A stretch of 64,000 nucleotides of DNA from CBDFMG01 sp965221205 [NCBI: bacterium]. Lineage in GTDB: Bacteria > SM23-31. The notes beneath the pieces were generated by a model. It searched no databases and was not told where the DNA came from. It saw nothing but the letters and a program-made list of their open reading frames with translations. This document shows positions 1 through 64,000 of this stretch, in pieces. A program made the translations under genes and the position numbers. The stretch spans positions 3,100,001 to 3,164,000 of the forward strand of contig OZ244870.1 of the NCBI GenBank assembly GCA_965221205.1, read 5' to 3'. How positions within the stretch are numbered: position 1 is the stretch's first letter; every line of letters begins with the position of its first letter.

Positions 1-2
1 AA

Positions 3-950
3 TTTGTTGCCGAGCGTGACCCCAAACACATTGGTGTAAATTACCTGGAAAAGCTGGGACCTCCCGAGGTGTATGAGTTCCCAAGGTTACGATCCGATGG
101 CATTTCGTATACGGACTACAACCTATTAGTCAAAGCACTTGGTGATACCTATGCGAAGAGGATTGTTTCGGCTGAATATCTGATATATGATTACTTAACG
201 AGACCGGTGCCGAGCGAAATTGTAATGTTTAAGAAAATACGTACGGTTATCGCAGAATCTTTAGAGAGAGATTTTGCTAAAATCGTGCCGGGCGTAACTA
301 AATTGAGTTTTCCTGAGGGGGGTGGTTCTGTTGTGGATAAGGACGGAAATAGAAGAAGTGGTGACTCTGTGATCCGGGGAGGCGACCTGATTAGAATAGC
401 CAAGGGTCGACAAAGCCACCATTATTTGGACTCCAAGTGGAAATTCGCGAACTTCTATGAGATCATGCATGGATATGGCTATGTGCTCCGTGAAGGAGAG
501 ACTGAACCGCCACCAAAGATCAAAAAAATCTGGGCAGATGCACTAAAAGTCCGTAAGATTTTAGAAGACAACATCAAGCTGGGCCGCACCGCTGGTGAAA
601 CATTTGAAATCCTCAAGCGAAAAATTGAAGAAGCAGGGTTTATTTATGTAAATAGACAACTATATAACAAAGATCTGGATCCTGAAAAAACCCAGGTTCC
701 TCTCGACGTACATGCCGCGGGAAAAGGAGTGAATGCCCCCAGGATAAGTCCTTTAGGTCCGGATTGGCAACGGGATTTGATACTGCAACCAAATCACCAC
801 TTCTATTTTGAATACTGGGTCTATATTCCGATGCCTGAATGGGGTGAAGAGAGATATTTATCTTTACCATTTCATGACGGTGCGATTGTCACCGAACGTG
901 GAGTCGAGTATTTTTCTCCACCGCCTACGGAGCTTCGTCTCATTCGCTAA
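3..950 (+). CDS. M24-family (Xaa-Pro aminopeptidase-like) metallopeptidase, 5' end outside window
   Basis: The reading frame is open from the left edge, so this is the C-terminal part of a longer protein; the first in-frame GTG at 69 is not the true start, because in-frame codons before it already read as family sequence (DPKHIGVNY). The pita-bread fold is recognisable from the block with VPLDVHAAGKG, the LQPNHHFYFEYWVYIP strand and the closing VTERGVEYFSPPP. Proteins of this type cleave X-Pro bonds with two metals held by Asp, Asp, His, Glu and Glu. Odd point: where the last ligand Glu is expected (usually an LEE-like sequence before VTE) this protein reads LPFHDG, so metal binding may be altered or use the Asp. 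No signal peptide can be judged. It is followed at once by a repeated intergenic motif. Family call is good; substrate is unknown. Confidence 0.75.
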   Translation, partial: FVAERDPKHIGVNYLEKLGPPEVYEFPRLRSDGISYTDYNLLVKALGDTYAKRIVSAEYLIYDYLTRPVPSEIVMFKKIRTVIAESLERDFAKIVPGVTKLSFPEGGGSVVDKDGNRRSGDSVIRGGDLIRIAKGRQSHHYLDSKWKFANFYEIMHGYGYVLREGETEPPPKIKKIWADALKVRKILEDNIKLGRTAGETFEILKRKIEEAGFIYVNRQLYNKDLDPEKTQVPLDVHAAGKGVNAPRISPLGPDWQRDLILQPNHHFYFEYWVYIPMPEWGEERYLSLPFHDGAIVTERGVEYFSPPPTELRLIR

Positions 951-998
951 AGGTTCGCAAATCTTACACCCCGGGGAGGAAAATAGACTTGTAAAAAC
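951..998 (+). repeat. Intergenic repeat B, copy 1
   Basis: A stretch of about 45 bp starting directly after the M24 stop codon. It carries AGGTTCGCAAAT, then CCCCGGGGAGG, then GACTTGTAAAA in fixed order. The same order recurs near 58559 and, more weakly, at 7523. Function unknown; the central CCCCGGGG is self-complementary. Confidence 0.5.
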
Positions 999-1050
999 CG
1001 CTTGTATTTCTTATCATTTATATCAAACATATCAAAGTATCCAATATATT

Positions 1051-1143
1051 CTGACCAAGTATATCACATCGTAAAAAAGCATCATATTTCAACACAATCC
1101 CAATTAATCTCTTTTAGATGATTACTAGTGGGAATATCAGATT
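1051..1143 (+). repeat. Intergenic repeat A, copy 1
   Basis: A 93-bp block beginning CTGACCAAGTATATCACATC and containing TTTCAACACAATCCCAATTA. It aligns along its length with 15139-15231, with the reverse complement of 28145-28237 and, with an internal deletion, with the reverse complement of 41492-41560. It lies 33 bp before the left end of the IS1595-type element. Confidence 0.7.
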
Positions 1144-1176
1144 ATATTACATTCCTTCATCAATTGTAAAATTTTT

Positions 1177-1887
1177 AGGGTCATGACAAGATAACTTTAA
1201 GCGATTATCTTGTAAGTCAATGTCCCGTAATAAGTTATCGAAGTACTTTAAGCGAAGAATTATTTTCTATTTTTCTCACGAATTAACGGCCACCCAAACG
1301 GCTAATTTACTCAAGATCAGCCGCAATACGATCAACCGGTACTACCGCGTCATTCGTGAGTGTATAGCCGAATATGAAGACCGTCAGATACATGAATGTG
1401 CAGGTGAAGTAAAACTCGATGAAAGCTACTTTGGCGGTTGTCATAAGGGCACTATAGGTCGTAGTACAAAGAGCAAAATACCAGTATTTGGTATACTCAA
1501 ACGAAACGGTATTGTCTATACACAGATCGTTCCGGATGTCTCAGCAAGAACTCTTAAGTCAATAATAAAACAAAAAGTTAATAAGGGAAGTACGGTCTAC
1601 TCAGACTCCTGGAAAAGCTACCATGGCTTAGTGTTCTATGGGTATGAACATGTACGCGTCAATCATGACAAAGAGCTTGTTGACAGACACAGAAACCATA
1701 TCAACGGAATCGAAAGCTTCTGGGCATATGTCAAAAACAAACTGACAAAATTCTATGGCATTCGTCCGGAACATTTTTATCTTTTCCTAAAAGAATATGA
1801 GTTCAGATTTAATAACCGAAATCAGAATATTAACGAATTATTACAAAAAATTATCAATATTTAAAACCTTTTCCTTGTCTAGACCCT
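1177..1887 (+). mobile_element. Apparently intact IS1595-family insertion sequence
   Basis: Boundaries come from an imperfect terminal inverted repeat: AGGGTCATGACAAG at 1177 and, read on the other strand from 1887, AGGGTCTAGACAAG. A 7-bp direct repeat AATTTTT flanks both ends (1170-1176 and 1888-1894), consistent with the about 8-bp target duplication usual for this family. The 711-bp element carries one transposase gene and nothing else. Its right end reaches into the 3' end of the neighbouring DUF4145 gene. Confidence 0.75.
1220..1864 (+). CDS. IS1595-family (ISXO2-like) transposase
   Basis: The protein has 214 residues. A helix-turn-helix sits near residues 22-45 (TATQTANLLKISRNTINRYY), followed by the ISXO2-like DDE domain. 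The catalytic acids can be placed: Asp67 in KLDESYFGG, Asp129 in VYSDSWKSY and Glu165 in GIESFWAYVK. Unlike longer family members it lacks an N-terminal zinc ribbon. The frame is uninterrupted and lies wholly between the terminal repeats, so this may be a working copy, in contrast to the two decayed relatives at 28.8 and 57.9 kb. Confidence 0.85.
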   Translation: MSRNKLSKYFKRRIIFYFSHELTATQTANLLKISRNTINRYYRVIRECIAEYEDRQIHECAGEVKLDESYFGGCHKGTIGRSTKSKIPVFGILKRNGIVYTQIVPDVSARTLKSIIKQKVNKGSTVYSDSWKSYHGLVFYGYEHVRVNHDKELVDRHRNHINGIESFWAYVKNKLTKFYGIRPEHFYLFLKEYEFRFNNRNQNINELLQKIINI

Positions 1888-2612
1888 AATTTTTCAGCAA
1901 TAATTTTAGTATCCTCAATTACTTTAAAAGATTCTTTATCAGGGATGACTCTTTGTTCATGTACTGCTCCATTACGTAATTTTCTAATTTTATGGGCAGC
2001 CTGCGTCTCTTCATAGGATATTAAATTCTCATTCTTCGCATTATCAATTAATTTTTCAAGTTTATGTTGGCTAGCACCTCTTCTGTAGTCCGAGTGTACT
2101 ACTAATTCTTGTGATATTTCACTTAATCTATCATATAGAATTAATTCAATAAGGGAATTACTCAATATGACTGCCGCATTACTCATGCCAAATAACCAGC
2201 AACGCATTGCTTCTCTATAATACACATGGAATTCGGAATGTTCAGGATATATTGACGTAAAAGCAGGTTTTAACATTTTTGCTCGATCTATATAGTCTCC
2301 TCCCATATTGACTAACAATCCAGAATATCCTCCTTCTATCATTTCTTCTAATATCCTCTCATTATCAGCATTTTTCCATATAAGTTCCGTAACAAATTTT
2401 GCCTTTGCAATGTCATCTGGATCCTCAAAATACAACAGAGTACCAGGCTCCCATACAAGATCCGTTAATATAGATTCAAATAGTTCATTAAACTGTTCAG
2501 AATCAATCTCAGAACTATCGGAAGCCTCATCTCTTTGCAAAAATTGAAGAACTATTGATACTATGGATAATATTTTTTCTTGTAGTGTTTGAACAGGCTT
2601 TTGGGGTTCCAT
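1854..2612 (-). CDS. DUF4145-type protein, 3' end altered by IS
   Basis: The start is taken at MEPQKP because a GAGGTG ribosome site lies about 8 bp upstream; an ATG 15 bp earlier has none. The C-terminal half shows the DUF4145 pattern: YREAMRCWLFGMSNAAVILSN, a Leu-rich helix (LIELILYDRL), then HKIRKLRNGAVHEQ. The Arg-Asn and His of that last motif are typical of HEPN-like helical proteins, which often occur in restriction or defence neighbourhoods; that role is only an inference here. The last ten or so residues (GSRQGKGFKY) are encoded by the right end of the adjacent insertion sequence and overlap the transposase stop by 11 bp, so the native C-terminus was probably replaced when the element inserted. 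Confidence 0.65.
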   Translation of the reverse strand: MEPQKPVQTLQEKILSIVSIVLQFLQRDEASDSSEIDSEQFNELFESILTDLVWEPGTLLYFEDPDDIAKAKFVTELIWKNADNERILEEMIEGGYSGLLVNMGGDYIDRAKMLKPAFTSIYPEHSEFHVYYREAMRCWLFGMSNAAVILSNSLIELILYDRLSEISQELVVHSDYRRGASQHKLEKLIDNAKNENLISYEETQAAHKIRKLRNGAVHEQRVIPDKESFKVIEDTKIIAEKLGSRQGKGFKY

Positions 2613-2668
2613 AAATACACACCTCAATGTTAGATTAAGTGAATTACTTTATCTACGTGTTGACACTT

Positions 2669-3571
2669 TTGTACTGTTTCGTGTCAAAACATACGGAGGT
2701 GCCGATGACAAGCGACACTCACATGTACAGTGACAGACTGCACATAATCAAGTATTATCTAAATCATCGTTTCAGCGTGACTTTATTATGCCGGCGGTTT
2801 AACCGTTTGCGAACGTGGTTTTATAAATGGAAGCATCGGCATGATGGATATGGAGACATCGGTTTAATGAACATCCTTCATACGGGCTTGTTCGCATTGC
2901 AAACGAGATGAGGCGGAACGAGATTGCGGTAAGCCCTCAGCAGTCTATAACGTGTTGAGAAGACAGAACTTTAACACCCGTAAAAAGAGGCTTGAAGATA
3001 TCAGGATCAAGTACGGTATCGTTACAACACCGTCCGATCTTAAACATGCACGTGATCAGGCAAGAACACGCACACTGGACACTCGTTATCCCGGTCATAT
3101 CGTCGGTATGGACGTCTTTTATGTCGGGACGCTCAGGAGCGTTGGACGCATTTTCCAGATCACTGCTATCGATACCTACTCATCATATGCCTGGGCGAAG
3201 CTCTCTACCGATAAATCAGCATAATCTGCCTGCGACTTCATGATGCATGTGTATAATAACAGCCAGAATGTACCGGTAGAGTCAGTCTTAACTGACAACG
3301 GCTTAGAATTCACCACACATCATGCCTCGAAGAACCACAGCTTCGAACGGCTGAACCGAACCATACTCGAAGAGTTCTATCAGCTCGCATTTCGAACAAA
3401 AATCTATGAAACGCTTAATCAACTCAACAATGACTTAGAACAATACTTGAAAACATACAATTATCAAACAACGCATAAAGGAAAAAGAACAAACGGTAGA
3501 GTACCTGCTGAACTCTATCTCTTGCATAAAAAATCAGCCTGGACTGTAAACACCTTGACAAAGCAGTACAA
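2669..3571 (+). mobile_element. Decayed IS481-like element
   Basis: Imperfect inverted ends bound the element: TTGTACTGTTTCGTGTCAA at 2669 and, on the opposite strand from 3571, TTGTACTGCTTTGTCAA. Between them lies a broken transposase. It abuts the 5' side of the DUF4145 gene on the left and the stop of a TolB-like lipoprotein gene on the right. Confidence 0.6.
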
Positions 3572-3575
3572 GTAA
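2705..3575 (+). pseudogene. IS481-like DDE transposase pseudogene
   Basis: Three pieces in different frames make up the gene. The first (2705-2911) holds a helix-turn-helix (LLCRRFNRLRTWFYKWK). The second (2952-3224) holds the start of the integrase core with its first Asp (IVGMDVFYVG) and AIDTYSSYAWAKL. The third (3240-3575) holds the second Asp (LTDNGLEF) and the Glu of FERLNRTILEEF. Besides frame breaks around 2911-2952 and a stop near 3222, about 30 residues expected between the second Asp and the Glu are missing. The product cannot be active. Confidence 0.75.
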
Positions 3576-3579
3576 ATTA

Positions 3580-4512
3580 TTAAAATGGCGACCAGGACGG
3601 TGTCCCGTCAAAAGCAGCGTTATTGGTCAACCGGATTAGATCGGTACCGTCTATATTCATAACGAAGATTTCGCTGTTACCGGTCATATTTGATTCAAAC
3701 GCGAACTTCGATCCATCATGAGATGTAACAGGATCAGTTTCTGCACCAGGCATATCGGTTAACCTGGTGAGATTCGAGCCGTCTGCATTGATGATGTAGA
3801 CTTCAAAATTTGCTGCTTCAGGATCATCCATATCCGATGAAAAAATGATCTTATTACCATCAGAAGACCAAGATGAATCCCCGGAATTACCGGTATCGTC
3901 AACTATCACTGTTCGACCGGTCCCCTGCGAATTAATAACGCAGATTGCAAAATTGCCCGTTGGAGAATTATCATAACCACCGACATCAAAAGCGATCATG
4001 GACCCATTGGGAGACCACGAGGGATATCCTTCATCTTCAGAAGTAAAGGTTAATCTGGTTTGATTTGAGCCATCCGCATTCATTGTATAGATTTCTCCGG
4101 CAAGACCATGACGGTACGTATCAAACGTAATCATCGTACCGTCAGGAGACCATGATGGATATCCATCAATATGAGTATTATTGGTCAGTCTTTGTTTGTT
4201 GGAACCATCAGCATCCATAACATAAATCTCAAGATTAGCGTCCCGGTTGGAAACATAAGCAATCTTCGTACCGTCAGGAGACCACGAGGGCGCCCCATCA
4301 AAAGCGACGTTAAAGGTCAATCTTTGCGGGTTGGAACCATCAGCATCCATGACATAGATTTCCCGATTGTTATCCCTGTCTGACTCAAAGACTATTTTTG
4401 ACGTGCTCCGCATGGTGGAACTGGGCTGAGAATCACCACCGCAATTAACGAGAGACACTGTGATAATACCACAAATGATTACCGAGTGCAAGGTGATCCA
4501 ATTTCTTCTCAT
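3580..4512 (-). CDS. TolB-like beta-propeller lipoprotein (PD40 repeats)
   Basis: Start chosen at MRRNWITL, which has GGAGG a few bases upstream; a longer frame back to 4548 has no ribosome site. A hydrophobic signal ends in a lipobox with Cys24 (SLVNC), so the protein is probably a lipid-anchored periplasmic or outer-membrane protein. About six repeats follow, each with a WSPDGTKIAY strand and an EIYVMDADGSN turn, the hallmark of TolB/WD40-like PD40 blades. Such propellers usually bind proteins or ligands; no enzymatic residues are evident. A paralogue is at 9529-10482. The length, about 310 residues, suits a bare single propeller without TolB's N-terminal domain. It lies directly downstream of the dead IS481-like element. 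Confidence 0.8.
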   Translation of the reverse strand: MRRNWITLHSVIICGIITVSLVNCGGDSQPSSTMRSTSKIVFESDRDNNREIYVMDADGSNPQRLTFNVAFDGAPSWSPDGTKIAYVSNRDANLEIYVMDADGSNKQRLTNNTHIDGYPSWSPDGTMITFDTYRHGLAGEIYTMNADGSNQTRLTFTSEDEGYPSWSPNGSMIAFDVGGYDNSPTGNFAICVINSQGTGRTVIVDDTGNSGDSSWSSDGNKIIFSSDMDDPEAANFEVYIINADGSNLTRLTDMPGAETDPVTSHDGSKFAFESNMTGNSEIFVMNIDGTDLIRLTNNAAFDGTPSWSPF

Positions 4513-4853
4513 AATACCTCCGGAGATAAATAGACTGATATTCCCCATGACAATTCGCTGAAAAAGTTTGATATGGGTTTTATTAAATTATGAAAGCATA
4601 GTAACAAATAATCCTGTCATTTACAAAAGAAAAATGGCTTAAAGGAATCAGCATACCTGAATTTGCCTGATAATAGCAAGTCTAAATCTGCCCAATTTGT
4701 TCCGAACCGATACGATGTAATGAAAACTGTTGAAATCTTTAGACAGGGAATAATTAAATAACGCTTGCAAAGGCTAAAAATATCTCTTAGTTTTTAACCA
4801 GGACAGTCCGGCTTGTTCAGACGAAATACTTCAAACGTTACAGTGGAGGAAAA
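4513..4853 (+). other. Intergenic, no gene seen
   Basis: A+T-rich region between divergent genes. It must hold both promoters, but I see no convincing conserved element. GTGGAGG lies just before the ATG at 4854. Confidence 0.5.
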
Positions 4854-6014
4854 ATGAAATGCGTACTGCGAAATACATCGATGTATTTACTTCTTGCCGT
4901 TTATTTCATGACGATATTCTGCAGCGGCAATACAGATACGCAATCAATCAATAAAGAAGGAGTTTCTCAATTGAATATTGAACAAAGTAATTTCGGCACA
5001 ACGGTGGATGGCGGGAAAGTCAGCCTTTTTACCTTAACAAATTCAAACGGGATCAAAGCAACGATTACCAATTATGGCGGGATCGTCGTGTCGTTGCTTG
5101 TACCCGATAAGGATGGGGTGAACGATGATATTGTTCTCGGATTCGATACGCTTGAAGAATATTTCGAAGATCCTGCATATATGAGCGCCATTATCGGGCG
5201 GAACGTTAATCGAATTGCAAAAGGGGAAATTCTCTCTTGAAGGTGCGGAATATACTCTGGCTACAAATGACGGTGAAAACCATCTGCATGAAGGGATCAA
5301 AGGATTTGATAAAGTTGTCTGGGATGCCGATCAGATTACCTTAAACGACGCTGTCGGCATCAACCTCACCTATGTAAGCCCTGAAGGTGAAGAAGGGTAT
5401 CCGGGCGAATTGCCGAGTACGGTTACCTATCTGCTTACGGAACACGATGAGTTGAAGATCCTTTATTCTGCAACAACAAATAAACCGACAGTTATCAACT
5501 TAACCAATCACAGCTATTTCAACCTTGCCGGCTCTAAAAACCGTGATATTTTGAACCACGAATTAGTGCTTGCCGCGGATCTGTTTGCACCGGTCGATGC
5601 CGGACTTATCCCCACCGGTGAACTCGCACCGGTAATCGATTCTCCCATGAATTTTACCAAACCAAAATCCATCGGGAAAGATATTGCAGAAGTGACGGGC
5701 GGATACGACCACAACTATGTCTTGAACAATAATGACGGCAGTTTAGCGCTTGCCGCCCGTGTTTATGAGCCGGAAAAAGCGGACGTACCATGGATGTTCT
5801 GACCACTGAACCGGGAATTCAGCTTTACACAGGTAATTTCCTCGACGGTACTCTGACCGGAAAATACGGTGTGACCTACTATAAGCACTTTGGCTTCTGT
5901 TTAGAAACACAGCATTTTCCCGATTCTTCAAATCAGCCCGGGTTTCCGTCTACACTACTCAGTCCGGGTGAAACATACTCACAGGAAACAATTTACAGAT
6001 TCTATACAAAATAA
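4854..6014 (+). pseudogene. Aldose 1-epimerase (galactose mutarotase), two frameshifts
   Basis: The three reading-frame pieces join into one mutarotase of about 385 residues with a lipoprotein-like signal (TIFCSG). Family motifs are visible: NYGGIVVSLLVPD, IGRNVNRIAKG, ENHLHEGIKGFD, TNHSYFNLAG with its catalytic-type His, GYDHNYVL, and [11 protein letters not shown]. The first break is near 5222, where GGGG would be read through as GGG (RIAKGKFSLEG restored). The second is near 5776, where five A would need to be six ([15 protein letters not shown] restored). Both are homopolymers, so sequencing error is possible. If the frames are restored, the exported enzyme would equilibrate sugar anomers in the periplasm. 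Downstream is an amidohydrolase pseudogene on the same strand. Confidence 0.85.
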
Positions 6015-6148
6015 CGCTCTACCGGTTTGATTTCACCTACATGTACATCGCAGAACTTTAAGGACGCTGTTACTTATACGGCAAGGTTTGTATACCGTAC
6101 TATCAGACGTAACGTGTCCAAAATTACGATAAAAAGGAGAAATAAACC

Positions 6149-7511
6149 ATGAAGAATTCAATGACAAAATCCCTCATTGTCTGCTTGATTGGGACATTCA
6201 CATTAAGCTGTACGGTACTCGGTCAGGAAAGAGCACAGGACCGGAGAACGTGGCTCGATGAAAATGCTGCAACCACTGACGACCCCAGGCATACTCCAGT
6301 TCCCCGGGGTCAGCAGGGTCCCGAAGGTACGCTGGTTTTAACCGGTGGGAGGGGGAGGATCTTTGATGGGACAGGTGCGCCGGTACACAGCGGAACTATT
6401 GTCATCGAGCGGAACAAAATTAAAGAGATCCTTCCACCCGGTTCTACGGATTGGCCAGGGGATGCACGGGTGATCGATGTTACAGGGAAAACTATACTGC
6501 CGGGTCTTATTGATCTCCATACTCACATAACTGAAATTATTCCGCACATTGAGTATGACCCGCTCCACGCGCTTATTGCCGTTGAGCGTCTTCGTTATTA
6601 TATCGAAAGCGGTGTTACAAGTATTCGTGATGCTGCATAGCATGGAAAAATACCATTCCGGCTATTTGTATCACGGAATCGAATTCCCGGTCCCAGAGTG
6701 TTTGCTGCCGGCAAGGCAATTACCGGTACCGGGGGCATTCAACCGAAGGAAGGCATATGAAAAATCCGCCGGCCGAATCAGAGCGCACCGTTGATGGACG
6801 GAATGAATGGCGAAAAGCTGTGCGGGAGCAGTTTAATAATGGCGCTGATCTGATCCACATCGTCAGCATGTTCAGTCGTGAAGAGATTGCAGCAGCCATA
6901 GAAGAAGCACACGCCTTAGGCATGAAGGTCGGCGTAGACGCCGGAGTTCACTCCTGGAGTTCATCCTGGACCACCGGCTTGTATTATCTTGAGTGGACAG
7001 TTGAAACCCGGATAGACGTGGTAGAGAAAATGGCGCCCCGAACCGATGAGACTATCAGGTCAATGGCGAAAAAAGGAATAGCGTCAATTCCCATTATCAT
7101 AAACCCTTCAACCATCGACCGGATAACCTTATCAAATGTATCGGTTATGGATCTGTTTCGGAAGCAGAAAAACGCCGGGATAAAAATGGGTATTGGTTTA
7201 GAGGGCAGAGCTGAACTTTTGCCTAAAAGCTATATTGCAGAGTTAAAGTATTTTGTCGAGGGAGGGTATACTATTTCAGAAGCACTTGTCGCCGCCACGG
7301 AGACGAGCGCAGAGATCCTCGATATGGGCGATAAGCTTGGTTCAATAGAGCCCGGAAAACTTGCCGATGTAGTCGTGATCAACGGCAAACCGGACGTTAA
7401 CCTCGACGAACTTGCGAATACACTGACATGGTCATCCGTGACGGATATATTGTCGTCGAAGATGGACGGATATTTGTTCCGAGTCACGTTTCATCCGGTC
7501 AGGAAAATTAA
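6149..7511 (+). pseudogene. Secreted amidohydrolase, several lesions
   Basis: A signal peptide (ending TVLGQE) precedes an imidazolonepropionase-like amidohydrolase. Seen are the beta-sandwich start (VLTGGRGRIFDGTG), the metal-binding LIDLHTH and the C-terminal EPGKLADVVVI. Lesions: a TAG in RDAA-stop-HGK at 6637-6639; a one-base loss near 6730, after which the frame returns as STEGRHM; and a third shift near 7420-7427, after which the expected MVIRDGYIVVEDGRIF tail reads to a TAA at 7509. The nonsense codon makes true decay likely. Compared with its paralogue at 18360-19142, it also has two extra residues in TGGRGRIF. The middle part lacks clear counterparts of several metal ligands. Confidence 0.8.
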
Positions 7512-7522
7512 AAGTGTTTTAT

Positions 7523-7560
7523 AGTCGCAAACCGTACGGCCCGGGGAGGTATTCATATTT
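7523..7560 (+). repeat. Intergenic repeat B, copy 2 (weak)
   Basis: TCGCAAACCGTACGGCCCGGGGAGG follows the end of the amidohydrolase pseudogene in the same order and spacing as in copy 1. The right-hand third (ACTTGTAAAA) is not conserved here. Confidence 0.4.
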
Positions 7561-7666
7561 AACTCGTAGAAATTTTAAGACAGAACTATATTAATTTGGA
7601 CAATTTAATAAAATGTAATATCTTGATACAGTTAAATATTGTCTTTTCAAGAAGGAGAGAAAACTC

Positions 7667-9225
7667 ATGTACATTCGAAATGTTATACTGATTTTTGTGT
7701 TGTTGCTTTGGGCATTCGCACCGGTCCCGGCGCAAGTGATCCGGGCCGGCGGGGACAGACCTGCCGATCTCCAGCCAGGTGAGGCGCTGCGCTATAGTAA
7801 CCCACTCGTCATAGAAAATGCCGGGCGACTCGCCGATCCCACTGTCATCAAGTTTCAAGGGAACTATTACCTGTATCTGACCGGCGGACTCTCGCGCAGC
7901 GGGCGTTCTGATGCTGCAGTCTGGTCGTCCGACGACCTGGTTCACTGGGAGTATCACATGGTGTCCATCCCTGAAGGCCGCGGGATCGGTGCTCCCACCG
8001 CAGTTGCGTATAAGGGATACGTGTACATAACCGGGAACGACATCGGTCTCTTCCGGAGCAGCGATCCACTGGGGCCGTTCGAATTCTTCGGCGACTTCCT
8101 GGACGAAAACGGCCTGAGGCTCGAGACGGATCGCGACCCCGGCCGCGGCTGGGCGGATGGGGGTGTGTTCGACCCCGCGATATTTGTCGATTCGGATAAC
8201 CGAGTTTACCTCTATTACGCGGGGGGAGCAACAGCCGGGGTATACGGAGTCGAACTCGACAGCAGAGACCTTAGGAAATTCATAGGCACTCCCATTCACT
8301 TTTTCCGCTTCGAGACCTCGCACATCTGGGAACGCTACGGGAACTGGAATGAATACGGCGGTTTCAGCTGGATCGAAGGCCCCTGGATGACCAAATGGAA
8401 CGGTACGTATTACCTTCAGTATGCGGCTCCGGGAACCGATTGGAAAACGTATGGCACGGGCGTGTATACCGGCACAAACCCGCTCGGTCCGTTCACCTAC
8501 TATGAGGGGAGTCCGGTCCTCGTTCATAAGAATGGATTGATAAACGGTTCCGGGCACCACAGCATCGTTGAGGGCCCTGACGGCACTATCTGGGCGATCT
8601 ACACGCTGCTCTACCGGAACTGGAACCGCATGTTCGAGCGGCGTATCGGTATGGACCCGGTTGGCTTTGATAAGCAAGGAAACATGATCATCAGCGGCCA
8701 GTCTGAGACCCCACAGTGGGCGCCGGGTGTCAGGGCCGAACCCTGGAAAGAGAATGATTCGGGATCGATACCCTTATCGGAGGATAAGAACTACACTGTC
8801 AGCAGGCGCCCGGGCGGGATGCTCCCTACGCCGTCGATAATAACTCCAGAACCTGGTGGTCGCCGGCCGAAGATGACGGGGAGCCCTGGGTGATATTCGA
8901 CCTCGGGTCAGCTTCGGAGCAGCAGTATATCATAGACTCCTCACGGCTTCTCTTCACGCTTCCAGTCAGACTCAAGGATGTAGACTCCCCGGACAGAATC
9001 CGGTGGTACAAGATCGAAGTATCCCCGGACGGCGAAACTTTTGAAACCGTAGTGGACAAAACACGAAACGATCGGGATAACGCCGTTGAGTTCGACGAGA
9101 TTGGACCGGTACAGGGCCGTTACGTGAAACTGACGATAACCGGATGGCCGGGAGACGTTCCGATCGGGGTGATCGAGTTCACGGTTTTTGGCAGGCCAGG
9201 GCCATCTTACCCCCGCTACCGCTGA
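7667..9225 (+). pseudogene. GH43-like glycosidase with discoidin-type C-terminus, one frameshift
   Basis: AAGGAG precedes the ATG, and a signal peptide (PVPAQ) opens the protein. A five-blade propeller of the GH43 type is indicated by RLADPTVIKFQGNYYLY (candidate base Asp), VFDPAIFVDSDNRVYLYY (pKa-tuning Asp) and WIEGPWMTKWNGTYYL (candidate acid Glu). These enzymes release arabinose or xylose. The tail, in the -1 frame from about 8815, begins YAVDNNSRTWWSP and WVIFDLGS, a typical F5/8 (discoidin) carbohydrate-binding domain. The frame change lies in a GC-rich run near 8800-8825, so sequencing error is possible; otherwise the catalytic part would end with a junk tail at 8893. The gene is clearly more G+C-rich than its surroundings, suggesting recent transfer. 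The long opposite-strand frame is a shadow. Confidence 0.8.
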
Positions 9226-9528
9226 GGAGCACTTCGCAACGGCAAAACCACAACGGGAACCCGACCTCGGGCCGGGCTTGGATCATGGAACAAATACAGG
9301 GTGCTGTTTTTATGGCCGGTGAAGACAAAATGACTGATACTGAACGGAGGATTGAGGTTCATGGTCCCCAAATAAGCAGATTCGATCAACACGCTGATGC
9401 TTTGGGTAACGTGTCTTGGTTCTTTATGGGAAAACATATAATTTTCATATAGATATTTCACATGATACATGAAAAAAAAGATAAATTATGCATACTAAGC
9501 GGAAATAGTTGACTTAAGGACACGGTAT
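9226..9528 (+). other. Intergenic, no recognisable gene
   Basis: About 300 bp. The first third keeps the G+C-rich character of the GH43 gene, and the rest is A+T-rich. A frame of some 55 codons (ending at 9452) shows no recognisable motif and no ribosome site. Confidence 0.4.
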
Positions 9529-10482
9529 ATGAAAATCCGGCTTTGGCATGTCGTGTTGTGTATTCTTATTCCGGCATGTTCTGATATTGAATTTGATGAA
9601 TCAGGTACGTCCGACTTCAATGCACTATCCGGAATTGAAAACGTTCAGGAACCGAACGCCAGGATCGCATTTGATTCCAACAGGGACGGAAATTGGGAAA
9701 TCTACTCGATGAATACGAATGGAACTACTCAGAGAAGATTGACTGACAATCCTGCCCACGACCGCCATCCTGCATGGTCGCCTGACGGTTCAGGGATTGC
9801 GTTCGAATCCGACAGAGACGGAAACTGGGAGGTGTATGTGATGAACGCAGATGGCTCGGGCCAGCGCAGGTTAACGAACAATGTTTACGATGATAATTTC
9901 CCGAGGTGGTCTCCCGACAGTGCCCGGATTGCGTTTAGTACGGATCGCAATGGCACTGTTGAGGTCTATATAATGAATCCTGACGGTTCAGGTCAAAAGA
10001 GAGTAACCAATAGCAGGGTCAATGCAAAAGTTCCTAATTGGTCTCCGGACGGGACACGGATCATCGTCGAATCGGACATGGACCCGAACTTAGGCGGTGA
10101 CGTGGATATTTTCGCAATGGACCTGGACGGCTCGAATCAGGTGCGTTTGACCACAAGCACGGATGCGAATGGATTTCCGTCATGGTCGCCGGACGGTTCG
10201 CTGATACTTTTTGAATGGAACCGCATGAGCATCTCAGTAATGGACTCCGACGGGTCCAATCAGAAGATAGTGTCCACGTCGCTGGCCTCTTCAGATAGAC
10301 AACCCGCTTATCAAGATCGTCACCCCCGATGGTCGCCGGATGGCTCGATGATTGTATTTGAGACCAACAGGCATGGACAGTGGGACGTATACAGCATGCG
10401 GACTGACGGCTCTGAGCAGACGAGACTGACGAATAGCCCTGGTGATGACAGGTTTCCCTTTTGGTTTCTGAACGAGCGGTAG
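9529..10482 (+). CDS. TolB-like beta-propeller lipoprotein (PD40 repeats)
   Basis: The signal ends in a lipobox with Cys17 (LIPAC). About six PD40 blades follow, with repeated RHPAWSPDGSGIAFESDRDG and WEVYVMNADGSGQRRLT turns. It is a close paralogue in layout of the protein at 3580-4512 but encoded on the other strand. Likely a surface or periplasmic binding propeller without catalytic activity. The frame is uninterrupted and the last blade is complete (DDRFPFW near the C-terminus). The ribosome site (AAGGAC) is weak. Confidence 0.8.
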   Translation: MKIRLWHVVLCILIPACSDIEFDESGTSDFNALSGIENVQEPNARIAFDSNRDGNWEIYSMNTNGTTQRRLTDNPAHDRHPAWSPDGSGIAFESDRDGNWEVYVMNADGSGQRRLTNNVYDDNFPRWSPDSARIAFSTDRNGTVEVYIMNPDGSGQKRVTNSRVNAKVPNWSPDGTRIIVESDMDPNLGGDVDIFAMDLDGSNQVRLTTSTDANGFPSWSPDGSLILFEWNRMSISVMDSDGSNQKIVSTSLASSDRQPAYQDRHPRWSPDGSMIVFETNRHGQWDVYSMRTDGSEQTRLTNSPGDDRFPFWFLNER

Positions 10483-10663
10483 TTCAAGACCTATCACCTG
10501 CCTGGTAATCGAAGGTTCTGAAGGCAAACAAACCGCACGTATGAGTGCACAAAATGTTACAAATAGCATCACACGTTATCAGAATCGCCGATGTACTCGT
10601 ATAGAGAGTGTAATGGAGAATATCAGTTACCACAAACCAATTCCAAAACAGAGGGGTTGAACC

Positions 10664-12323
10664 ATGCTTAGGCACAACCATTGTGCTGTCGCTTTTATCA
10701 TTTTTGCCTGTTTTACATTATGGCATTGCGCTGAGGAGAACGGCGGGATTGCTGTGGTCGCGGGCAGCGATTATGACGGTCTTATCAGACTGTTTAACGA
10801 ATTTCGTGAGTTCCAGCAGCCGGCATTCATTAACAGTGTTCCCGATTACACGTCAGCAGCAATGGAGGAACAGAAATGCGGTTTGAAGGAATTTCAAAGC
10901 CGTCTGGCTGATATTGATCCAAATAGCTGGCCTGTCTCAAAACAGGTTGATTTTATTTTAGTCTGGTCGGAAATGAACGGACCCGATTTTTATCATCGTG
11001 TTCTTAAACCCTGGTCGCGAGACCCCGTTTTTTACTTTCCTTCACAGCGGGGAGCCGGGGCTGCCATAAGCATCGATCTTCAGATTCCTGATACTCTGCC
11101 TCTTCTGGATAATAATATCGATGAATTCAGAAAGCAGTTACAGGCTATTCCCGCTCTCTACGAACAGGCGAAAAATAATCTTACTGAAGCGGCGGGCGAT
11201 CTGGCAATTATAGCAATCCATTATATTGACCGTAAGGTTGGCAGATATGATAATCTTGCGAATAGCCTGGCAGAACACCATCCTGATCTGATTCCCGATG
11301 TGGAACGGGCCGCAGATGCAGTGACAAACTATGGGAAATGGCTCGAGGATAACATTGGCAAAATGACTGCCCCTGCCGGTATTGGGATAGAGAATTACAA
11401 CTGGTGGTTGAAAAACGTTCATCTTTTTCCATACACATGGGAAGAATGCCGTACCATTGTGGAGCACAAATACAACCGTGTGGTGACCTTTTTGAAATTA
11501 GAGGAAAACAGGAACCGCAACCTTCCGGAGCTTGAAGTGGCAGATACCGAAGAGGAATATTACCGTCGTCTGGATAGCGCCCTTAATTTTGTTCTTGAAT
11601 TTCTTCGTGATGAAGAAATTTTAACCGTCCCTGACTGGCTCCATGCCTCAGACTACAGCGATCCGAATCAACCGAGAGAGCCACTGCCGGCGCCCCCTAC
11701 CATCGACTCAAGAGCACGCGAGCGCGAGGTCCTTCCCGGCCCGGCCCGGCGAGGCCCATGAGTTTATCGGCCATCTTTTCGACAGAATGAGGTTAGAGCG
11801 TGATGACCGGCCGATCCGAAGTGCGCCGCGCCTTTATAATATGGATTGAATCCGTTCGGAGGGATGGGCATGCAGTCTTGAAGAACTGCTGATGGTGGCG
11901 GGTGTGCTTGATAACCGAGAGCGAAGAGGAAGAGAAGTCCAACACCTCATGAACGCTTCGCATATGGCCCTCGCACTCCCTGACCTCAAGATGCACAGCA
12001 ACGAGATTACTTTTACTGAAGCGAGGCGGTTGAACGCCGAGTTAATGCTGAACGACTGGACGCACGAAGATGATAGAAACGTGTGGTATGAACAGCAATC
12101 AAACCTGCGTGTTCCAGGTTGGCATACTGCGGGCTCTGTTGTCGGCACGGCCCAATTCATAAAGCTGTTCAGAGAGCGGGCAATGCAGATGGGAGACGAC
12201 TTTAGCATTCGCGGGTTCATGGATGAATTTTTCGCATCCGGAATGATCCCCATGTCTCTTACGAGGTGGGAGATGACAGGAAATGATGATGGGATCAAGG
12301 AATTATGCCCCATCATAAATTAG
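10664..12323 (+). pseudogene. DUF885-like secreted lipoprotein metallopeptidase, frameshift and nonsense
   Basis: The N-terminal part (365 codons) has a lipobox with Cys22 (LWHC) and the long helical body typical of DUF885 proteins, with PYTWEEC and a loop naming DWLHASDY. The metal-binding motif HEFIGH follows only after a frame change. Cause of the change: CCCGG is present three times in tandem at 11735-11749 where one copy would keep the frame and give LPGEAHEFIGH, a net +10 bp. A second lesion is TGA at 11847-11849 (NMD-stop-IRSEGW), probably TGG to TGA. The rest reads cleanly to 12323, including LEELLMVAG and FIKLFRERAMQMG. The gene would encode a zinc carboxypeptidase-like enzyme if repaired; as it stands it is dead. 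Confidence 0.75.
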
Positions 12324-12410
12324 ATATTGCAGTTTTCGGGTGCGTTGAATTAATTTATTCATAGTTACCCCGGTGTACTGTCAATCTTATTTTTAAAAGG
12401 AGTTTCCATT

Positions 12411-13313
12411 ATGTCGAAACGAAACGTTTTACGTGCGGTTTTTTCTCTATCATTGTTTTTGGGTTTCTGTCGTTCCGAAACGGCCGAAACTGTAGCGACC
12501 GATACGGCAAAGACACATTACGGAGGTGGATGCGTCATGCTTTCACGGGCGACTCCGGCACCCGTGGACCTGTATATGAATACCGGCGTTGTCCCGACGG
12601 ATGAGTACCCTCCGTTCACGAAAAAGATCACGGTCTACGGCTATACCCTTGTCGCCCGGGATGATGTAGCCGATGATTTTATGCGGAGAGTCGCTCAAAC
12701 AATCACCGAGACCCTTCCGCAGGACGGGACAGACACTACGCTGCAGAAAGAGTTTATCAGGAACATGTACGAATACAGGGCTTTGATCCCACTCTATAAA
12801 GGAAGAGACCGTATCACATCTCCCGAAGGTCTGGCGGCGTGGAATAGCACGAGAAGTCAGAACAGCGTGTGCGACGTTATCATGGAACTTGAACCCGGGC
12901 CGGAACAGGTGCATGAAGTCGTTGAGCACATTTTACACTACGCGAATGACATAGGAATTCACTACACCTTTCCCGATGAATGGGCCATTACAACAGATTC
13001 ACAGCTTTATCGGTTTTTGCTGGAAAGTGAGGCCAAAGGGTATTACGACTACCAATATATCGTAAAAAAATACGACGGGATCGAAAATGAAGAACGGAGA
13101 TTACGGGTCATACTTCAGGAATTCAGTTATAAGTTCATCTCAACCGCCTGGGACCTCAATCGGCCTCATGATATGGGAGGGAGTAACTGGACACTAAAGA
13201 ATAGTGACGAACTGAAGGCAATGATGCCGGAGATGTATACGATGTATGAGCGGACTGTTGCGAAATTTATGACAGCGCCGAATTTGTCCACGCTCGATGG
13301 ATTCTTGAAATAA
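12411..13313 (+). CDS. Secreted lipoprotein of unknown function
   Basis: A strong AAAAGGAG site lies 9 bp before the ATG. The signal ends in a lipobox with Cys20 (FLGFC). The mature protein (about 280 residues) has a Gly-Gly-Cys near its start, a strand-rich section (ITVYGYTLVARDD) and a helical second half. A VVEHILHY sequence followed by IGIHYTFPDEW contains two spaced His and a Glu that could bind a metal, but this is not a recognised peptidase signature. I do not recognise the family. It follows the broken DUF885 gene by about 90 bp on the same strand and may share its transcript. Frame intact. Confidence 0.7.
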   Translation: MSKRNVLRAVFSLSLFLGFCRSETAETVATDTAKTHYGGGCVMLSRATPAPVDLYMNTGVVPTDEYPPFTKKITVYGYTLVARDDVADDFMRRVAQTITETLPQDGTDTTLQKEFIRNMYEYRALIPLYKGRDRITSPEGLAAWNSTRSQNSVCDVIMELEPGPEQVHEVVEHILHYANDIGIHYTFPDEWAITTDSQLYRFLLESEAKGYYDYQYIVKKYDGIENEERRLRVILQEFSYKFISTAWDLNRPHDMGGSNWTLKNSDELKAMMPEMYTMYERTVAKFMTAPNLSTLDGFLK

Positions 13314-13428
13314 CAGTGACAATTATCTTTTGCCCTTAGAATATTAAATATGAAATACTTGTTCATTATATTTATCAGATAATAGTCCATTAATCGACAC
13401 ATCACATCTATAGGCGAGGCCTTCAACC

Positions 13429-15000
13429 GTGACCATTCTCAGACGTATAGATTCGATACTTATCCCGTTGTTTCTCTTTTTAAGTTGCGGAAGTCAGGAA
13501 CGTGCGGTACCCGAGACAGGGTACGGAACCTGGAACGTCTACGGCGGGGATGCCGGTTTCAGTCACTATTCCCGGCTCGACCAGATAAACCGCAGCAACG
13601 TCCATCGTCTTGAAATAGCCTGGACTTATGATTCCGGCGATGCCTTTCCCCTTTCCGAATTGCAGGCCAATCCCATTATCATCGGGAACATGCTTTATTC
13701 TGTCACTCCCCAGCTAAAAACATTCGCTTTGGAGGCGGCCACCGGTGAACTGATGTGGAGTTTCGATCCTTCGAATGGCGCAGGGGCACGCGGACTCACA
13801 ATATTAAGGGGTGTCTGCTATTGGACTGACGGCACGGACAAACGAATTTTCACTGTTTTTAAGAATTATCTTTACGCGCTTGATGCAATGACGGGTGAAC
13901 CGGTTGCCGATTTCGGAAACGGTGGACGCTTGGACATGCGTGAAAACCTGGGACGTCCCGTAGAAGAGGTCTCCATTACCGCTTCAAGTCCGGGAGTCAT
14001 CTATAAGGATTTGATTATTATGGGAAGCAGGGTTAGCAAAAGCCTCCCATCACCGCCGGGGGATATTCGTGCATATGATGTCCGCACCGGGGAACTTCGC
14101 TGGTCGTTCCATACTATTCCTCATCCCGGCGAACCGGGGTATGAGACCTGGCCTGAAGATGCCTGGCTCTACATAGGAGGTGCCAATAGTTGGGGTGGAA
14201 TGAGCCTGGATGAAGAACGTGGTCTTGTCTTTGTTCCCACGGGGTCCGCAGCATCTGATTTTTATGGCGCTAACCGCCTCGGCGACAACCTCTATGCCGA
14301 CTGTCTCATCGCGCTCAAAGCTGATACCGGTGAACTCGTCTGGTATTATCAACTGGTGAAACATGATGTCTGGGACCGTGATTTCCCGACTCCTCCCACA
14401 CTCGTTACCGTGAAGCGTGACGGTCAACTAATCGACGCAGTTGCACAGCCGTCTAAATACGGGAGTGTTCTTGTATTCAACCGCGAGACAGGTGAGTCCC
14501 TCTTTCCCTTGGAAGAAGTACACGTTCCCCCTTCGAATGTGGAAGGTGAAGTCCTCTCAGAAACGCAAATTATGCCGCTGGAACCAGTGCCGTTCGCACG
14601 GCAGATATTTACAGAAGACATGGTTACCGACCGTACCCCCGCTACCCACGATGATGTATTAGAACGGTTCCGGGTAATGGACAGTGGTCCCCAATTCACG
14701 CCACCTTCAACAAATGGTGCTATTATTTTTCCCGGCTTAGACGGCGGCCCCGTCGTCACAGCGGGAGGATTACTCTTTATTGGTGCTACCGTTTTTGACA
14801 ATAAGTTTCGTGTCTTTGATAAATTGACCGGAGAATTACTGTGGGAAACCACGCTGCCCTACGCGGCAACCGCTACACCAGCAATTTACGAAGTCGATGG
14901 CCGGCAATTCATTGTGGTTGCCGCAGGTGGCGGCAAAGGCCTATTCTCAGAACCTCAACCTTCCGGTGGACTGTACATTGCCTTCTCCATTCCGAAGTGA
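13429..15000 (+). CDS. PQQ-dependent dehydrogenase-like lipoprotein with internal deletion
   Basis: The gene starts with GTG. The signal has a lipobox with Cys20 (LFLSC). The N-terminal DWxxYGGD-like motif is present (WNVYGGDAGFSHYSRLDQIN), as are several eight-blade propeller tryptophan repeats (TGELMWSFDP, TGELRWSFHTIP, TGELVWYYQL) and the end motif TATPAIYEVDGRQFIVVAAGGG. Family members oxidise alcohols or sugars in the periplasm using pyrroloquinoline quinone. This copy is 523 residues, where relatives usually have 600-720. Alignment by eye shows FPGLDGG running straight into PVVTAGGLLF, skipping at least 100 residues (part of two blades, including WGG and PPWG motifs). The frame is kept, so the deletion could be tolerated, but PQQ binding is doubtful. 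No cytochrome c motif is present. Confidence 0.75.
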   Translation: MTILRRIDSILIPLFLFLSCGSQERAVPETGYGTWNVYGGDAGFSHYSRLDQINRSNVHRLEIAWTYDSGDAFPLSELQANPIIIGNMLYSVTPQLKTFALEAATGELMWSFDPSNGAGARGLTILRGVCYWTDGTDKRIFTVFKNYLYALDAMTGEPVADFGNGGRLDMRENLGRPVEEVSITASSPGVIYKDLIIMGSRVSKSLPSPPGDIRAYDVRTGELRWSFHTIPHPGEPGYETWPEDAWLYIGGANSWGGMSLDEERGLVFVPTGSAASDFYGANRLGDNLYADCLIALKADTGELVWYYQLVKHDVWDRDFPTPPTLVTVKRDGQLIDAVAQPSKYGSVLVFNRETGESLFPLEEVHVPPSNVEGEVLSETQIMPLEPVPFARQIFTEDMVTDRTPATHDDVLERFRVMDSGPQFTPPSTNGAIIFPGLDGGPVVTAGGLLFIGATVFDNKFRVFDKLTGELLWETTLPYAATATPAIYEVDGRQFIVVAAGGGKGLFSEPQPSGGLYIAFSIPK

Positions 15001-15138
15001 AAATAGAACCGGTGACCACACACATCAACGAAAAAATCTCTTGTCGCTACATAATTCGTATCCTGTCAGAGGAGCAGAAATTACTTGAATAAACTAAATT
15101 TATGACTTACTATTTTTATATTAAAGTTCCAGTACGCT

Positions 15139-15231
15139 CTGACGAAGTATATCACATCTTAAAAAGCTTCAAATTTCAACACAATCCCAATTAATCTCTT
15201 GTAGAGAGTTGATATGGGGAACATCAGATTA
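15139..15231 (+). repeat. Intergenic repeat A, copy 2
   Basis: Aligns base for base with 1051-1143 over most of its 93 bp, with identical ACAATCCCAATTAATCTCTT in the centre. It ends about 60 bp before the start of the following sugar isomerase gene, so it could contain its promoter, but no clear -35/-10 pair stands out. Confidence 0.7.
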
Positions 15232-15292
15232 AGGAGAACATTTTTTACTTCAAGGCAAATCACGAGACAAAAATTGGGAAAGGGAATATTCC

Positions 15293-16219
15293 ATGTACAA
15301 CAAGAAACACCGTAATGAAACAAGCGAAATTCATGATAGTCAGAATAAAATAAGCCGGCGCAAACTTTTGAAGACGGCTGGAGGGGCGGCAATTGCTGCA
15401 ACAATGGGCCTGAATGAAGGTGCAGTAGCCGCAAGAGGCGAGACTCGGACATCAATGTCGCTTAAAGGCAACATTAAACATTCTGTATGCAAATGGTGTT
15501 ATGAAGATATTTCAATTGAAGAGCTTTCTAAAAATTGTGCTCGGATAGGTATAAAGTCGATAGAGCTTGTTAACCCAAGAGACTGGCCAGTTCTCAAGAA
15601 AAATGGACTCATCTGTGCGATGATTGAAACTCATAGTATCGAGAAGGGTCTCAACCGCAAAGAGAATCATGATTACTGTCTAAACTTGATCAGGGAAGGT
15701 ATAGAAGCAGCATCTGAGGCCGGTTTTCCGAATGTTATCTGCTTTTCGGGTAACCGCGAAGGTATGCCGGATGATGAAGGACTGGAAAACTGCGCCGAGG
15801 GTCTTGAGCAGATTGTCGGCCTTGCCGAAAAGAAGGGTGTGACAATCTGCTTTGAACTGCTCAATAGCAAAAAATGGGGGCATGCAGACTACATGTGCGA
15901 TAACACCGATTGGGGCGTCCAATTAGTCAAGCGTGTCGCTTCACCACGTCTCAAGCTCCTTTACGACATCTATCACATGCAGATTATGGAAGGCGATATT
16001 ATCAGAACCATCAGGGACAATATCGAATATATCGCTCATTTCCACACGGGAGGTGTACCAGGCCGCAATGAGATCGACGAGACCCAGGAGCTCAATTATG
16101 CTGCAATCATGCATGCAATTGCCGAAACGAATTTCGACGGCTATGTCGCTCAGGAGTTTATCCCCAAGAGAGACCCGATAACGTCGCTGGAACAAGCGAT
16201 TCAAATCTGTGATGTGTAG
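15293..16219 (+). CDS. Tat-exported sugar isomerase/epimerase-like TIM-barrel protein
   Basis: The N-terminus carries a twin-arginine export signal (SRRKLLKTAGG, Arg22-Arg23, followed by an Ala-rich stretch), so the folded protein would be exported. The body is a xylose-isomerase-like TIM barrel, nearest in character to hydroxypyruvate isomerase: FELLNSK offers the first metal Glu, LLYDIYHMQI an Asp and His, AHFHTGGVPGRNEID further His residues, and YVAQEFIP the closing Glu. The substrate is not decidable. The 308 residues match the family. AAAGGG precedes the ATG. The frame is intact. Placed between a PQQ dehydrogenase-like gene and a GWxTD gene, it could act on oxidised sugars, which is inference. 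Confidence 0.8.
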   Translation: MYNKKHRNETSEIHDSQNKISRRKLLKTAGGAAIAATMGLNEGAVAARGETRTSMSLKGNIKHSVCKWCYEDISIEELSKNCARIGIKSIELVNPRDWPVLKKNGLICAMIETHSIEKGLNRKENHDYCLNLIREGIEAASEAGFPNVICFSGNREGMPDDEGLENCAEGLEQIVGLAEKKGVTICFELLNSKKWGHADYMCDNTDWGVQLVKRVASPRLKLLYDIYHMQIMEGDIIRTIRDNIEYIAHFHTGGVPGRNEIDETQELNYAAIMHAIAETNFDGYVAQEFIPKRDPITSLEQAIQICDV

Positions 16220-16263
16220 CTTGCCCACTGTGTAAGGGATATAGCTTTAGAGCAAACGATATT

Positions 16264-16289
16264 AAGGAGTTTCTATTATGTTTACTTGA
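16264..16289 (+). other. Orphan ribosome site and start codon
   Basis: TTAAGGAGTTTCTATTATG is followed after two codons by TGA. The same leader, AAGGAGTTTCCATTATG, precedes the real lipoprotein gene at 12411. It looks like the leftover start of a deleted gene. Confidence 0.35.
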
Positions 16290-16455
16290 CAAGTTTTATG
16301 TGCGATGGACTAATACACAAATTTATTATTTTGCATACAATATCAATTTGGAAGAAAACCAGCAACCATTTTAATTTTTAATAAGAATAATGCTCCATTA
16401 CTTGTTTCACAAGATTAAAAATTTAAGTCTATAAATTGACTAATTAAATAATGTT

Positions 16456-18162
16456 ATGATTTATTCAAAGATGGTAATTTTATTTTTAGCGTTACTGTTA
16501 ATAATATTTTATACAATATCTCCTTCTTATGCTCAAGAATTATATTTTGATTCACTCAATATTAAAAATGATTACTTAGAATTACTTTATTCTGTTGATA
16601 GTGTTACGTTTGTACATGAATTCGAATACCCATTTCTCGTACTCCTCAATGAATTTCGATCTGAGTACTATAACTCACTTCAGTCATTAGACACAAAGAA
16701 GGAATACATTCGGTTTTACTGGAACAGAGAAAATCAAAATCCCCTCAATGCCGAAAACAGATGGCTGAAGAGTTTTATTGAACGTCAGAATTACACCAAA
16801 AAATATTATTCGTTTAATCGCCCGCCCTATTATGACGACCGAGGAAAGTACTATCTCAAGTACGGCAAACCATCATCGAAGTATGTTCAAAGAGGAGAAT
16901 CACGATCCGAGAATACAAGTACTTCGTTCGAAACCGGTACTACCCTTCTTTCGCTCAATGTAGAAAACACGCTTGGAACTTTGGGTCAAGAGATTTCTAG
17001 TATAAACGAAGTCGAAATGTGGTCTTATGAAAACATCGTGAATAACTTTATTATCTATTTTGAAAAGGAAATGTCAATTTTTGAGGAAGTACGGTATCCT
17101 GGAAGACTCTCAAGTGGAAGACCATCTCGAAAACGTTCGATTTGGTGGTATCACCTTAATAAAATGTTTTTTTATTCTCCTTATTTAACTGGACTCTACA
17201 TTGATGTTCAGGGTGATATAGATGACGAAAGAATAGGTCTTGATGCAGCATTGATGAAAGGAATGTCAATTACCCAAGGCAAAGAAGATATTGCTAAAGC
17301 TATTGCTCCTGTTTCAGCAAAGAATCCTGAACCTGAGGAAAGGAGTCTGCATTTTATTGACGACATATTCCAATTCAGGGGTCCTGAAGGATCTACAAGA
17401 ATTGAAACATCTTTCCTTGTGCCTATAAAAGAAATTTATGGTGATATAGGCCCATCTACTGCCGATTCTCTCAGTATTCATTATAGCGAATTACTTAGGG
17501 ATATGGATTATAACCTTGTAAATGGCACTCATTCTTTACGCTCTTTTCCCGTACTATCTGCAGCACGTGAGGGATTGAAATATGCAATGAATGTCATACC
17601 ACTCATAACGCCATCGTTAACAGGAGAACTAACTCTTCAGATCAAGAATAACGATACAGGACATCTCGGATACACAAAAAAATTTATTAATATCAGAAGT
17701 TTTCAAGGCAATGAATTGATGCTAAGTGACATACAACTCTTCAAGGAAATTATAACTGCGGACCAGAGATTTGTATTACCAGCTTCTGTCAAGGGTGGTT
17801 TCTATGCTGCACCGTATCCGTTTCCTGAAATACAAAAATCGAAACCGGTACTGCTCTATTTCGAAGTGTATAATATTGTTGAAGACGGCAGTTCGGAAGA
17901 ATATACATTGGAAATATCGGTCGATTGGGATAAGAGCCGGGAAAATCGTGCAAGAAAATTTTTCGATTTTCTAACACGCAGGAACAAATATTCAATCGGT
18001 CGAACCGATACCCGAATCACAAACAGGAACACCACAAGAGAAGCTATTCAATTCGATATGAGCAGCCTCCGCAACGGTCCCTACATACTCTCTGTAACCG
18101 TTTCGGACGTGTCAAACAACAATAACGTCACTTCGAGTAAAGAAATAATATTGGTTAATTAA
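16456..18162 (+). CDS. GWxTD-domain secreted protein
   Basis: A 27-residue signal peptide ends SPSYAQE. Residues about 88-150 match the GWxTD domain: IRFYWNRENQNP, then NRWLKSFIERQNYTKKYY, then DDRGKYYLKYGKPSSKYV. The name-giving GWxTD is degenerate here (PPYYDDRG). Proteins with this domain occur in KSB1, Marinimicrobia, Gemmatimonadota and relatives; their function is unknown, though they are exported and often end in beta-sandwich regions, as here (YTLEISVDWD, GPYILSVTVSDVSN). The gene is A+T-rich like the surrounding host DNA. No Shine-Dalgarno sequence is visible before the ATG. The frame is intact over 568 codons. Confidence 0.8.
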   Translation: MIYSKMVILFLALLLIIFYTISPSYAQELYFDSLNIKNDYLELLYSVDSVTFVHEFEYPFLVLLNEFRSEYYNSLQSLDTKKEYIRFYWNRENQNPLNAENRWLKSFIERQNYTKKYYSFNRPPYYDDRGKYYLKYGKPSSKYVQRGESRSENTSTSFETGTTLLSLNVENTLGTLGQEISSINEVEMWSYENIVNNFIIYFEKEMSIFEEVRYPGRLSSGRPSRKRSIWWYHLNKMFFYSPYLTGLYIDVQGDIDDERIGLDAALMKGMSITQGKEDIAKAIAPVSAKNPEPEERSLHFIDDIFQFRGPEGSTRIETSFLVPIKEIYGDIGPSTADSLSIHYSELLRDMDYNLVNGTHSLRSFPVLSAAREGLKYAMNVIPLITPSLTGELTLQIKNNDTGHLGYTKKFINIRSFQGNELMLSDIQLFKEIITADQRFVLPASVKGGFYAAPYPFPEIQKSKPVLLYFEVYNIVEDGSSEEYTLEISVDWDKSRENRARKFFDFLTRRNKYSIGRTDTRITNRNTTREAIQFDMSSLRNGPYILSVTVSDVSNNNNVTSSKEIILVN

Positions 18163-18359
18163 TATTAAGCAAGATGACTAATAAATTATTACTAATTAAC
18201 AAATATGGGCTTTTTACTGAAATTGAAACGTTACTTAAATTCTCAATTTTAATTGGTCTATAAAGTTAATACTGAGAGACAAGTATAGGAAATCATTTAT
18301 TGGTATACTGATTATCTCTTTATTTAATAATTATTGTGCTCAAAATACGCTGGATATAT

Positions 18360-19142
18360 CTATATTGTATACCTTCTCTGAACAAAATATTTCAATTCTT
18401 GTATATAGATATAGAGCATTGAGATTATGTTTTCCCCTACATCTAAACCAATACCCATATTTATCCCCGCACTTTTCTGTTTCCGAAATAACTCCATAAC
18501 TGACTCTTTTGTAACTGTGTACCTGTTCGTAGGATCTCTGCCTATAAAGGGGTATCTAAATTGTCTTTCTGCCCGATTCAGATCCCTTATAAATGGAAGA
18601 ATTGCAGGCACCGACTCTGTACTTTTTTCTGCCATCAATAGAGATGCAAAATCTCGGATACTCGTGACACCGCATTCGATATACCAGCGAAGACGACCGA
18701 CAGATTTAAGCGTATTTATTGCTTCATTCGAAACAACCGTGGGACCGCTCAACGAACCAGCTTCCGTCATATGTTCATGGAGTGCTATTAGATCCTGCAT
18801 AATAGTTTTCCCAGCAACATCAATCACCTGCGCATTCCGGGGCAAATTTGTCGAACCGGGCGGAAGAATATCTTTGATTTTGTTCCCGTCAATGACAATT
18901 GTTCCGTTGCGTACTGCCGTACCGGTCCCGTCAAATATCCGCCCGCCGGTTAATATCAGTGTGCTTTCTGGACCCTGTTGACCAAGTGGTTTAGGAATAT
19001 GCCGGGGATCGTCAGTGGTATTGGCATTTTCGTCGATCCATGTTCTTCTATCCTGTGCCCTTTCCTGACTCAGCACTGAACCATAAACTGTGAATAGCCC
19101 AATAAGACAGGAGAAAATAGACTTTGCAAGTAATTTCCTCAT
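18360..19142 (-). pseudogene. Amidohydrolase, shortened and mutated copy
   Basis: Paralogue of the gene at 6149-7511: both share the signal region, the RAQDRRTW..DENA..TDDPRH block and IFDGTG. AGAGG precedes the ATG. Here the metal-binding HTH has become HEH (LIALHEHMTEAG), the middle of the barrel is collapsed to a short segment (ERQFRYPFIG), and the frame stops at ELKYFVQRRYTI, before the C-terminal half seen in the sister gene (SEALVAAT onward). The protein would have 260 instead of about 450 residues and lack most metal ligands. I call it a pseudogene despite the single open frame. Confidence 0.7.
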
Positions 19143-19238
19143 GCTAAATACCTCTTTATTATCTGGACACTCGTGTTCAATATATTACTTGATATTTCAT
19201 ACAAACCATATCAAACTAGTCTCAGTGTGAATTTATAT

Positions 19239-21544
19239 TTATTTCCGTAACAGGTAGGTAAATTTTGCAATGAGAGTTCTATTGATGGTTACATCATTTC
19301 CGGACCCTAATAAATTTTCTTGATTATATACTAAATAAAAGTCGCTTCCGAGCTTGTAAACATAACGGAGAATAATGTTTTGTGACACTTGATTTCTGTC
19401 ATTGAAAAGCAAAGCGTCATCGACCCACTGAAAAAATCCTTTGACATAAAACTCTGTATTAAATGCATAGCTCAACCGTGCTGAAATTAAATTTGTATGA
19501 AAATCCCCCTCGGGGAGCTCGATTTTGCTGTAATTATAATCTGCACTTGCAAATACTTGAGGATGTGCTCGAATCGTTGTACTCGCTCCTCCCCCAGAAG
19601 AAGTGCCTGTAAAAAAATCTCCCCGATTTATATTTACCGAACCATGGATGGTTTTTGTCCTGCCCGAACGAAAAAGACCGCGAAATTTCGTATTAGTATA
19701 GTTCTCCTGAGGAATCATCAGACTCGGTCGCGAATTTCAAAGTTTTTATCGAAGTACTCAAATTCTCTGTCAACCGTTATGCTGAAATTTGTAGTATTTT
19801 CAAAATCCATGAAAAATGTTCCGCTTAACGTTTTGTTCAGTACCCGATTACTATAATCAGTTATATAATTTGTATTCGTTATGAAAGAGACCTGTCGTAT
19901 AGTCTGATTATTTAGGCGAGGCGATAACGTGACACCACCTTCTGTGGACTTAATATCTGTTCTTTTGACAAAACTCATTACCGGTATAAAGTCTTTATCA
20001 ATATTCAGAAAAGACAGGTTATATTGCAACAGATCCGATTTAAATCTTAGCCCGGTATTTTCTACAAAATTATTCCTTTTACCTTTTCTTTCCCGGCGAA
20101 TATGTTCCTGCACCAACCATAAAGAACGAGAATTTCTCATTGACATTGAAGTTGTGGAATCAATACCGGTCGAACGGTTATAGTCCCTATGCACTTCTTT
20201 TTTGTTCAAAAACATTATACCGAGAGCGGAGCGAGAAAATATGTCACGTTTCAATCTGAAGGAGCTAAAATTAGTTTCTGGTACAATTGTACCAACATTT
20301 TCGAGAGAAATTTTTTAGTCCGAATAGACATAAGACCCAACGAATAGCTTCCAATCTTACCGTTAAGTCGTGCTCCACCTAAGTATTGGCACTAGATTTC
20401 CGTCCGACAGACCGATTGTACGACTATGAAAAAGTTGGAAATTAGGTGCTTGACTAAACTGAGGCAGTGTTACATCATTAATGAGATTTCCACCAGGCTG
20501 TGCCTGACCGAACGAAAATGTACCTGCATCCTCTAAAAAGAAATCCCGTTTTTCCGGAAAAAAAAGATCGAAACGTGTCAGATTTACTTGCTCCTGATCC
20601 GCCTCGGTCTGCGCAAAATCAGTATTGAAAGTGAAATCTGCTGTTAATGTAGAAGTGATGCTCTTTTTTAAGTCAATTCCGAATTAACCGAGGTCATCTT
20701 TTACGAAATCATCTCGCTGCAATCCACCAGTTACAAAGGACTTAAAATCAAAATTACCCCCCATTTCAAGGCCATTAAACCGGTGACATCACCTGCCTGA
20801 GCAATACGTTCCTGACCTTCGACGCCTGCATAAAGTGGCACAAACCGCCAGATATCTTTTTCATTTTTTCTTATTATTGTGCGCACAAAATTAGCACCCC
20901 ACACAAGATTATCTCCCTCATTATACCGAAGTGTTTGCCATGGCACGAAGATTTCAAGGTACCACCCTTTTTCATTAATTGAAGATTTAGCGGCCCATAC
21001 ACCTGTCCATGCGCTATTGCGTATTCTTCCGTCTTCCCGAATGATTGCATCGTTATTGGAACCCGAGGCATTGACTATAAAATTATAAGCACTTTGATGG
21101 TCGTGAAATGTATCGAGCACTATCTCGAATCTGTCATCATTGATTTTATCTCCGTCTCTCTTCATCTCTGTAATACGAATCTTGTCAGGCTCAGAATCGT
21201 ATAATCGGACGCCAAAATAAACATTCTCATCATCATAAATAATCGCGATTTCGGTCTTTTCAATCGGAGGAGTTCCCGTATCCGGAACCCGCTGGATAAA
21301 ATTGCCCTGAAACTCCGCTTCATCCCAAACAGGATCATCGAGCAGGATCGTCGAGAACACCATCGATTTTGGGACTATTAGCGATCAGTACTGCCCGCAT
21401 TTTCTTATGGAAAGAGCTGTTTTCAGATGCGTCAGATATATTACCTGTACCCTGAGCATGGGATATTAAAGGAACAGCAAATACAATAAGTAATATTATT
21501 CCACGTGCAAATCTGAAAAACTTTTTTGGGATGCGAAGTTTCAT
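19239..21544 (-). pseudogene. DUF5916 (CBM9-like plus outer-membrane barrel) protein, many lesions
   Basis: Read from 21544: signal peptide (PLISHAQG), then a CBM9-like domain (DEAEFQGNFIQR, VYFGVRLYDSEPDKIR, NDDRFEIVLDTFHDHQSAYNF, GWYLEIFVPWQTLRY), then the DUF5916 barrel (FAQTEADQEQVNLTRF, FFPEKRDFFLEDAG). Lesions: a 13-bp tandem duplication at 21330-21355; an extra G in a G run near 20757; TAA in DDLG-stop-FGIDLKK near 20687; a broken stretch 20260-20390; and a frame change near 19720 (EIRDRV to MIPQENY). The family is outer-membrane located and of uncertain role, often beside peptidases and amidohydrolases as here. A second member is at 25102-27907. Confidence 0.8.
21330..21355 (-). repeat. 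13-bp tandem duplication causing frameshift
   Basis: CAGGATCATCGAG and CAGGATCGTCGAG stand side by side. Removing one copy restores the reading GVLDDPVWDEAEF in the DUF5916 gene. One mismatch shows the duplication is not brand new. Confidence 0.75.
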
Positions 21545-21770
21545 GGTTTAACAAGCCGCTCTGAATTTTCCTGTCAACACTCACTATAGATCAATTGAGA
21601 ATTTATTTCAATGTAATAATTGTTATTCGTCTGCATATCGTCAGAGCACTTCGGACATTTTGGAATGAAACTAAGAGATACCTAGGATTTTTTCAAGGGA
21701 CTTATTCTCCTCGTGTAACTCGTGTAATATGATTGCTTATCTGATAAAAACCGTCAATGGCTTTATCGCA

Positions 21771-23339
21771 CTACCAAGGATATGGTGAAATACGGGGGAG
21801 TTTTTCATCACGCATTGCAGCATGATACGCCATTGTTGCCAGGACGATAGATGCTTGCATAAGACCATCTGGAAAGAGGCGTTCATACACATCCATATTG
21901 GTGTGGGCATTCCAGTTATCAAACCCTTCTCTGTCATGGGTAAAATAAAAGCCCGGCAGGCCCACTTCGGCGTAGACTTCATGGTATCTTCCGGAAGTGA
22001 AAAGATGTGACATTCCAAGGCTATGCAGGGGTTTTATCCACTCGGTTAATATCCCCCGGATAGCTTCATTTCCCATGATGTTAAGGCCACGTATTCTGCC
22101 GGGACCGATATCAACATTAAAATATGCAGAAAGATTATCATAATCCTTTTTGTATTCCTTCTTTTCACGGTCGGCAAAGTGTTTGCGTACATGACTTCGG
22201 TTACCTGCTGATCCGGCTCCATCATGTCCACCCCAGAGACCTACACGAATAGTTCTCCTTGGTTTAACACCGATGGCCTTGAGAATACGTACCGCTTCCA
22301 TTGCAGTAACTGATCCGGCAGCGTTATCTATGGCACCGGTCCCGACAGGTACAGACTGAAAATGACCGCCTATTATAACTATTTCATGTGCCAGATCTGT
22401 ACCAGGAATCTCGGCGATGATGTTATGATCGAAGGACTCTCCTCTGTAAACGGTCGTCCTGATCTCGATTTCCATCTCGACAGGAATATCCTTTTCGAGG
22501 ATTCGCATTATCCGGTTATACTGTTCCACTGCCAAAACCAGCTCTGTTGGCTGGAGAGGCTTATCTTCCCACGGCTTTTCCATTCTATTGTAGTTGCTGG
22601 GAGCAACTGATCCGTAATAATGTTGAGCATCCGGGTGTACAATAGCTTCAGCACCTTCGGTAAATACAAAATTAATAATTTGCTGTCTCGTAATTTTGTC
22701 ATCAGGGGGTCTGTTTCTACCTCTCTCTTGATTGCCCAATTCAATAGCCATAACAGATTCTTGTGGAGTAAGTGGGTGTTTCTCCATTTCATCGAGCTGT
22801 TCTTCCGTCATTGTTAGTGGAGTGGCTTCAAAATGGGGTGAAATTTCCTGTACCGGTTTTATGAATACGATACGATCCCTTAATTTCCCCCGGTATTGTT
22901 CCAGATCAGCTTCCGAGGAAATTTCATCAAAATTCATGGAGAAGACGTCCGCTCGGACCTTTCCGTCAGTACCGGCCGTCCACGGCGCTGGATACCCGAT
23001 GACTCGCATATATTGGGGAGCCATCATGTGGATAGACGTGAAGGCATGCCCCCAGCCGTTACCGAACTCATACGGCTCAAGTCTGGCATTCGTGAGACCA
23101 TATTCTTTGAGACGGTCTCTCGCCCATTCTGCCGCTGCACGATATGAAGGCGTTTTAACATTCCGGGGTCCAAAAACATCGGTCAACCAGCTGGCATTTT
23201 CCATCACATCAGAATTTTCAAATTCTTCTTCCATGAGCTTATCCACTACATCCCAGTAAATCGGTTCTTGTGCAGATATAGAAGATACTATTATTAGCAT
23301 CAAAAATAGACTTGTCAACAAGGTATGCTGAGCTTTCAT
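21771..23339 (-). CDS. M28-family peptidase paralogue lacking consensus catalytic residues
   Basis: Start at MKAQHTLL with GAGGAAT 8 bp upstream; a longer frame to 23465 has no support. Signal peptide (SSISAQE), a PA-like insert, then the M28 domain. Compared with the active-looking paralogues at 51596 and 53180, the His ligand motif is GGHFQS rather than GGHFDS or GGHFDA, and the paired Glu of LWSGEEQG is replaced by LWGGHDGAG. Thus the catalytic base Glu is a His, the neighbouring zinc-ligand Glu an Asp, and the Asp next to the first His ligand a Gln. The bridging Asp (GAIDNAAGS) and the last His regions (GRYHEVY, NAHTNMD) remain. Family knowledge says these changes should abolish normal aminopeptidase activity. 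Yet the 522-codon frame is clean in a decaying neighbourhood, so it may be selected as a binding protein. Confidence 0.8.
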   Translation of the reverse strand: MKAQHTLLTSLFLMLIIVSSISAQEPIYWDVVDKLMEEEFENSDVMENASWLTDVFGPRNVKTPSYRAAAEWARDRLKEYGLTNARLEPYEFGNGWGHAFTSIHMMAPQYMRVIGYPAPWTAGTDGKVRADVFSMNFDEISSEADLEQYRGKLRDRIVFIKPVQEISPHFEATPLTMTEEQLDEMEKHPLTPQESVMAIELGNQERGRNRPPDDKITRQQIINFVFTEGAEAIVHPDAQHYYGSVAPSNYNRMEKPWEDKPLQPTELVLAVEQYNRIMRILEKDIPVEMEIEIRTTVYRGESFDHNIIAEIPGTDLAHEIVIIGGHFQSVPVGTGAIDNAAGSVTAMEAVRILKAIGVKPRRTIRVGLWGGHDGAGSAGNRSHVRKHFADREKKEYKKDYDNLSAYFNVDIGPGRIRGLNIMGNEAIRGILTEWIKPLHSLGMSHLFTSGRYHEVYAEVGLPGFYFTHDREGFDNWNAHTNMDVYERLFPDGLMQASIVLATMAYHAAMRDEKLPRISPYPW

Positions 23340-23380
23340 TGTATTATTCCTCAATGTGTTAATGCTTTTAGAATATTTCG

Positions 23381-23410
23381 ATTTAATCGTGTAAAATTTA
23401 ATCGTGTAAA
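23381..23410 (+). repeat. Perfect 15-bp tandem duplication
   Basis: ATTTAATCGTGTAAA occurs twice head to tail in the divergent promoter region between the M28 paralogue and the amidohydrolase. It could be a slippage scar or a paired regulator site. Confidence 0.6.
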
Positions 23411-23573
23411 ATAGTAAGGTATGTAATTGACTTTTACAAGTGTAATTTGTTTCTTGAGATAACACGTTTTACTAAAATTCTTGCTTATTTTTGATTATTG
23501 TTTTAATAATTTGTTAAATACATTTATATTTCTTTAATTCGCAGGAAAAATTAATCAATCAGGGAGAAATGAC

Positions 23574-24917
23574 GTGAAATTATCCAAAGTGTTATTATTT
23601 GCTATCCTGACAACTCCGTTTTTGTTATCAAATCAGGTTCACGCTCAGAGTTCGAATGATTATAAGACCATTCTAACCAATTGCAACGTGATAGACTGTA
23701 CCGGAGGTCCCGTCTTGGAAGATATGACGGTAATCATCACGGGTAACAGAATAACTGAAGTATCAGACAGGATGTATCGCGGGGAAGCTGTTGAAAACAA
23801 CAGCAGAATAATCGATCTTGACGGTGCGTACGTGCTTCCGGGATTTTGGGATAATCATTCCCATATATCTGACATTCACCCTGATGTGAATAATACGCTT
23901 GCGCATGAACATGTATTACCGGCAGTAATACGCGCAGGCAGAATGGCAATGGATGCTCTCCAAAGAGGCATCACAACTCTCAGGATGGTTGCGGAGCGAG
24001 ATTACCTCGATGTTGCATGGGGGAAAGCCTTCGATGCAGGTGTTTTTGTCGGACCGCGGATCATTTCTTCCGGACCGAGCATTTCATCAACTCATGGTGA
24101 CGCTTATGCTCCTCCTTATCCCGGTGGTAAACAAGTGAACGGTCCCAATGAAATCAGGAAAGCTGTCAGAGAAAATATCAGATATGGAGCAAGGATTATT
24201 AAAATTCAGGCAGATGTTCTCGACCGGGATGAAATTCAATCAGCAATAGAGACAGCACACAGTTTCGGGATTCCAGTGACAGCGCATTCCTCTGAAAAGG
24301 CTGCCCATATTGCTGTAGAACTCGGTATCGACTGCATTGAGCACGGGTACGGGCTCAGCGATGAAACCATACAGCTCATGGCAGATAAGGGCACGTTTTA
24401 TGATCCCACTATTGTCTGCAATTTGAGCGCTGAATATATTGCCGAGAGGGAGCAAAAAATCGCTGAACTGAACCTGAACGACGCAGATGAGATCATCGAA
24501 GGGAGGACCAAGGTGGCTTTTATTGATGAACGGACACCGAGTCATGCATTAAACCAGAGGAACATTCTTCGCAAAGCGGTAAGAGCGGGCGTCAGGGTTC
24601 TTACCGGCGGCGACGGCACCCCTATCGGAGAGCAAGTATTACTGGAAATTGAACAGCAGGTGTTATCAGGATTGACAGAAATGCAGGTATTGATCAACGC
24701 CACTCGTAATTCAGCTGAAATGATGGGTATGCTGGACGATATCGGTACAGTTGAAAAAGGCAAACTCGCTGATCTGATAATCATTGAGGATAATCCTTTG
24801 GAGCATATTTCAAATATCAGGAAACTTAAAATGGTGATCAAGGATGGAAAAATTGTGAACCTTACAAAGGACGAAGGTCTGACAAGTCTTTGGGAGTTAT
24901 ATTATACTAAAAGGTAA
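23574..24917 (+). CDS. Secreted amidohydrolase (imidazolonepropionase-like)
   Basis: GTG start with GGGAGAAATGAC ahead of it. Signal peptide ends NQVHAQS. All expected metal and catalytic positions can be found: the HxH of FWDNHSHISD (about residues 94-96), the Lys of IIKIQADV (bridging carbamate type), the His of VTAHSSEKA, the His of CIEHGYGLSD, and the Asp of LTGGDGTP. The closing GTVEKGKLADLIIIEDNPL is typical. Such exported enzymes hydrolyse cyclic or Xaa-Arg/Pro-type amides; the substrate is not decidable. It is the only intact member of the three amidohydrolase genes in this window and is divergent from the M28 paralogue. Confidence 0.85.
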   Translation: MKLSKVLLFAILTTPFLLSNQVHAQSSNDYKTILTNCNVIDCTGGPVLEDMTVIITGNRITEVSDRMYRGEAVENNSRIIDLDGAYVLPGFWDNHSHISDIHPDVNNTLAHEHVLPAVIRAGRMAMDALQRGITTLRMVAERDYLDVAWGKAFDAGVFVGPRIISSGPSISSTHGDAYAPPYPGGKQVNGPNEIRKAVRENIRYGARIIKIQADVLDRDEIQSAIETAHSFGIPVTAHSSEKAAHIAVELGIDCIEHGYGLSDETIQLMADKGTFYDPTIVCNLSAEYIAEREQKIAELNLNDADEIIEGRTKVAFIDERTPSHALNQRNILRKAVRAGVRVLTGGDGTPIGEQVLLEIEQQVLSGLTEMQVLINATRNSAEMMGMLDDIGTVEKGKLADLIIIEDNPLEHISNIRKLKMVIKDGKIVNLTKDEGLTSLWELYYTKR

Positions 24918-25101
24918 TTATGTTATTTCCTGACCACGTGTCATCACGTGTCATAATGTATCCGGCAAGGAAGCTGATGACGTAACAACCGATACTTTGA
25001 TAAAATTTCTCGAAATGGTGTTGATTTAGTTTTTGAGATGACTTTTTATTGGAGCATGTGAGACGTTTTGCGAACCTTTGAAAATATTTTTAAAATAATC
25101 G

Positions 25102-27907
25102 TTAAAAACGGTGTGTATAGTTGATCTTCGATGTCGCTCCCCGTGAGAGCAATTTTGTATCGAAATCCCATACAGAATCGCCTATATTTCTCCAATTCTG
25201 TGTATAAACCAGAAAGATGTCATTCCCGGGATTGACGGTCCACCTGAATTTGGAGAACAATCCGATCACTTCACTCACATCGTCATATTGCAGACTGCTG
25301 ATAAACGAAGACCACGGTGTCAGATGAACGCCTCCCTCAAACTGAAACAGATTTGTTATGAAATCTCCCTGAGGCAAGGTCACATCGTTGTATTGGATAC
25401 TAGATTTAATTTCAATTCCCGGATAAGGTCTGTAATTGAAGCTGAAGCTGTATTGCTTCTTTTCGCCGGACCAAAAGTCTCCCCCACTCACTATATATTG
25501 TACCGATAACGGATGATGTCCTGCAGACCATCCGGAAATTCTCCACATGTTAAACTTGTATTCTCCGGCAGGGAGTACGATTCCGTCGTGTATCTCGAAT
25601 TCTTCATCGAGCAGTTCAAATTTCCTGATTAATTGAAGCTCAAAATTGCTGCCATCTTCAAAAATGATCTCAAACAGGTTGTATTGGATATTTCTCGTTA
25701 CAAGTCTGTTCGACATATCCCAGAGGTTTCTCCACTGCCCCCACGTTTTTATTTGTCGTATCCATGGGATAAAATTCGGCCGGGGATTGAAACCGATTCT
25801 CGGTTCAACACGGCGGAAACTGTTTCTTGTTACGAATCCGACCGCCGGATCATATGCTTCTCCGAACTCTCTATACGAAACATGTCCATCAAAGAGATCG
25901 TTCGGATAATTGATCCTGATTCCGCGCGCACTGAGGTCATTAAATGATGCAGTGCCTCTATTTTCAGGATCGGTATTCCACAATAAAAACCCCTCAAATT
26001 CGAGGTTCTTATTTACCAAAAATTTCGATGTGGCTAACTTAACATCGGCTCCGATAGTATGACGGTCTTTAAGGGCAGGACTGGCATTGACCGCTTTGCC
26101 TGCTCTCCGAGTATAGATTAATCCTACTGATGATTGCTCAAAAAGTGACCGCTTGATCCTCGCAACGGAAAAATCTTCCAGCAGGAGTATCCGCATCCAG
26201 GTTCTCATCGGTCCTGACTTGAACAAATCCTATTTCATTGCGTCCGATTGTTCCGCCAAGACGCGCACCGAATACTATAGGGATCTGTACCCCTTCGGAA
26301 AGACCGATTCTTCTGCTGAAATATGGGTTTACACCATTCAGAGGAGCAAAACTAAACACACTTGATCCTTCAAGAAAAAAATCCCGCTTTTCCTGAAAGA
26401 ACAAAGGGAACCGGGTCAAATTGATTCTTCTTTGGTCAACCTCAACTTCGGCGAAATCAGTATTGATCGATACTGCGCCGCGAAGACTTGATGTAATATT
26501 ATACGAGATGTCGATACCAACATCTGACGGTGTTTCCGACTGGTCTTCGGGATTCTGCAAAAGAACTCCCTCTTCAATAACATTTGGGACGTTTTGCCTT
26601 CCGATTGTAGCGTACGGTATAATCTCAAGACCAACACCCTGCGACAAATCCTGCAGACCGTTCAATCTGCCTGCATGCACAGGACTGGTGAGCAGCTGAT
26701 TTCGTTTATGTCCGCTCCATCTTGATTCTTCACTTTTCCGCCGTATAGATCTCTGGAAATTAATGCCCCAAACATCACTTGCCGGATCGAAATTTAAGGT
26801 CTGAAATGGTATCCGTATCTCCGCTGTCCATCCCTTTTCATGCAGTGATGTTTCAACGGTCCAGATTCCATCCCACGATTTATTGACATAACCAACACCA
26901 AGAATCAATCCACCTGGTGAAACTCCACCTCCTCCCAACACGAGCACACTACTACCAACACCACCGCCTCTGCCGCCAGTCGACCCTATCAATCCATCAC
27001 CCAATAATCCTGCCGGGTTTGTTTCAAAATAGTATCCCGTTCTCCCGTCCAGAAATGTATCGATTATCCACATAAACCGGTCATCAGACGAAATGTTTAC
27101 GTCACGCTTTTTCAGATATCCGAGCACACCATCAGGATTGCTGTCATACAGATTTGCACCGATATATAGATTTTTTTCGTCATAAAGCACATAGACTTCG
27201 GTGTTTTCGGTAGCATCCAATCCTTCTGTTGGTTCCGATTGTAAAAATCCGGTTGCTGAGTCCGCACTTCTCCAAGCATCTTCGTCCAGAACACCGTCAA
27301 CGTTTATCGGACTGGACACTTGTACTGCATTGATCGATTTTCCGGTGAATGCAGGTTCTGTTCCGGGGCTGCTGTTTACGCTTGATGGAAAATCGGTCCT
27401 GTCCGGTTGTTCATTGTTGTTTTTCACATTAGCCTGGTAAAATTCATTTAAATTCCAAACTGTGTCATCTACAAACTCAATCCTGTACGGCACTATTACT
27501 CCATCCTTTGGTTCACCGAAGTCTTCAGTCGGTATTTCCCAGGTAAAACTGTTTGTAACACCGGGCTGTATCAATGTTGAAAACGTTCTTTCGAACAATA
27601 CAGGCTCAGTGCGATCATGATAGTAAACCATGAACCAGACCTGCAGCTCTTTGATTCCCGAATTTCCTGAATTTTCTAAATCGAAATATACCCGTAATGC
27701 ATCTTCGCCGACAATAAGCACATTGACCGGTCCAGATATCGAGATCGGCGCACTTCCATATTCGAATGTGGTCAGGGGAATATACATGTCGGGTTGCAAC
27801 TCATCGTGATTGACCTGGGCGTGAAGCTGAGTGGTCAAAGCCGCGAATGTCAGTACAATGAAAATATATACGATTCTATGTACTTGTATGAACACTCTTA
27901 TCAGCAT
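25102..27907 (-). pseudogene. DUF5916 protein with extra N-terminal domain, one frameshift
   Basis: Read from 27907: signal peptide (LTTQLHAQ), an additional beta-rich domain of about 150 residues not seen in the sister gene (DMYIPLTTFEYG to LNEFYQANV), a CBM9-like domain (VDGVLDEDAWRSAD, LYIGANLYDSNPDG, DDRFMWIIDTFLDGRTGYYF), then the barrel (DFAEVEVDQRRINLTRF, FFQEKRDFFLEGSSVF) to a C-terminal NYTHRF that ends in Phe as outer-membrane barrels do. One frame change near 26170: GCTGGAAGATTTTTCC reads on only if one G is dropped. Because it is the only lesion in about 930 codons and sits by short runs, it could be a sequencing error and the gene alive. A Gly-rich loop of about 40 residues interrupts the CBM9-like domain. 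Confidence 0.8.
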
Positions 27908-28314
27908 ACAGTAAAAGCCTTTGGAAAATCAAAAATTTAATGCGGATTTATATAAATATTTAGATGATTGAAAAACAGAAGCACACATAATACAATGTAA
28001 GCACTAAAATATTCAATTATAGTATTATGCGACCGCATTGTGTTTTAAAGTATATTTTTCCACCGGTTCAATAGTGAAAAATTTATATCCCGCAAATAAA
28101 ATTTCAGATAGTAATTTGGATGAAATTCGAATTTTCAAAACTTCTAACTGACAATCCCCGTATAAAATCTCAAAAAGAGGATTAACTGGATTTGTGTTGG
28201 AATTTGAGACTTTTTAAGATGTAATAAACTTGGTCAGAATGTATTTGATACTATAATATCAATTATAAAGGTATGCATCGTGTAATTACAAGTATATTCT
28301 ACTCTCTAATTATA
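27908..28314 (+). other. Intergenic, contains repeat A copy 3
   Basis: A+T-rich, no gene seen apart from the repeat at 28145-28237. The left part must hold the promoter of the minus-strand DUF5916 gene. Confidence 0.45.
28145..28237 (-). repeat. Intergenic repeat A, copy 3 (inverted)
   Basis: The reverse complement reads CTGACCAAGTTTATTACATC, then CCAACACAAATCCAGTTAAT. It matches copies 1 and 2 across 93 bp with more divergence and the same spacing. Confidence 0.65.
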
Positions 28315-28629
28315 TTATTCAACGACACAATCCAATAAACATTCATAAGCAGCCCATTTATATTTTTTCAAGGCTAATGTTTTAGGCCGTTTAGGCTTTA
28401 CATTTGACTCAATTCTGCATATAAGACAACATGTTTGATTAGACCCGTCGTTTTCATTGTCGATTAATACTTTGATATATCGAATATTGTGCTTGAAGTA
28501 ATATATTGGCCTCAGAATATTACATAGATCCTGGAGGTACTTTCCATTATTGTGATTAATATTACGGTTGGAATGGTAAGATATTACCAGAGTAATATTT
28601 GAATTTAATAGATTCGATTGAATTAAATC
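28315..28629 (-). pseudogene. Possible remnant of a RaiA/HPF-like ribosome factor
   Basis: About 104 codons without a stop and without any start codon. The second half resembles the C-terminal part of HPF/RaiA-type proteins: IRYIKVLIDNENDGSNQTCC in place of the usual acidic V.L.D.NG..GG.DK.C pattern, followed by a Lys-rich strand and WAAYECLLDCVVE. Weak by-eye similarity only; it may be chance. It lies just upstream of the IS1595 remnant. Confidence 0.25.
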
Positions 28630-28779
28630 TTATTTCAAGGTTTCCTGCAGTTGGATTCAATTAATTATTACTAACTACTTTCTAATTTCACCAACTAATT
28701 TAAACAAAGGTACTTAGGTTATTTTCGGATAACGTGTTACAGTATATTTGGAATGGAAGAAAAAGTCACTGGATTGATT

Positions 28780-29490
28780 GTTGGTACATATTGTTGGTAC
28801 ATCATGTCCCTTTTGTTCCGGGGATCGTCTGTACCATTTGCGTGATAATCCGTTTTACATGTACTCGATGTTCTTGTAAAGAGAGCCAGAAGCGGTTCAA
28901 GGACGAACTTGCTCTACTGCATTATGTTTCTTTGGAGATATCTACCAATAAAGTTGCCAGGTATTTTGGTTTTGGCTCCACGACGGTGCGAGGCACATAG
29001 ATGCTTTATCGACAGGAGATTTATGATTTCAGGAAGTGAGAAGACTTTCCGGCAAGATAAAATGTGATGCACGCTGCTTTGGTGGGAAACATACGGGAAC
29101 CAGTGGTCGCGGGAGTGCCGGTACAATAAAGGTTTTCGGCATGGTGAGACGTCACGGGAAGCTATTTACTACGATGTGACTGCCGCTTGATGAACGGAAT
29201 CAGGTACACCGCTGGGCAAGGGAGTGTCTTCTCCACTGCTCCGTTCCGTTCGTATACATCGCTGAAGTTTTTTGGTAAACAGCGTACGGTCAATCATAAC
29301 ACATAGTGCATCACGAAATGTCGTCATAGTAACGGCCTTGAGGGGTTCTGGTCAATTGCACAAGAAAGACGCTTACAGTACCATGGTGTCAGCAAAAGTC
29401 ATTGCCTGGTATACCGCAAGGAAATGGAATGGAGATACAATTACAGAAACCAAAATCTATACCATCCTTTAATCAAAATTCACGTTAGTA
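28780..29490 (+). mobile_element. Decayed IS1595-family element inside soxB
   Basis: The transposase is only readable by switching frames. Pieces: a Cys-containing ribbon (CTRCSCKESQKRF) and helix-turn-helix (LEISTNKVARYFGFGSTTV), then CFGGKHTGTSGRGSAGTIKVFG, and finally HGLEGFWSIAQERRLQYHGV followed by RYNYRNQN. These match ISXO2/IS1595 transposases with an N-terminal zinc ribbon. Many stops and shifts. No clean terminal repeats found, so the ends are approximate. Downstream of it the soxB frame starts abruptly. Confidence 0.6.
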
Positions 29491-29525
29491 CGCTTTTGAC
29501 ATAATGACCTAAACAAATATAGATC

Positions 29526-29785
29526 GGATCCAACGCCAATGGGCCGGAATTTGCGAAATGTCCCCCGACTATAGTCCGATCATGGGGATAACTCCAGTGA
29601 AGGGGTTATTAGTGGATGTCGGATGGGGAACGTACGGTTTCAAATCTGCCACGATTTCAGGCAAAATGTTAGCAGAATTGATCGCGACTGATAAGACTCC
29701 GGAACTGATCGTTCCTTTTCGTTTGTCACGGTTTCTTGAAAATGAACTTGTTGGAGAAAAAGCAACGGCATCGGTTAGCCATTAA
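29526..29785 (+). pseudogene. soxB: Sarcosine oxidase beta subunit, C-terminal fragment
   Basis: The frame opens mid-domain with IQRQWAGICEMSPDYSPIMG and continues with VDVGWGTYGFKSATISGK, PFRLSRFLENELVGEKATASVSH and a stop. This is the C-terminal fifth (about 86 of about 400 residues) of the FAD-binding beta subunit of heterotetrameric sarcosine oxidase. All the N-terminal FAD-binding part is gone, replaced upstream by the IS1595 remnant. It cannot function. Order soxB-soxD-soxA-soxG follows the classic operon. Confidence 0.85.
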
Positions 29786-29963
29786 GTATATTTTCAATTA
29801 TTCTACGCACTATTATATATAGCAGACACACTGTTCATTAGTGTTTTTTGCGAACATTTCACGTTTTATACGGTAAGAATATTGAATGATCCGGTCATGG
29901 TAGAAATACTGTTGTCCGCAATCTTTAAAGCCAAGGGCTCAAATGCTCTTAAGGAAGTAAATC

Positions 29964-30242
29964 ATGATAATTCTATCTTGTCACAATTGCGGAGATCGAA
30001 ACGTCAGTGAATTCCGTTTTGGCGGAGAGCACATTCCGCGCCCTGAAGATCCTTCTGCATGCAGCGATTCAGATTGGACCGATTATCTTTATTCTCGCAG
30101 CAACAGAATGGACATCAAAATAGAGTGGTGGTATCATAACGCCGGTTGCGAGCTTTGGTTTCTTGCTGAAAGAAACACACTGACCAACCAGGTTATAAAA
30201 ATCTATCTCTGGCAACAAAAATCCATTGTAGGAGAAGAATAA
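29964..30242 (+). CDS. soxD: Sarcosine oxidase delta subunit
   Basis: TTAAGGAAG stands before the ATG. The 92-residue protein has the zinc-binding pattern of SoxD: SCHNCGDRNVSEF at the N-terminus, then the GGEHIPRPEDP and DWTDYLYSRSN motifs, the tryptophan-rich IEWWYHNAGCELWFLAERNT, and a Thr-Asn that closes the family motif. It is the only member of the sox operon with an uninterrupted frame. Alone it has no enzymatic role; it normally scaffolds the zinc site in the complex. Its stop abuts the TTG start of soxA. Confidence 0.85.
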   Translation: MIILSCHNCGDRNVSEFRFGGEHIPRPEDPSACSDSDWTDYLYSRSNRMDIKIEWWYHNAGCELWFLAERNTLTNQVIKIYLWQQKSIVGEE

Positions 30243-32839
30243 TTGCAGACAGCTCTAGCAGCAGAATCTCATCGTTTTCCTGCGCAGCAAGTCGAAATTA
30301 TTGATCGCTCCTCGGTGCTTACTTTTCGTTTCGACGGTAAAGATTACACCGGCTATCGAGGAGACACTATTGCTTCAGCCCTCACGGCTGCCGGTGTTCA
30401 AACATTGAGTCGTTCCTTTAAGTATCATCGGCCGCGCGGATTGCTCTGTTGTTCCGGTGATTGTCCAAATTGTTTGGTACAGGTTGAGGATGAACCGAGT
30501 GTTCGGACATGCACACGGAAGATAACTCCTAGATATGGAGGTACAGCCGCACAAAACGTATGGCCGTCACTTAAGTATGATCTACTCTCTCTGATTCAGC
30601 TTAGAGCACGGCTAATGCCCGTCGGTTTTTACTGTAAAACCTTTATACGCCCAAAATCAATGTGGCCTCTGTACGAACGTGTCCTGCGTATGGCTACCGG
30701 CCTGGGCAAAGTCGATCCCACCACTCCACCGGGTGAATATGACAAACAGTATCTGCATACCGATGTTGCGGTTATAGGTGGCGGACCGTCCAGAATAAGC
30801 GCAGCCCTTTCAGCTGCAAAACAGGGAGTAAGGGTAATAGTGTTCGACAGTGAACCAGCCCTTGGCGGTCATTTACGGTATCAATCGAATTCGGCTTTAC
30901 ATGAGTTCAAAGAATCCATAAGCAAATACGAAAATATCGAAATATTTACTAATACAACTGTCCAAGGAATATATGAAGACAATTGGCTTTCGGCAACCCG
31001 GGGGAATCGTCTCTTCAAAATTCGATCGAAATCCACAATATTAGCTACTGGGGCTTATGAAATACCGCTTTGTCTTTGAGAATAACGACCTGCCAGAAGT
31101 GATGTTAGGAAGCGCCGTACAACGCCTTCTGCACCTTTACGGTGTTAATCCGGGAAATCAGATTCTGATAGTAACAACCAATGAGGATGGGTGGCGATTG
31201 GGTGGCGATCTTCAAACAGCGAGAATTAAAGTGGCTGCCATCGTGGAAGAACGTTCCAGTGAAGACTGTAACAGATTGCACCTGAACAAGTTTATTGCCG
31301 ATCATACACCGGTATATTTCGAGCATACGTTTGTCCGCCTTTAAATCCATAAAAACTGAAAATAGAGACCTTGTATGGACGGCACCTGACATCACCGGTG
31401 AAACGTATCGTACTACTGCGCGCGTGAGCGTACCGGGTAACAAAAAGGAGTTTGTCTGTTTCTGCTTCTGCGAATTCTGCGAAGATGTCAGAGGCCGGGA
31501 TATAGAAACGGCTATTACGGAAGGTTACAACAGCATTGAACTCCTCAAACGGTACAGCACCATTTCAATGGGACCCTGCCAGGGGAAAATGTTTTCAATG
31601 AATACGATTCATCTATGTGCTCGTACCAACAATTTGACCGTGCAGGAGACCGGCAAAACAACTGAGCGACCTCCTGTAGACCCGGTAGCGATGAGCACTC
31701 TTGCCGGACAAAAGATGGAACCGGTACAGATCACTCCTCTGCATAATTGGCATTTAAACCGGGGCGCTAGCAATGATGGTGGCTGGTCAATGGCTGCGTC
31801 CCGAAAGATATATTGATCCGAAAGATGAAGTCCATGCTGTTAATGAACGGGTTGGCCTCATTGATGTCAATACATTAGGTAAGCTGCAACTCACCGGACC
31901 GGGTGTATCGGACTTTCTTGAGCGTGTCTATTTAAATAAATGGCGTAAACTCTCCGTAGGACGTGCTCGTTATGGTATGATGTGTAATGATGAAGGTATA
32001 ATAATTGACGATGGTGTCTGTGCACATATCAGTGATGAAGAATGGTACATGAGCACAACTTCCTCGGGAGCATCGGGAATCTATGCATGGTTGCAATGGT
32101 GGTTACAATCAGGCTGGAGAGATGGTGTCCATTTGATAAATTTAACCGATGCATTCTCTTCTATAAGCATTGCCGGGCCACGGGCTCGAGATGTGCTGAA
32201 AAAATTGACATCATGTAATCTAAATAATGACGAATTCCCTTATATGTCTGTTCGCTCTGCTGAAGTAGCAGGAGTCAAGTCCCGAATATTGCGAATCGGA
32301 TTCACTGTCCGTCTGGTTATACACTTCATGTCTGGGAATCTTTGATGCAGGCCGGGGAAGAATTTGATATTATACCATTTGGTGTCGAAGCACAACGTAT
32401 TCTGAGATTACAAAAAATATTTGTTCTTGTAGGACAGGATACGGACGCTTTATCTGATCCGTTTTCAGCTAATATGGAATGAATAGTTAAGATGGATAAG
32501 CCGGATTTTCTTGGAAAGCGTTCTTTTTCACGAATATTGGATGATGGTTTGAAACAAATACTGGTTGGGTATAAAATGGCGCGTACTGATATTGCCCCTG
32601 CAGAAGATTGCCAAATCGTCACCAGAGGATCTGGTAATAAAATGGAAATTATTGGTTGGATTAGCTCCAGTCGTTTTAGCCCAACCTTGAATGAATCAAT
32701 AGGTCTTTGTTGGCTTCTGCAAGAATCAGGAAACCAAAATGGCACATCTTTTACAATAAAGGTAAATGAAAAATTAGAGACTGCAAATGGTTTTCATGGG
32801 ACCTTTTATGATCCTGAAGGCACAAGGCAGAAAATGTGA
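30243..32839 (+). pseudogene. soxA: Sarcosine oxidase alpha subunit, at least five lesions
   Basis: All domains of the alpha subunit can be followed across frames: N-terminal Fer2_4-like part (SFKYHRPRGLLCCSGDCPNC), a Rossmann site (VAVIGGGPSRISAAL, where GPAG is normal), a BFD-like/A3 part (RYSTISMGPCQGK), and a folate-binding GcvT domain (LTGPGVSDFLERV, SIAGPRARDVLK). Lesions: an extra T near 31070; a shift near 31340; an extra A near 31770 (restoring GASMMVAGQWLRPERY); a shift near 32310; and TGA at 32480-32482, where Trp is expected (ME-stop-IVKMDK). Intact, it would oxidatively demethylate sarcosine, giving methylene-THF, glycine and peroxide. Starts with TTG directly after soxD. Confidence 0.85.
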
Positions 32840-33373
32840 AAATAACTAAAATTCCTGTAAAATTAACTCCATTTCATACGGTCTCCCTAATACATAATCC
32901 GAAGCTTACCCAACATCTTGGGTGGGAGATTTCCAACATTTTACACTACTGTCGAGGAAGAATTAAACCTTGCTCGCAATAAAGTTGCAATAGCTGATGC
33001 AACACCAAACGGTAAGATAATGGTCCGGGGCGATCAAGCAGAAGATTTTCTGAATTCAACTATAAACCTGCTAAACATTGCCATTCATACCGGGGTAAAA
33101 ATCGCAGAGATGAGTGTTTATCGCCTTAGAAAGGACCTCTTTTTTATCAGTACATTACCCGGAGAAGTTGAGGTCATTCTATAAATGCTAAATAGAAAAG
33201 CTGAGGAGACAGATAAATTTATTACAATTACTGACGTAACGCACGGTAAATCAGAAATTCTTGTTGTCGGACCTTATAGTCAGGGACTTCTGAGCAAACT
33301 GTGTGGATTGGATTTTCATCCTGTGGAGTGGATAAATTTATGTCGTCTGAATAGATTGGACACATTAGTTTAA
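32836..33373 (+). pseudogene. soxG: Sarcosine oxidase gamma subunit, shifted and truncated
   Basis: The GTG start overlaps the soxA stop (ATGTGA). Codons from it run into a stop after about 48 residues, but the other frame carries the family sequence from 32918: ATPNGKIMVRGDQAEDFLN, then VYRLRKDLFFIS, a TAA at 33182, then ITDVTHGKSEILVVGP and LCGLDFHP. Beyond this the last third of SoxG is missing. GcvT-like fold; assists the alpha and beta subunits. Confidence 0.75.
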
Positions 33374-33992
33374 GAACTAAGAAATGCATTTAGATTATGC
33401 AAGATAAATATTAACCTCCTCCGAGAGGTTCAATCCCGATAAATTTCCTCCAGTATAACATAGACAACGATTCAAGCTTTATTTGCATATTAAGGAGGTT
33501 ATAAATGAATAGATAATAGAGTTAAAGAGTTGAATATACCGGACAATACCGAAACTAGATTCGATAAAAATCCGAGGCAGTTGATGCTGCGAGTCGAGTA
33601 AAAATATTTTTCATATAATATTTGGCGTATTATTTAACAGTATTAAGTTGACATTTCGTGACTTTGCCACCATCACACTTTACTCTGGTGAAAATCATCT
33701 TTGGATTGCATGGATTATGGAACTTCCGGATACGAATGTGATTTCAACAGTGATATAGAAAATCTCTTTTCCACCTGAAATCTAAGGCAATTTGAAAAAA
33801 ATTATTCATACTATTTATTATTAAATTCTTGCATATACATTTGAGTTGACGTATCTTTATGTTATACTGTTGTGGTGTATATTTTGTTACCCTGCTGTTT
33901 TTAACTATTCCACAACTCAAATACACATGTAATATGATTTTAGAGATTAGAGATTACTGTTTAGATTTTGAATAATTGAGCAAGGTGTTATT
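33374..33992 (+). other. Intergenic with probable gene debris
   Basis: About 620 bp. A strong TTAAGGAGGT before ATG at about 33504 leads only to three codons, then TAG/TAA; in the neighbouring frame IDNRVKELNIPDN continues for some 30 codons. A second stretch near 33660 reads ITLYSGENHLWIAWIMELPD. Neither is recognised. The right part must hold the promoter for the formate dehydrogenase genes. Confidence 0.4.
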
Positions 33993-35684
33993 ATGCCTGA
34001 CAATTTAAGTAATTTATCAGGACGCAAAGGATTGGATAACAATCTTTTTGAAAAATTACAGGAGAGCGCCTGGTCAACCGGCACTCCTGACAGGGAAGAT
34101 CTTAGAAAATTGGCTGAAGAGTACTTGATAGGTGATGCCATTACTTATGGTACAGCGTCATTTTATGATTTCTTAAAACCGGAGAATGCCGGAAAAAAAG
34201 TCTACATCTGCAGCGGAAGTGTCTGTCTCATGGCGGGTACACAGAATAGATTGAAAAACGATCTGAAAGAATATTTTTCCGAAGATGAGATTGGACATAT
34301 GTGCTGTCTCGGAAGATGCCATGAAAACGGCTCATTTCATTATAACGGAAAAAATTATTCCGCTCAATCATCAGAAGATATTACTAACATTGTGAAAAAC
34401 GGTTCTATCAGCAGTATAGATTCGTATACAGTAGAGTCCAATGCTGAGCGGCCCGTTCTCACAGCAGATTTTCCAGGTGTTGATGAATATTATTCGCTTC
34501 TAGAAGAATCATTGAAAAAAAATCCAGATGCTCTATTACGGGATATTAAGGACAGCTGTATTCGGGGAAGGGGTGGAGCAGGTTTTCCCATGGGATTCAA
34601 ACTGGAATCCTGTAAGAACACAAAAAGCAAACAAAAATATATTGTATGCAATGCGGATGAAGGGGATCCCGGAGCATTTTCTGACCGGTATCTGCTGGAA
34701 AAGCGTCCACATTCTGTTCTTTTCGGAATGATTATCGCAGGATATATTGTCGGTGCGGATACAGGGGTGCTTTACATTCGAGCGGAATACCCTGAGGCTG
34801 TGGAAATCGTCACTGATGCTGTGCAAGATCTTCAGTCAAAAGGATTGTTGGGTATTAACATAAAAAACAGCGGATTCAATTATAAATTTAAGGTCATTAA
34901 AGCAGCCGGAGCATACATTTGTGGTGAGGAAACTGCATTACTTTCGTCAATAGAAGGACAGAGACCGGAAGTACGTATCAGACCTCCATATCCTACGGAA
35001 GAAGGACTTTTCAACAAACCAACGATCGTAAATAATGTTGAAACATTGGCAGCTGTTCATTTTATCCTGCGAAATTGCGGGAAAAAGTATGCTGAAATAG
35101 GAACCAAGAAATCTTCAGGAACCAAACTAGTTTCACTTGACAGTTTTTTCAATAAACCGGGGATGTATGAAGTTATTATGGGTACACCATTTTCGGTCGT
35201 TGTAAATGAAATGGGTGGTGGTTTCAGAGTGCCAGTAAAAGCGTTGCATGTCGGAGGTCCGCTCGGTGGCCTAGTACCCGTGGATAAAATTAATGATCTG
35301 ACTCTTGATTTTGACTCATTCGCTGAAAACGGATTTTTGCTGGGACACGCAAGTGTTATTTGCATTCCGGAAGAATTTCCGCTTGTTAAATATCTCGAAC
35401 ATTTATTTGAGTTTACCGCAGACGAATCATGCGGTAAATGCTTTCCGTGCAGGATAGGTTCTGTCCGAGGTCAAGAGTTATTGGAAAAAGCACAAAAAGA
35501 TAGTTATAAAATTGACAAGGAATTGTTTGAAGACCTTTTAGAAACAATGGAGGTCGGTTCTCTTTGTGCACATGGTGGCGGGCTTCCTTTGTCGATAAGA
35601 AATGCGCTGCAATATTTCAGTGATGAGCTTAAACCATATTTTGCTGAATCAACAAAATCTGTTCCGGTTTTAGAACACAATTAA
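33993..35684 (+). CDS. fdhB: NAD-dependent formate dehydrogenase, NuoE/NuoF-like flavoprotein subunit
   Basis: A 563-residue fusion. The first about 140 residues form a thioredoxin-like [2Fe-2S] domain with Cys in VYICSGSVCLMAG and HMCCLGRCHENG. The rest is NuoF-like: NAD site RGRGGAGFPMGFKLE, FMN region YIVCNADEGDPGAF and ICGEETALLSSIEG, an SLBB part, and a [4Fe-4S] site in ESCGKCFPCRIG with a distal Cys in GSLCAHGG. It takes electrons from the molybdenum subunit encoded 34 bp downstream and reduces NAD, or runs in reverse. A hydrogenase subunit of the same build is the main alternative, but the neighbour with a formate-type active site decides. Frame intact. Confidence 0.88.
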   Translation: MPDNLSNLSGRKGLDNNLFEKLQESAWSTGTPDREDLRKLAEEYLIGDAITYGTASFYDFLKPENAGKKVYICSGSVCLMAGTQNRLKNDLKEYFSEDEIGHMCCLGRCHENGSFHYNGKNYSAQSSEDITNIVKNGSISSIDSYTVESNAERPVLTADFPGVDEYYSLLEESLKKNPDALLRDIKDSCIRGRGGAGFPMGFKLESCKNTKSKQKYIVCNADEGDPGAFSDRYLLEKRPHSVLFGMIIAGYIVGADTGVLYIRAEYPEAVEIVTDAVQDLQSKGLLGINIKNSGFNYKFKVIKAAGAYICGEETALLSSIEGQRPEVRIRPPYPTEEGLFNKPTIVNNVETLAAVHFILRNCGKKYAEIGTKKSSGTKLVSLDSFFNKPGMYEVIMGTPFSVVVNEMGGGFRVPVKALHVGGPLGGLVPVDKINDLTLDFDSFAENGFLLGHASVICIPEEFPLVKYLEHLFEFTADESCGKCFPCRIGSVRGQELLEKAQKDSYKIDKELFEDLLETMEVGSLCAHGGGLPLSIRNALQYFSDELKPYFAESTKSVPVLEHN

Positions 35685-35718
35685 ACGTGTTTTTAAAATA
35701 AATAGTTGAGGATAACGT

Positions 35719-38496
35719 ATGAGCAATGTTGCATATATAGATGATAGACCATATGAAATGATAGATAGTGAAACCATATTATCATTCATACAGCGTATCA
35801 AAGGGGAAAACTCCGTTCCAACACTTTGTGAGGCACCAAATCTGAAACCATTTGGTTCCTGCCGTGTCTGTAATGTGGATGTTGCGTTATCAAAGGGAGG
35901 TCCGGTAAAAGCGCTTGCTTCTTGCCATTCTCCCCTTTCGGAAAATATGTACATCTATCCTAATTCTGAAAGAATAGAAAAACTAAGAAAAAATATTTTA
36001 GAACTTGTATTGACAGACTATCCGATGGAACGATTACCATCCCCTTCGAACGGAAATAAAGGTAATGGAAAGTCGAATGGTTTTAAAAGTAAAAACGAAC
36101 TCCATAGCCTTGTAGAACAATATGGATTGAATGCCGATTCTGTCAGATATCCTGCTGGTAAAAACAATCTTGGACTTGCGATGGATGAAAGTCATCCTTA
36201 TATGATCGCAGACCTTGCTGCGTGCATCAATTGTTACCGTTGTGTTCGTGCATGCGACGAGGTTCAGGGCCAATTTGTGCTCAGTATGGCAGGCCGCGGA
36301 ATCAATACTAAAGTTATTATGGGAATGGACACAACTTTCGACGAATCTGTGTGTGTTTCCTGCGGAGCATGTTCCCAGGCATGTCCGACTATGGCGATAA
36401 CCGATATTTACCGATCAAAAGATACAATTTCTGACAGTGTAACAAGAACAGTATGTACATATTGCGGTGTTGGTTGTAATCTAGATGTAGCAGTCAAAGA
36501 AAATTCAATCACAAGTGTCTTAGCACCGTATGATGCCGAAGCAAACCAGGGACATACTTGTTTAAAAGGAAGGTATGCATTTAAATTTTATAATCATCCC
36601 GACAGATTGCAAACCCCGCTTATAAGAGTAAATGGAAAATTTGAAGAAGCAACCTGGGATGAGGTGTATGATGTAATGGTTGAACGGTTCAATGAACTCA
36701 AAAATGATCATGGACCTGATTCAATTGCAGGAATATCATCCGCTCGCTGCACAAACGAAGAAAATTATCTGATGCAGAAATTTATCAGAGCTGTCATAGG
36801 TACAAACAACATTGACTGTTGTGCTCGCGTATGCCATTCACCAACCGCTTTAGGTATGCAACGTTCTTTTGGCATAGGAGCAGCTACAAATTCTATAGAA
36901 GATATAAAACTTACGGATTGTATGCTGGTTATCGGTGCTAATCCGACCTTGGCTCATCCTGTAACTGGTGCAAAAATGAAGCAAGCTTCGATGCAAGGTA
37001 AAAAGCTGATCGTTATTGATCCGAAGCGCATCGAATTAGCTAATTATGCAGATATTCATCTGCAACTTCGTCCCGGAACTAATGTAGCTATGCTTAATAT
37101 GCTGCTGCATTATATTGTAAAAGAGGAATTTGTCGACCAGAAATTCATAGATGAGCGTTGTGAAGGATATAAAGATTTCAAAGAAAGTATCCTGAAGCTC
37201 GATATTGAAGAAATGGAACGGATAACAGGTGTGGATAAAGAACTCGCCCGTGAAGCAGCTATCATGTACGCATCTGCTCCGAATGCAATGTCTTTTCATG
37301 GGTTAGGTGTTACCGAACATACGCAAGGTACATTCACCGTTATGCTCATCGCTGATCTTGCAATGGTCACAGGAAATATTGGCAGACAGGGAGTCGGAGT
37401 AAATCCTCTTCGCGGACAAAACAATGTGCAAGGTGCTGCCGATATGGGTGCTCAACCGCACCAAGGTGCAGGTTATCTTGATATAACAGATCCTGAAATT
37501 CACAAAAAATATGAAAATTTTTATAGAAGGTCGCTTTCCGATGAGATAGGGTGGAAAATACCAGAAATGTTTAATGCTGCCATCAATAAGGAGTTAAAAG
37601 CGCTATGGTTGATCGGTGAAGACGTTGTACAAACCGATCCTAATACAAACCATGTTAAAAAAGCGTTGGGAAGTCTTGAGTTTCTTGTTGTTCAAGAAAT
37701 TTTCATGACTGAGACTGCACAACTTGCAGACGTTATTCTCCCGGCAACATCATTCCTTGAGAAAAGCGGTACATTTACCAATGGAGAGCGTCGTGTTCAG
37801 CGGGTCAATGCTGTAATTGAACCTCTTGAAGGTACAAAAACAGATGGTCAGATCATAGTTGATATGATGAATAGAATGGGGTATGACCAGCCTGATTATC
37901 ATCCGGAGACAGCACTCGAGGAAATATCCCGGATCGTACCGTTCTTTAAAGGAATCAAGTGGGATGAACTCGGTGAAAATGGAAAGCAGTGGCCTGTTGG
38001 TGAAGATGGAAAAAGTACGGAAATTATACATGTAAACAATTTTAAACGGGGCAAGGGAAATATTCAGTTCATCGCGTGGCGCGAATCGAATGAAATAGTG
38101 GAAAATGAGAAAGATTTTCCATTTATTCTAACTACCGGACGAGAACTTGAACATTATAACTGTGGCACTATGACACGGAGAACGCCAAACAATGATATTC
38201 TCGGTGAGGATACATTACTGGTAAATCCGAAAGATGCAGCTAATAAAAACATTTCCGACGGTGATCTTGTCTGCATGTCATCAGCGCGAGGCAAGGTAGA
38301 CCTTCGGGCAAAGGTGACAACAGATGTAAAACCCGGAATTCTCTATACTACCTTCCATTTTCCGGAAATTATGGTCAATGTGATAACGGGAAATGAATGC
38401 GACACTGAAGCACTATGCCCGGAATACAAAGTCGTTGCTGTCGATATAAGAAAAGCAAAAAATATGGAGAGCCGAAAAGTAGGCGAGTTGGTATAA
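35719..38496 (+). CDS. fdhA: NAD-dependent formate dehydrogenase, molybdenum (or tungsten) catalytic subunit
   Basis: 925 residues. The N-terminus carries a NuoG-like [2Fe-2S] site (Cys37, Cys48, Cys51, Cys69), a Cys-rich segment ACINCYRCVRACDE and ferredoxin site CVSCGACSQACP. The catalytic body begins with the [4Fe-4S] site VCTYCGVGCNLDV. The active site reads ARVCHSPTALGM; Cys372 stands where selenocysteine occurs in E. coli FdhF, and the following His is conserved, so this is a Cys-type enzyme. The C-terminal molybdopterin-binding domain is complete (LTTGRELEHYNCGTMTRR). It oxidises formate to CO2 in the cytoplasm together with FdhB; no Tat signal is present. FdhD, needed to sulfurate the cofactor, is encoded convergently. 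Confidence 0.92.
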   Translation: MSNVAYIDDRPYEMIDSETILSFIQRIKGENSVPTLCEAPNLKPFGSCRVCNVDVALSKGGPVKALASCHSPLSENMYIYPNSERIEKLRKNILELVLTDYPMERLPSPSNGNKGNGKSNGFKSKNELHSLVEQYGLNADSVRYPAGKNNLGLAMDESHPYMIADLAACINCYRCVRACDEVQGQFVLSMAGRGINTKVIMGMDTTFDESVCVSCGACSQACPTMAITDIYRSKDTISDSVTRTVCTYCGVGCNLDVAVKENSITSVLAPYDAEANQGHTCLKGRYAFKFYNHPDRLQTPLIRVNGKFEEATWDEVYDVMVERFNELKNDHGPDSIAGISSARCTNEENYLMQKFIRAVIGTNNIDCCARVCHSPTALGMQRSFGIGAATNSIEDIKLTDCMLVIGANPTLAHPVTGAKMKQASMQGKKLIVIDPKRIELANYADIHLQLRPGTNVAMLNMLLHYIVKEEFVDQKFIDERCEGYKDFKESILKLDIEEMERITGVDKELAREAAIMYASAPNAMSFHGLGVTEHTQGTFTVMLIADLAMVTGNIGRQGVGVNPLRGQNNVQGAADMGAQPHQGAGYLDITDPEIHKKYENFYRRSLSDEIGWKIPEMFNAAINKELKALWLIGEDVVQTDPNTNHVKKALGSLEFLVVQEIFMTETAQLADVILPATSFLEKSGTFTNGERRVQRVNAVIEPLEGTKTDGQIIVDMMNRMGYDQPDYHPETALEEISRIVPFFKGIKWDELGENGKQWPVGEDGKSTEIIHVNNFKRGKGNIQFIAWRESNEIVENEKDFPFILTTGRELEHYNCGTMTRRTPNNDILGEDTLLVNPKDAANKNISDGDLVCMSSARGKVDLRAKVTTDVKPGILYTTFHFPEIMVNVITGNECDTEALCPEYKVVAVDIRKAKNMESRKVGELV

Positions 38497-38513
38497 AATA
38501 GATAACGCGTATA

Positions 38514-38544
38514 ATAATCCTTGCTTTCCATTAACAGGGATTAT
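38514..38544. terminator. Possible bidirectional terminator between fdhA and fdhD
   Basis: ATAATCC and GGATTAT form a 7-bp stem around a 17-nt loop between two convergent genes, with A/T-rich flanks. Weak stem, so only tentative. Confidence 0.3.
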
Positions 38545-38561
38545 GTATTTTACATTATAAT

Positions 38562-39413
38562 TTATTTTATTCTCCAACCACCATGATAAATATTGAATCT
38601 GCTTTTACTCACAAATCCTAATAATGTCAAATTAAATTCTTTTGCAAGTTCAAAAGCAAGACTTGAAGGAGCTCCCACTGCTGCCACGATAGGAATACCT
38701 GCCAAAGAAGCCTTTTGCAGCAATTCAAAACTTGCACGTCCGCTTACCACTCCAATGTAATCCGATAACGGAATTTTCCCTAACAACAAAGAAGCACCGA
38801 TCACTTTATCCATTGCATTATGTCTACCGACATCTTCTTTTAATAATTCTAATTCACCAGTAACCGAGAATAAAGCGGTAGCGTGAATTCCTCCTGTACT
38901 TTCAAATAAGCTTTGAGAGGAGTTCAGTTTATCCGGTAGAGAGTAAATCGTTTCCGCAGAAACGAAAGGTCCGGACTCTGTTTTTTTCGGAGAACTGAAT
39001 TTATTATTTACCTTAACCGCATGAATAGAAGATTTGCCACAAACTCCACAGCTTGATGAAGTGTAAAAATGTCTCTCAAGTTTACTAAGATCGATTTTAA
39101 CTCCATCCTGAAGATCGACTTGAACCTCATTCCTGGCTTTTGCTCCTTTAGCAAGTGGGTTGCAATATTTTATATCTTTTATGCTCCGGCGATCATTTAT
39201 CAGTCCTTCGGTAAATAAAAAACCTGCGGCCAATTCAAAATCATTACCAGGTGTCCGCATTGTTACTGAAATATTTTTTGTGACTTTTATCCCGCTTTCT
39301 TCAAATCCGATCCGAATCTCCAGAGGTTCTTCTACTGCCAGTTTATCGTCTAATTTTCTAACACCGTCTTTATCTATCTTATTGATCGAAGCAGAAACAA
39401 CACTTTTATGCAT
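38562..39413 (-). CDS. fdhD: Formate dehydrogenase accessory sulfurtransferase
   Basis: 283 residues, full length. The hallmark CGVCGK motif supplies Cys122 and Cys125, which carry sulfur from IscS to the bis-MGD cofactor of formate dehydrogenase. Further family blocks: VEEPLEIRIG, RTPGNDFELAAGFLFTEG, FESTGGIHATALF, LLKEDVGRHNAMDKVIG and VSGRASFELLQKA. It is convergent with fdhA and on the same strand as fhs, 257 bp downstream of it. Its presence next to the catalytic subunit supports the formate dehydrogenase call. Confidence 0.93.
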   Translation of the reverse strand: MHKSVVSASINKIDKDGVRKLDDKLAVEEPLEIRIGFEESGIKVTKNISVTMRTPGNDFELAAGFLFTEGLINDRRSIKDIKYCNPLAKGAKARNEVQVDLQDGVKIDLSKLERHFYTSSSCGVCGKSSIHAVKVNNKFSSPKKTESGPFVSAETIYSLPDKLNSSQSLFESTGGIHATALFSVTGELELLKEDVGRHNAMDKVIGASLLLGKIPLSDYIGVVSGRASFELLQKASLAGIPIVAAVGAPSSLAFELAKEFNLTLLGFVSKSRFNIYHGGWRIK

Positions 39414-39670
39414 CTATATACCCTGCTTATTTCACAAATTAAATATTGCGTAGAAGCGCTAATTTTCTACTTTTCTACTTTATAATACATAAGAATGAAT
39501 AAAATATCAAATTAATATATTTCATAACGCGTTTTTATCATTATTAGTTCGATCAAAACAAACAACACTACCAGAGATAATAAACACATAATGGAGTGAA
39601 TTTTCAATTAGTTTGATAGAGATTTACATGGTGAAGGGAGGAGGATTTGTAATTGCGCACAACCTGGCAG

Positions 39671-41341
39671 TTAAAACAGACCTTTTATTTCTCCGTCAGG
39701 TAATAAATCCATATTGAGAGCGGCAGGCTGTTTCGGAAGTCCCGGCATAGTAAGCATCTCACCCGTTAGGACTACCAGAAATCCCGCACCCGAAGAAGCT
39801 CTAACTTCTCTAACTTCTATTCTAAAATCTTTCGGTCTTCCAAGCAGTTTTGGATTATCCGACAATGAATACTGAGTTTTCGCTATGCATACCGGCAAAT
39901 TATTTAGCCCTATCCTGTCATATCTCTTAATATCCATTAATGCCTTTTTTGTATAATCTACTCCTTCTGTACCGTAAATTTCAGTCGCTATTTTTTCAAT
40001 TTTCGATTTTATTGGAAGTTCCAGGTCATACAACAATTTAAAATCAGATTTTTCCGATTCAGCATATTCGACGACTTTTTCTGCTAAATCAATGCCGCCA
40101 TCGGCACCATTTGTACATACATCGACAATAACCGCTTCAATACCAAGTTCTCTGCATCTATCTCCCACATATTTCAGCTCCTTGTTAGTGTCTGTCGGGA
40201 ATTTATTAAGAGCAACAACCGGGAGCAAACCAAATTTATGAATATTTTCCAAGTGTTTTTCAAGATTGCCGAAACCCCGGACAATCGCATCAACATTTTC
40301 ATCGGACAAGGCATCTTTGGGAACACCACCGCTATATTTTAGCGCTCTAACCGTAGCGACAAGAACAACAACCGATGGCTGCAAATCTGCATATCTACAT
40401 TTAATATTGAAAAATTTTTCCGCTCCAAGATCAGCGCCGAATCCTGCCTCGGTGACCACATAATCGGAAAGCTGCAATCCTAAATTAGTTGCCAGTACAG
40501 AGTTGCAGCCATGTGCTATATTTGCAAAGGGGCCGCCATGTAAGATTGCAGGAGTATTATCCAGAGTCTGCACAAGATTTGGTTTTATGGCATCTTTCAG
40601 TAAAAGTGCTATTGCTCCTGTTGCCTGAAGATGATCGGCAATAACAGGTTCATCGTCGAATGTATATCCAACGATCATCCGGGAAATCCTTTCTTTGAGA
40701 TCTTCAAGGCTGGTTGCAAGACACAGGATTGCCATCAACTCGGTAGCAGCCGTAATATCAAATCCATCTTCTCGTGGATACCCGTTGATTTTCCCTCCAA
40801 GAGCGACAACAATATTCCGTAAAGCTCTGTCATTCATATCCATCGTTCTTTTCAGCGTTATTGTCCGGGAATCGATGCCCAGTTTATTTGCCTGGAGGAT
40901 ATAATTATCAAGCAGTGAAGCCAGCAGATTGTTTGCGGCTGTCAAAGCATGAAAATCGCCGGTAAAATGCAAATTAATGTCCTCCATAGGGACAACTTGG
41001 GCATATCCTCCACCTGCCGCCCCTCCTTTAATACCAAAGCAGGGGCCGAGAGAAGGTTCTCGCAATGTAGAAACAGCATTTTTCCCAATCTTATTCAGTG
41101 CCATACTGAGACCGATATTAACGGTCGTTTTTCCTTCACCAGCAGGCGTGGGAGTAATAGCGGTGACTAAAATTAATCTGGCATTTTTTCTTTTGTCGTT
41201 TTTCTCAAAATTTTTTGAAGATATTTTTGCCTTATATTTGCCATACAGTTCAAGGTCATCCTCATTCAAACCTAACCTACGTGCCACTTCAATAATAGGA
41301 AGCAATTTTGCCGATTGTGCAATTTGTACGTCCGATTTCAT
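39671..41341 (-). CDS. fhs: Formate-tetrahydrofolate ligase
   Basis: 556 residues, the usual length. It makes 10-formyl-THF from formate, THF and ATP, or the reverse. The nucleotide loop [14 protein letters not shown] is at residues 65-78; downstream blocks [57 protein letters not shown] and the C-terminal [14 protein letters not shown] are family signatures. In this setting it links formate dehydrogenase to folate C1 units, including those once produced by the upstream sarcosine oxidase. No folD or glycine-cleavage gene is visible in the window. Confidence 0.95.
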
Positions 41342-41491
41342 TTCTCTTCACCTCTGAATAATAGCTATCTCACTGTTATAGGAAATTTTTATTCTTACTA
41401 AATGAATGAATTCAGAAGAATTCATTTTTACAAGAGAGCCTCTAGCATTATCACTCACGATATCTCGGCGTAATTCAGTCGCTGGCTTATA

Positions 41492-41560
41492 CCATCGGAT
41501 ATTCTCCGCATCAATTCTTTACAAAAGATTAAGTAGGATTGTGTATTAAATAAGATGTAC
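41492..41560 (-). repeat. Intergenic repeat A, copy 4 (inverted, internally deleted)
   Basis: The reverse complement gives ACATCTTA, then ACACAATCCTACTTAATC, TTGTAAAGAATTGATG and GAGAATATCCGAT. It lacks about 17 bp in the centre relative to copy 2 but keeps the order. Confidence 0.5.
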
Positions 41561-41670
41561 GTCGTTAGAACATGTTGAACAATACTTGTTAAAAATTAAG
41601 AGATACAATTAGTTTTTCCAAGTTTTTCTGTTTCATTTAGATCTAAATCAGATAATTATCATATTACAAT

Positions 41671-41706
41671 GAAGAAGACGTGCATGATTCCATACACGTC
41701 TTCTTC
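41671..41706. terminator. Strong 12-bp stem-loop, possible terminator
   Basis: GAAGAAGACGTG pairs perfectly with CACGTCTTCTTC around a 12-nt loop. It lies about 85 bp downstream of the stop of the minus-strand plug-like lipoprotein. No long T run follows on either strand, so classical rho-independent action is uncertain. Confidence 0.5.
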
Positions 41707-41790
41707 AAGAAGTTTTAATATAGCAACTGCCATTTTTAATCGGCAGCATACACACTTTTCTCAAAATGCACTTACAGGTAAATCCGCAAT

Positions 41791-42180
41791 CTACCGCAAC
41801 GTTATCATAAATACGCCCCCTGCAGCATCAGGGCCATACCGGGCTGGTGCCGTAAAGCCATCAATATATTCGATTCGAGTTACATTGTCCGCAGATAAGT
41901 TGTAGAGATAGGATTTAGTTCCTACACGGGATCCGTTCAAGTAGACCAGGGCATCAGTTCCTTGAGAAATTGCAGAAATTCTACTTCTGTCCCGCGTCAA
42001 GAGTCTCGGTCTTAGGATTTCAATCAGTTTCCAGAGCGAATCGGCATGATTTACCGTATTGATTTCTGCCTCTTCAATGATATTTCGATCTCTGCTTATT
42101 TGCTGACCGCCCGCACCGGCAGCACACCCAATATAAAGCATTAGAGCGCAAAGTGTAATAATGCCTATCAATCTTTTCAT
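41791..42180 (-). CDS. Small lipoprotein with TonB-plug-like C-terminus
   Basis: 129 residues. The signal ends in a lipobox with Cys19 (LYIGC). After a short linker comes ADSLWKLIEILRPRLLTRDR, then VYLNGSRVG, LSADNVTRIEYIDGFTAPARYG and AAGGVFMITLR. This is the pattern of the plug domain of TonB-dependent receptors without any barrel. Similar orphan lipoproteins are known in Gemmatimonadota-type genomes; function unknown, possibly binding or surface display. A broken paralogue lies upstream at 42441-42830. Confidence 0.7.
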   Translation of the reverse strand: MKRLIGIITLCALMLYIGCAAGAGGQQISRDRNIIEEAEINTVNHADSLWKLIEILRPRLLTRDRSRISAISQGTDALVYLNGSRVGTKSYLYNLSADNVTRIEYIDGFTAPARYGPDAAGGVFMITLR

Positions 42181-42440
42181 AAATCACCTATATTTACAAT
42201 CGTAATGTTTATAAAATTTTAATTGATATGCTCTATAAATTAATATAGAATAAATTTCCTAAAAAACCAAATGGAAATCCAAAATTAGCACAATAAAATC
42301 AAAATAATTATTATCTACTCAACGTGAATTCATGAAGACATACCGCTATCTCTAAAAATTACTCTGTGCGTTTACTATACAAGTTTTCAGAGTAATCTTT
42401 CCAAGAGAGAGCGTATTTGATGAATAATTGATACCATTAG

Positions 42441-42830
42441 TTATTGAGAAGTAACATCAAAAATACCGGCCCGTGCAATAGAGCAAAATTTTATAAGTGC
42501 TTCATCAGGAGGGTAATAGCAAATTTCCTGTATAGTTGAAGCATCTATATTTTGCAGTGACGCATTATCACCGAACCCGATACCATTGGAACCGGCTGCC
42601 GAAGATCGGTGTGACTGCTCCTTCATCAATTCTGCCTTCTTTTTGCCTGTCTCTGTTCAGAAGTCCCGGCTGTATACGCTGAAGAATCTCATTAGCAATC
42701 GATGCGTTTGTTGCTTGTATCTCTTCTATTGTAATTATATAACTGCTCTCTGAACCTCCTTCCCCATTGTAGCACAGGCAATGAACAGAAAAATTGCACA
42801 ACACATTGTACCAATAATACAATTACGCAT
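42441..42830 (-). pseudogene. Plug-like lipoprotein paralogue, frameshifted
   Basis: From the ATG at 42830 the signal reads MRNCIIGTMCCAIFLFIACA, a lipobox like its neighbour's. The frame stops after 31 codons, but ITIEEIQATNASIANEILQRIQPGLLNRDR continues in another frame (the counterpart of LRPRLLTRDR). A third frame ends in LQNIDASTIQEICYYPPDEA and AGIFDVTSQ. At least two frame changes. Product would have been about 125 residues. Confidence 0.6.
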
Positions 42831-43105
42831 TTCTCTTCCGTAATTTAATGAGTAAAAAAGTGATGACCTATAAAATCATAGTGTGTCCATTACCATATAG
42901 TTATAATATAGAAGTTCAATATTAAAATAGCAAAAAACCAGGCATTTAGCACAATTATCTTATTGTATTGCACGTTTGTTTTTGATTTTTCAACCTTTTA
43001 CCAGAGAACATTTAACGTTTTTTTGTCAGATTTGCACACCTCTATGATATAGCTTCAATATTTTTATGCTTGCTGGTAAATTCCCTGGTAAGAAATGTAA
43101 AGAGA

Positions 43106-43786
43106 CTATGCTATAATCCAAAATATACCTACACAGACTGCTAGCAGACTAAAACCGAGCAACATTTTGTTGTATAAAAACGCTATACGGCCGGATAATT
43201 TCTCCATAGTCAAACCAATTAGGGTGATAAAGAGCACCATTGAAAGGATCGTACCTACTGCATAACCGCTGAGGTAAACTGCAGAAGTAACCGTTGATGG
43301 CAACGCTAGCGCGGGCAATATACCGAACAGGTGCGAACTTCCTGCAACCCCATGGATAAAACCAATTGAAAGAGCAGTATGGCTATGATTGTGAGAATGA
43401 TTCGCGGAATGATCCCCGGATTTTGGATGCACATGAATGTGCAAATGCTGTATCTCATTGTCTTCCTGATCGTGTTTGTGCTCGTGGGCATTAACCTTAT
43501 TGGTTATGAGCTTTTTTATTCCCCACATACCGATACCAATTAATATGACTCCGACAAACCGTTCACTCCATGACGAAATTAACTCCACTGGTATGAACTC
43601 ATGGCCAAGAAGTGCCAATACACCGATAATAAATATTCCAATGGTATGACCAAGTCCCCACAAAAATCCGGTTTTCCATGAAGATTTCCCTTTATCGAAC
43701 GATAACGGAGCAACGGCAGACAGATGGTCGGGCCCTGACAATACATGTAATGATCCGGCTATAAATCCGGTTATCCCATAAATCAT
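43106..43786 (-). CDS. NicO/UreH-like nickel or cobalt transporter
   Basis: 226 residues with about six membrane segments. The first carries HVLSGPDHLSAVAPL, the metal-path motif of the NicO/HoxN/UreH group, and the second WGLGHTIGIFIIG. A cytoplasmic or periplasmic loop at residues about 98-135 is rich in His (HEHKHD, HLHIHVHP, HSHNHSH). A second HGVAGSSHLFGILP motif opens the C-terminal half. Probably moves Ni2+ or Co2+; direction not decidable. No nickel enzyme is encoded nearby. Frame intact. Confidence 0.8.
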   Translation of the reverse strand: MIYGITGFIAGSLHVLSGPDHLSAVAPLSFDKGKSSWKTGFLWGLGHTIGIFIIGVLALLGHEFIPVELISSWSERFVGVILIGIGMWGIKKLITNKVNAHEHKHDQEDNEIQHLHIHVHPKSGDHSANHSHNHSHTALSIGFIHGVAGSSHLFGILPALALPSTVTSAVYLSGYAVGTILSMVLFITLIGLTMEKLSGRIAFLYNKMLLGFSLLAVCVGIFWIIA

Positions 43787-44362
43787 AATCGTACTACTAC
43801 TTTCTTCCGACTATCTTTATTTCAATATAGTGATTGCTGCCACTTGACGTTACCTCACCAATGTAGGGGACAGAACAAGTTGGACTGCTTTAGGCTTAAA
43901 GTTAAGAGGCAGATTGGTTCATGTTTGGGTGATCTGGTTAACGGAAATAAGTCCAAGACTTATTGGAATTAATTAGAGTTCATCTTGAAGACCTGATTCA
44001 TAATTTGTACCATTATTGAACCGTTTAAACTGTTTTTTGCTGCAAATGCTATAGCTAATTATAGAAAAATGAGTTACGACGAATTAAAAACAATTTGAAA
44101 TAATTTTACTGTTGTATTAGTAATATGGTATAAAACTTTCTCATATACGATATTTGTGAACAATTTCATATTATGAAAATTCCATTCTTATTTATAATGT
44201 ATATAAAAAGAGCCTTATCTATAATTTTTATTTGTTTAGTAATGTATAGAATGAACGAATTATACGTTAACGTATGTGTGAGTTAAAGAGTGAATACACA
44301 CATCATCTCATTTTAAAATAGTATGATAACACATATAATTTCAAACAATAAATGGTGTAGTG
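43787..44362. other. Intergenic, no gene seen
   Basis: About 575 bp of A+T-rich DNA between the NicO-like gene and the cold-shock pseudogene. I see no frame with recognisable content. Confidence 0.45.
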
Positions 44363-44569
44363 TCAGGGAAGAGCAATTCTGATTTTTACTGCACGCGACT
44401 CTCTGTCTTTAAACTCTTCAATAACAAATTCAACGGTATCGCCCACCTCAAAGGATTGGATGTCTACTCATTCAAGGCAAAACTTGTTAAAAAAATATTC
44501 TTCACCAGATTCAGAGCGAATGAATCCAACTCCCTGCTTTGGAGATAGACGTTCGATTTTACTTTTCAT
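44363..44569 (-). pseudogene. Cold-shock domain protein with internal TGA
   Basis: A 68-codon frame from ATG at 44569: MKSKIERLSPKQGVGFIRSE, then GEEYFFNKFCLE, a TGA, then VDIQSFEVGDTVEFVIEEF and ESRAVKIRIALP. The RNP1-like GVGFIRSESGEEYFF region and the VGDTVEF strand identify a CspA-like RNA-binding fold. The TGA stands where Gly is usual (GGA to TGA by one change). Truncated to 34 residues the product would lack half the barrel. Confidence 0.7.
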
Positions 44570-44861
44570 ACTATCTGCATTTCTCGTTTTGAGATTGAAG
44601 TATAGTAAGATATTCTGATCATATCGACCCTATACCTATGCGACTGCGACCGAGCTGCATCACGGTAATATATACAAATTGAGAAACGTTTAACACTTTG
44701 GATAATTGCAACTTATGAATAGAAGAAAACTCATTTAAGATAATTAATCGAATATGCTAAAAGCTGAATACATGTGAAGCTGGTACATTTCAAGAACAAT
44801 TTTGCAAAAGTTGTGTATTAATGCGTCATGATCTAACGGGATTTCTTAGGCCAAACAAGTG

Positions 44862-45758
44862 TTACTGTGTTATATCACTTACATATGCATTATGGATTTT
44901 CTGAGTAGTTGTATCCTGTGCAAAAACTACTATTTGCATGGAGTTTATGCTCATGTTATGCATTTTCTTTCGAAATGTAAAGGGGCTGTAATTTTTCTCG
45001 AGCGTAGTGAGCCACTTTTCATTTTGGACTGTTATGTCACGGATGTCAAATTTGTGGCGGGCACTTCCTTGTTCATCAGGGACGAATTCTTCAAGTTTCC
45101 GCACTACTTTTTGATGACTCTTTATGCGGTTTTTTCCAAGAAAGTCTACGTCATTCTCAACGAGCGCAATAATGTACTTTGTATTTTCGGGTTGATTTGA
45201 AACTGTAATATCTGCAACAATTAAATTGTCGTTAACCAGTGATGCTTCTGTCCGCAGTGTCAAGAGAGGTTCTTCCTCAAGTCGGGACTTTAACTCCTGA
45301 TAATAACTCTGATAGTATCTGTACGCGGTTGTGTCATTCCCTCCGCCGCGAAACTTCTCTTCCCCATCGAAAAATGTCATTGGCACCCGGTACACATCGT
45401 ATTCAAACCGTCTCAAATGGGAATACCTGTTTTCCATCGGATCGGGTGCCGGAATATTTACGTGATACTCCAAAATCGCAAGGTATGTATCGCCATACGA
45501 CTCAAGAAGGCCGTCAAGCGCAAGTGCAATTCCAAGGCATGGCGGGCATTCCGAACCGGTAAACGATTCGAGCAGAACTGTTTTACCTTTCCAGTCAAAA
45601 TCCGGTTCAAATGGTTCATGAGTAAACGTTATACCGGTAACCGGTACAATTTTTTCCGAAATCTTTTCATTACCGCAGACAAAAAAGAGTGGAATAGTTA
45701 ACCATAGTAATAATACATTGAATCTACAACTGAACGAAAAAAATAGCATTGTCAGCAT
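44862..45758 (-). CDS. Thioredoxin-like lipoprotein (Omp28-type) with CPPC motif
   Basis: 298 residues. Hydrophobic signal with lipobox Cys28 (FFVCG). After KTVLLESFTGSECPPCLG comes a thioredoxin-like fold with Cys71 and Cys74; LAILEYHVNIPAPDPM and VPMTFFDGEEKF match the Omp28 type, where the cis-Pro precedes TFFDG. The C-terminal half is a beta-sandwich (LIVADITVSNQ, YIIALVENDV). Probably a periplasmic redox or outer-membrane-associated protein of unknown partner. Frame intact. Confidence 0.75.
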   Translation of the reverse strand: MLTMLFFSFSCRFNVLLLWLTIPLFFVCGNEKISEKIVPVTGITFTHEPFEPDFDWKGKTVLLESFTGSECPPCLGIALALDGLLESYGDTYLAILEYHVNIPAPDPMENRYSHLRRFEYDVYRVPMTFFDGEEKFRGGGNDTTAYRYYQSYYQELKSRLEEEPLLTLRTEASLVNDNLIVADITVSNQPENTKYIIALVENDVDFLGKNRIKSHQKVVRKLEEFVPDEQGSARHKFDIRDITVQNEKWLTTLEKNYSPFTFRKKMHNMSINSMQIVVFAQDTTTQKIHNAYVSDITQ

Positions 45759-46008
45759 CCAAATTTTTTGTGAGCGTTTAAATGATAAGAATCTATAACA
45801 CTTTAACCACGAAGAATTGTTCCTGTATTATTTGAACTGATGTAATTTCGTATTTCTAAATGTACGAAAATTTTACTTAAACGCAATAAAAGGTGCAGCA
45901 AAACAAAAATATCGGGAACTATTTTTCGATCTAATCTGTGCCATTAATTGAAGGTAGCAGACATTTCATTAAGTTTTACCAAACTTTTTGTACTATGTGA
46001 AGGACGTT

Positions 46009-47178
46009 ATGCGGCATCACAAAACAATTTTACTTTTGGTTTTTGTTCTAACAGGATCGATTTTCTTTTCCTGCAGTGAGAATTCCGTTACAAACCCAAA
46101 CACTTCGCCTAAAGAAATCCGAGAATTTCCGGAACCGTTGACATTAACAGATCAGGAAATTACTGGGTTATCCAACGACTTCGGAATCAGTTTATTCAAA
46201 GAAATTAATAATTCTAAAGAATTAGACAATGTGTTTATTTCACCCCTCAGTGTGTCAGTGGCGCTGGCAATGACGTATAATGGCACTTCTGGGACAACAG
46301 AAGAAGCAATGAGATCAGTGCTGCAATAGTGCTGCAATATGGTGACTTGTCTTATGAGGAGATTAATGAATCATATCGCTATATTACAAATCTCTTGCTT
46401 ACACTTGACGATAAAATTGAATTCCAGATCGGAAACTCGATCTGGATTGATGATTTTTTCAGCGTTGAAAATACCTTTATTGACATCAACAGGACTTATT
46501 TTGATGCTGATGTTGTAACACTTGAACTCCAAAGTCCCAAAGCACTAAATACAATTAATAATTGGGTAAATACAAAAACAAATGAAAAAATCCCAAAAAT
46601 TCTTGATTCAATAAAAGGCAATATAGTAATGTTTCTCATCAGTACAATCTATTTCAAAGGGGATTGGACAAGCCAATTTAATGTGCAGGACACAGTTGAA
46701 GATGATTTTTTCTCCTTGATGGCAGTGTGAAATCTACATTGATGATGTCTCAGTAAAATGGCTTTGGTTATTACTCAGATGCTGATGTTCAAGTTGTCAA
46801 TTTACCGTACGGTGGACAGGCATTCAATATGATTATAGCACTCTGTGATGAAGAGGTCGATATCAATTCATTTATCTCCCAGATAGATTTCAATAAGCTG
46901 CAGGAGTGGATAGATGGATTCTATGAAGAGGATGTTAATCTTACGATGCAAAAATTCAAATTTGAATACGAAAAAACATTAAACGAAGTATTAAAAACGC
47001 TAGGTATGGAAGTCGCTTTTTCAGTTGGAGAGGCAAATTTTGCAACAATCAATCCTGATGAAGATTTATATATTGATGAAGCCAAACACAGCACTTTTAT
47101 CGATGTCAATGAAGAAGGAACCGAAGCTGCTGCTACAACATCAGTTGGTACAGGGACTACTTCTGCTCCACAGCTAAT
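46009..47178 (+). pseudogene. Serpin lipoprotein, three lesions and cut off in the reactive loop
   Basis: ATG at 46009 has GAAGGA upstream and a lipobox signal (SIFFSC). Serpin blocks: NVFISPLSVSVALAMTYNGT, FQIGNSIWID, INNWVNTKTNEKIPKIL, MFLISTIYFKGDWTSQF, and the inhibitory hinge EEGTEAAATTSV. Lesions: an 11-bp tandem duplication at 46317-46338 shifts the frame; another shift at about 46728; and TAA in MMSQ-stop-NGFGYYS near 46756. After the hinge the sequence changes abruptly to G+C-rich DNA near 47175, so the scissile bond region and the C-terminal DRPFLF strands are missing. The hinge Ala-rich segment shows the ancestor was an inhibitory serpin. Confidence 0.8.
46317..46338 (+). repeat. 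11-bp tandem duplication causing frameshift
   Basis: AGTGCTGCAAT is perfectly repeated head to tail. Deleting one copy joins MRSVLQ to YGDLSYEEINE in one serpin frame. Confidence 0.8.
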
Positions 47179-47229
47179 CGAGCGTCCTCCCGAACCCCGA
47201 TCCAGAACATATAGAGCCGCGAGGATGTG

Positions 47230-47499
47230 AGGTCCTCGGGAAACACCCGGGCCGCAGTCTCCGAACGCGTTTCGCATCGCCTTCCGGTCGGCAGAGGTAA
47301 CAGATCGGAGCGCGGCGGTGCTGTCCGGCTCGCACACAGCCTGACAACTGGCTGCTACTGCATCATCGGTGGTTGCGCGGCAAGCTTGTCCACATGCATC
47401 GTGTGAAGGCTCGGCAAGACACGGGACCTATCGCATCACGCACGAGGACAATCTCGTAAGGGTCCTTCAGGTCACGGAGGCCAATCTCAACGCCTAGCG
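47230..47499. other. Island left end, no confident gene
   Basis: G+C-rich. A minus-strand frame ending around 47190 (AALRSVTSADRKAMRNAFGD) and a short plus-strand frame ending near 47496 (YRITHEDNLVRVLQVTEANL) both look coding-like but match nothing I recognise; they may be fragments of other element genes. Confidence 0.35.
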
Positions 47500-50400
47500 T
47501 CAGAGCTTGGCCTTCGTGATGAGGGCGGTAATTTTTGCGGAGTCGATACTTCCATTTGCTTCGTCGCGCGTAATGATCAGTGTGCCGTTCTCGCCGCTCC
47601 CCTCTTCCAGCGGCATAATGCCATGAGCTCGGTACCATCCGAGTTTCTCTTCCCACCGGCGGCGGTAGCTGGGCACATGCAGCATCCCGCAGTGCTCCCA
47701 GTAGAACGTCGATCCTGACTCCATGTCCTCAATGGTGAAATCTGGGTATTTGGTGACGCCCTCGATGGTGAGCGGCTGTTCGTAGCCATACTCGACGCCA
47801 TTATTGGCAAGATGGTCCGCGATGATCACTTCAGACTTTGAGCGCACCATTTCGCCGCACGCGGTGCGGTGGATCAGATATTCCTCGAAGAAGAGGCCAT
47901 TGAACTCGACGAGTGACGGCGCGACGAAGAGGTTGGTCAAGCGCCGCGCGGTTTCGGAGCGGTCGTCCGAAGAGTACTTGTGCAACTCGGTGCGCTCGCC
48001 CTGGTGCAGGATGACGATGCGGTCCTTCTGGCGCGTGAGTGCGGTATAGAGCAGTTCGCGCGACAGCAGGCGGCAAGGGTTCGGCAACACGAGGATGACC
48101 GTACCGAACTGGCTGCCCTGGGATTTGTGAACCGTCAGCGCATAGGCGAGTTCGAGGATCGGATTGCCTTCTTCCACAAAGTCACGACTGGTGAAGTCGT
48201 ACTTGAAGCCTGGTTGTGAAGAGAACTCGACCTCGAGTTTGTGGCGCATGTCCGGTAGCCCTTTCTTACGGAAGAAGCCGACGGCCATGCCGATCTCACC
48301 GTTGGCGATATAGGCGTCATCCTTTTCCGGGTAAACCTTGCGACGGTCGGTGTTGACAAGGTTGATGACCTTGTCTCCGTAGACGATCTCCTCGGACCCC
48401 ATAGGCTTGGGATATTTGCGCTGCCATCCCTCCTTGCGGGCAGCATCGATCATCGCCTGTCGGAACTGCTTGTGAATGAGCCGATTCAGGTCGGGCACAC
48501 CATGGGCCGCCGACCGCACCGGCGAGAGGATCTGCCAGCTCTCGGACGTCTCTGCTGCACCGACCTTTTCGCCCTTGCGAGGGTTGAAGAAACGCATGTC
48601 GTTCCAAGCCACACCCCCGAGTGTGGCATCGAAGCCAGCGATGTCATCGGCTCCTGTAAGAGCCGGCGTTCCGTCGGCGCGTTTCAGTTCGTTCACCAAC
48701 ACCTCGACGAGGTGCGAGCGCATATCGTTAGCGGTCTGCCACTGCACGAAGCGAACGTGCCGGCTCTGGCCGGTGCGCACCACCTTGTCGAACACATCAT
48801 CCTCGCCCGCTGCAATGGGCGAGCCGCTGAACCATTCGGCGAACTGCAGATCCTCGCGATCCTCTCCCGCTTGTCGGTGGCGGATGGTCAATTCGGCATA
48901 GCCGGGGCCGACGCGCGGGAACTTCTCGGTGACGCCTTCCGGCGCGAGGTGCTTGACAATGTCCACGTCCACGAACGGCCGACCGGCGCCAATCGGCGGG
49001 AGCTGGCGGGGGTCACCGATGAGAATCAATCGGTGGACGCCCTTGAGCGCCTGGATCAGCGCCGCGAGCATCTCTTCGGTCAGCATCGAAGCCTCGTCAA
49101 TGATGACCGTGCGCGCGCCCGCCTCGGTTGGTTTGTCCGAAAGGCGATAGCGACCGGTCGCGCCGTCGTAGCGGTGCGGACTCAGGAACTGGGCAATCGT
49201 GTAGCCTTTGAGCTTGAGGCCCTTGGCGGACTGTTCCATGTACACGCGGGCCTTTCCGGTCGGCGCGAGCAGCAAGATTTCACCCGCTTTGACTTCCGGG
49301 TGCGAACAGAGCACCGACAACAAGGTGGTCTTGCCGGTTCCGGCGGGGCCGATCAGCACGGAGAGCCGCGCCTCTGCGAGCTCGGTCAGCGCGGCGGTCT
49401 TCTCTGCCCGGGCGCTTTCTTCCAGTTCATCGGGTTCTCCCGCCGACTGGGCGGGGAGGTGTGTGTCGAGGAGCTTCTGCCAGTCGGCCGCGACGGTCAT
49501 GCGCTTTCCCTTGAGTCGCTTGTCGACCATCTTCCGGATGGTCGCGCCCATCTGCGTCAGCCGGCCCAGCTGCAGAGCCGGAGCACTATCGGCCATGGCG
49601 ATCTCGCCGACCGCATCCCCGAAGTCGTCCTTGACGACGTTCATCAGGTCGGCGTCCACCTCGCAAGGCGGCTTGAGCGTGAGAGCGCGGATGTCGAGGA
49701 CAATCTGTTTCTGCGGAAGGAGCGTGTTGCCGGCGCCGGCAGCGCCTTCCAGAACCTTAACGGTGAATGAGCGGACCCGGCGCGCATCCGTTCCGGCGTC
49801 CAAGGCCGTCGGCGCAGGCAAGGGGTGCTTCTTTCGGATGACCTCGTCCGGGAAGATACCGCGGTCAACGGTCCAGACGCTGACAGGGTCGACGGTGAGG
49901 CGTGTCAGTTCGTAGAGCAGGTACGGGTTGGAGAGGATGGCCGCATCGCTCGTGTCGATTCCGGCCTTGGCACGCTCCTCCTGAACATAGAGTGCGGTCG
50001 CCTGCTCCGTGGTGATCTCGAAGCGGCTCACAAGTTTGAGCAGCGCACGTCGATCATCGGGTAGTCGGGACCACTTGCTGCACAGCGTCTTGCCGATGCT
50101 CTTGGCCAACGGTTCTGGCAGGTGCTTCTTGGGGTCGGCAAACATCTTGGCGACCAACGGCCAGGGATCGGCGTTGTCGCCAGCCTTCTCGGCGATGGCG
50201 CGGGCGACGAAAGTGCCGAACTCCAACCCGAACGCGGACAGTGCCGAGCCGAGCCCGGGGCACGGCCCTCGCGCCTTCCACAGTTCACCGAGCCGTGCGT
50301 CGATCCACGTCAGGCACTGATCCCACTGCCCTGGCAGGACGCCCTTGGCCTTGCGAAGCGATTCGGCGCACGCGAGTAATGATGCAATCGCACCGTCATG

Positions 50401-51251
50401 GCTAACCAATTGCGAGGCGTGGGAGAACTCAAGGAGTCGGTCGTCTGGTGAGAACGCGGCGATCTTTGCCGGGTCGAACTCTGGATCTTCATCCGCCTTC
50501 TTGATGGCCGCGTGATACGGCAGCAGGAAGCCGTCCTTGAAGCCGGGGCGGATGGAGTGCTGGACCATACGCTCCCACAACATCGAGCGCAGTTTGCCCT
50601 CAATATCCTTCGTCGTGTAGTCGTACTCCTGCACGGCGCCGACATGCAGCACCCGTCCGGCACCGACCAGGATGCGGCCACCGGCTGAGTCCTCCACGAA
50701 CGGCACCTGCTTGGCGTAGAAGAAGCAGAGGGAATACTTGGGCTTGAGGTGGCCAGCGAAACAGTCGAGCAGGGCCGTTTGGTTATCATGATTCTGAATC
50801 CACTGCGTCTTGAAGCCCAGGTCGGGTTCGCGTTCCATCTGGACATCAAGCTTGTGCTGCTCGCCCAGGACCTCCATCGTCTCGCGAAGCATCCAGGAGA
50901 ATGGCACCGCCGGCGCAGAGTAGCGTGGATGGCGAAGCGGCGTTGGCTTCAAGTGGCCGTAGCTCGTCCCAGGGCCGCGGTTGTGGAGATGATTGGCCAC
51001 GCGGCGGGTATACTCACAAAGGGCACCATGAAACCGACGCGCTCGGAGACACACGCCGGCCACTTTGCCTGCGGGAGATCCTTGATGCTCTTGCCCGCAA
51101 CGGATTCCTCTGCATCGTCGTTCCGGGTTTTTGCAATGCGCTTCAGCTTAAGGCAAGCACCATTCAATTGCGGCGCGGCACAGACGCGCCCGTCCCATCC
51201 GGTGTCGTGCCAAGGGACGCGGATGGAGATGTGTCTCAATGGGTAGTTCAT
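47500..51251 (-). pseudogene. Giant RecD-like SF1 helicase with nuclease-like C-terminus, one frameshift
   Basis: The longest single frame runs from 51063, but the N-terminus lies in another frame: from ATG at 51251 MNYPLRHISIRVPWHD leads to ERVGFMVPF, which joins EYTRRVANH if two bases (GT) near 51018 are dropped. Together about 1250 residues. An unfamiliar N-terminal domain of about 500 residues is followed by RecD/UvrD helicase motifs: Walker A GPAGTGKTTLL (near 49340), Walker B VIIDEASML, GDPRQLPPIGAGRPF, and UvrD_C_2-type ALTVHKSQGSQFGTV and YTALTRQKDRIVIL. The last 150 residues resemble a PD-(D/E)XK nuclease: RSKSEVIIADHL, YPDFTIED, YWEHCGML, with the Lys possibly displaced to EEKLGWY. 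Likely DNA unwinding and cleavage, plausibly phage defence (inference). If the single frameshift is an error, the gene is intact. Confidence 0.75.
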
Positions 51252-51300
51252 TAGGTTCCTCCTCTGATATGGCTACAAACTGGTAGCATCATCTTGCTTT

Positions 51301-51565
51301 CTAATCCGGTGCGCAGGGGCTTTCAAGCGCCGCCACGCGCCCACACACGCCAATATGGCGGCGGCCGTCCTGCAACGCGGCATCGTCGAGATGGGCATAG
51401 ATGGCGGTGGTGGACCGTCGCCGGTGTCCGAGCAGCCGCCTCACGGTGGTCAGCCCAACGCCGTTCATGACCCATTGGGACGCCCAAGTGTGGTGGCAGT
51501 CGTGGATGGGCAGCCCGTGCAATCCGGCGCAAAAGCTTCCATTTGCGGGAGGCTTTTGCATTTGA
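51301..51565 (-). pseudogene. Tyrosine recombinase (phage-type integrase), C-terminal fragment
   Basis: About 85 codons preserved: GLPIHDCHHTWASQWVMNGV, TTVRRLLGHRRRSTTAIYAHLDD. These match the catalytic C-terminus including the LLGH His and the Tyr nucleophile, but the HxxR arginine is replaced (HDCHH instead of HDLRH). The N-terminal core domain is absent beyond about 51560, where host-type DNA begins. Its stop at 51301 is 50 bp upstream of the helicase start on the same strand. Confidence 0.8.
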
Positions 51566-51595
51566 AATTTCTTTCAATCATAATCAAAAAGAATT

Positions 51596-53137
51596 CTATT
51601 CTTCAATACTCCTTCGAGGGAGGAGCTCGTCTCGCATAGCAGTATGATAGAGAAAACTCGCCGTTATTACTGCATTCTTCATCAAATCTTCTTCAACCAG
51701 ATTATCGAAAACATCCATATTCGAGTGGTGAGTTTTCGTACTGTATTGTATCCTGTCCTGCAGGAACGAAAATCCGTTGAGTCCGGCCTGAACATAGGGA
51801 ACATGGTCGGAACCGCCGCGCGAAATTGAGTTATGGCCTGTTAGTGCTTTCATTCCGATATCCTGAAACGGCCTCATCCATTCTGTAAAAACCGGAATGA
51901 GTTCCGGGATCATTTGAATAGTAATTCCCCTGATACTCCCAGTCCCGGAGTCGTGCTGGTAATATGCCGATAGTTTATCGTAATCGGATTTTTGATTGGA
52001 GTATGTTCCAAAATGGTTAGCCACATATGCCCGGGAACCGAGAAGTCCCTGTTCTTCACCGCTCCAAAGTGCAATCCGAATAGTCCTCCTGGGCTGTACT
52101 TCGATGGCTTTTAATATTCTGACGGCTTCCAATGCGACAGCTGTCCCGGCACCGTTATCCGTTGCCCCTGTTCCCGAATGCCACGAATCGAAATGTCCAC
52201 CCACCATAACCAGCTCTTCAGCAAGATCAGTCCCCGGAATCTCACCGATTACATTATATTCCTGCAGATCATCGGTATAAAATGTGTTTTGTAGATTCAA
52301 TGAAAACTCGACTTCTGTACCCATTTCAACTAATCTGAAAAGCCTGTTGTAGTGCTCAGGCGTAAGTGTAATTTCGGGAATTGCTCTTGGGTTTTCAGAG
52401 CTGCGGGATATTCTTCTCGGACTCGATACGAATACTGTACCGTCATTTCCTCTCGTTCCCGGATCAAGCAGCGCAAGAGCTCCTTCCGACCGGGAAAAAT
52501 CCCGGATTTCACTATTAGACAACAAATCCTGTGGATCATCATCCCGTTCCGACGGATTATTCTGCTCTATTTGCGGGTTAAACCGCGACATTTCCTGTAA
52601 TTGTTCATCAGAGTACCGCCATGCATCAGCCATGAATCCGATTTCTACTTCACGCATTGGCACGGTTAACACAACAGCATCATGTAGTGAACCGCGATAT
52701 TTTTCCAAATCTTCTCGAGTTCGAACGGGTGCAATCTTAAGGTTACCATCCGCCCAACCATCGGTTCCAGACGTCCATGCCTTCGGATAACCGATGACCC
52801 GCATATACTGCGGTTTCGTCATATGGAGCGAGACAAAATCACTGCTCCACCCCATTCCGAATTCACCCCATGGTTCAAGATTCGTGTTTTTAAGTCCCCA
52901 GTCATCAAGTTGCTCAAGCGCCCACTGCTGTGCATTGCGCATCGAAGGAGAACCGCTCAGGCGGGGACCAAGCACATCGGTAATATGCTGTGCAAGTTCC
53001 ATAACCTGTGACCGGTTGAATCCTTCGTCACGAATTTTTGTTACAGCATCCCAGTCTATTCGTTCCTGAGCAATCAGTGTTGAAGGAAGCGAAAGGATCA
53101 ATACTGCACAGTACAAAAACACAGATTTTATGGTCAT
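51596..53137 (-). CDS. Secreted M28-family aminopeptidase
   Basis: 513 residues with signal peptide (PSTLIAQE). A PA-like insert occupies about residues 130-280. The zinc site is complete: GGHFDSW (about 312), GATDNGAGTAV with the bridging Asp, the Glu pair in LWSGEEQGLLGS (about 359), the HDSGTG Asp, and the last His in GGSDHVPY (about 442); HHSNMD closes the domain. It removes N-terminal residues from peptides in the periplasm or outside. It ends 30 bp from the foreign island and heads a tandem array of three M28 genes on the minus strand. Frame intact. Confidence 0.9.
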   Translation of the reverse strand: MTIKSVFLYCAVLILSLPSTLIAQERIDWDAVTKIRDEGFNRSQVMELAQHITDVLGPRLSGSPSMRNAQQWALEQLDDWGLKNTNLEPWGEFGMGWSSDFVSLHMTKPQYMRVIGYPKAWTSGTDGWADGNLKIAPVRTREDLEKYRGSLHDAVVLTVPMREVEIGFMADAWRYSDEQLQEMSRFNPQIEQNNPSERDDDPQDLLSNSEIRDFSRSEGALALLDPGTRGNDGTVFVSSPRRISRSSENPRAIPEITLTPEHYNRLFRLVEMGTEVEFSLNLQNTFYTDDLQEYNVIGEIPGTDLAEELVMVGGHFDSWHSGTGATDNGAGTAVALEAVRILKAIEVQPRRTIRIALWSGEEQGLLGSRAYVANHFGTYSNQKSDYDKLSAYYQHDSGTGSIRGITIQMIPELIPVFTEWMRPFQDIGMKALTGHNSISRGGSDHVPYVQAGLNGFSFLQDRIQYSTKTHHSNMDVFDNLVEEDLMKNAVITASFLYHTAMRDELLPRRSIEE

Positions 53138-53179
53138 GAAAATCCCTTCTTGTGGATCGATTATGAATAAAACCTTAGA

Positions 53180-54775
53180 CTATTGGTTTCTGCTTAGAAT
53201 TCTTTTAATCACATTTGCACCCCATTCGGTCTGTTTATCGGAACGGGGAAGTTTTTCATCACGCATTGCAGCATGATATACGAAACTTGCCATGATCACT
53301 GCTGCCTGCATTAGGTCTTCCGGCACGAGCCGGTCGTACACATCCATATTTGAATGATGGGTTCTGCTGCCATATTCTACTTCATCCTGAATGAACTGAA
53401 ATCCGGGAAGACCGACAGCATTGAACGAAAGATGGTCGGTACCGCCGGTAAATTCCGGCCACAAATGGCGCATACCGAGATCATGAAACGGTTTCATCCA
53501 CTCTGTAAAAATCTGACGGACAAGCTCATTTCCCTGTAAGTAAACACCGCGGAATCGTCCGGTTCCATTATCCATATTGAAATAAGCCGCAACCTTTTCC
53601 TGTTCATCGGTGAATTTACCACTGAGCGGATCGCCGAAATGGTTTTGCACATAGCCGATTGAACCAAGTAGTCCTTCTTCCTCCGCTCCCCAGAGTGCAG
53701 CACGAATAGTTCGCCGTGGTTTAATCCCAAGCGCTTTCAAAATTCGGACAGCTTCAATAACAATTGAACTGCCGGCACCATTATCAGTGGCACCGGTTCC
53801 TGCTGACGTTGCATCGAAATGACCACCGAGCATTACCAGTTCATCGGAAAGATCGGTACCAGGTATTTCCGCAACGATATTGTGATCGACCGTGTTATTG
53901 GTGAATAATGTCCGCACTTCAATTTCCATTTCAACAGGAATATCTTTTTCAAGTATTCTCATAACACGGTTATAGTGTTCGGTAGCCATAGTAATTGAAG
54001 GATAGGGAACAATTTCATCTTCTGACCGGACCAATTCGCCAAATACGTATACGGTTCCATCATCGCCCCCCTGCCAATCCGGGAATGCAAATGCCGCAGC
54101 TCCTTCGGACGCTAAGTATTCCATAATATCTTCAAAAGTAAGCCTCTCATTTTCTATATCAAAATCCAATTCAGGCATTTCCTCATCATCGTTGGGAACC
54201 TCAATAACCGTCTGTGACCGTTCGTCGAGGTCTTCTTGTGAAAAACGGACAGCATCAGGATCGAAATTCTGTGAAAGAGTAATCTCCGGTATGAGAAAAA
54301 TTACTGCACCTTTTACTTTTCCCCGGTAGCGGTGCAAATCGTTTTTACTCTTCAATTCCTGAAAATTCACATAAACAACCGGCCCTTTCACTTTCCCGTC
54401 CGTACCGGATGACCACGCATTCGGATAAGCAATTACCGGCATATATCGCGGTTTGATTATATGGACTGATGTGTATTGGTTCTCCCAACCGAGACCGAAT
54501 TCTCCCCACGGCTCTTTTTGAACATTTTTCAGCCCGTAGTCTTCCAACCGCTCCTGCGCCCAGTCCAATGCATCATAGTAGGATGGAGAATGAGCGAGAC
54601 GAGGACCAAAAACGTCGGTGAGATAGCTGGCTGTTTCCATCACCTCAGACCGTTCAAAACCTTCTTCCCTAATCTGTTGCACGACATCCCAATAAACAGG
54701 TTCCTGTGCTTTAACAGTTGTTGATATAAAGGATATGAGAATTATAGATAGAATACATGCACGCATGGTGTTCAT
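53180..54775 (-). CDS. Secreted M28-family aminopeptidase
   Basis: Start taken at MNTMRACIL, preceded by AGAGGTTGATC; the frame extends to 54829 without a ribosome site. Signal peptide ends TTVKAQE. The M28 zinc and catalytic residues are all present: GGHFDAT (about 316), GATDNGAGSS, the Glu pair in LWGAEEEGLLGS (about 363), NMDNGTG, GGTDHLSF and HHSNMD. A PA-like insert with an acidic stretch (NDDEEMPELDFDIENE) precedes the catalytic half. Very similar to the neighbours at 51596 and 54996, so a tandem duplication product. Frame intact, with a C-terminal extension (EWGANVIKRIL) not seen in the others. Confidence 0.9.
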   Translation of the reverse strand: MNTMRACILSIILISFISTTVKAQEPVYWDVVQQIREEGFERSEVMETASYLTDVFGPRLAHSPSYYDALDWAQERLEDYGLKNVQKEPWGEFGLGWENQYTSVHIIKPRYMPVIAYPNAWSSGTDGKVKGPVVYVNFQELKSKNDLHRYRGKVKGAVIFLIPEITLSQNFDPDAVRFSQEDLDERSQTVIEVPNDDEEMPELDFDIENERLTFEDIMEYLASEGAAAFAFPDWQGGDDGTVYVFGELVRSEDEIVPYPSITMATEHYNRVMRILEKDIPVEMEIEVRTLFTNNTVDHNIVAEIPGTDLSDELVMLGGHFDATSAGTGATDNGAGSSIVIEAVRILKALGIKPRRTIRAALWGAEEEGLLGSIGYVQNHFGDPLSGKFTDEQEKVAAYFNMDNGTGRFRGVYLQGNELVRQIFTEWMKPFHDLGMRHLWPEFTGGTDHLSFNAVGLPGFQFIQDEVEYGSRTHHSNMDVYDRLVPEDLMQAAVIMASFVYHAAMRDEKLPRSDKQTEWGANVIKRILSRNQ

Positions 54776-54995
54776 GATCAACCTCTTACGATTTATGATG
54801 AATGCAATAGATGGTTTCGTGTAATGCATTTGAAGATTGTTTCAATATAGGTATCCATATATGCTATTATCAAGCACTTTGTCGGCTTGATGCTTAAAAT
54901 CATGGTTAAGCAAAACGTGCCAATAATAATAATCAGATATTGATAATAATTATTTTTTATTAGGATATTTAATATCTGTTTTTTGGTTCAGGAAG

Positions 54996-56372
54996 CTATT
55001 TTTTCGGAAGTTTTTCATCCCGCATAGATGCATGGCACACAAAACTTGCCGTCACAATCGATGCCTGCATGAGATCTTCTGCTGAAAGCCGGTCAAAGAC
55101 ATCTATATTTGAGTGGTGCGTTCTTGAATCGTATTCCAATGGATCCTGAATAAATTGGAATCCGGAAAGTCCAATTTCATCAAATGCGAGATGGTCGGTG
55201 CAGCCTGTATAACCGGGAGCAAGATGGGTCATGTTTAAATCGTGAAACGGTTTCATCAATTCATCAAAAATCGGCCTAACCAAGAGATTATTTTGAAGAT
55301 AGATACCACGGATTTTTTCCGTGCCGTTGTCATAATTCAAATAGACAGAAACGTTTTCATGGTCGGATTTTAACTCCATGGTATTTCTGTTCCCAAAGTG
55401 CTTGGCTGCATATCTGCGTGATCCCCACACACCTAATTCTTCTCCCCTCCATAACACTGCACGGATCGTTCTGCAGGATTGCACACCAATCTCTTTTAAT
55501 ATCCTGACCGCGCTTCGATAACCACCGAGCTTCCTGCACCATTATCAGTCGCACCTGTTCCGACAGATGTCGCATCGAAATGACCGCCGAGAATTACCAA
55601 CTCATCTGCAAAGTCAGTGCCGGGAATTTCTACAACCACGTTAAAGTCTTCAAGATTTTCATCATAAAACGTCGATTTAATTTTAATTTCCATCTCAACG
55701 GGGATGTCCTTTTGAAGAATTCGCACAATTCTATTATAGTGCTCTGCAGCGATTGTCACCATGGATAGTGGTTTTGCGCTGTCACGTTTGCGGAGAGGCC
55801 AATCGTAGACATAAACCGTTCCATCATCACCATCATTGCCAGGCGACACAAAAACTGCTGCACCTTCTTCTCTTAGAAGCTGCATGATACGTGTCCGGGA
55901 TAATGTTTGAGATTTTGTATCAGCATTGAAGTATTCATTAGTATCAAATCCACCTCTCGGTGCATCAATCAATGTTTTCGCAAGCTCATCGAGATCTGCA
56001 TTTGAACACCGCTCGGGTTCCGATAATCTTCGAGTTCTGTTTCGGATTTCATTGCGCCTATATCAATAAGCACAACAGGGGCTCTAATTTTTCCATCTGT
56101 TCCCGATGTCCATGGATTAGGATAGGCAATCACCGGCATATACCTAGGCTCGATCATATGAACCGACGTATAAATGTTTTCCCAGCCGAGACCGAATTCA
56201 TCCCATGTTTCAAAATGGACATTTTCAAGACCGAACTCCTCTGAGACCGCTCGAAACCTTCTTCTCGGATTTGCTGTACTACATCCCAATAAACCTTTTC
56301 CTGTGCAACTGCATAATCACTTATTAAGGAAAGAGAGCAAAACAGTGCCATAATATATCGAATATATTTCAT
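54996..56372 (-). pseudogene. M28-family aminopeptidase, third tandem copy, broken
   Basis: From MKYIRYIM (56372) a signal peptide and VYWDVVQQIREEGFERS match the copy at 53180, then about 45 codons are missing and the frame changes before FGLENVHFETWDEFGLGW. Further breaks: after ELEDYRN near 56015, and one base lost near 55515 (IEARSGY instead of IEAVRILK). The zinc motifs GGHFDATS, GATDNGAGSS, LWRGEELG and GCTDHLAF persist, so decay is recent. The usual Gly before TDH is Cys. Confidence 0.85.
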
Positions 56373-56404
56373 GATGTGTCCTGACTGTTCAATTTTTATA
56401 TACA

Positions 56405-56917
56405 TTATAACGGCAGAATATCAGAAGGCGATCGTATCGTAATGTCAAAACTGTTATCTCCGATGGAACTCTTACTCTCAACGGCGGACCCCCAGTACCT
56501 CGTGCCTCTGCTTACATATATCCATGTTTTGCCATTGAGATGCAGACCAGAGATGTATGGTTGTGCGAGCCTGACAGCAAAATTCCATGGATAAAACTGA
56601 CCGCCGTGTGTATGTCCTGAAATTTGCAAATCATACCCGGCGTCTGTAGCAGCATATATAGATTTTGGTTGATGTGCAAGAAGAATTTTCACGTAGCAGT
56701 CAGGCACTCCATACAAAGCCTGATGCGGGTCAGATTTGTGGTTGGGGATATACTGACCACCATTGAGAAGTCGGTAACACCCGCAAGAAGTATTGATGCA
56801 TTATTATAGGGAATAACAGTATGTTCATTCAACAACACCCTGAATCTCAAACGGTCTATTTTCTTAACCCATTCTTTAGCCCACGAATAATACTCGTGAT
56901 TCCCGGTAACAAAAAAA
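56405..56917 (-). pseudogene. YkuE-like metallophosphoesterase, 5'-truncated
   Basis: Starts mid-gene at VTGNHEYYSWAKEWV, one of the metal-binding motifs, preceded by a T run and unrelated DNA. LLAGVTDFS is followed by a frame change near 56750, then ILLAHQPKS and the SGHTHGGQFYP motif, ending YVSRGTRYWGSAVE. The N-terminal DxH and GDxxD motifs are missing. Related proteins are membrane-attached phosphodiesterases. Confidence 0.8.
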
Positions 56918-56948
56918 GGTAATTATATACTTGATAATACAAATAGCA

Positions 56949-56976
56949 ATAAAAAAGCCGGTATTCATTACCGGCT
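56949..56976 (-). terminator. Rho-independent terminator
   Basis: On the minus strand AGCCGGTA, a 5-nt loop and TACCGGCT form a perfect 8-bp stem followed by six T. It lies just below the end of the coiled-coil gene at 57003 and separates it from the phosphoesterase remnant. Confidence 0.85.
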
Positions 56977-57002
56977 GGTAGGTAGTATTGTCCGATTATA
57001 TC

Positions 57003-57530
57003 CTATACATTAGTTCTCATATCTCTCACTTCTTCTTCTACTTTTTCAAGCCTGGTATCTACATTTCCCAGTCTATTCTCTATTCTCTCGAGCTTGGCTT
57101 CAAGATCATCAAAACGTTTATCAATTTTTTCATCGAATTTATTTGCTGTTTCCTCAGCGACATCATCGATAACGCTATGAAGTGCATCCGTGATGCTTTC
57201 TCTTTGAAAAGAGTATTAATGGAGGCCATAAGATAGCGCTTACGACCCTCCAATGACTGGTCCATTCATATGTTAAATCTGCCATCTTATCGTAATCAGG
57301 AGTTATTTCATATTCGGGATAATTATAACGGTCTTCATGGCTTTGAAACTGTACAGTAACTTTATCATAACCCAATTTAACGATCGCTTTCTTTTCATAG
57401 GTTTTATCACCATCGGTAATAACAGTTTTACTTTTTAAGAAAGTTAAATCTTGTTGCTGTCCTATCGCAACAGAAATATAAGAAATCAGAGATAAAAAAT
57501 TATCGATACTATTCTAAAGCGCCTTCCCAT
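57003..57530 (-). pseudogene. Small secreted protein with C-terminal coiled coil, two frameshifts
   Basis: GAGGAGGTAATT stands before the ATG at 57530. The signal segment (MGRRFRIVSIIFYL) hits a stop, but the next frame reads ISVAIGQQQDLTFLKSK, then VKLGYDKVTVQF and WRVVSAILWPPLILFSK. A third frame carries a long coiled coil, EETANKFDEKIDKRFDDLE through LEKVEEEVRDMRTNV. The coiled coil may originally belong to a separate gene that has been fused by deletion. Function unknown. Confidence 0.5.
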
Positions 57531-57562
57531 AATTACCTCCTCTAAATATTAATTCTAAAGCG

Positions 57563-57740
57563 TTATTTTGGACTAAAAAACAAATTATCATTGGTTGTAT
57601 CAATTCTCTCTTCAAGCCCATCGGATGCGATCATGAAGGGTTACTAAGTCCGTGTGGATTGGCTCTACTGCATGAGTGATCACGTTTTGAAATGCCTCCG
57701 CAAGAGCTATAACGCTTCCATTAAGCTTTGTGTTAGTCAC
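57563..57740 (-). pseudogene. Short coiled-coil protein, frameshifted
   Basis: AGGAGG lies 5 bp before GTG at 57740. The frame reads MTNTKLNGSVIALAEAFQ then HAVEPIHTDLVTLHDRI and stops at 57612. Dropping one C near 57625 continues it as DGLEERIDTTNDNLFFSPK. Heptad-like pattern resembling the coiled coil of the next gene. Function unknown. Confidence 0.4.
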
Positions 57741-57859
57741 TATGCCTCCTCTTCATACTCATATAGCTTGATTGAACTGTCTGTAGTTTTGTTGGTGAGG
57801 ACGAAATATACTATAAAGCCTACGTTATATGTCAAGTCTTTTTAAAAACTATTGATTTA

Positions 57860-58500
57860 ATTCAATCTTGATACGTTAACCGACCGCCACAGTTTACTAA
57901 AAGCAAGTTAAATCTGTTCTCTTCTGTTTCTTTTTTTGTGTTATATCGAAAACTGAACTCTTTAAGATACATATCTAAGTGTTTCTCGCTAACGAAAGTG
58001 GTAAATCCCTACGATTCCATCCTTAAGTAATGAAAAGAACCCTTCAATCGTGTTTGTATGGATGTCGCCGATGACGTATTCACCTTTTGAGTGCTTCACA
58101 AAGTCGTGTTTGAACAATGAAGAGGGGCTCGTATATGATTTAAACTCATCGGTAATCAACTCGGATCCGGTAACAGCATGAGTGGTAACTTTTTCCATGA
58201 TTGTATCGGTCTTACTATCAACAATTTTCATAGCTTTGAGGCTGCCTTTTCTCTCAACCATGCCAAGAACAGGGGTTTTTGTTGTGGTATTTCTACTTTG
58301 CGTCCCTTTTGTTCTTTTATCGGTGTGCTTATTCTGCTCTTTACCGCCGATATACGTCTCATCTACTTCAACAATATTCTTTAACCGTTTATCAAAAGAC
58401 CCTGTATTGCTTGCATATCTCAATCTATGCAGCATGAACCATGCAGTCTTCTGTGTAACTCCGATGTCTTTGCTCAACAAGGAAATCATGTTGTATCCTA
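57860..58500 (-). mobile_element. IS1595-family (ISPna2-like) transposase remnant
   Basis: From about 58490 the frame reads LLSKDIGVTQKTAWFMLHRLRYA, then the first catalytic Asp region VEVDETYIGGKEQNKH, LGMVERKGSLKA, ITDEFKSY and HTNTIEGFFSLLKDGIVGIYH. One extra T near 57997 shifts the frame; the expected VSEKHLDMYLKEFSFRYN follows in the other frame and ends near 57880. The zinc-ribbon N-terminus is missing. It belongs to a different subgroup from the intact element at 1177. No terminal repeats recognised. Confidence 0.75.
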
Positions 58501-58558
58501 GTCTGGGAGTTGAATTTCTTCATCCACCAAATGAAAAAATTTTACTGATCAATTGAAA

Positions 58559-58606
58559 AGGTTCGTAAATTGTACAGCCCGGAGAGTAGAAAACACTTGT
58601 AAAAGT
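58559..58606 (+). repeat. Intergenic repeat B, copy 3
   Basis: AGGTTCGTAAATTGTACAGC, CCCGGAGAGTAGAAAA and CACTTGTAAAA follow each other as in copy 1 at 951-998. It lies between the IS1595 remnant and the DUF4097-like pseudogene. Confidence 0.5.
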
Positions 58607-58656
58607 AAAATGGATACCTTACCATTTTATTACGGTGTTTTTCTGGGAACTAACTA

Positions 58657-59298
58657 TGAAAACGACCTCTCACAACTATCACCGTCACTGCAGCCATGCT
58701 ACTAACAGAATGCTCAGACAATCCGACAATTTCAAATCCGGACGAAAAATTCACACTGGACGAGACTCAAGGCTTCAGTGGATCATCGCTGGCGTATCTC
58801 GAAGTTCAGAACTTCGTTTGTAGTATTTTGGTAGAAGTCGGTCAGGCGGGCGTCATTGAAGTCACTTCCACGCGGATGGCAGATCGGGAATCGGACCTGG
58901 ACGATATCATTGTCAACATGACCCGTGATGGCGATAATGTGATCATTACATAGGAAGCTCCTAACAACCGTAGTGATCTCTCGTTGGAATTTAAAATCAC
59001 TGCTCCTCCCGCGTTACAGTAGCGATTGTCGCTTGGCGTTGGGAATATTTCCAGTAGAATCAGGCCTGTGGACACTTGCACCCACGAGGTTGGTGTTGGG
59101 AATATCAGCTTAGTTTTACCGTCAGATGTCAATGTTATCGTCAATTTGGCCGTGGGTGTTGGCAACCTGGCAGTAACGCACCAGGTGAGCGGCACTACTA
59201 CCGACAATACCATCAACGGCACAATCGGAACCGGCCAGGGTGCTAGTATTCAGGCCAACGTTGGCGTGGGAAATATAATAATCGGCGTATCAGATTAA
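58657..59298 (+). pseudogene. DUF4097-like beta-repeat lipoprotein, frameshift and two TAG codons
   Basis: Dropping one A of the AAAA after the ATG at 58657 gives the lipoprotein signal MKRPLTTITVTAAMLLTEC. The frame then runs with ETQGFSGSSLAYLEVQNF, meets TAG at 58951-58953 and again near 59023, and ends after beta-strand repeats with a recurring GVGN motif (LGVGNISS, VGVGNISL, VGVGNLAV, VGVGNIII). These repeats match the DUF4097 adhesin-like beta-helix type. Two nonsense codons in one frame indicate true decay. Confidence 0.65.
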
Positions 59299-59449
59299 AT
59301 ATTCTTGGATTGTGTATTGACCTTGTATTCTTCCTGTTCTCATAGCTTATGGTTTTCGAAAGGGTTGTCATCGAAAACCTGGATCCTTGGAACGAGAAAA
59401 GATACTTTCTCGCGTTGGTTTTCGAAAATTTTCAAAGGAGGGAATATTG

Positions 59450-61108
59450 ATGAAAAAATTGTCCTCAATACTGATTGCGATTTTATTGTGCTCCTCTATC
59501 CCGGTTTCATGCGGTCAATCCTATCCATTCAAGATTGTATTTATATCCGGTTCCAATGAGTATTTTTCAGATATATCACTCAATGATTACAAAAACTATC
59601 TTGAAGAGACTGTTGAGAATGTTCAGGTCACGATGCTCCAGGCGGATGGGGAAATAAATTTTAAAGGTGAATATTCCAACCTCCAGGGGCTTGAAACGCT
59701 TGATGATTGCGATGTGCTGTTACTGTTTACACGCCGTATTACGATTGATGGAGAACAGTTGGACGCCGTGAAACAATATATAACGTCCGGCGGGCCGCTG
59801 GTTGCAATTCGGACCGCAAGCCACGGACTTCAGAACTGGTTGGAATTTGACAAGCTCGTTCTTGGAGGAAACTATAACGACCATTATGACGGAGCTCCTG
59901 AACAATCGGTACGAGATGAAAATGGGAACCGTATTCCCGATCCGGCAGGTGTTATTACAGGATTTACTCAAAGAATTATAGCTGAACCGGGTGCGGAGGA
60001 TCATCCCGTGTTGCAAGGTATCAAAAATTTCAATTCACGGTACAGCCTGTACAAAACAGGGCCTGTGGCACCCGATGTTCAGGTATTAATGACCGGCTAT
60101 ATTCCAAATAAAGAAATGGCTAAACAAGATGTCAGATTACTCAAATTTAACAGGCAATATGATATATCAGAACCTTCAGTATGGGCGCGGACCCATAATG
60201 GCGCTCGAATCAGTTATATTGCAGCAGGCGGGCTTCAGGATTGGAAAAGTTCAATGTACAAAAGGCTGGTGACCAATGCCCTTTTTTGGGCTGGTGAACG
60301 TGAACCAGAGTATAAAGAGAGACCTGAGCCGGAACAAAGACCAATGCCAGCAGGCGAAATGAACCTGGTTATGAGAAGCCGTGAAGAGGTCACGAACGGA
60401 AACGATACATGGAAGGAACTGGAACTGGAAAAGAATTGGAACATTGCCGAGACGGCAATAATAATCTGTGATATGTGGGATCAACACTGGTGCTCGGGTT
60501 CTTCGGAGAGAGTCCGGGAATTAGCGGTAAAGATGAATCCCGTCCTGCAGCAGGCACGGGATAAAGGTATTCAAATAATTCATGCTCCGAGTGGAACGAT
60601 GAGCTTTTACGCTGACTGGCCTCAAAGAATGCGAATGATACATGCACCGGATGTGCCAAAACCTTCTCCGCTCATTCCGGACAGCCTTTCGGATGATTTT
60701 TCTGATCATCCCAAACCTATTGAAGATGAAGATGAATGCGAAATCGACGATATTGACTATGGCGCATGGACACGTCAAATATCTCTTATCGATATTGGCG
60801 AGTACGACGGTATCTCGGACAGTGGAATTGAAACGTACAACTTTTACCAGCAGCACGGTATCAAAAATCTCATTGTCCTGGGTGTGCATACCAATTATTG
60901 CATTTTGACGCGTTCTTTCACGTTACGACAAATGACAGCCTGGGGAATGAATTGCGTCCTGGTGCGTGATTTGACCGATTCGATGTATGATCCTGGAAAT
61001 TATCCCTATGTCACTCATGACGAGGGAACACGGTTGATGGTTGAATATATCGAGAAATACTGGGCTCCTTCGATACTGAGTGAAGACCTTGTTGCTGCAC
61101 TGGATTAG
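59450..61108 (+). CDS. ThuA domain fused to an isochorismatase-like hydrolase
   Basis: Start at MKKLSSIL with AAAGGAGGG upstream; a longer frame from 59387 lacks a site. Lipobox-like signal (IPVSCGQ). Residues about 25-270 form a ThuA-like domain (glutamine-amidotransferase-like fold: FISGSNEYFSDISLNDYKNY, LLLFTRRITIDGEQLDAVKQYI, SGGPLVAIRTASHG). After a Pro/Glu-rich linker comes a cysteine hydrolase domain: AIIICDMWDQHWC with the catalytic-type Asp, and IKNLIVLGVHTNYCILTRSF with the Cys nucleophile. Secreted ThuA proteins are linked to sugar metabolism, and isochorismatase relatives are amide or ester hydrolases. Joining both in one exported protein suggests coupled action on a sugar-derived amide, which is speculation. 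Upstream of a fucosidase gene. Confidence 0.85.
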   Translation: MKKLSSILIAILLCSSIPVSCGQSYPFKIVFISGSNEYFSDISLNDYKNYLEETVENVQVTMLQADGEINFKGEYSNLQGLETLDDCDVLLLFTRRITIDGEQLDAVKQYITSGGPLVAIRTASHGLQNWLEFDKLVLGGNYNDHYDGAPEQSVRDENGNRIPDPAGVITGFTQRIIAEPGAEDHPVLQGIKNFNSRYSLYKTGPVAPDVQVLMTGYIPNKEMAKQDVRLLKFNRQYDISEPSVWARTHNGARISYIAAGGLQDWKSSMYKRLVTNALFWAGEREPEYKERPEPEQRPMPAGEMNLVMRSREEVTNGNDTWKELELEKNWNIAETAIIICDMWDQHWCSGSSERVRELAVKMNPVLQQARDKGIQIIHAPSGTMSFYADWPQRMRMIHAPDVPKPSPLIPDSLSDDFSDHPKPIEDEDECEIDDIDYGAWTRQISLIDIGEYDGISDSGIETYNFYQQHGIKNLIVLGVHTNYCILTRSFTLRQMTAWGMNCVLVRDLTDSMYDPGNYPYVTHDEGTRLMVEYIEKYWAPSILSEDLVAALD

Positions 61109-61394
61109 CACATTACAAGTATTGAAATTTTTAAGATAAATTGTTGTAATAATCTATTAAATTCTTAACGTAGGTAGTGTGGATTGTATCTATTCTCGGT
61201 AGTGTATCTTAATATTTCCGAATATATGTTCTGACGACATACAAACCACTCTTTGTATATGATCTTTGTCAGAGTGATACTCTGTTGATTATTGCGGAGC
61301 ATCTTTATTAATGAGAGTTACGTTATTTTCTTTGTAGAAAGTAAAATTCCATTTGAAGAATTAAACAAAAATGTCCTGTACTTAAGAGGAAATT

Positions 61395-62813
61395 ATGAAC
61401 ACTTCATTGACACAATGGTTTCGGAGCTGGATTGCATCCTACTTTTTAGTGTCTTTTATTGCAGCGGTGCCTGTTCAAGCTCAAACAATGATTGATATCA
61501 GGTCTGATTGGAACACGTCAATGGATAACAAGATGGAATGGTTCCACAACGCCCGCTACGGAATGAAAATCCACTGGGGACCCGATGCCCTGCCGAGAAC
61601 ACCTGAGGAAAGAGAGTGGTTGATGATTAATGGCAAACCGATTTACGGTACTACACCCTGGAGAAACTATGAAGAATTACTACAGAGGGGTCTGGTTTTC
61701 AACCCGATCGATTTCGATGCTGAAGAATGGGTCGATATCGCCCGGAATGCCGGAATGAAATATATAGTATTTATCGCAAAGCACCATAACGGATTTAGTA
61801 TGTACGATTCAAAGTATACTGATTTTGATATCGTGGATTATACTCCTTTCGATCGTGATCCCTTGAAAGAACTGGCAGATGCCTGCCTGGATGCCGGCGT
61901 AAGGCTGGGAGTATATTACTCGATCAGCGATTTGCATCATCCTGAATTTCATTCCAAATTACTCGAAAAGAGAGAAATTGGTCGGCATTATTATCCGAAT
62001 CCTGACGCTGACATTAAGATTTATGTCGAGTATATGAAAAATCAGCTTCGCGAACTGTTTGCCAACTATGGCAAGATCGACATTTTACTAGGGGATAATT
62101 CACACTATTTGGGTGACGACGGCGCGTTTCTTGGTAAGGAATACCCTAAAATTATGGATATGATACGTTCGATCCAGCCCAACGTAATCATTAACCACCA
62201 GGATTTGGCACGAGAGATTATCCACAGACCGAAAGATTATTTGATCTCCGAAGAATCTTACCCCGAACTCAATGATCTTCGGACGTATCATAACTTCCAG
62301 GTGGATGCGACAATGAATGGTTCATGGATGTACCACAAAGACACACCTGATTGGATAACTGCGGAAATGATAATTCATAATCTCGCCCATGTAGCCAGTA
62401 TGGGTGGAAATTACACGCTGAATGTCGGACCGACACCCGAAGGTATATTTCCCAAGGAATCAGTTGATGTCCTCCTTGAGGCCGGTGACTGGCTCAAAAA
62501 ATATGGTGAAAGCATCTATGGGACAAGGGGTACACAGTGGGAACAGCCGGAATGGGGAAGGATAACACACCGGATACTTGCCGACGGCACAACCCGTTTG
62601 TACCTGCACGTGTTCGACTGGCCCGAGGATGGGAGACTGGTATTAGACACTGTACGGAGACGCCCGACACAGGCGTACGCTCTTCGGAGCATCCCCCGGG
62701 AAAACTATAAAGTTGGTATTGAAGGAAATGCTTATATTGTTGTTACACTGAACGGACGGGCGTGGGATCCGGTCAATTCTGTTGTAGTGCTCGATGTTGA
62801 CAAAGCCCGATAA
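61395..62813 (+). CDS. Secreted GH29-family alpha-L-fucosidase-like enzyme
   Basis: AGAGGAAATT precedes the ATG; signal peptide ends PVQAQT. The GH29 barrel shows WFHNARYGMKIHWG, FDAEEWVDIARNAGMKYIVF, AKHHNGFSMYDSKYTDFDIV, DAGVRLGVYYSISDLHHPEF, and the strand-4 site IDILLGDNSHY, where the Asp fits the nucleophile (usually WFDG). Later GGNYTLNVGPTPEG and a C-terminal beta-sandwich (TRLYLHVFDWPEDGRLVL) complete it. It would release fucose from glycans or fucoidan outside the cytoplasm. The 472 residues are typical. Frame intact. Confidence 0.88.
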   Translation: MNTSLTQWFRSWIASYFLVSFIAAVPVQAQTMIDIRSDWNTSMDNKMEWFHNARYGMKIHWGPDALPRTPEEREWLMINGKPIYGTTPWRNYEELLQRGLVFNPIDFDAEEWVDIARNAGMKYIVFIAKHHNGFSMYDSKYTDFDIVDYTPFDRDPLKELADACLDAGVRLGVYYSISDLHHPEFHSKLLEKREIGRHYYPNPDADIKIYVEYMKNQLRELFANYGKIDILLGDNSHYLGDDGAFLGKEYPKIMDMIRSIQPNVIINHQDLAREIIHRPKDYLISEESYPELNDLRTYHNFQVDATMNGSWMYHKDTPDWITAEMIIHNLAHVASMGGNYTLNVGPTPEGIFPKESVDVLLEAGDWLKKYGESIYGTRGTQWEQPEWGRITHRILADGTTRLYLHVFDWPEDGRLVLDTVRRRPTQAYALRSIPRENYKVGIEGNAYIVVTLNGRAWDPVNSVVVLDVDKAR

Positions 62814-63093
62814 CTAACTGCATGTGAAACAATATAAAAGATCTCGTTTTGCTTTTCCGATGTATGATATACATGGTGTTCCCTTTGTCTAAATAGATAC
62901 TATTTTATTTTTGTGTTAACAGTTTATGCAATTACTTAAAGAGAGATTGCCACGTCGCTTCGCTTCTCGCAATCACGATAAGAATCTATACAATATAACA
63001 TCACAACATGTCATTTCGACCGAAATTTCGATTTGAATTTAATATTGAGATGAAGTGGAGATATCTTCCCATTTTTTATTTGCAATATCAAAG
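62814..63093. other. Intergenic between convergent genes
   Basis: About 280 bp, A/T-rich, no gene. I see no good terminator hairpin. Confidence 0.4.
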
Positions 63094-64000
63094 TTAAATT
63101 TTAATCTGATAATTATAAAGCTTGTGATACCTCCCCTCTTTCTTAAGGAGTGAATCGTGATTGCCGCATTCGACAATCGAGCCGTCTTCAACGACCAGAA
63201 TCTGATCTGCCTGCTTTATCGTACTCAAGCGGTGAGCTATTACGATTGTAGTTCTCCCCTTCATCAGGTGTGCAAGACTCTCCTGAATAAAGAGTTCGCT
63301 TTCCGTGTCAAGGTTTGATGTCGCTTCATCGAGAATCAAAACACGGGGATCGGCGAGAATAGCCCGCGCTATCGCTACACGCTGCCGTTGTCCGCCCGAT
63401 AATTTTACTCCCCGCTCACCGATCAATGTGTCGAGACCGTCATCAAATCGATCGGTAAACTCTTTAACGTGTGCGGATTTAACTGCATCGAGAAGCTTCT
63501 CTTCGGAAGCATCCGGCCTGCCGAAAAGTATATTTTCCCTAATAGTACCTTCAAACAAAAACTCATCCTGCAGCACTACCCCTAACCTGCTTCGGTAATT
63601 ATCAATGTTGATGGTGGCAAGATTATGGCCATCTATTTTCACGGTGCCTTCCAAAGGAGTCAGGAATGACGCTGCAAGTCCGGCAAGTGTGGTTTTCCCT
63701 GAACCGGACGATCCCACGAGCGCTGACACTGTCCCTGACAAAGCTGAAAAAGTTATGTTTTTAAGAACCATATTGTTTTCTTCATAGGCAAAGGAGACAT
63801 TTTCAAAAATAATATTCCCTTCAATATCGTCAAGCAGGACATTCCGCGCCGGATCATCACTTTCTTTGTCGAGCTGCAGAATTTCTTCCATTCTGTCAAG
63901 GCCTGCAAACGCTTCGGTAATCTGCGTTCCAATATTACCCATCTGCACAATCGGCGCAATAAGAAACCCGAGGTAGAGCGTAAACGCAACAAAATCTCCA
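63094..64000 (-). CDS. MsbA-like ABC exporter, C-terminal part
   Basis: The frame remains open at the right window edge, so only the last membrane helix and the nucleotide-binding domain are seen. Walker A is GSSGSGKTTL, Q-loop VVLQDEFLFEG, signature LSGGQRQRVAIARA, Walker B VLILDEATS, and the switch His AHRLS. The preceding FVAFTLYLGFLIAPI and DRMEEILQLD are typical of fused MsbA/LmrA-type half transporters that export lipids or drugs. ABC families of this type form homo- or heterodimers. Confidence 0.93.
   Translation of the reverse strand, partial: GDFVAFTLYLGFLIAPIVQMGNIGTQITEAFAGLDRMEEILQLDKESDDPARNVLLDDIEGNIIFENVSFAYEENNMVLKNITFSALSGTVSALVGSSGSGKTTLAGLAASFLTPLEGTVKIDGHNLATINIDNYRSRLGVVLQDEFLFEGTIRENILFGRPDASEEKLLDAVKSAHVKEFTDRFDDGLDTLIGERGVKLSGGQRQRVAIARAILADPRVLILDEATSNLDTESELFIQESLAHLMKGRTTIVIAHRLSTIKQADQILVVEDGSIVECGNHDSLLKKEGRYHKLYNYQIKI

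What the first reader, a model, noticed from the sequence alone, without database searches (positions are those of the whole stretch)
47500..51251. RecD-like helicase with nuclease-like tail: candidate defence gene
About 1250 residues: an N-terminal domain with spaced Cys and an RHISIRVPWHD opening that I do not recognise, complete SF1 helicase motifs, and a C-terminal block resembling a PD-(D/E)XK nuclease. It sits alone beside an integrase remnant in a small foreign island, a common setting for single-gene anti-phage cargo. The closeness of all domains in one chain is unusual for housekeeping RecD.
Basis: partly seen in the sequence, partly recalled or inferred. Interest (0 to 1): 0.75.

Follow-up and report, generated by a model that had tools for sequence, protein, structure and literature searches.

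The report
Broken candidate phage-defence helicase-nuclease gene
A foreign piece of DNA carries a frameshifted copy of a large helicase-nuclease gene that is already catalogued as a candidate anti-phage gene and that, in other bacteria, often lies inside or beside known virus-defence operons.

Summary
The gene is real. Window 47500-51251 (- strand) encodes a RecD2-type SF1 helicase with an N-terminal domain that Pfam does not name and a C-terminal nuclease-like domain. Its frame is broken near 51.02 kb: the RHISIRVPWHD start lies in one frame, the following 1187-codon ORF in another. That ORF matches PADLOC's candidate family PDC-S68 nearly end to end (1496 bits), so the kind is known; I found no experimental paper on it. 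Relatives at 70-88% identity lie in bins of many phyla, often inside or beside type I or III R-M, BREX, DISARM-like, TmtA or DRT1a genes: 127 neighbour proteins hit 341 PADLOC models, 145 control proteins 6. The predicted C-terminus has a PD-(D/E)XK/Vsr-like fold (best Z 9.9) with an invariant PD...EH instead of the classical ExK. The N-terminus keeps invariant H7, C24, C33 and C67; weak structural matches, all EVE-type, hint at a modified-base reader, but profile comparison does not support it. Integrases are not regular neighbours. In the window the island abuts a truncated serpin and a truncated recombinase gene, so a chimeric assembly is possible. Verdict: new, broken member of a known candidate defence family.

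The parts
47500..51251 (-). PDC-S68-type gene, frameshifted; ATG 51251, stop 47500-47502
50949..51251 (-). ORF with the N-terminal part in its original frame (MNYPLRHISIRVPWHD...), holding the conserved H7, R11, W14, D16, C24, N30, C33, C67
   Evidence: no Pfam family at E<=1
51005..51035 (-). approximate place of the frame break (intact copies exist in relatives)
   Evidence: comparison
47500..51063 (-). 1187-aa ORF: rest of the N-terminal domain, RecD2-like helicase, nuclease-like domain
50347..51251 (-). N-terminal domain (matches residues 1-300 of relative L016); weak EVE/PUA-like structural matches
   Evidence: not supported by profiles
49495..50064 (-). RecD2-like helical/winged-helix region before the motor (L016 395-584)
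   Evidence: 3gp8 Z 12.4, 3.7 A, 155 aligned (model of L016)
48001..49434 (-). SF1 helicase core: GPAGTGKT, DEAS, GDPRQLPPIG, VHKSQGS, YTALTR
47503..47844 (-). Vsr/PD-(D/E)XK-like nuclease domain: SKSE, YE, PDFT, WEHCGM, W..K
   Evidence: model of L016; window included in the alignment
51301..51561 (-). C-terminal fragment of a tyrosine recombinase, cut at the island edge; 49 bp upstream of the gene, same strand
   Evidence: XerC profile positions 239-283 of 295
45988..47175 (+). serpin gene in three ORFs, without its last ~36 profile positions at the island edge
   Evidence: last piece ends at profile position 334 of 370
47175..51560 (.). high-GC foreign island (edges approximate)

Best explanation
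This is a recently broken (or mis-read or mis-assembled) copy of PDC-S68, a horizontally spread, single-chain helicase-nuclease that most likely attacks invading DNA. Shown by sequence or model: an N-terminal domain with an invariant H7/C24/C33/C67 set; a RecD2-type SF1 motor with its motifs; and a C-terminal Vsr-like PD-(D/E)XK fold. Inferred: the N-terminal domain recognises a feature of foreign or replicating DNA; the motor loads on single-stranded DNA and moves 5'->3' as RecD2 does (direction recalled); the C-terminal nuclease cuts the displaced strand or a nearby junction. In relatives the gene often sits inside or beside other defence operons, as an extra layer or as their accessory nuclease. 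In the window the frame break after about 78 residues should destroy the N-terminal domain, so this copy is probably inactive unless the break is a sequencing error.
For: PADLOC PDLC05065 PDC-S68: 1496.5 bits over 16-1184 of the ORF and 78-1217 of 1221 positions. Neighbours: 127 proteins from 24 loci hit 341 PADLOC models at E<=1e-10; 145 control proteins from 18 other stretches of the same genomes hit 6. 9 of 9 chosen large neighbours match Drt1a, TmtA, DrmD, REase_I, MTase_I, REase_III or BrxC. 27 of 31 genomes reached through relatives hold one full-length copy in one piece, 4 hold it in pieces or cut by a contig end. 4 of 147 genomes of the Tahibacter family have it, one of them cut at its start. 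95-96% DNA identity among an Acidobacteria bin, a Nitrospinae bin and an IMG/VR contig. Fold: I-Bth0305I Z 9.9, Bax1 8.7, Vsr 8.3. Constraint: dN/dS 0.113 against L016; 98 of 98 invariant columns kept.
Against: I found no test of activity in the library. The defence link is guilt by association, and the 341-to-6 figure counts models, of which one large helicase can hit dozens. The classical ExK lysine is absent in 35 of 35, so catalysis is assumed. The phylum labels on the tree are partly clustered (14 changes, shuffled mean 18.5), so not all spread is recent transfer. In the window no second defence gene was recognised beside it, and both island edges cut genes, as in a chimeric contig.
Confidence: 0.72

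Rival explanations
1. Accessory subunit: PDC-S68 does not defend alone but serves as a DNA-processing partner of the system in which it sits (type I R-M, DRT1a, TmtA), clearing or signalling cut or stalled DNA.
For: Co-directional ORF within 100 bp in 23 of 36 relatives (no control for this number); DRT1a 16 bp upstream or overlapping in L002, L015 and L016; in L005 the gene overlaps a 742-aa gene of the type I methylase cluster on one side and a 488-aa gene on the other.
Against: Partners change within one clade of 77-88% identity (L016 DRT1a, L023 type I REase, L004 no co-directional ORF within 100 bp).
Confidence: 0.3
2. Housekeeping or repair RecD2 paralogue.
For: RecD2 is the closest solved helicase (3e1s E 6.4e-42; 3gp8 Z 12.4).
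Against: Below the RecD2 and RecD cut-offs; 26 of 31 genomes have further, helicase-part matches, some very weak, which I take for RecD2 and other helicases; sporadic; defence-rich neighbours.
Confidence: 0.04
3. The island in this window is a chimeric contig join or contaminant, so the gene does not belong to this host at all.
For: The serpin loses its end at one edge and the recombinase its first ~235 residues at the other; only about 36 bp lie between the right edge and the next gene, no room for the lost serpin end; no direct repeat of 14 nt or more pairs the two edges; sharp GC step; other split genes in the contig.
Against: A foreign island with a recombinase remnant is also what an ordinary insertion with deletion leaves. 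No reads and no own genome were available.
Confidence: 0.3

Closest known systems
PADLOC PDC-S68 (PDLC05065; the PDC series is from Payne et al. 2024, which I know only as cited and summarised in passages of PMC12988326)
   Same: Near full-length profile match, same size; defence-operon context in relatives.
   Different: Window copy is frameshifted and has no recognised second defence gene beside it.
RecD2 (Deinococcus RecD2, 3gp8/3e1s)
   Same: SF1 core and the helical/winged-helix region before it.
   Different: Extra N-terminal ~300-residue domain and C-terminal nuclease-like domain; far below the equivalog cut-off.
Vsr / I-Bth0305I / Bax1 nuclease domains
   Same: Predicted fold of the last ~113 residues.
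   Different: Invariant SKSE...YE...PD...EH set; no shown activity; fused to a helicase (Bax1 is solved with the separate helicase XPB).
EVE/UPF0310 (PUA-like) readers
   Same: The only fold type among the listed rows that span residues 1-298 (1wmm, 2hd9, 2ar1, 2p5d).
   Different: Z only 5.5-5.7; profile comparison negative; the invariant Cys/His set is not part of EVE (recalled).
PADLOC PDC-S69 (289 aa) and ~260-310-aa proteins of Bacillota and Treponema bins that end in a similar domain
   Same: C-terminal nuclease-like domain (PDC-S69 E 1.8e-5; YWEHCGM ends).
   Different: Too short to hold the helicase.

Membership tests
PDC-S68 | Near full-length match to the PADLOC model | tested here: met
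   1496.5 bits, positions 78-1217 of 1221; the missing first 77 positions correspond to the other frame
PDC-S68 | Intact gene | tested here: not met
   Frame break after ~78 residues; member by descent, not a working copy as read
PDC-S68 | Found with other defence genes | tested here: met
   Met for relatives as a group; not seen in the window itself
RecD2 equivalog | TIGR01448 cut-off 500 bits | tested here: not met
   192.5 bits
RecD (RecBCD) | TIGR01447 cut-off 310.15 bits | tested here: not met
   147.8 bits
TraA relaxase-helicase | TIGR02768 cut-off 590.45 bits | tested here: not met
   72.7 bits
PD-(D/E)XK superfamily | Core fold | tested here: met
   pLDDT 84.9; 3r3p Z 9.9, 2.5 A, 90 aligned; 1cw0 Z 8.3; Foldseek best E 6.5e-4, Bax1
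PD-(D/E)XK superfamily | Classical PD...(D/E)XK motif | tested here: not met
   P1166-D1167 and E1182-H1183 in 35 of 35, followed by C (29) or L (6), never K
Vsr-like branch | Vsr catalytic residues in register | tested here: inconclusive
   Fold matches only; residue pairing not given by the tool
EVE / PUA-like reader | Fold | tested here: inconclusive
   Z 5.5-5.7 for four EVE-type entries; 2ar1 is EVE by profile (E 4.7e-55), 2p5d kin of 1wmm, 1wmm only E 0.81 to the EVE profile; Foldseek alone nothing at E<=0.001
EVE / PUA-like reader | Sequence-profile similarity to EVE | tested here: not met
   hhalign probability 0.7% and 0.9%; no EVE among the Pfam rows listed
Anti-phage function | Protection in a plating assay | not testable with these tools
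   none

The most novel reading that the evidence does not exclude
PDC-S68 is a single-chain modification- or structure-dependent restriction motor: an EVE-like reader with a built-in Cys/His metal site finds modified or displaced phage DNA, a RecD2-type motor drives along it, and a Vsr-like nuclease with a PD...EH active site cuts. It is slotted as an exchangeable module into type I R-M, TmtA and DRT1a operons; with DRT1a it forms an undescribed two-gene system in which an SF1 helicase akin to phage Dda, a reported part of DRT1's activating network, is supplied in cis.
Probability: 0.2. Interest if true: 0.7.

Novelty: new member of a known kind. Interest (0 to 1): 0.36.

Why it matters
PDC-S68 is an untested candidate of the defence catalogue as far as I could find. 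The alignment names residues to mutate (H7, C24, C33, C67; Walker A; D1167, E1182, H1183) and intact relatives from environmental strains to test. The recurring DRT1a-PDC-S68 gene pair and the placement in type I R-M loci ask whether it is an independent defence or a shared accessory part.

Tried and rejected
Housekeeping RecD2/RecD and TraA relaxase: rejected by curated cut-offs and distribution. Integrase cargo as a rule: not supported; Phage_integrase is in at most one of 127 neighbours and in 2 of 145 control proteins. All 26 genomes searched hold integrases; that list was cut, and among its rows only G005, G016 and G018 show one on the PDC-S68 contig within about 15 kb (nearest 4 kb, G018). 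EVE homology by profiles: negative (an unrelated pair gave 0.1%). PDB sequence search with N-terminal and C-terminal profiles: nothing significant. Foldseek with the N-terminal model: nothing in PDB at E<=0.001; in BFVD one RecD2-like Megavirus protein at E 2.4e-4. ASCH as a second PUA-type profile: only 1 of 34 genomes had it, so none was built. DNA similarity of the island's edges to relatives' flanks: none reported; small edge ORFs: only weak hits. Papers: no hit for PDC-S68 or for MJ1519, a recalled locus name; the listings showed me no experimental study of this protein. Passages of PMC7641849 and PMC12839542 have no 'RecD' or 'Vsr'. Codon ratios for the window did not print and were done.

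Rows dropped before counts: from the 35-row alignment, L012, L024, L025, L027, L054 and L058 (cut or broken), L010, L047 and L050 (near-copies of L007 or of each other), L048 (same contig as L061), L031-L046 apart from L033 (nuclease-domain-only or fragments) and L062-L067 (helicase part only). Neighbour set: 136 ORFs cut by hand to 127 to stay within 50000 residues (nine mostly outer ORFs left out, some of them of defence clusters). Control set: 149 cut to 145 (one 3999-aa ORF, three ORFs of L087), so controls come from 18 of the 20 fetched stretches; some of these are short contigs.

Full report
Observation. On the - strand, 47500-51063 is open for 1187 codons and 50949-51251 holds the start in another frame. 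Intact relatives begin like M-YPLRHISIRVPWHDTGWDGRVC and read on without a break, so the window has one gene broken after about 78 residues. The start at 51251 follows a purine-rich, Shine-Dalgarno-like stretch. The rest is well kept: 98 of 98 columns invariant in 35 relatives (from residue 82 on) and 76 of 77 nearly invariant ones. dN/dS is 0.113 against the nearest relative L016 and 0.101-0.111 against three others, compared with 0.074-0.079 between L016 and those three. The break is therefore recent or a sequencing error; I cannot tell which. Other genes of the contig are split too: the serpin (three ORFs) and, by its look, an M28-type peptidase (54996-55972).

Setting. GC is 57-66% over 47.25-51.5 kb and 27-50% in the rest of 43-56 kb. 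On the left the serpin stops at profile position 334 of 370; about 36 bp between the right edge and the next gene leave no room for its end. On the right only the last 86 codons of a tyrosine recombinase remain, 49 bp upstream of the gene. No tRNA was found in the window and no direct repeat of 14 nt or more pairs the edges. This is an insertion with deletion or a chimeric join; no own genome is held.

What the protein is. Pfam gives AAA_30/AAA_19 and UvrD_C_2. NCBIfam ranks RecD2 first but far below the equivalog cut-off (192.5 of 500 bits). PADLOC gives PDC-S68 at 1496.5 bits, its next model 474. Passages of PMC12988326 say that such candidates come from a guilt-by-embedding screen (its reference is Payne et al. 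2024, not seen by me) and that validation is pending for most of those in its core set. No paper in the library names PDC-S68.

Relatives. 46 loci in genome contigs (about 14 of them match only the nuclease end), and 2 and then 18 in IMG/VR (two contigs appear twice and six loci match only the helicase part). Whether those IMG/VR contigs are true viruses was not tested. Full-length plasmid hits include H1-H5, and two 'Bacteriophage sp.' records from human faeces match over 98% of the query at about 32% identity. Best-segment identity to the window is 70-87% in bins labelled Planctomycetota, Proteobacteria, Nitrospirae, Acidobacteria, Chloroflexi, Chlorobi and Actinomycetota. L007, L010 and L047 share 95-96% DNA identity with short flanks, although labelled Acidobacteria, Nitrospinae and IMG/VR. 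On a FastTree tree the window joins L016 (Acidobacteriia bin, support 92). Planctomycetota (3 rows) and Acidobacteriota (2 rows) are scattered, but the labels as a whole are partly clustered: 14 changes for 12 phyla, 11 the least possible, shuffled mean 18.5. Bins can hold foreign contigs, but the isolates Tahibacter aquaticus, Thiocystis minor and Oribacterium sinus carry it too. The family is sporadic: 4 of 147 genomes in the Tahibacter family, that genome included and one copy cut at its start. Broken copies recur: G025 (in two pieces, one TAA) and G027 (three pieces) among 31 genomes, and plasmid copies in two pieces in H2 and H3 (for H3 two annotated genes).

Anatomy. In 35 relatives H7, R11, W14, D16, C24, P27, N30, C33 and C67 are invariant at the N-terminus, H86 in 34. 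The model of residues 1-605 of L016 is confident (pLDDT 91.8). Its 395-584 part matches RecD2 (3gp8, Z 12.4, 3.7 A, 155 aligned). Of the 50 listed rows only four start before residue 300, all spanning about 1-298, and all four are EVE-type or UPF0310 proteins (1wmm, 2hd9, 2ar1, 2p5d; Z 5.5-5.7). 2ar1 matches an EVE profile at E 4.7e-55, 1wmm only at 0.81, and 2p5d is kin of 1wmm. Z at this level may mean only a common arrangement. Foldseek alone found nothing at E<=0.001, and hhalign against 16 EVE sequences gave 0.7-0.9% probability. I treat the reader domain as a lead only. Three Cys plus a His suggest a metal site (inference).

The C-terminal 162 residues of L016 fold with pLDDT 84.9. The best matches include the homing nuclease I-Bth0305I (Z 9.9, 2.5 A), Bax1 (8.7) and Vsr (8.3); a mitoribosomal protein (8.8) and a putative endonuclease (8.6) lie between. 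Foldseek's best is Bax1 at E 6.5e-4. S1134, E1137, Y1153-E1154, P1166-D1167 and E1182-H1183 are invariant in 35 of 35, K1199 in 34; the classical ExK is absent. A similar domain ends separate ~260-310-aa proteins in Bacillota and Treponema bins.

Context test. At E<=1e-10 the neighbours hit 341 PADLOC models and the controls 6. The tool counts models, not proteins, and one large helicase can hit dozens, so this is not a per-gene rate. Nine large neighbours, chosen for size and recurrence, all matched defence models: Drt1a (L002), TmtA (L011, L059), type I restriction (L023, L051), type I methylase (L051), type III restriction (L014), BrxC (L026), DrmD-like (L011). By BLAST clusters the DRT1a gene recurs in 3 loci (L002, L015, L016), the TmtA cluster in 6, and the type I R-M clusters in 8 of the 40 loci examined; members not scanned themselves are named by similarity. 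In L002, L015 and L016 the DRT1a gene ends 16 bp upstream of the PDC-S68 start or overlaps it. A co-directional ORF within 100 bp is present in 23 of 36 loci, near-copies included; I have no control for that number.

A DRT1 paper (PMC13275509, passages seen) reports that escape mutants identify the T4 helicase Dda as part of DRT1's activating network. Dda is among the solved helicases that match this family's motor (3upu, E 2.5e-13). That is a coincidence worth testing, not evidence.

Mechanism. Shown: family match, motor motifs, predicted nuclease fold, conserved N-terminal set, defence context of relatives. Inferred: the N-terminal domain selects target DNA, the motor tracks 5'->3' as RecD2 does (direction recalled), and the nuclease cuts. 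Whether it acts alone or as an accessory is open. The window copy is probably inactive.

Verdict. Known in kind (a candidate defence family without a test that I could find), moderately interesting for its shared nuclease domain and its repeated partnership with DRT1a and type I R-M genes.

Noticed in passing
L049:1-13277 (Aminicenantes contig, G024:C7): The two halves of PDC-S68 lie at opposite ends of a 13,277-bp contig (11-2107 and 11710-13269, both -), and the 18 leftover end bases equal the 6 missing codons: the contig looks like a circle (small plasmid or excised element) or a tandem repeat. It also carries 441-, 1350-, 439- and 391-aa ORFs that look like ATPase, NTPase/TPR and TPR proteins (by eye).
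   Followed up: partly
L002:4217-11750, L015:6028-13561, L016:5955-13540: DRT1a (reverse transcriptase-nitrilase) directly followed by PDC-S68 in beta- and gammaproteobacterial and acidobacterial bins; L002 and L015 are 84% identical over 7.6 kb.
   Followed up: partly
L034-L046 (e.g. L036:9575-10348, L044:1921-2697): Separate ~260-310-aa proteins that end in a similar YWEHCGM nuclease-like domain, in Bacillota and Treponema bins.
   Followed up: partly
control genomes: Methanocaldococcus jannaschii rings for PDC-S68 at E<=1e-100, so an archaeal member probably exists.
   Followed up: no
L113:8016-11410 (Sphingomonas changnyeongensis plasmid pC33): PDC-S68 annotated as two genes overlapping by 4 bp: split gene or frameshift.
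   Followed up: no
L111:7728-12726 (Vibrio fluvialis IncC plasmid record): A 34% identical PDC-S68 relative lies about 0.7 kb from a gene annotated as a Qnr-family pentapeptide repeat protein.
   Followed up: no
window 45988-47230: Serpin gene in three frames; one break coincides with an 11-bp tandem duplication near 46320.
   Followed up: partly
window 51596-55972: A run of M28-type peptidase genes (51596-53137 by Pfam; 53180-54829 and 54996-55972 look similar by eye), the last split into two ORFs.
   Followed up: no
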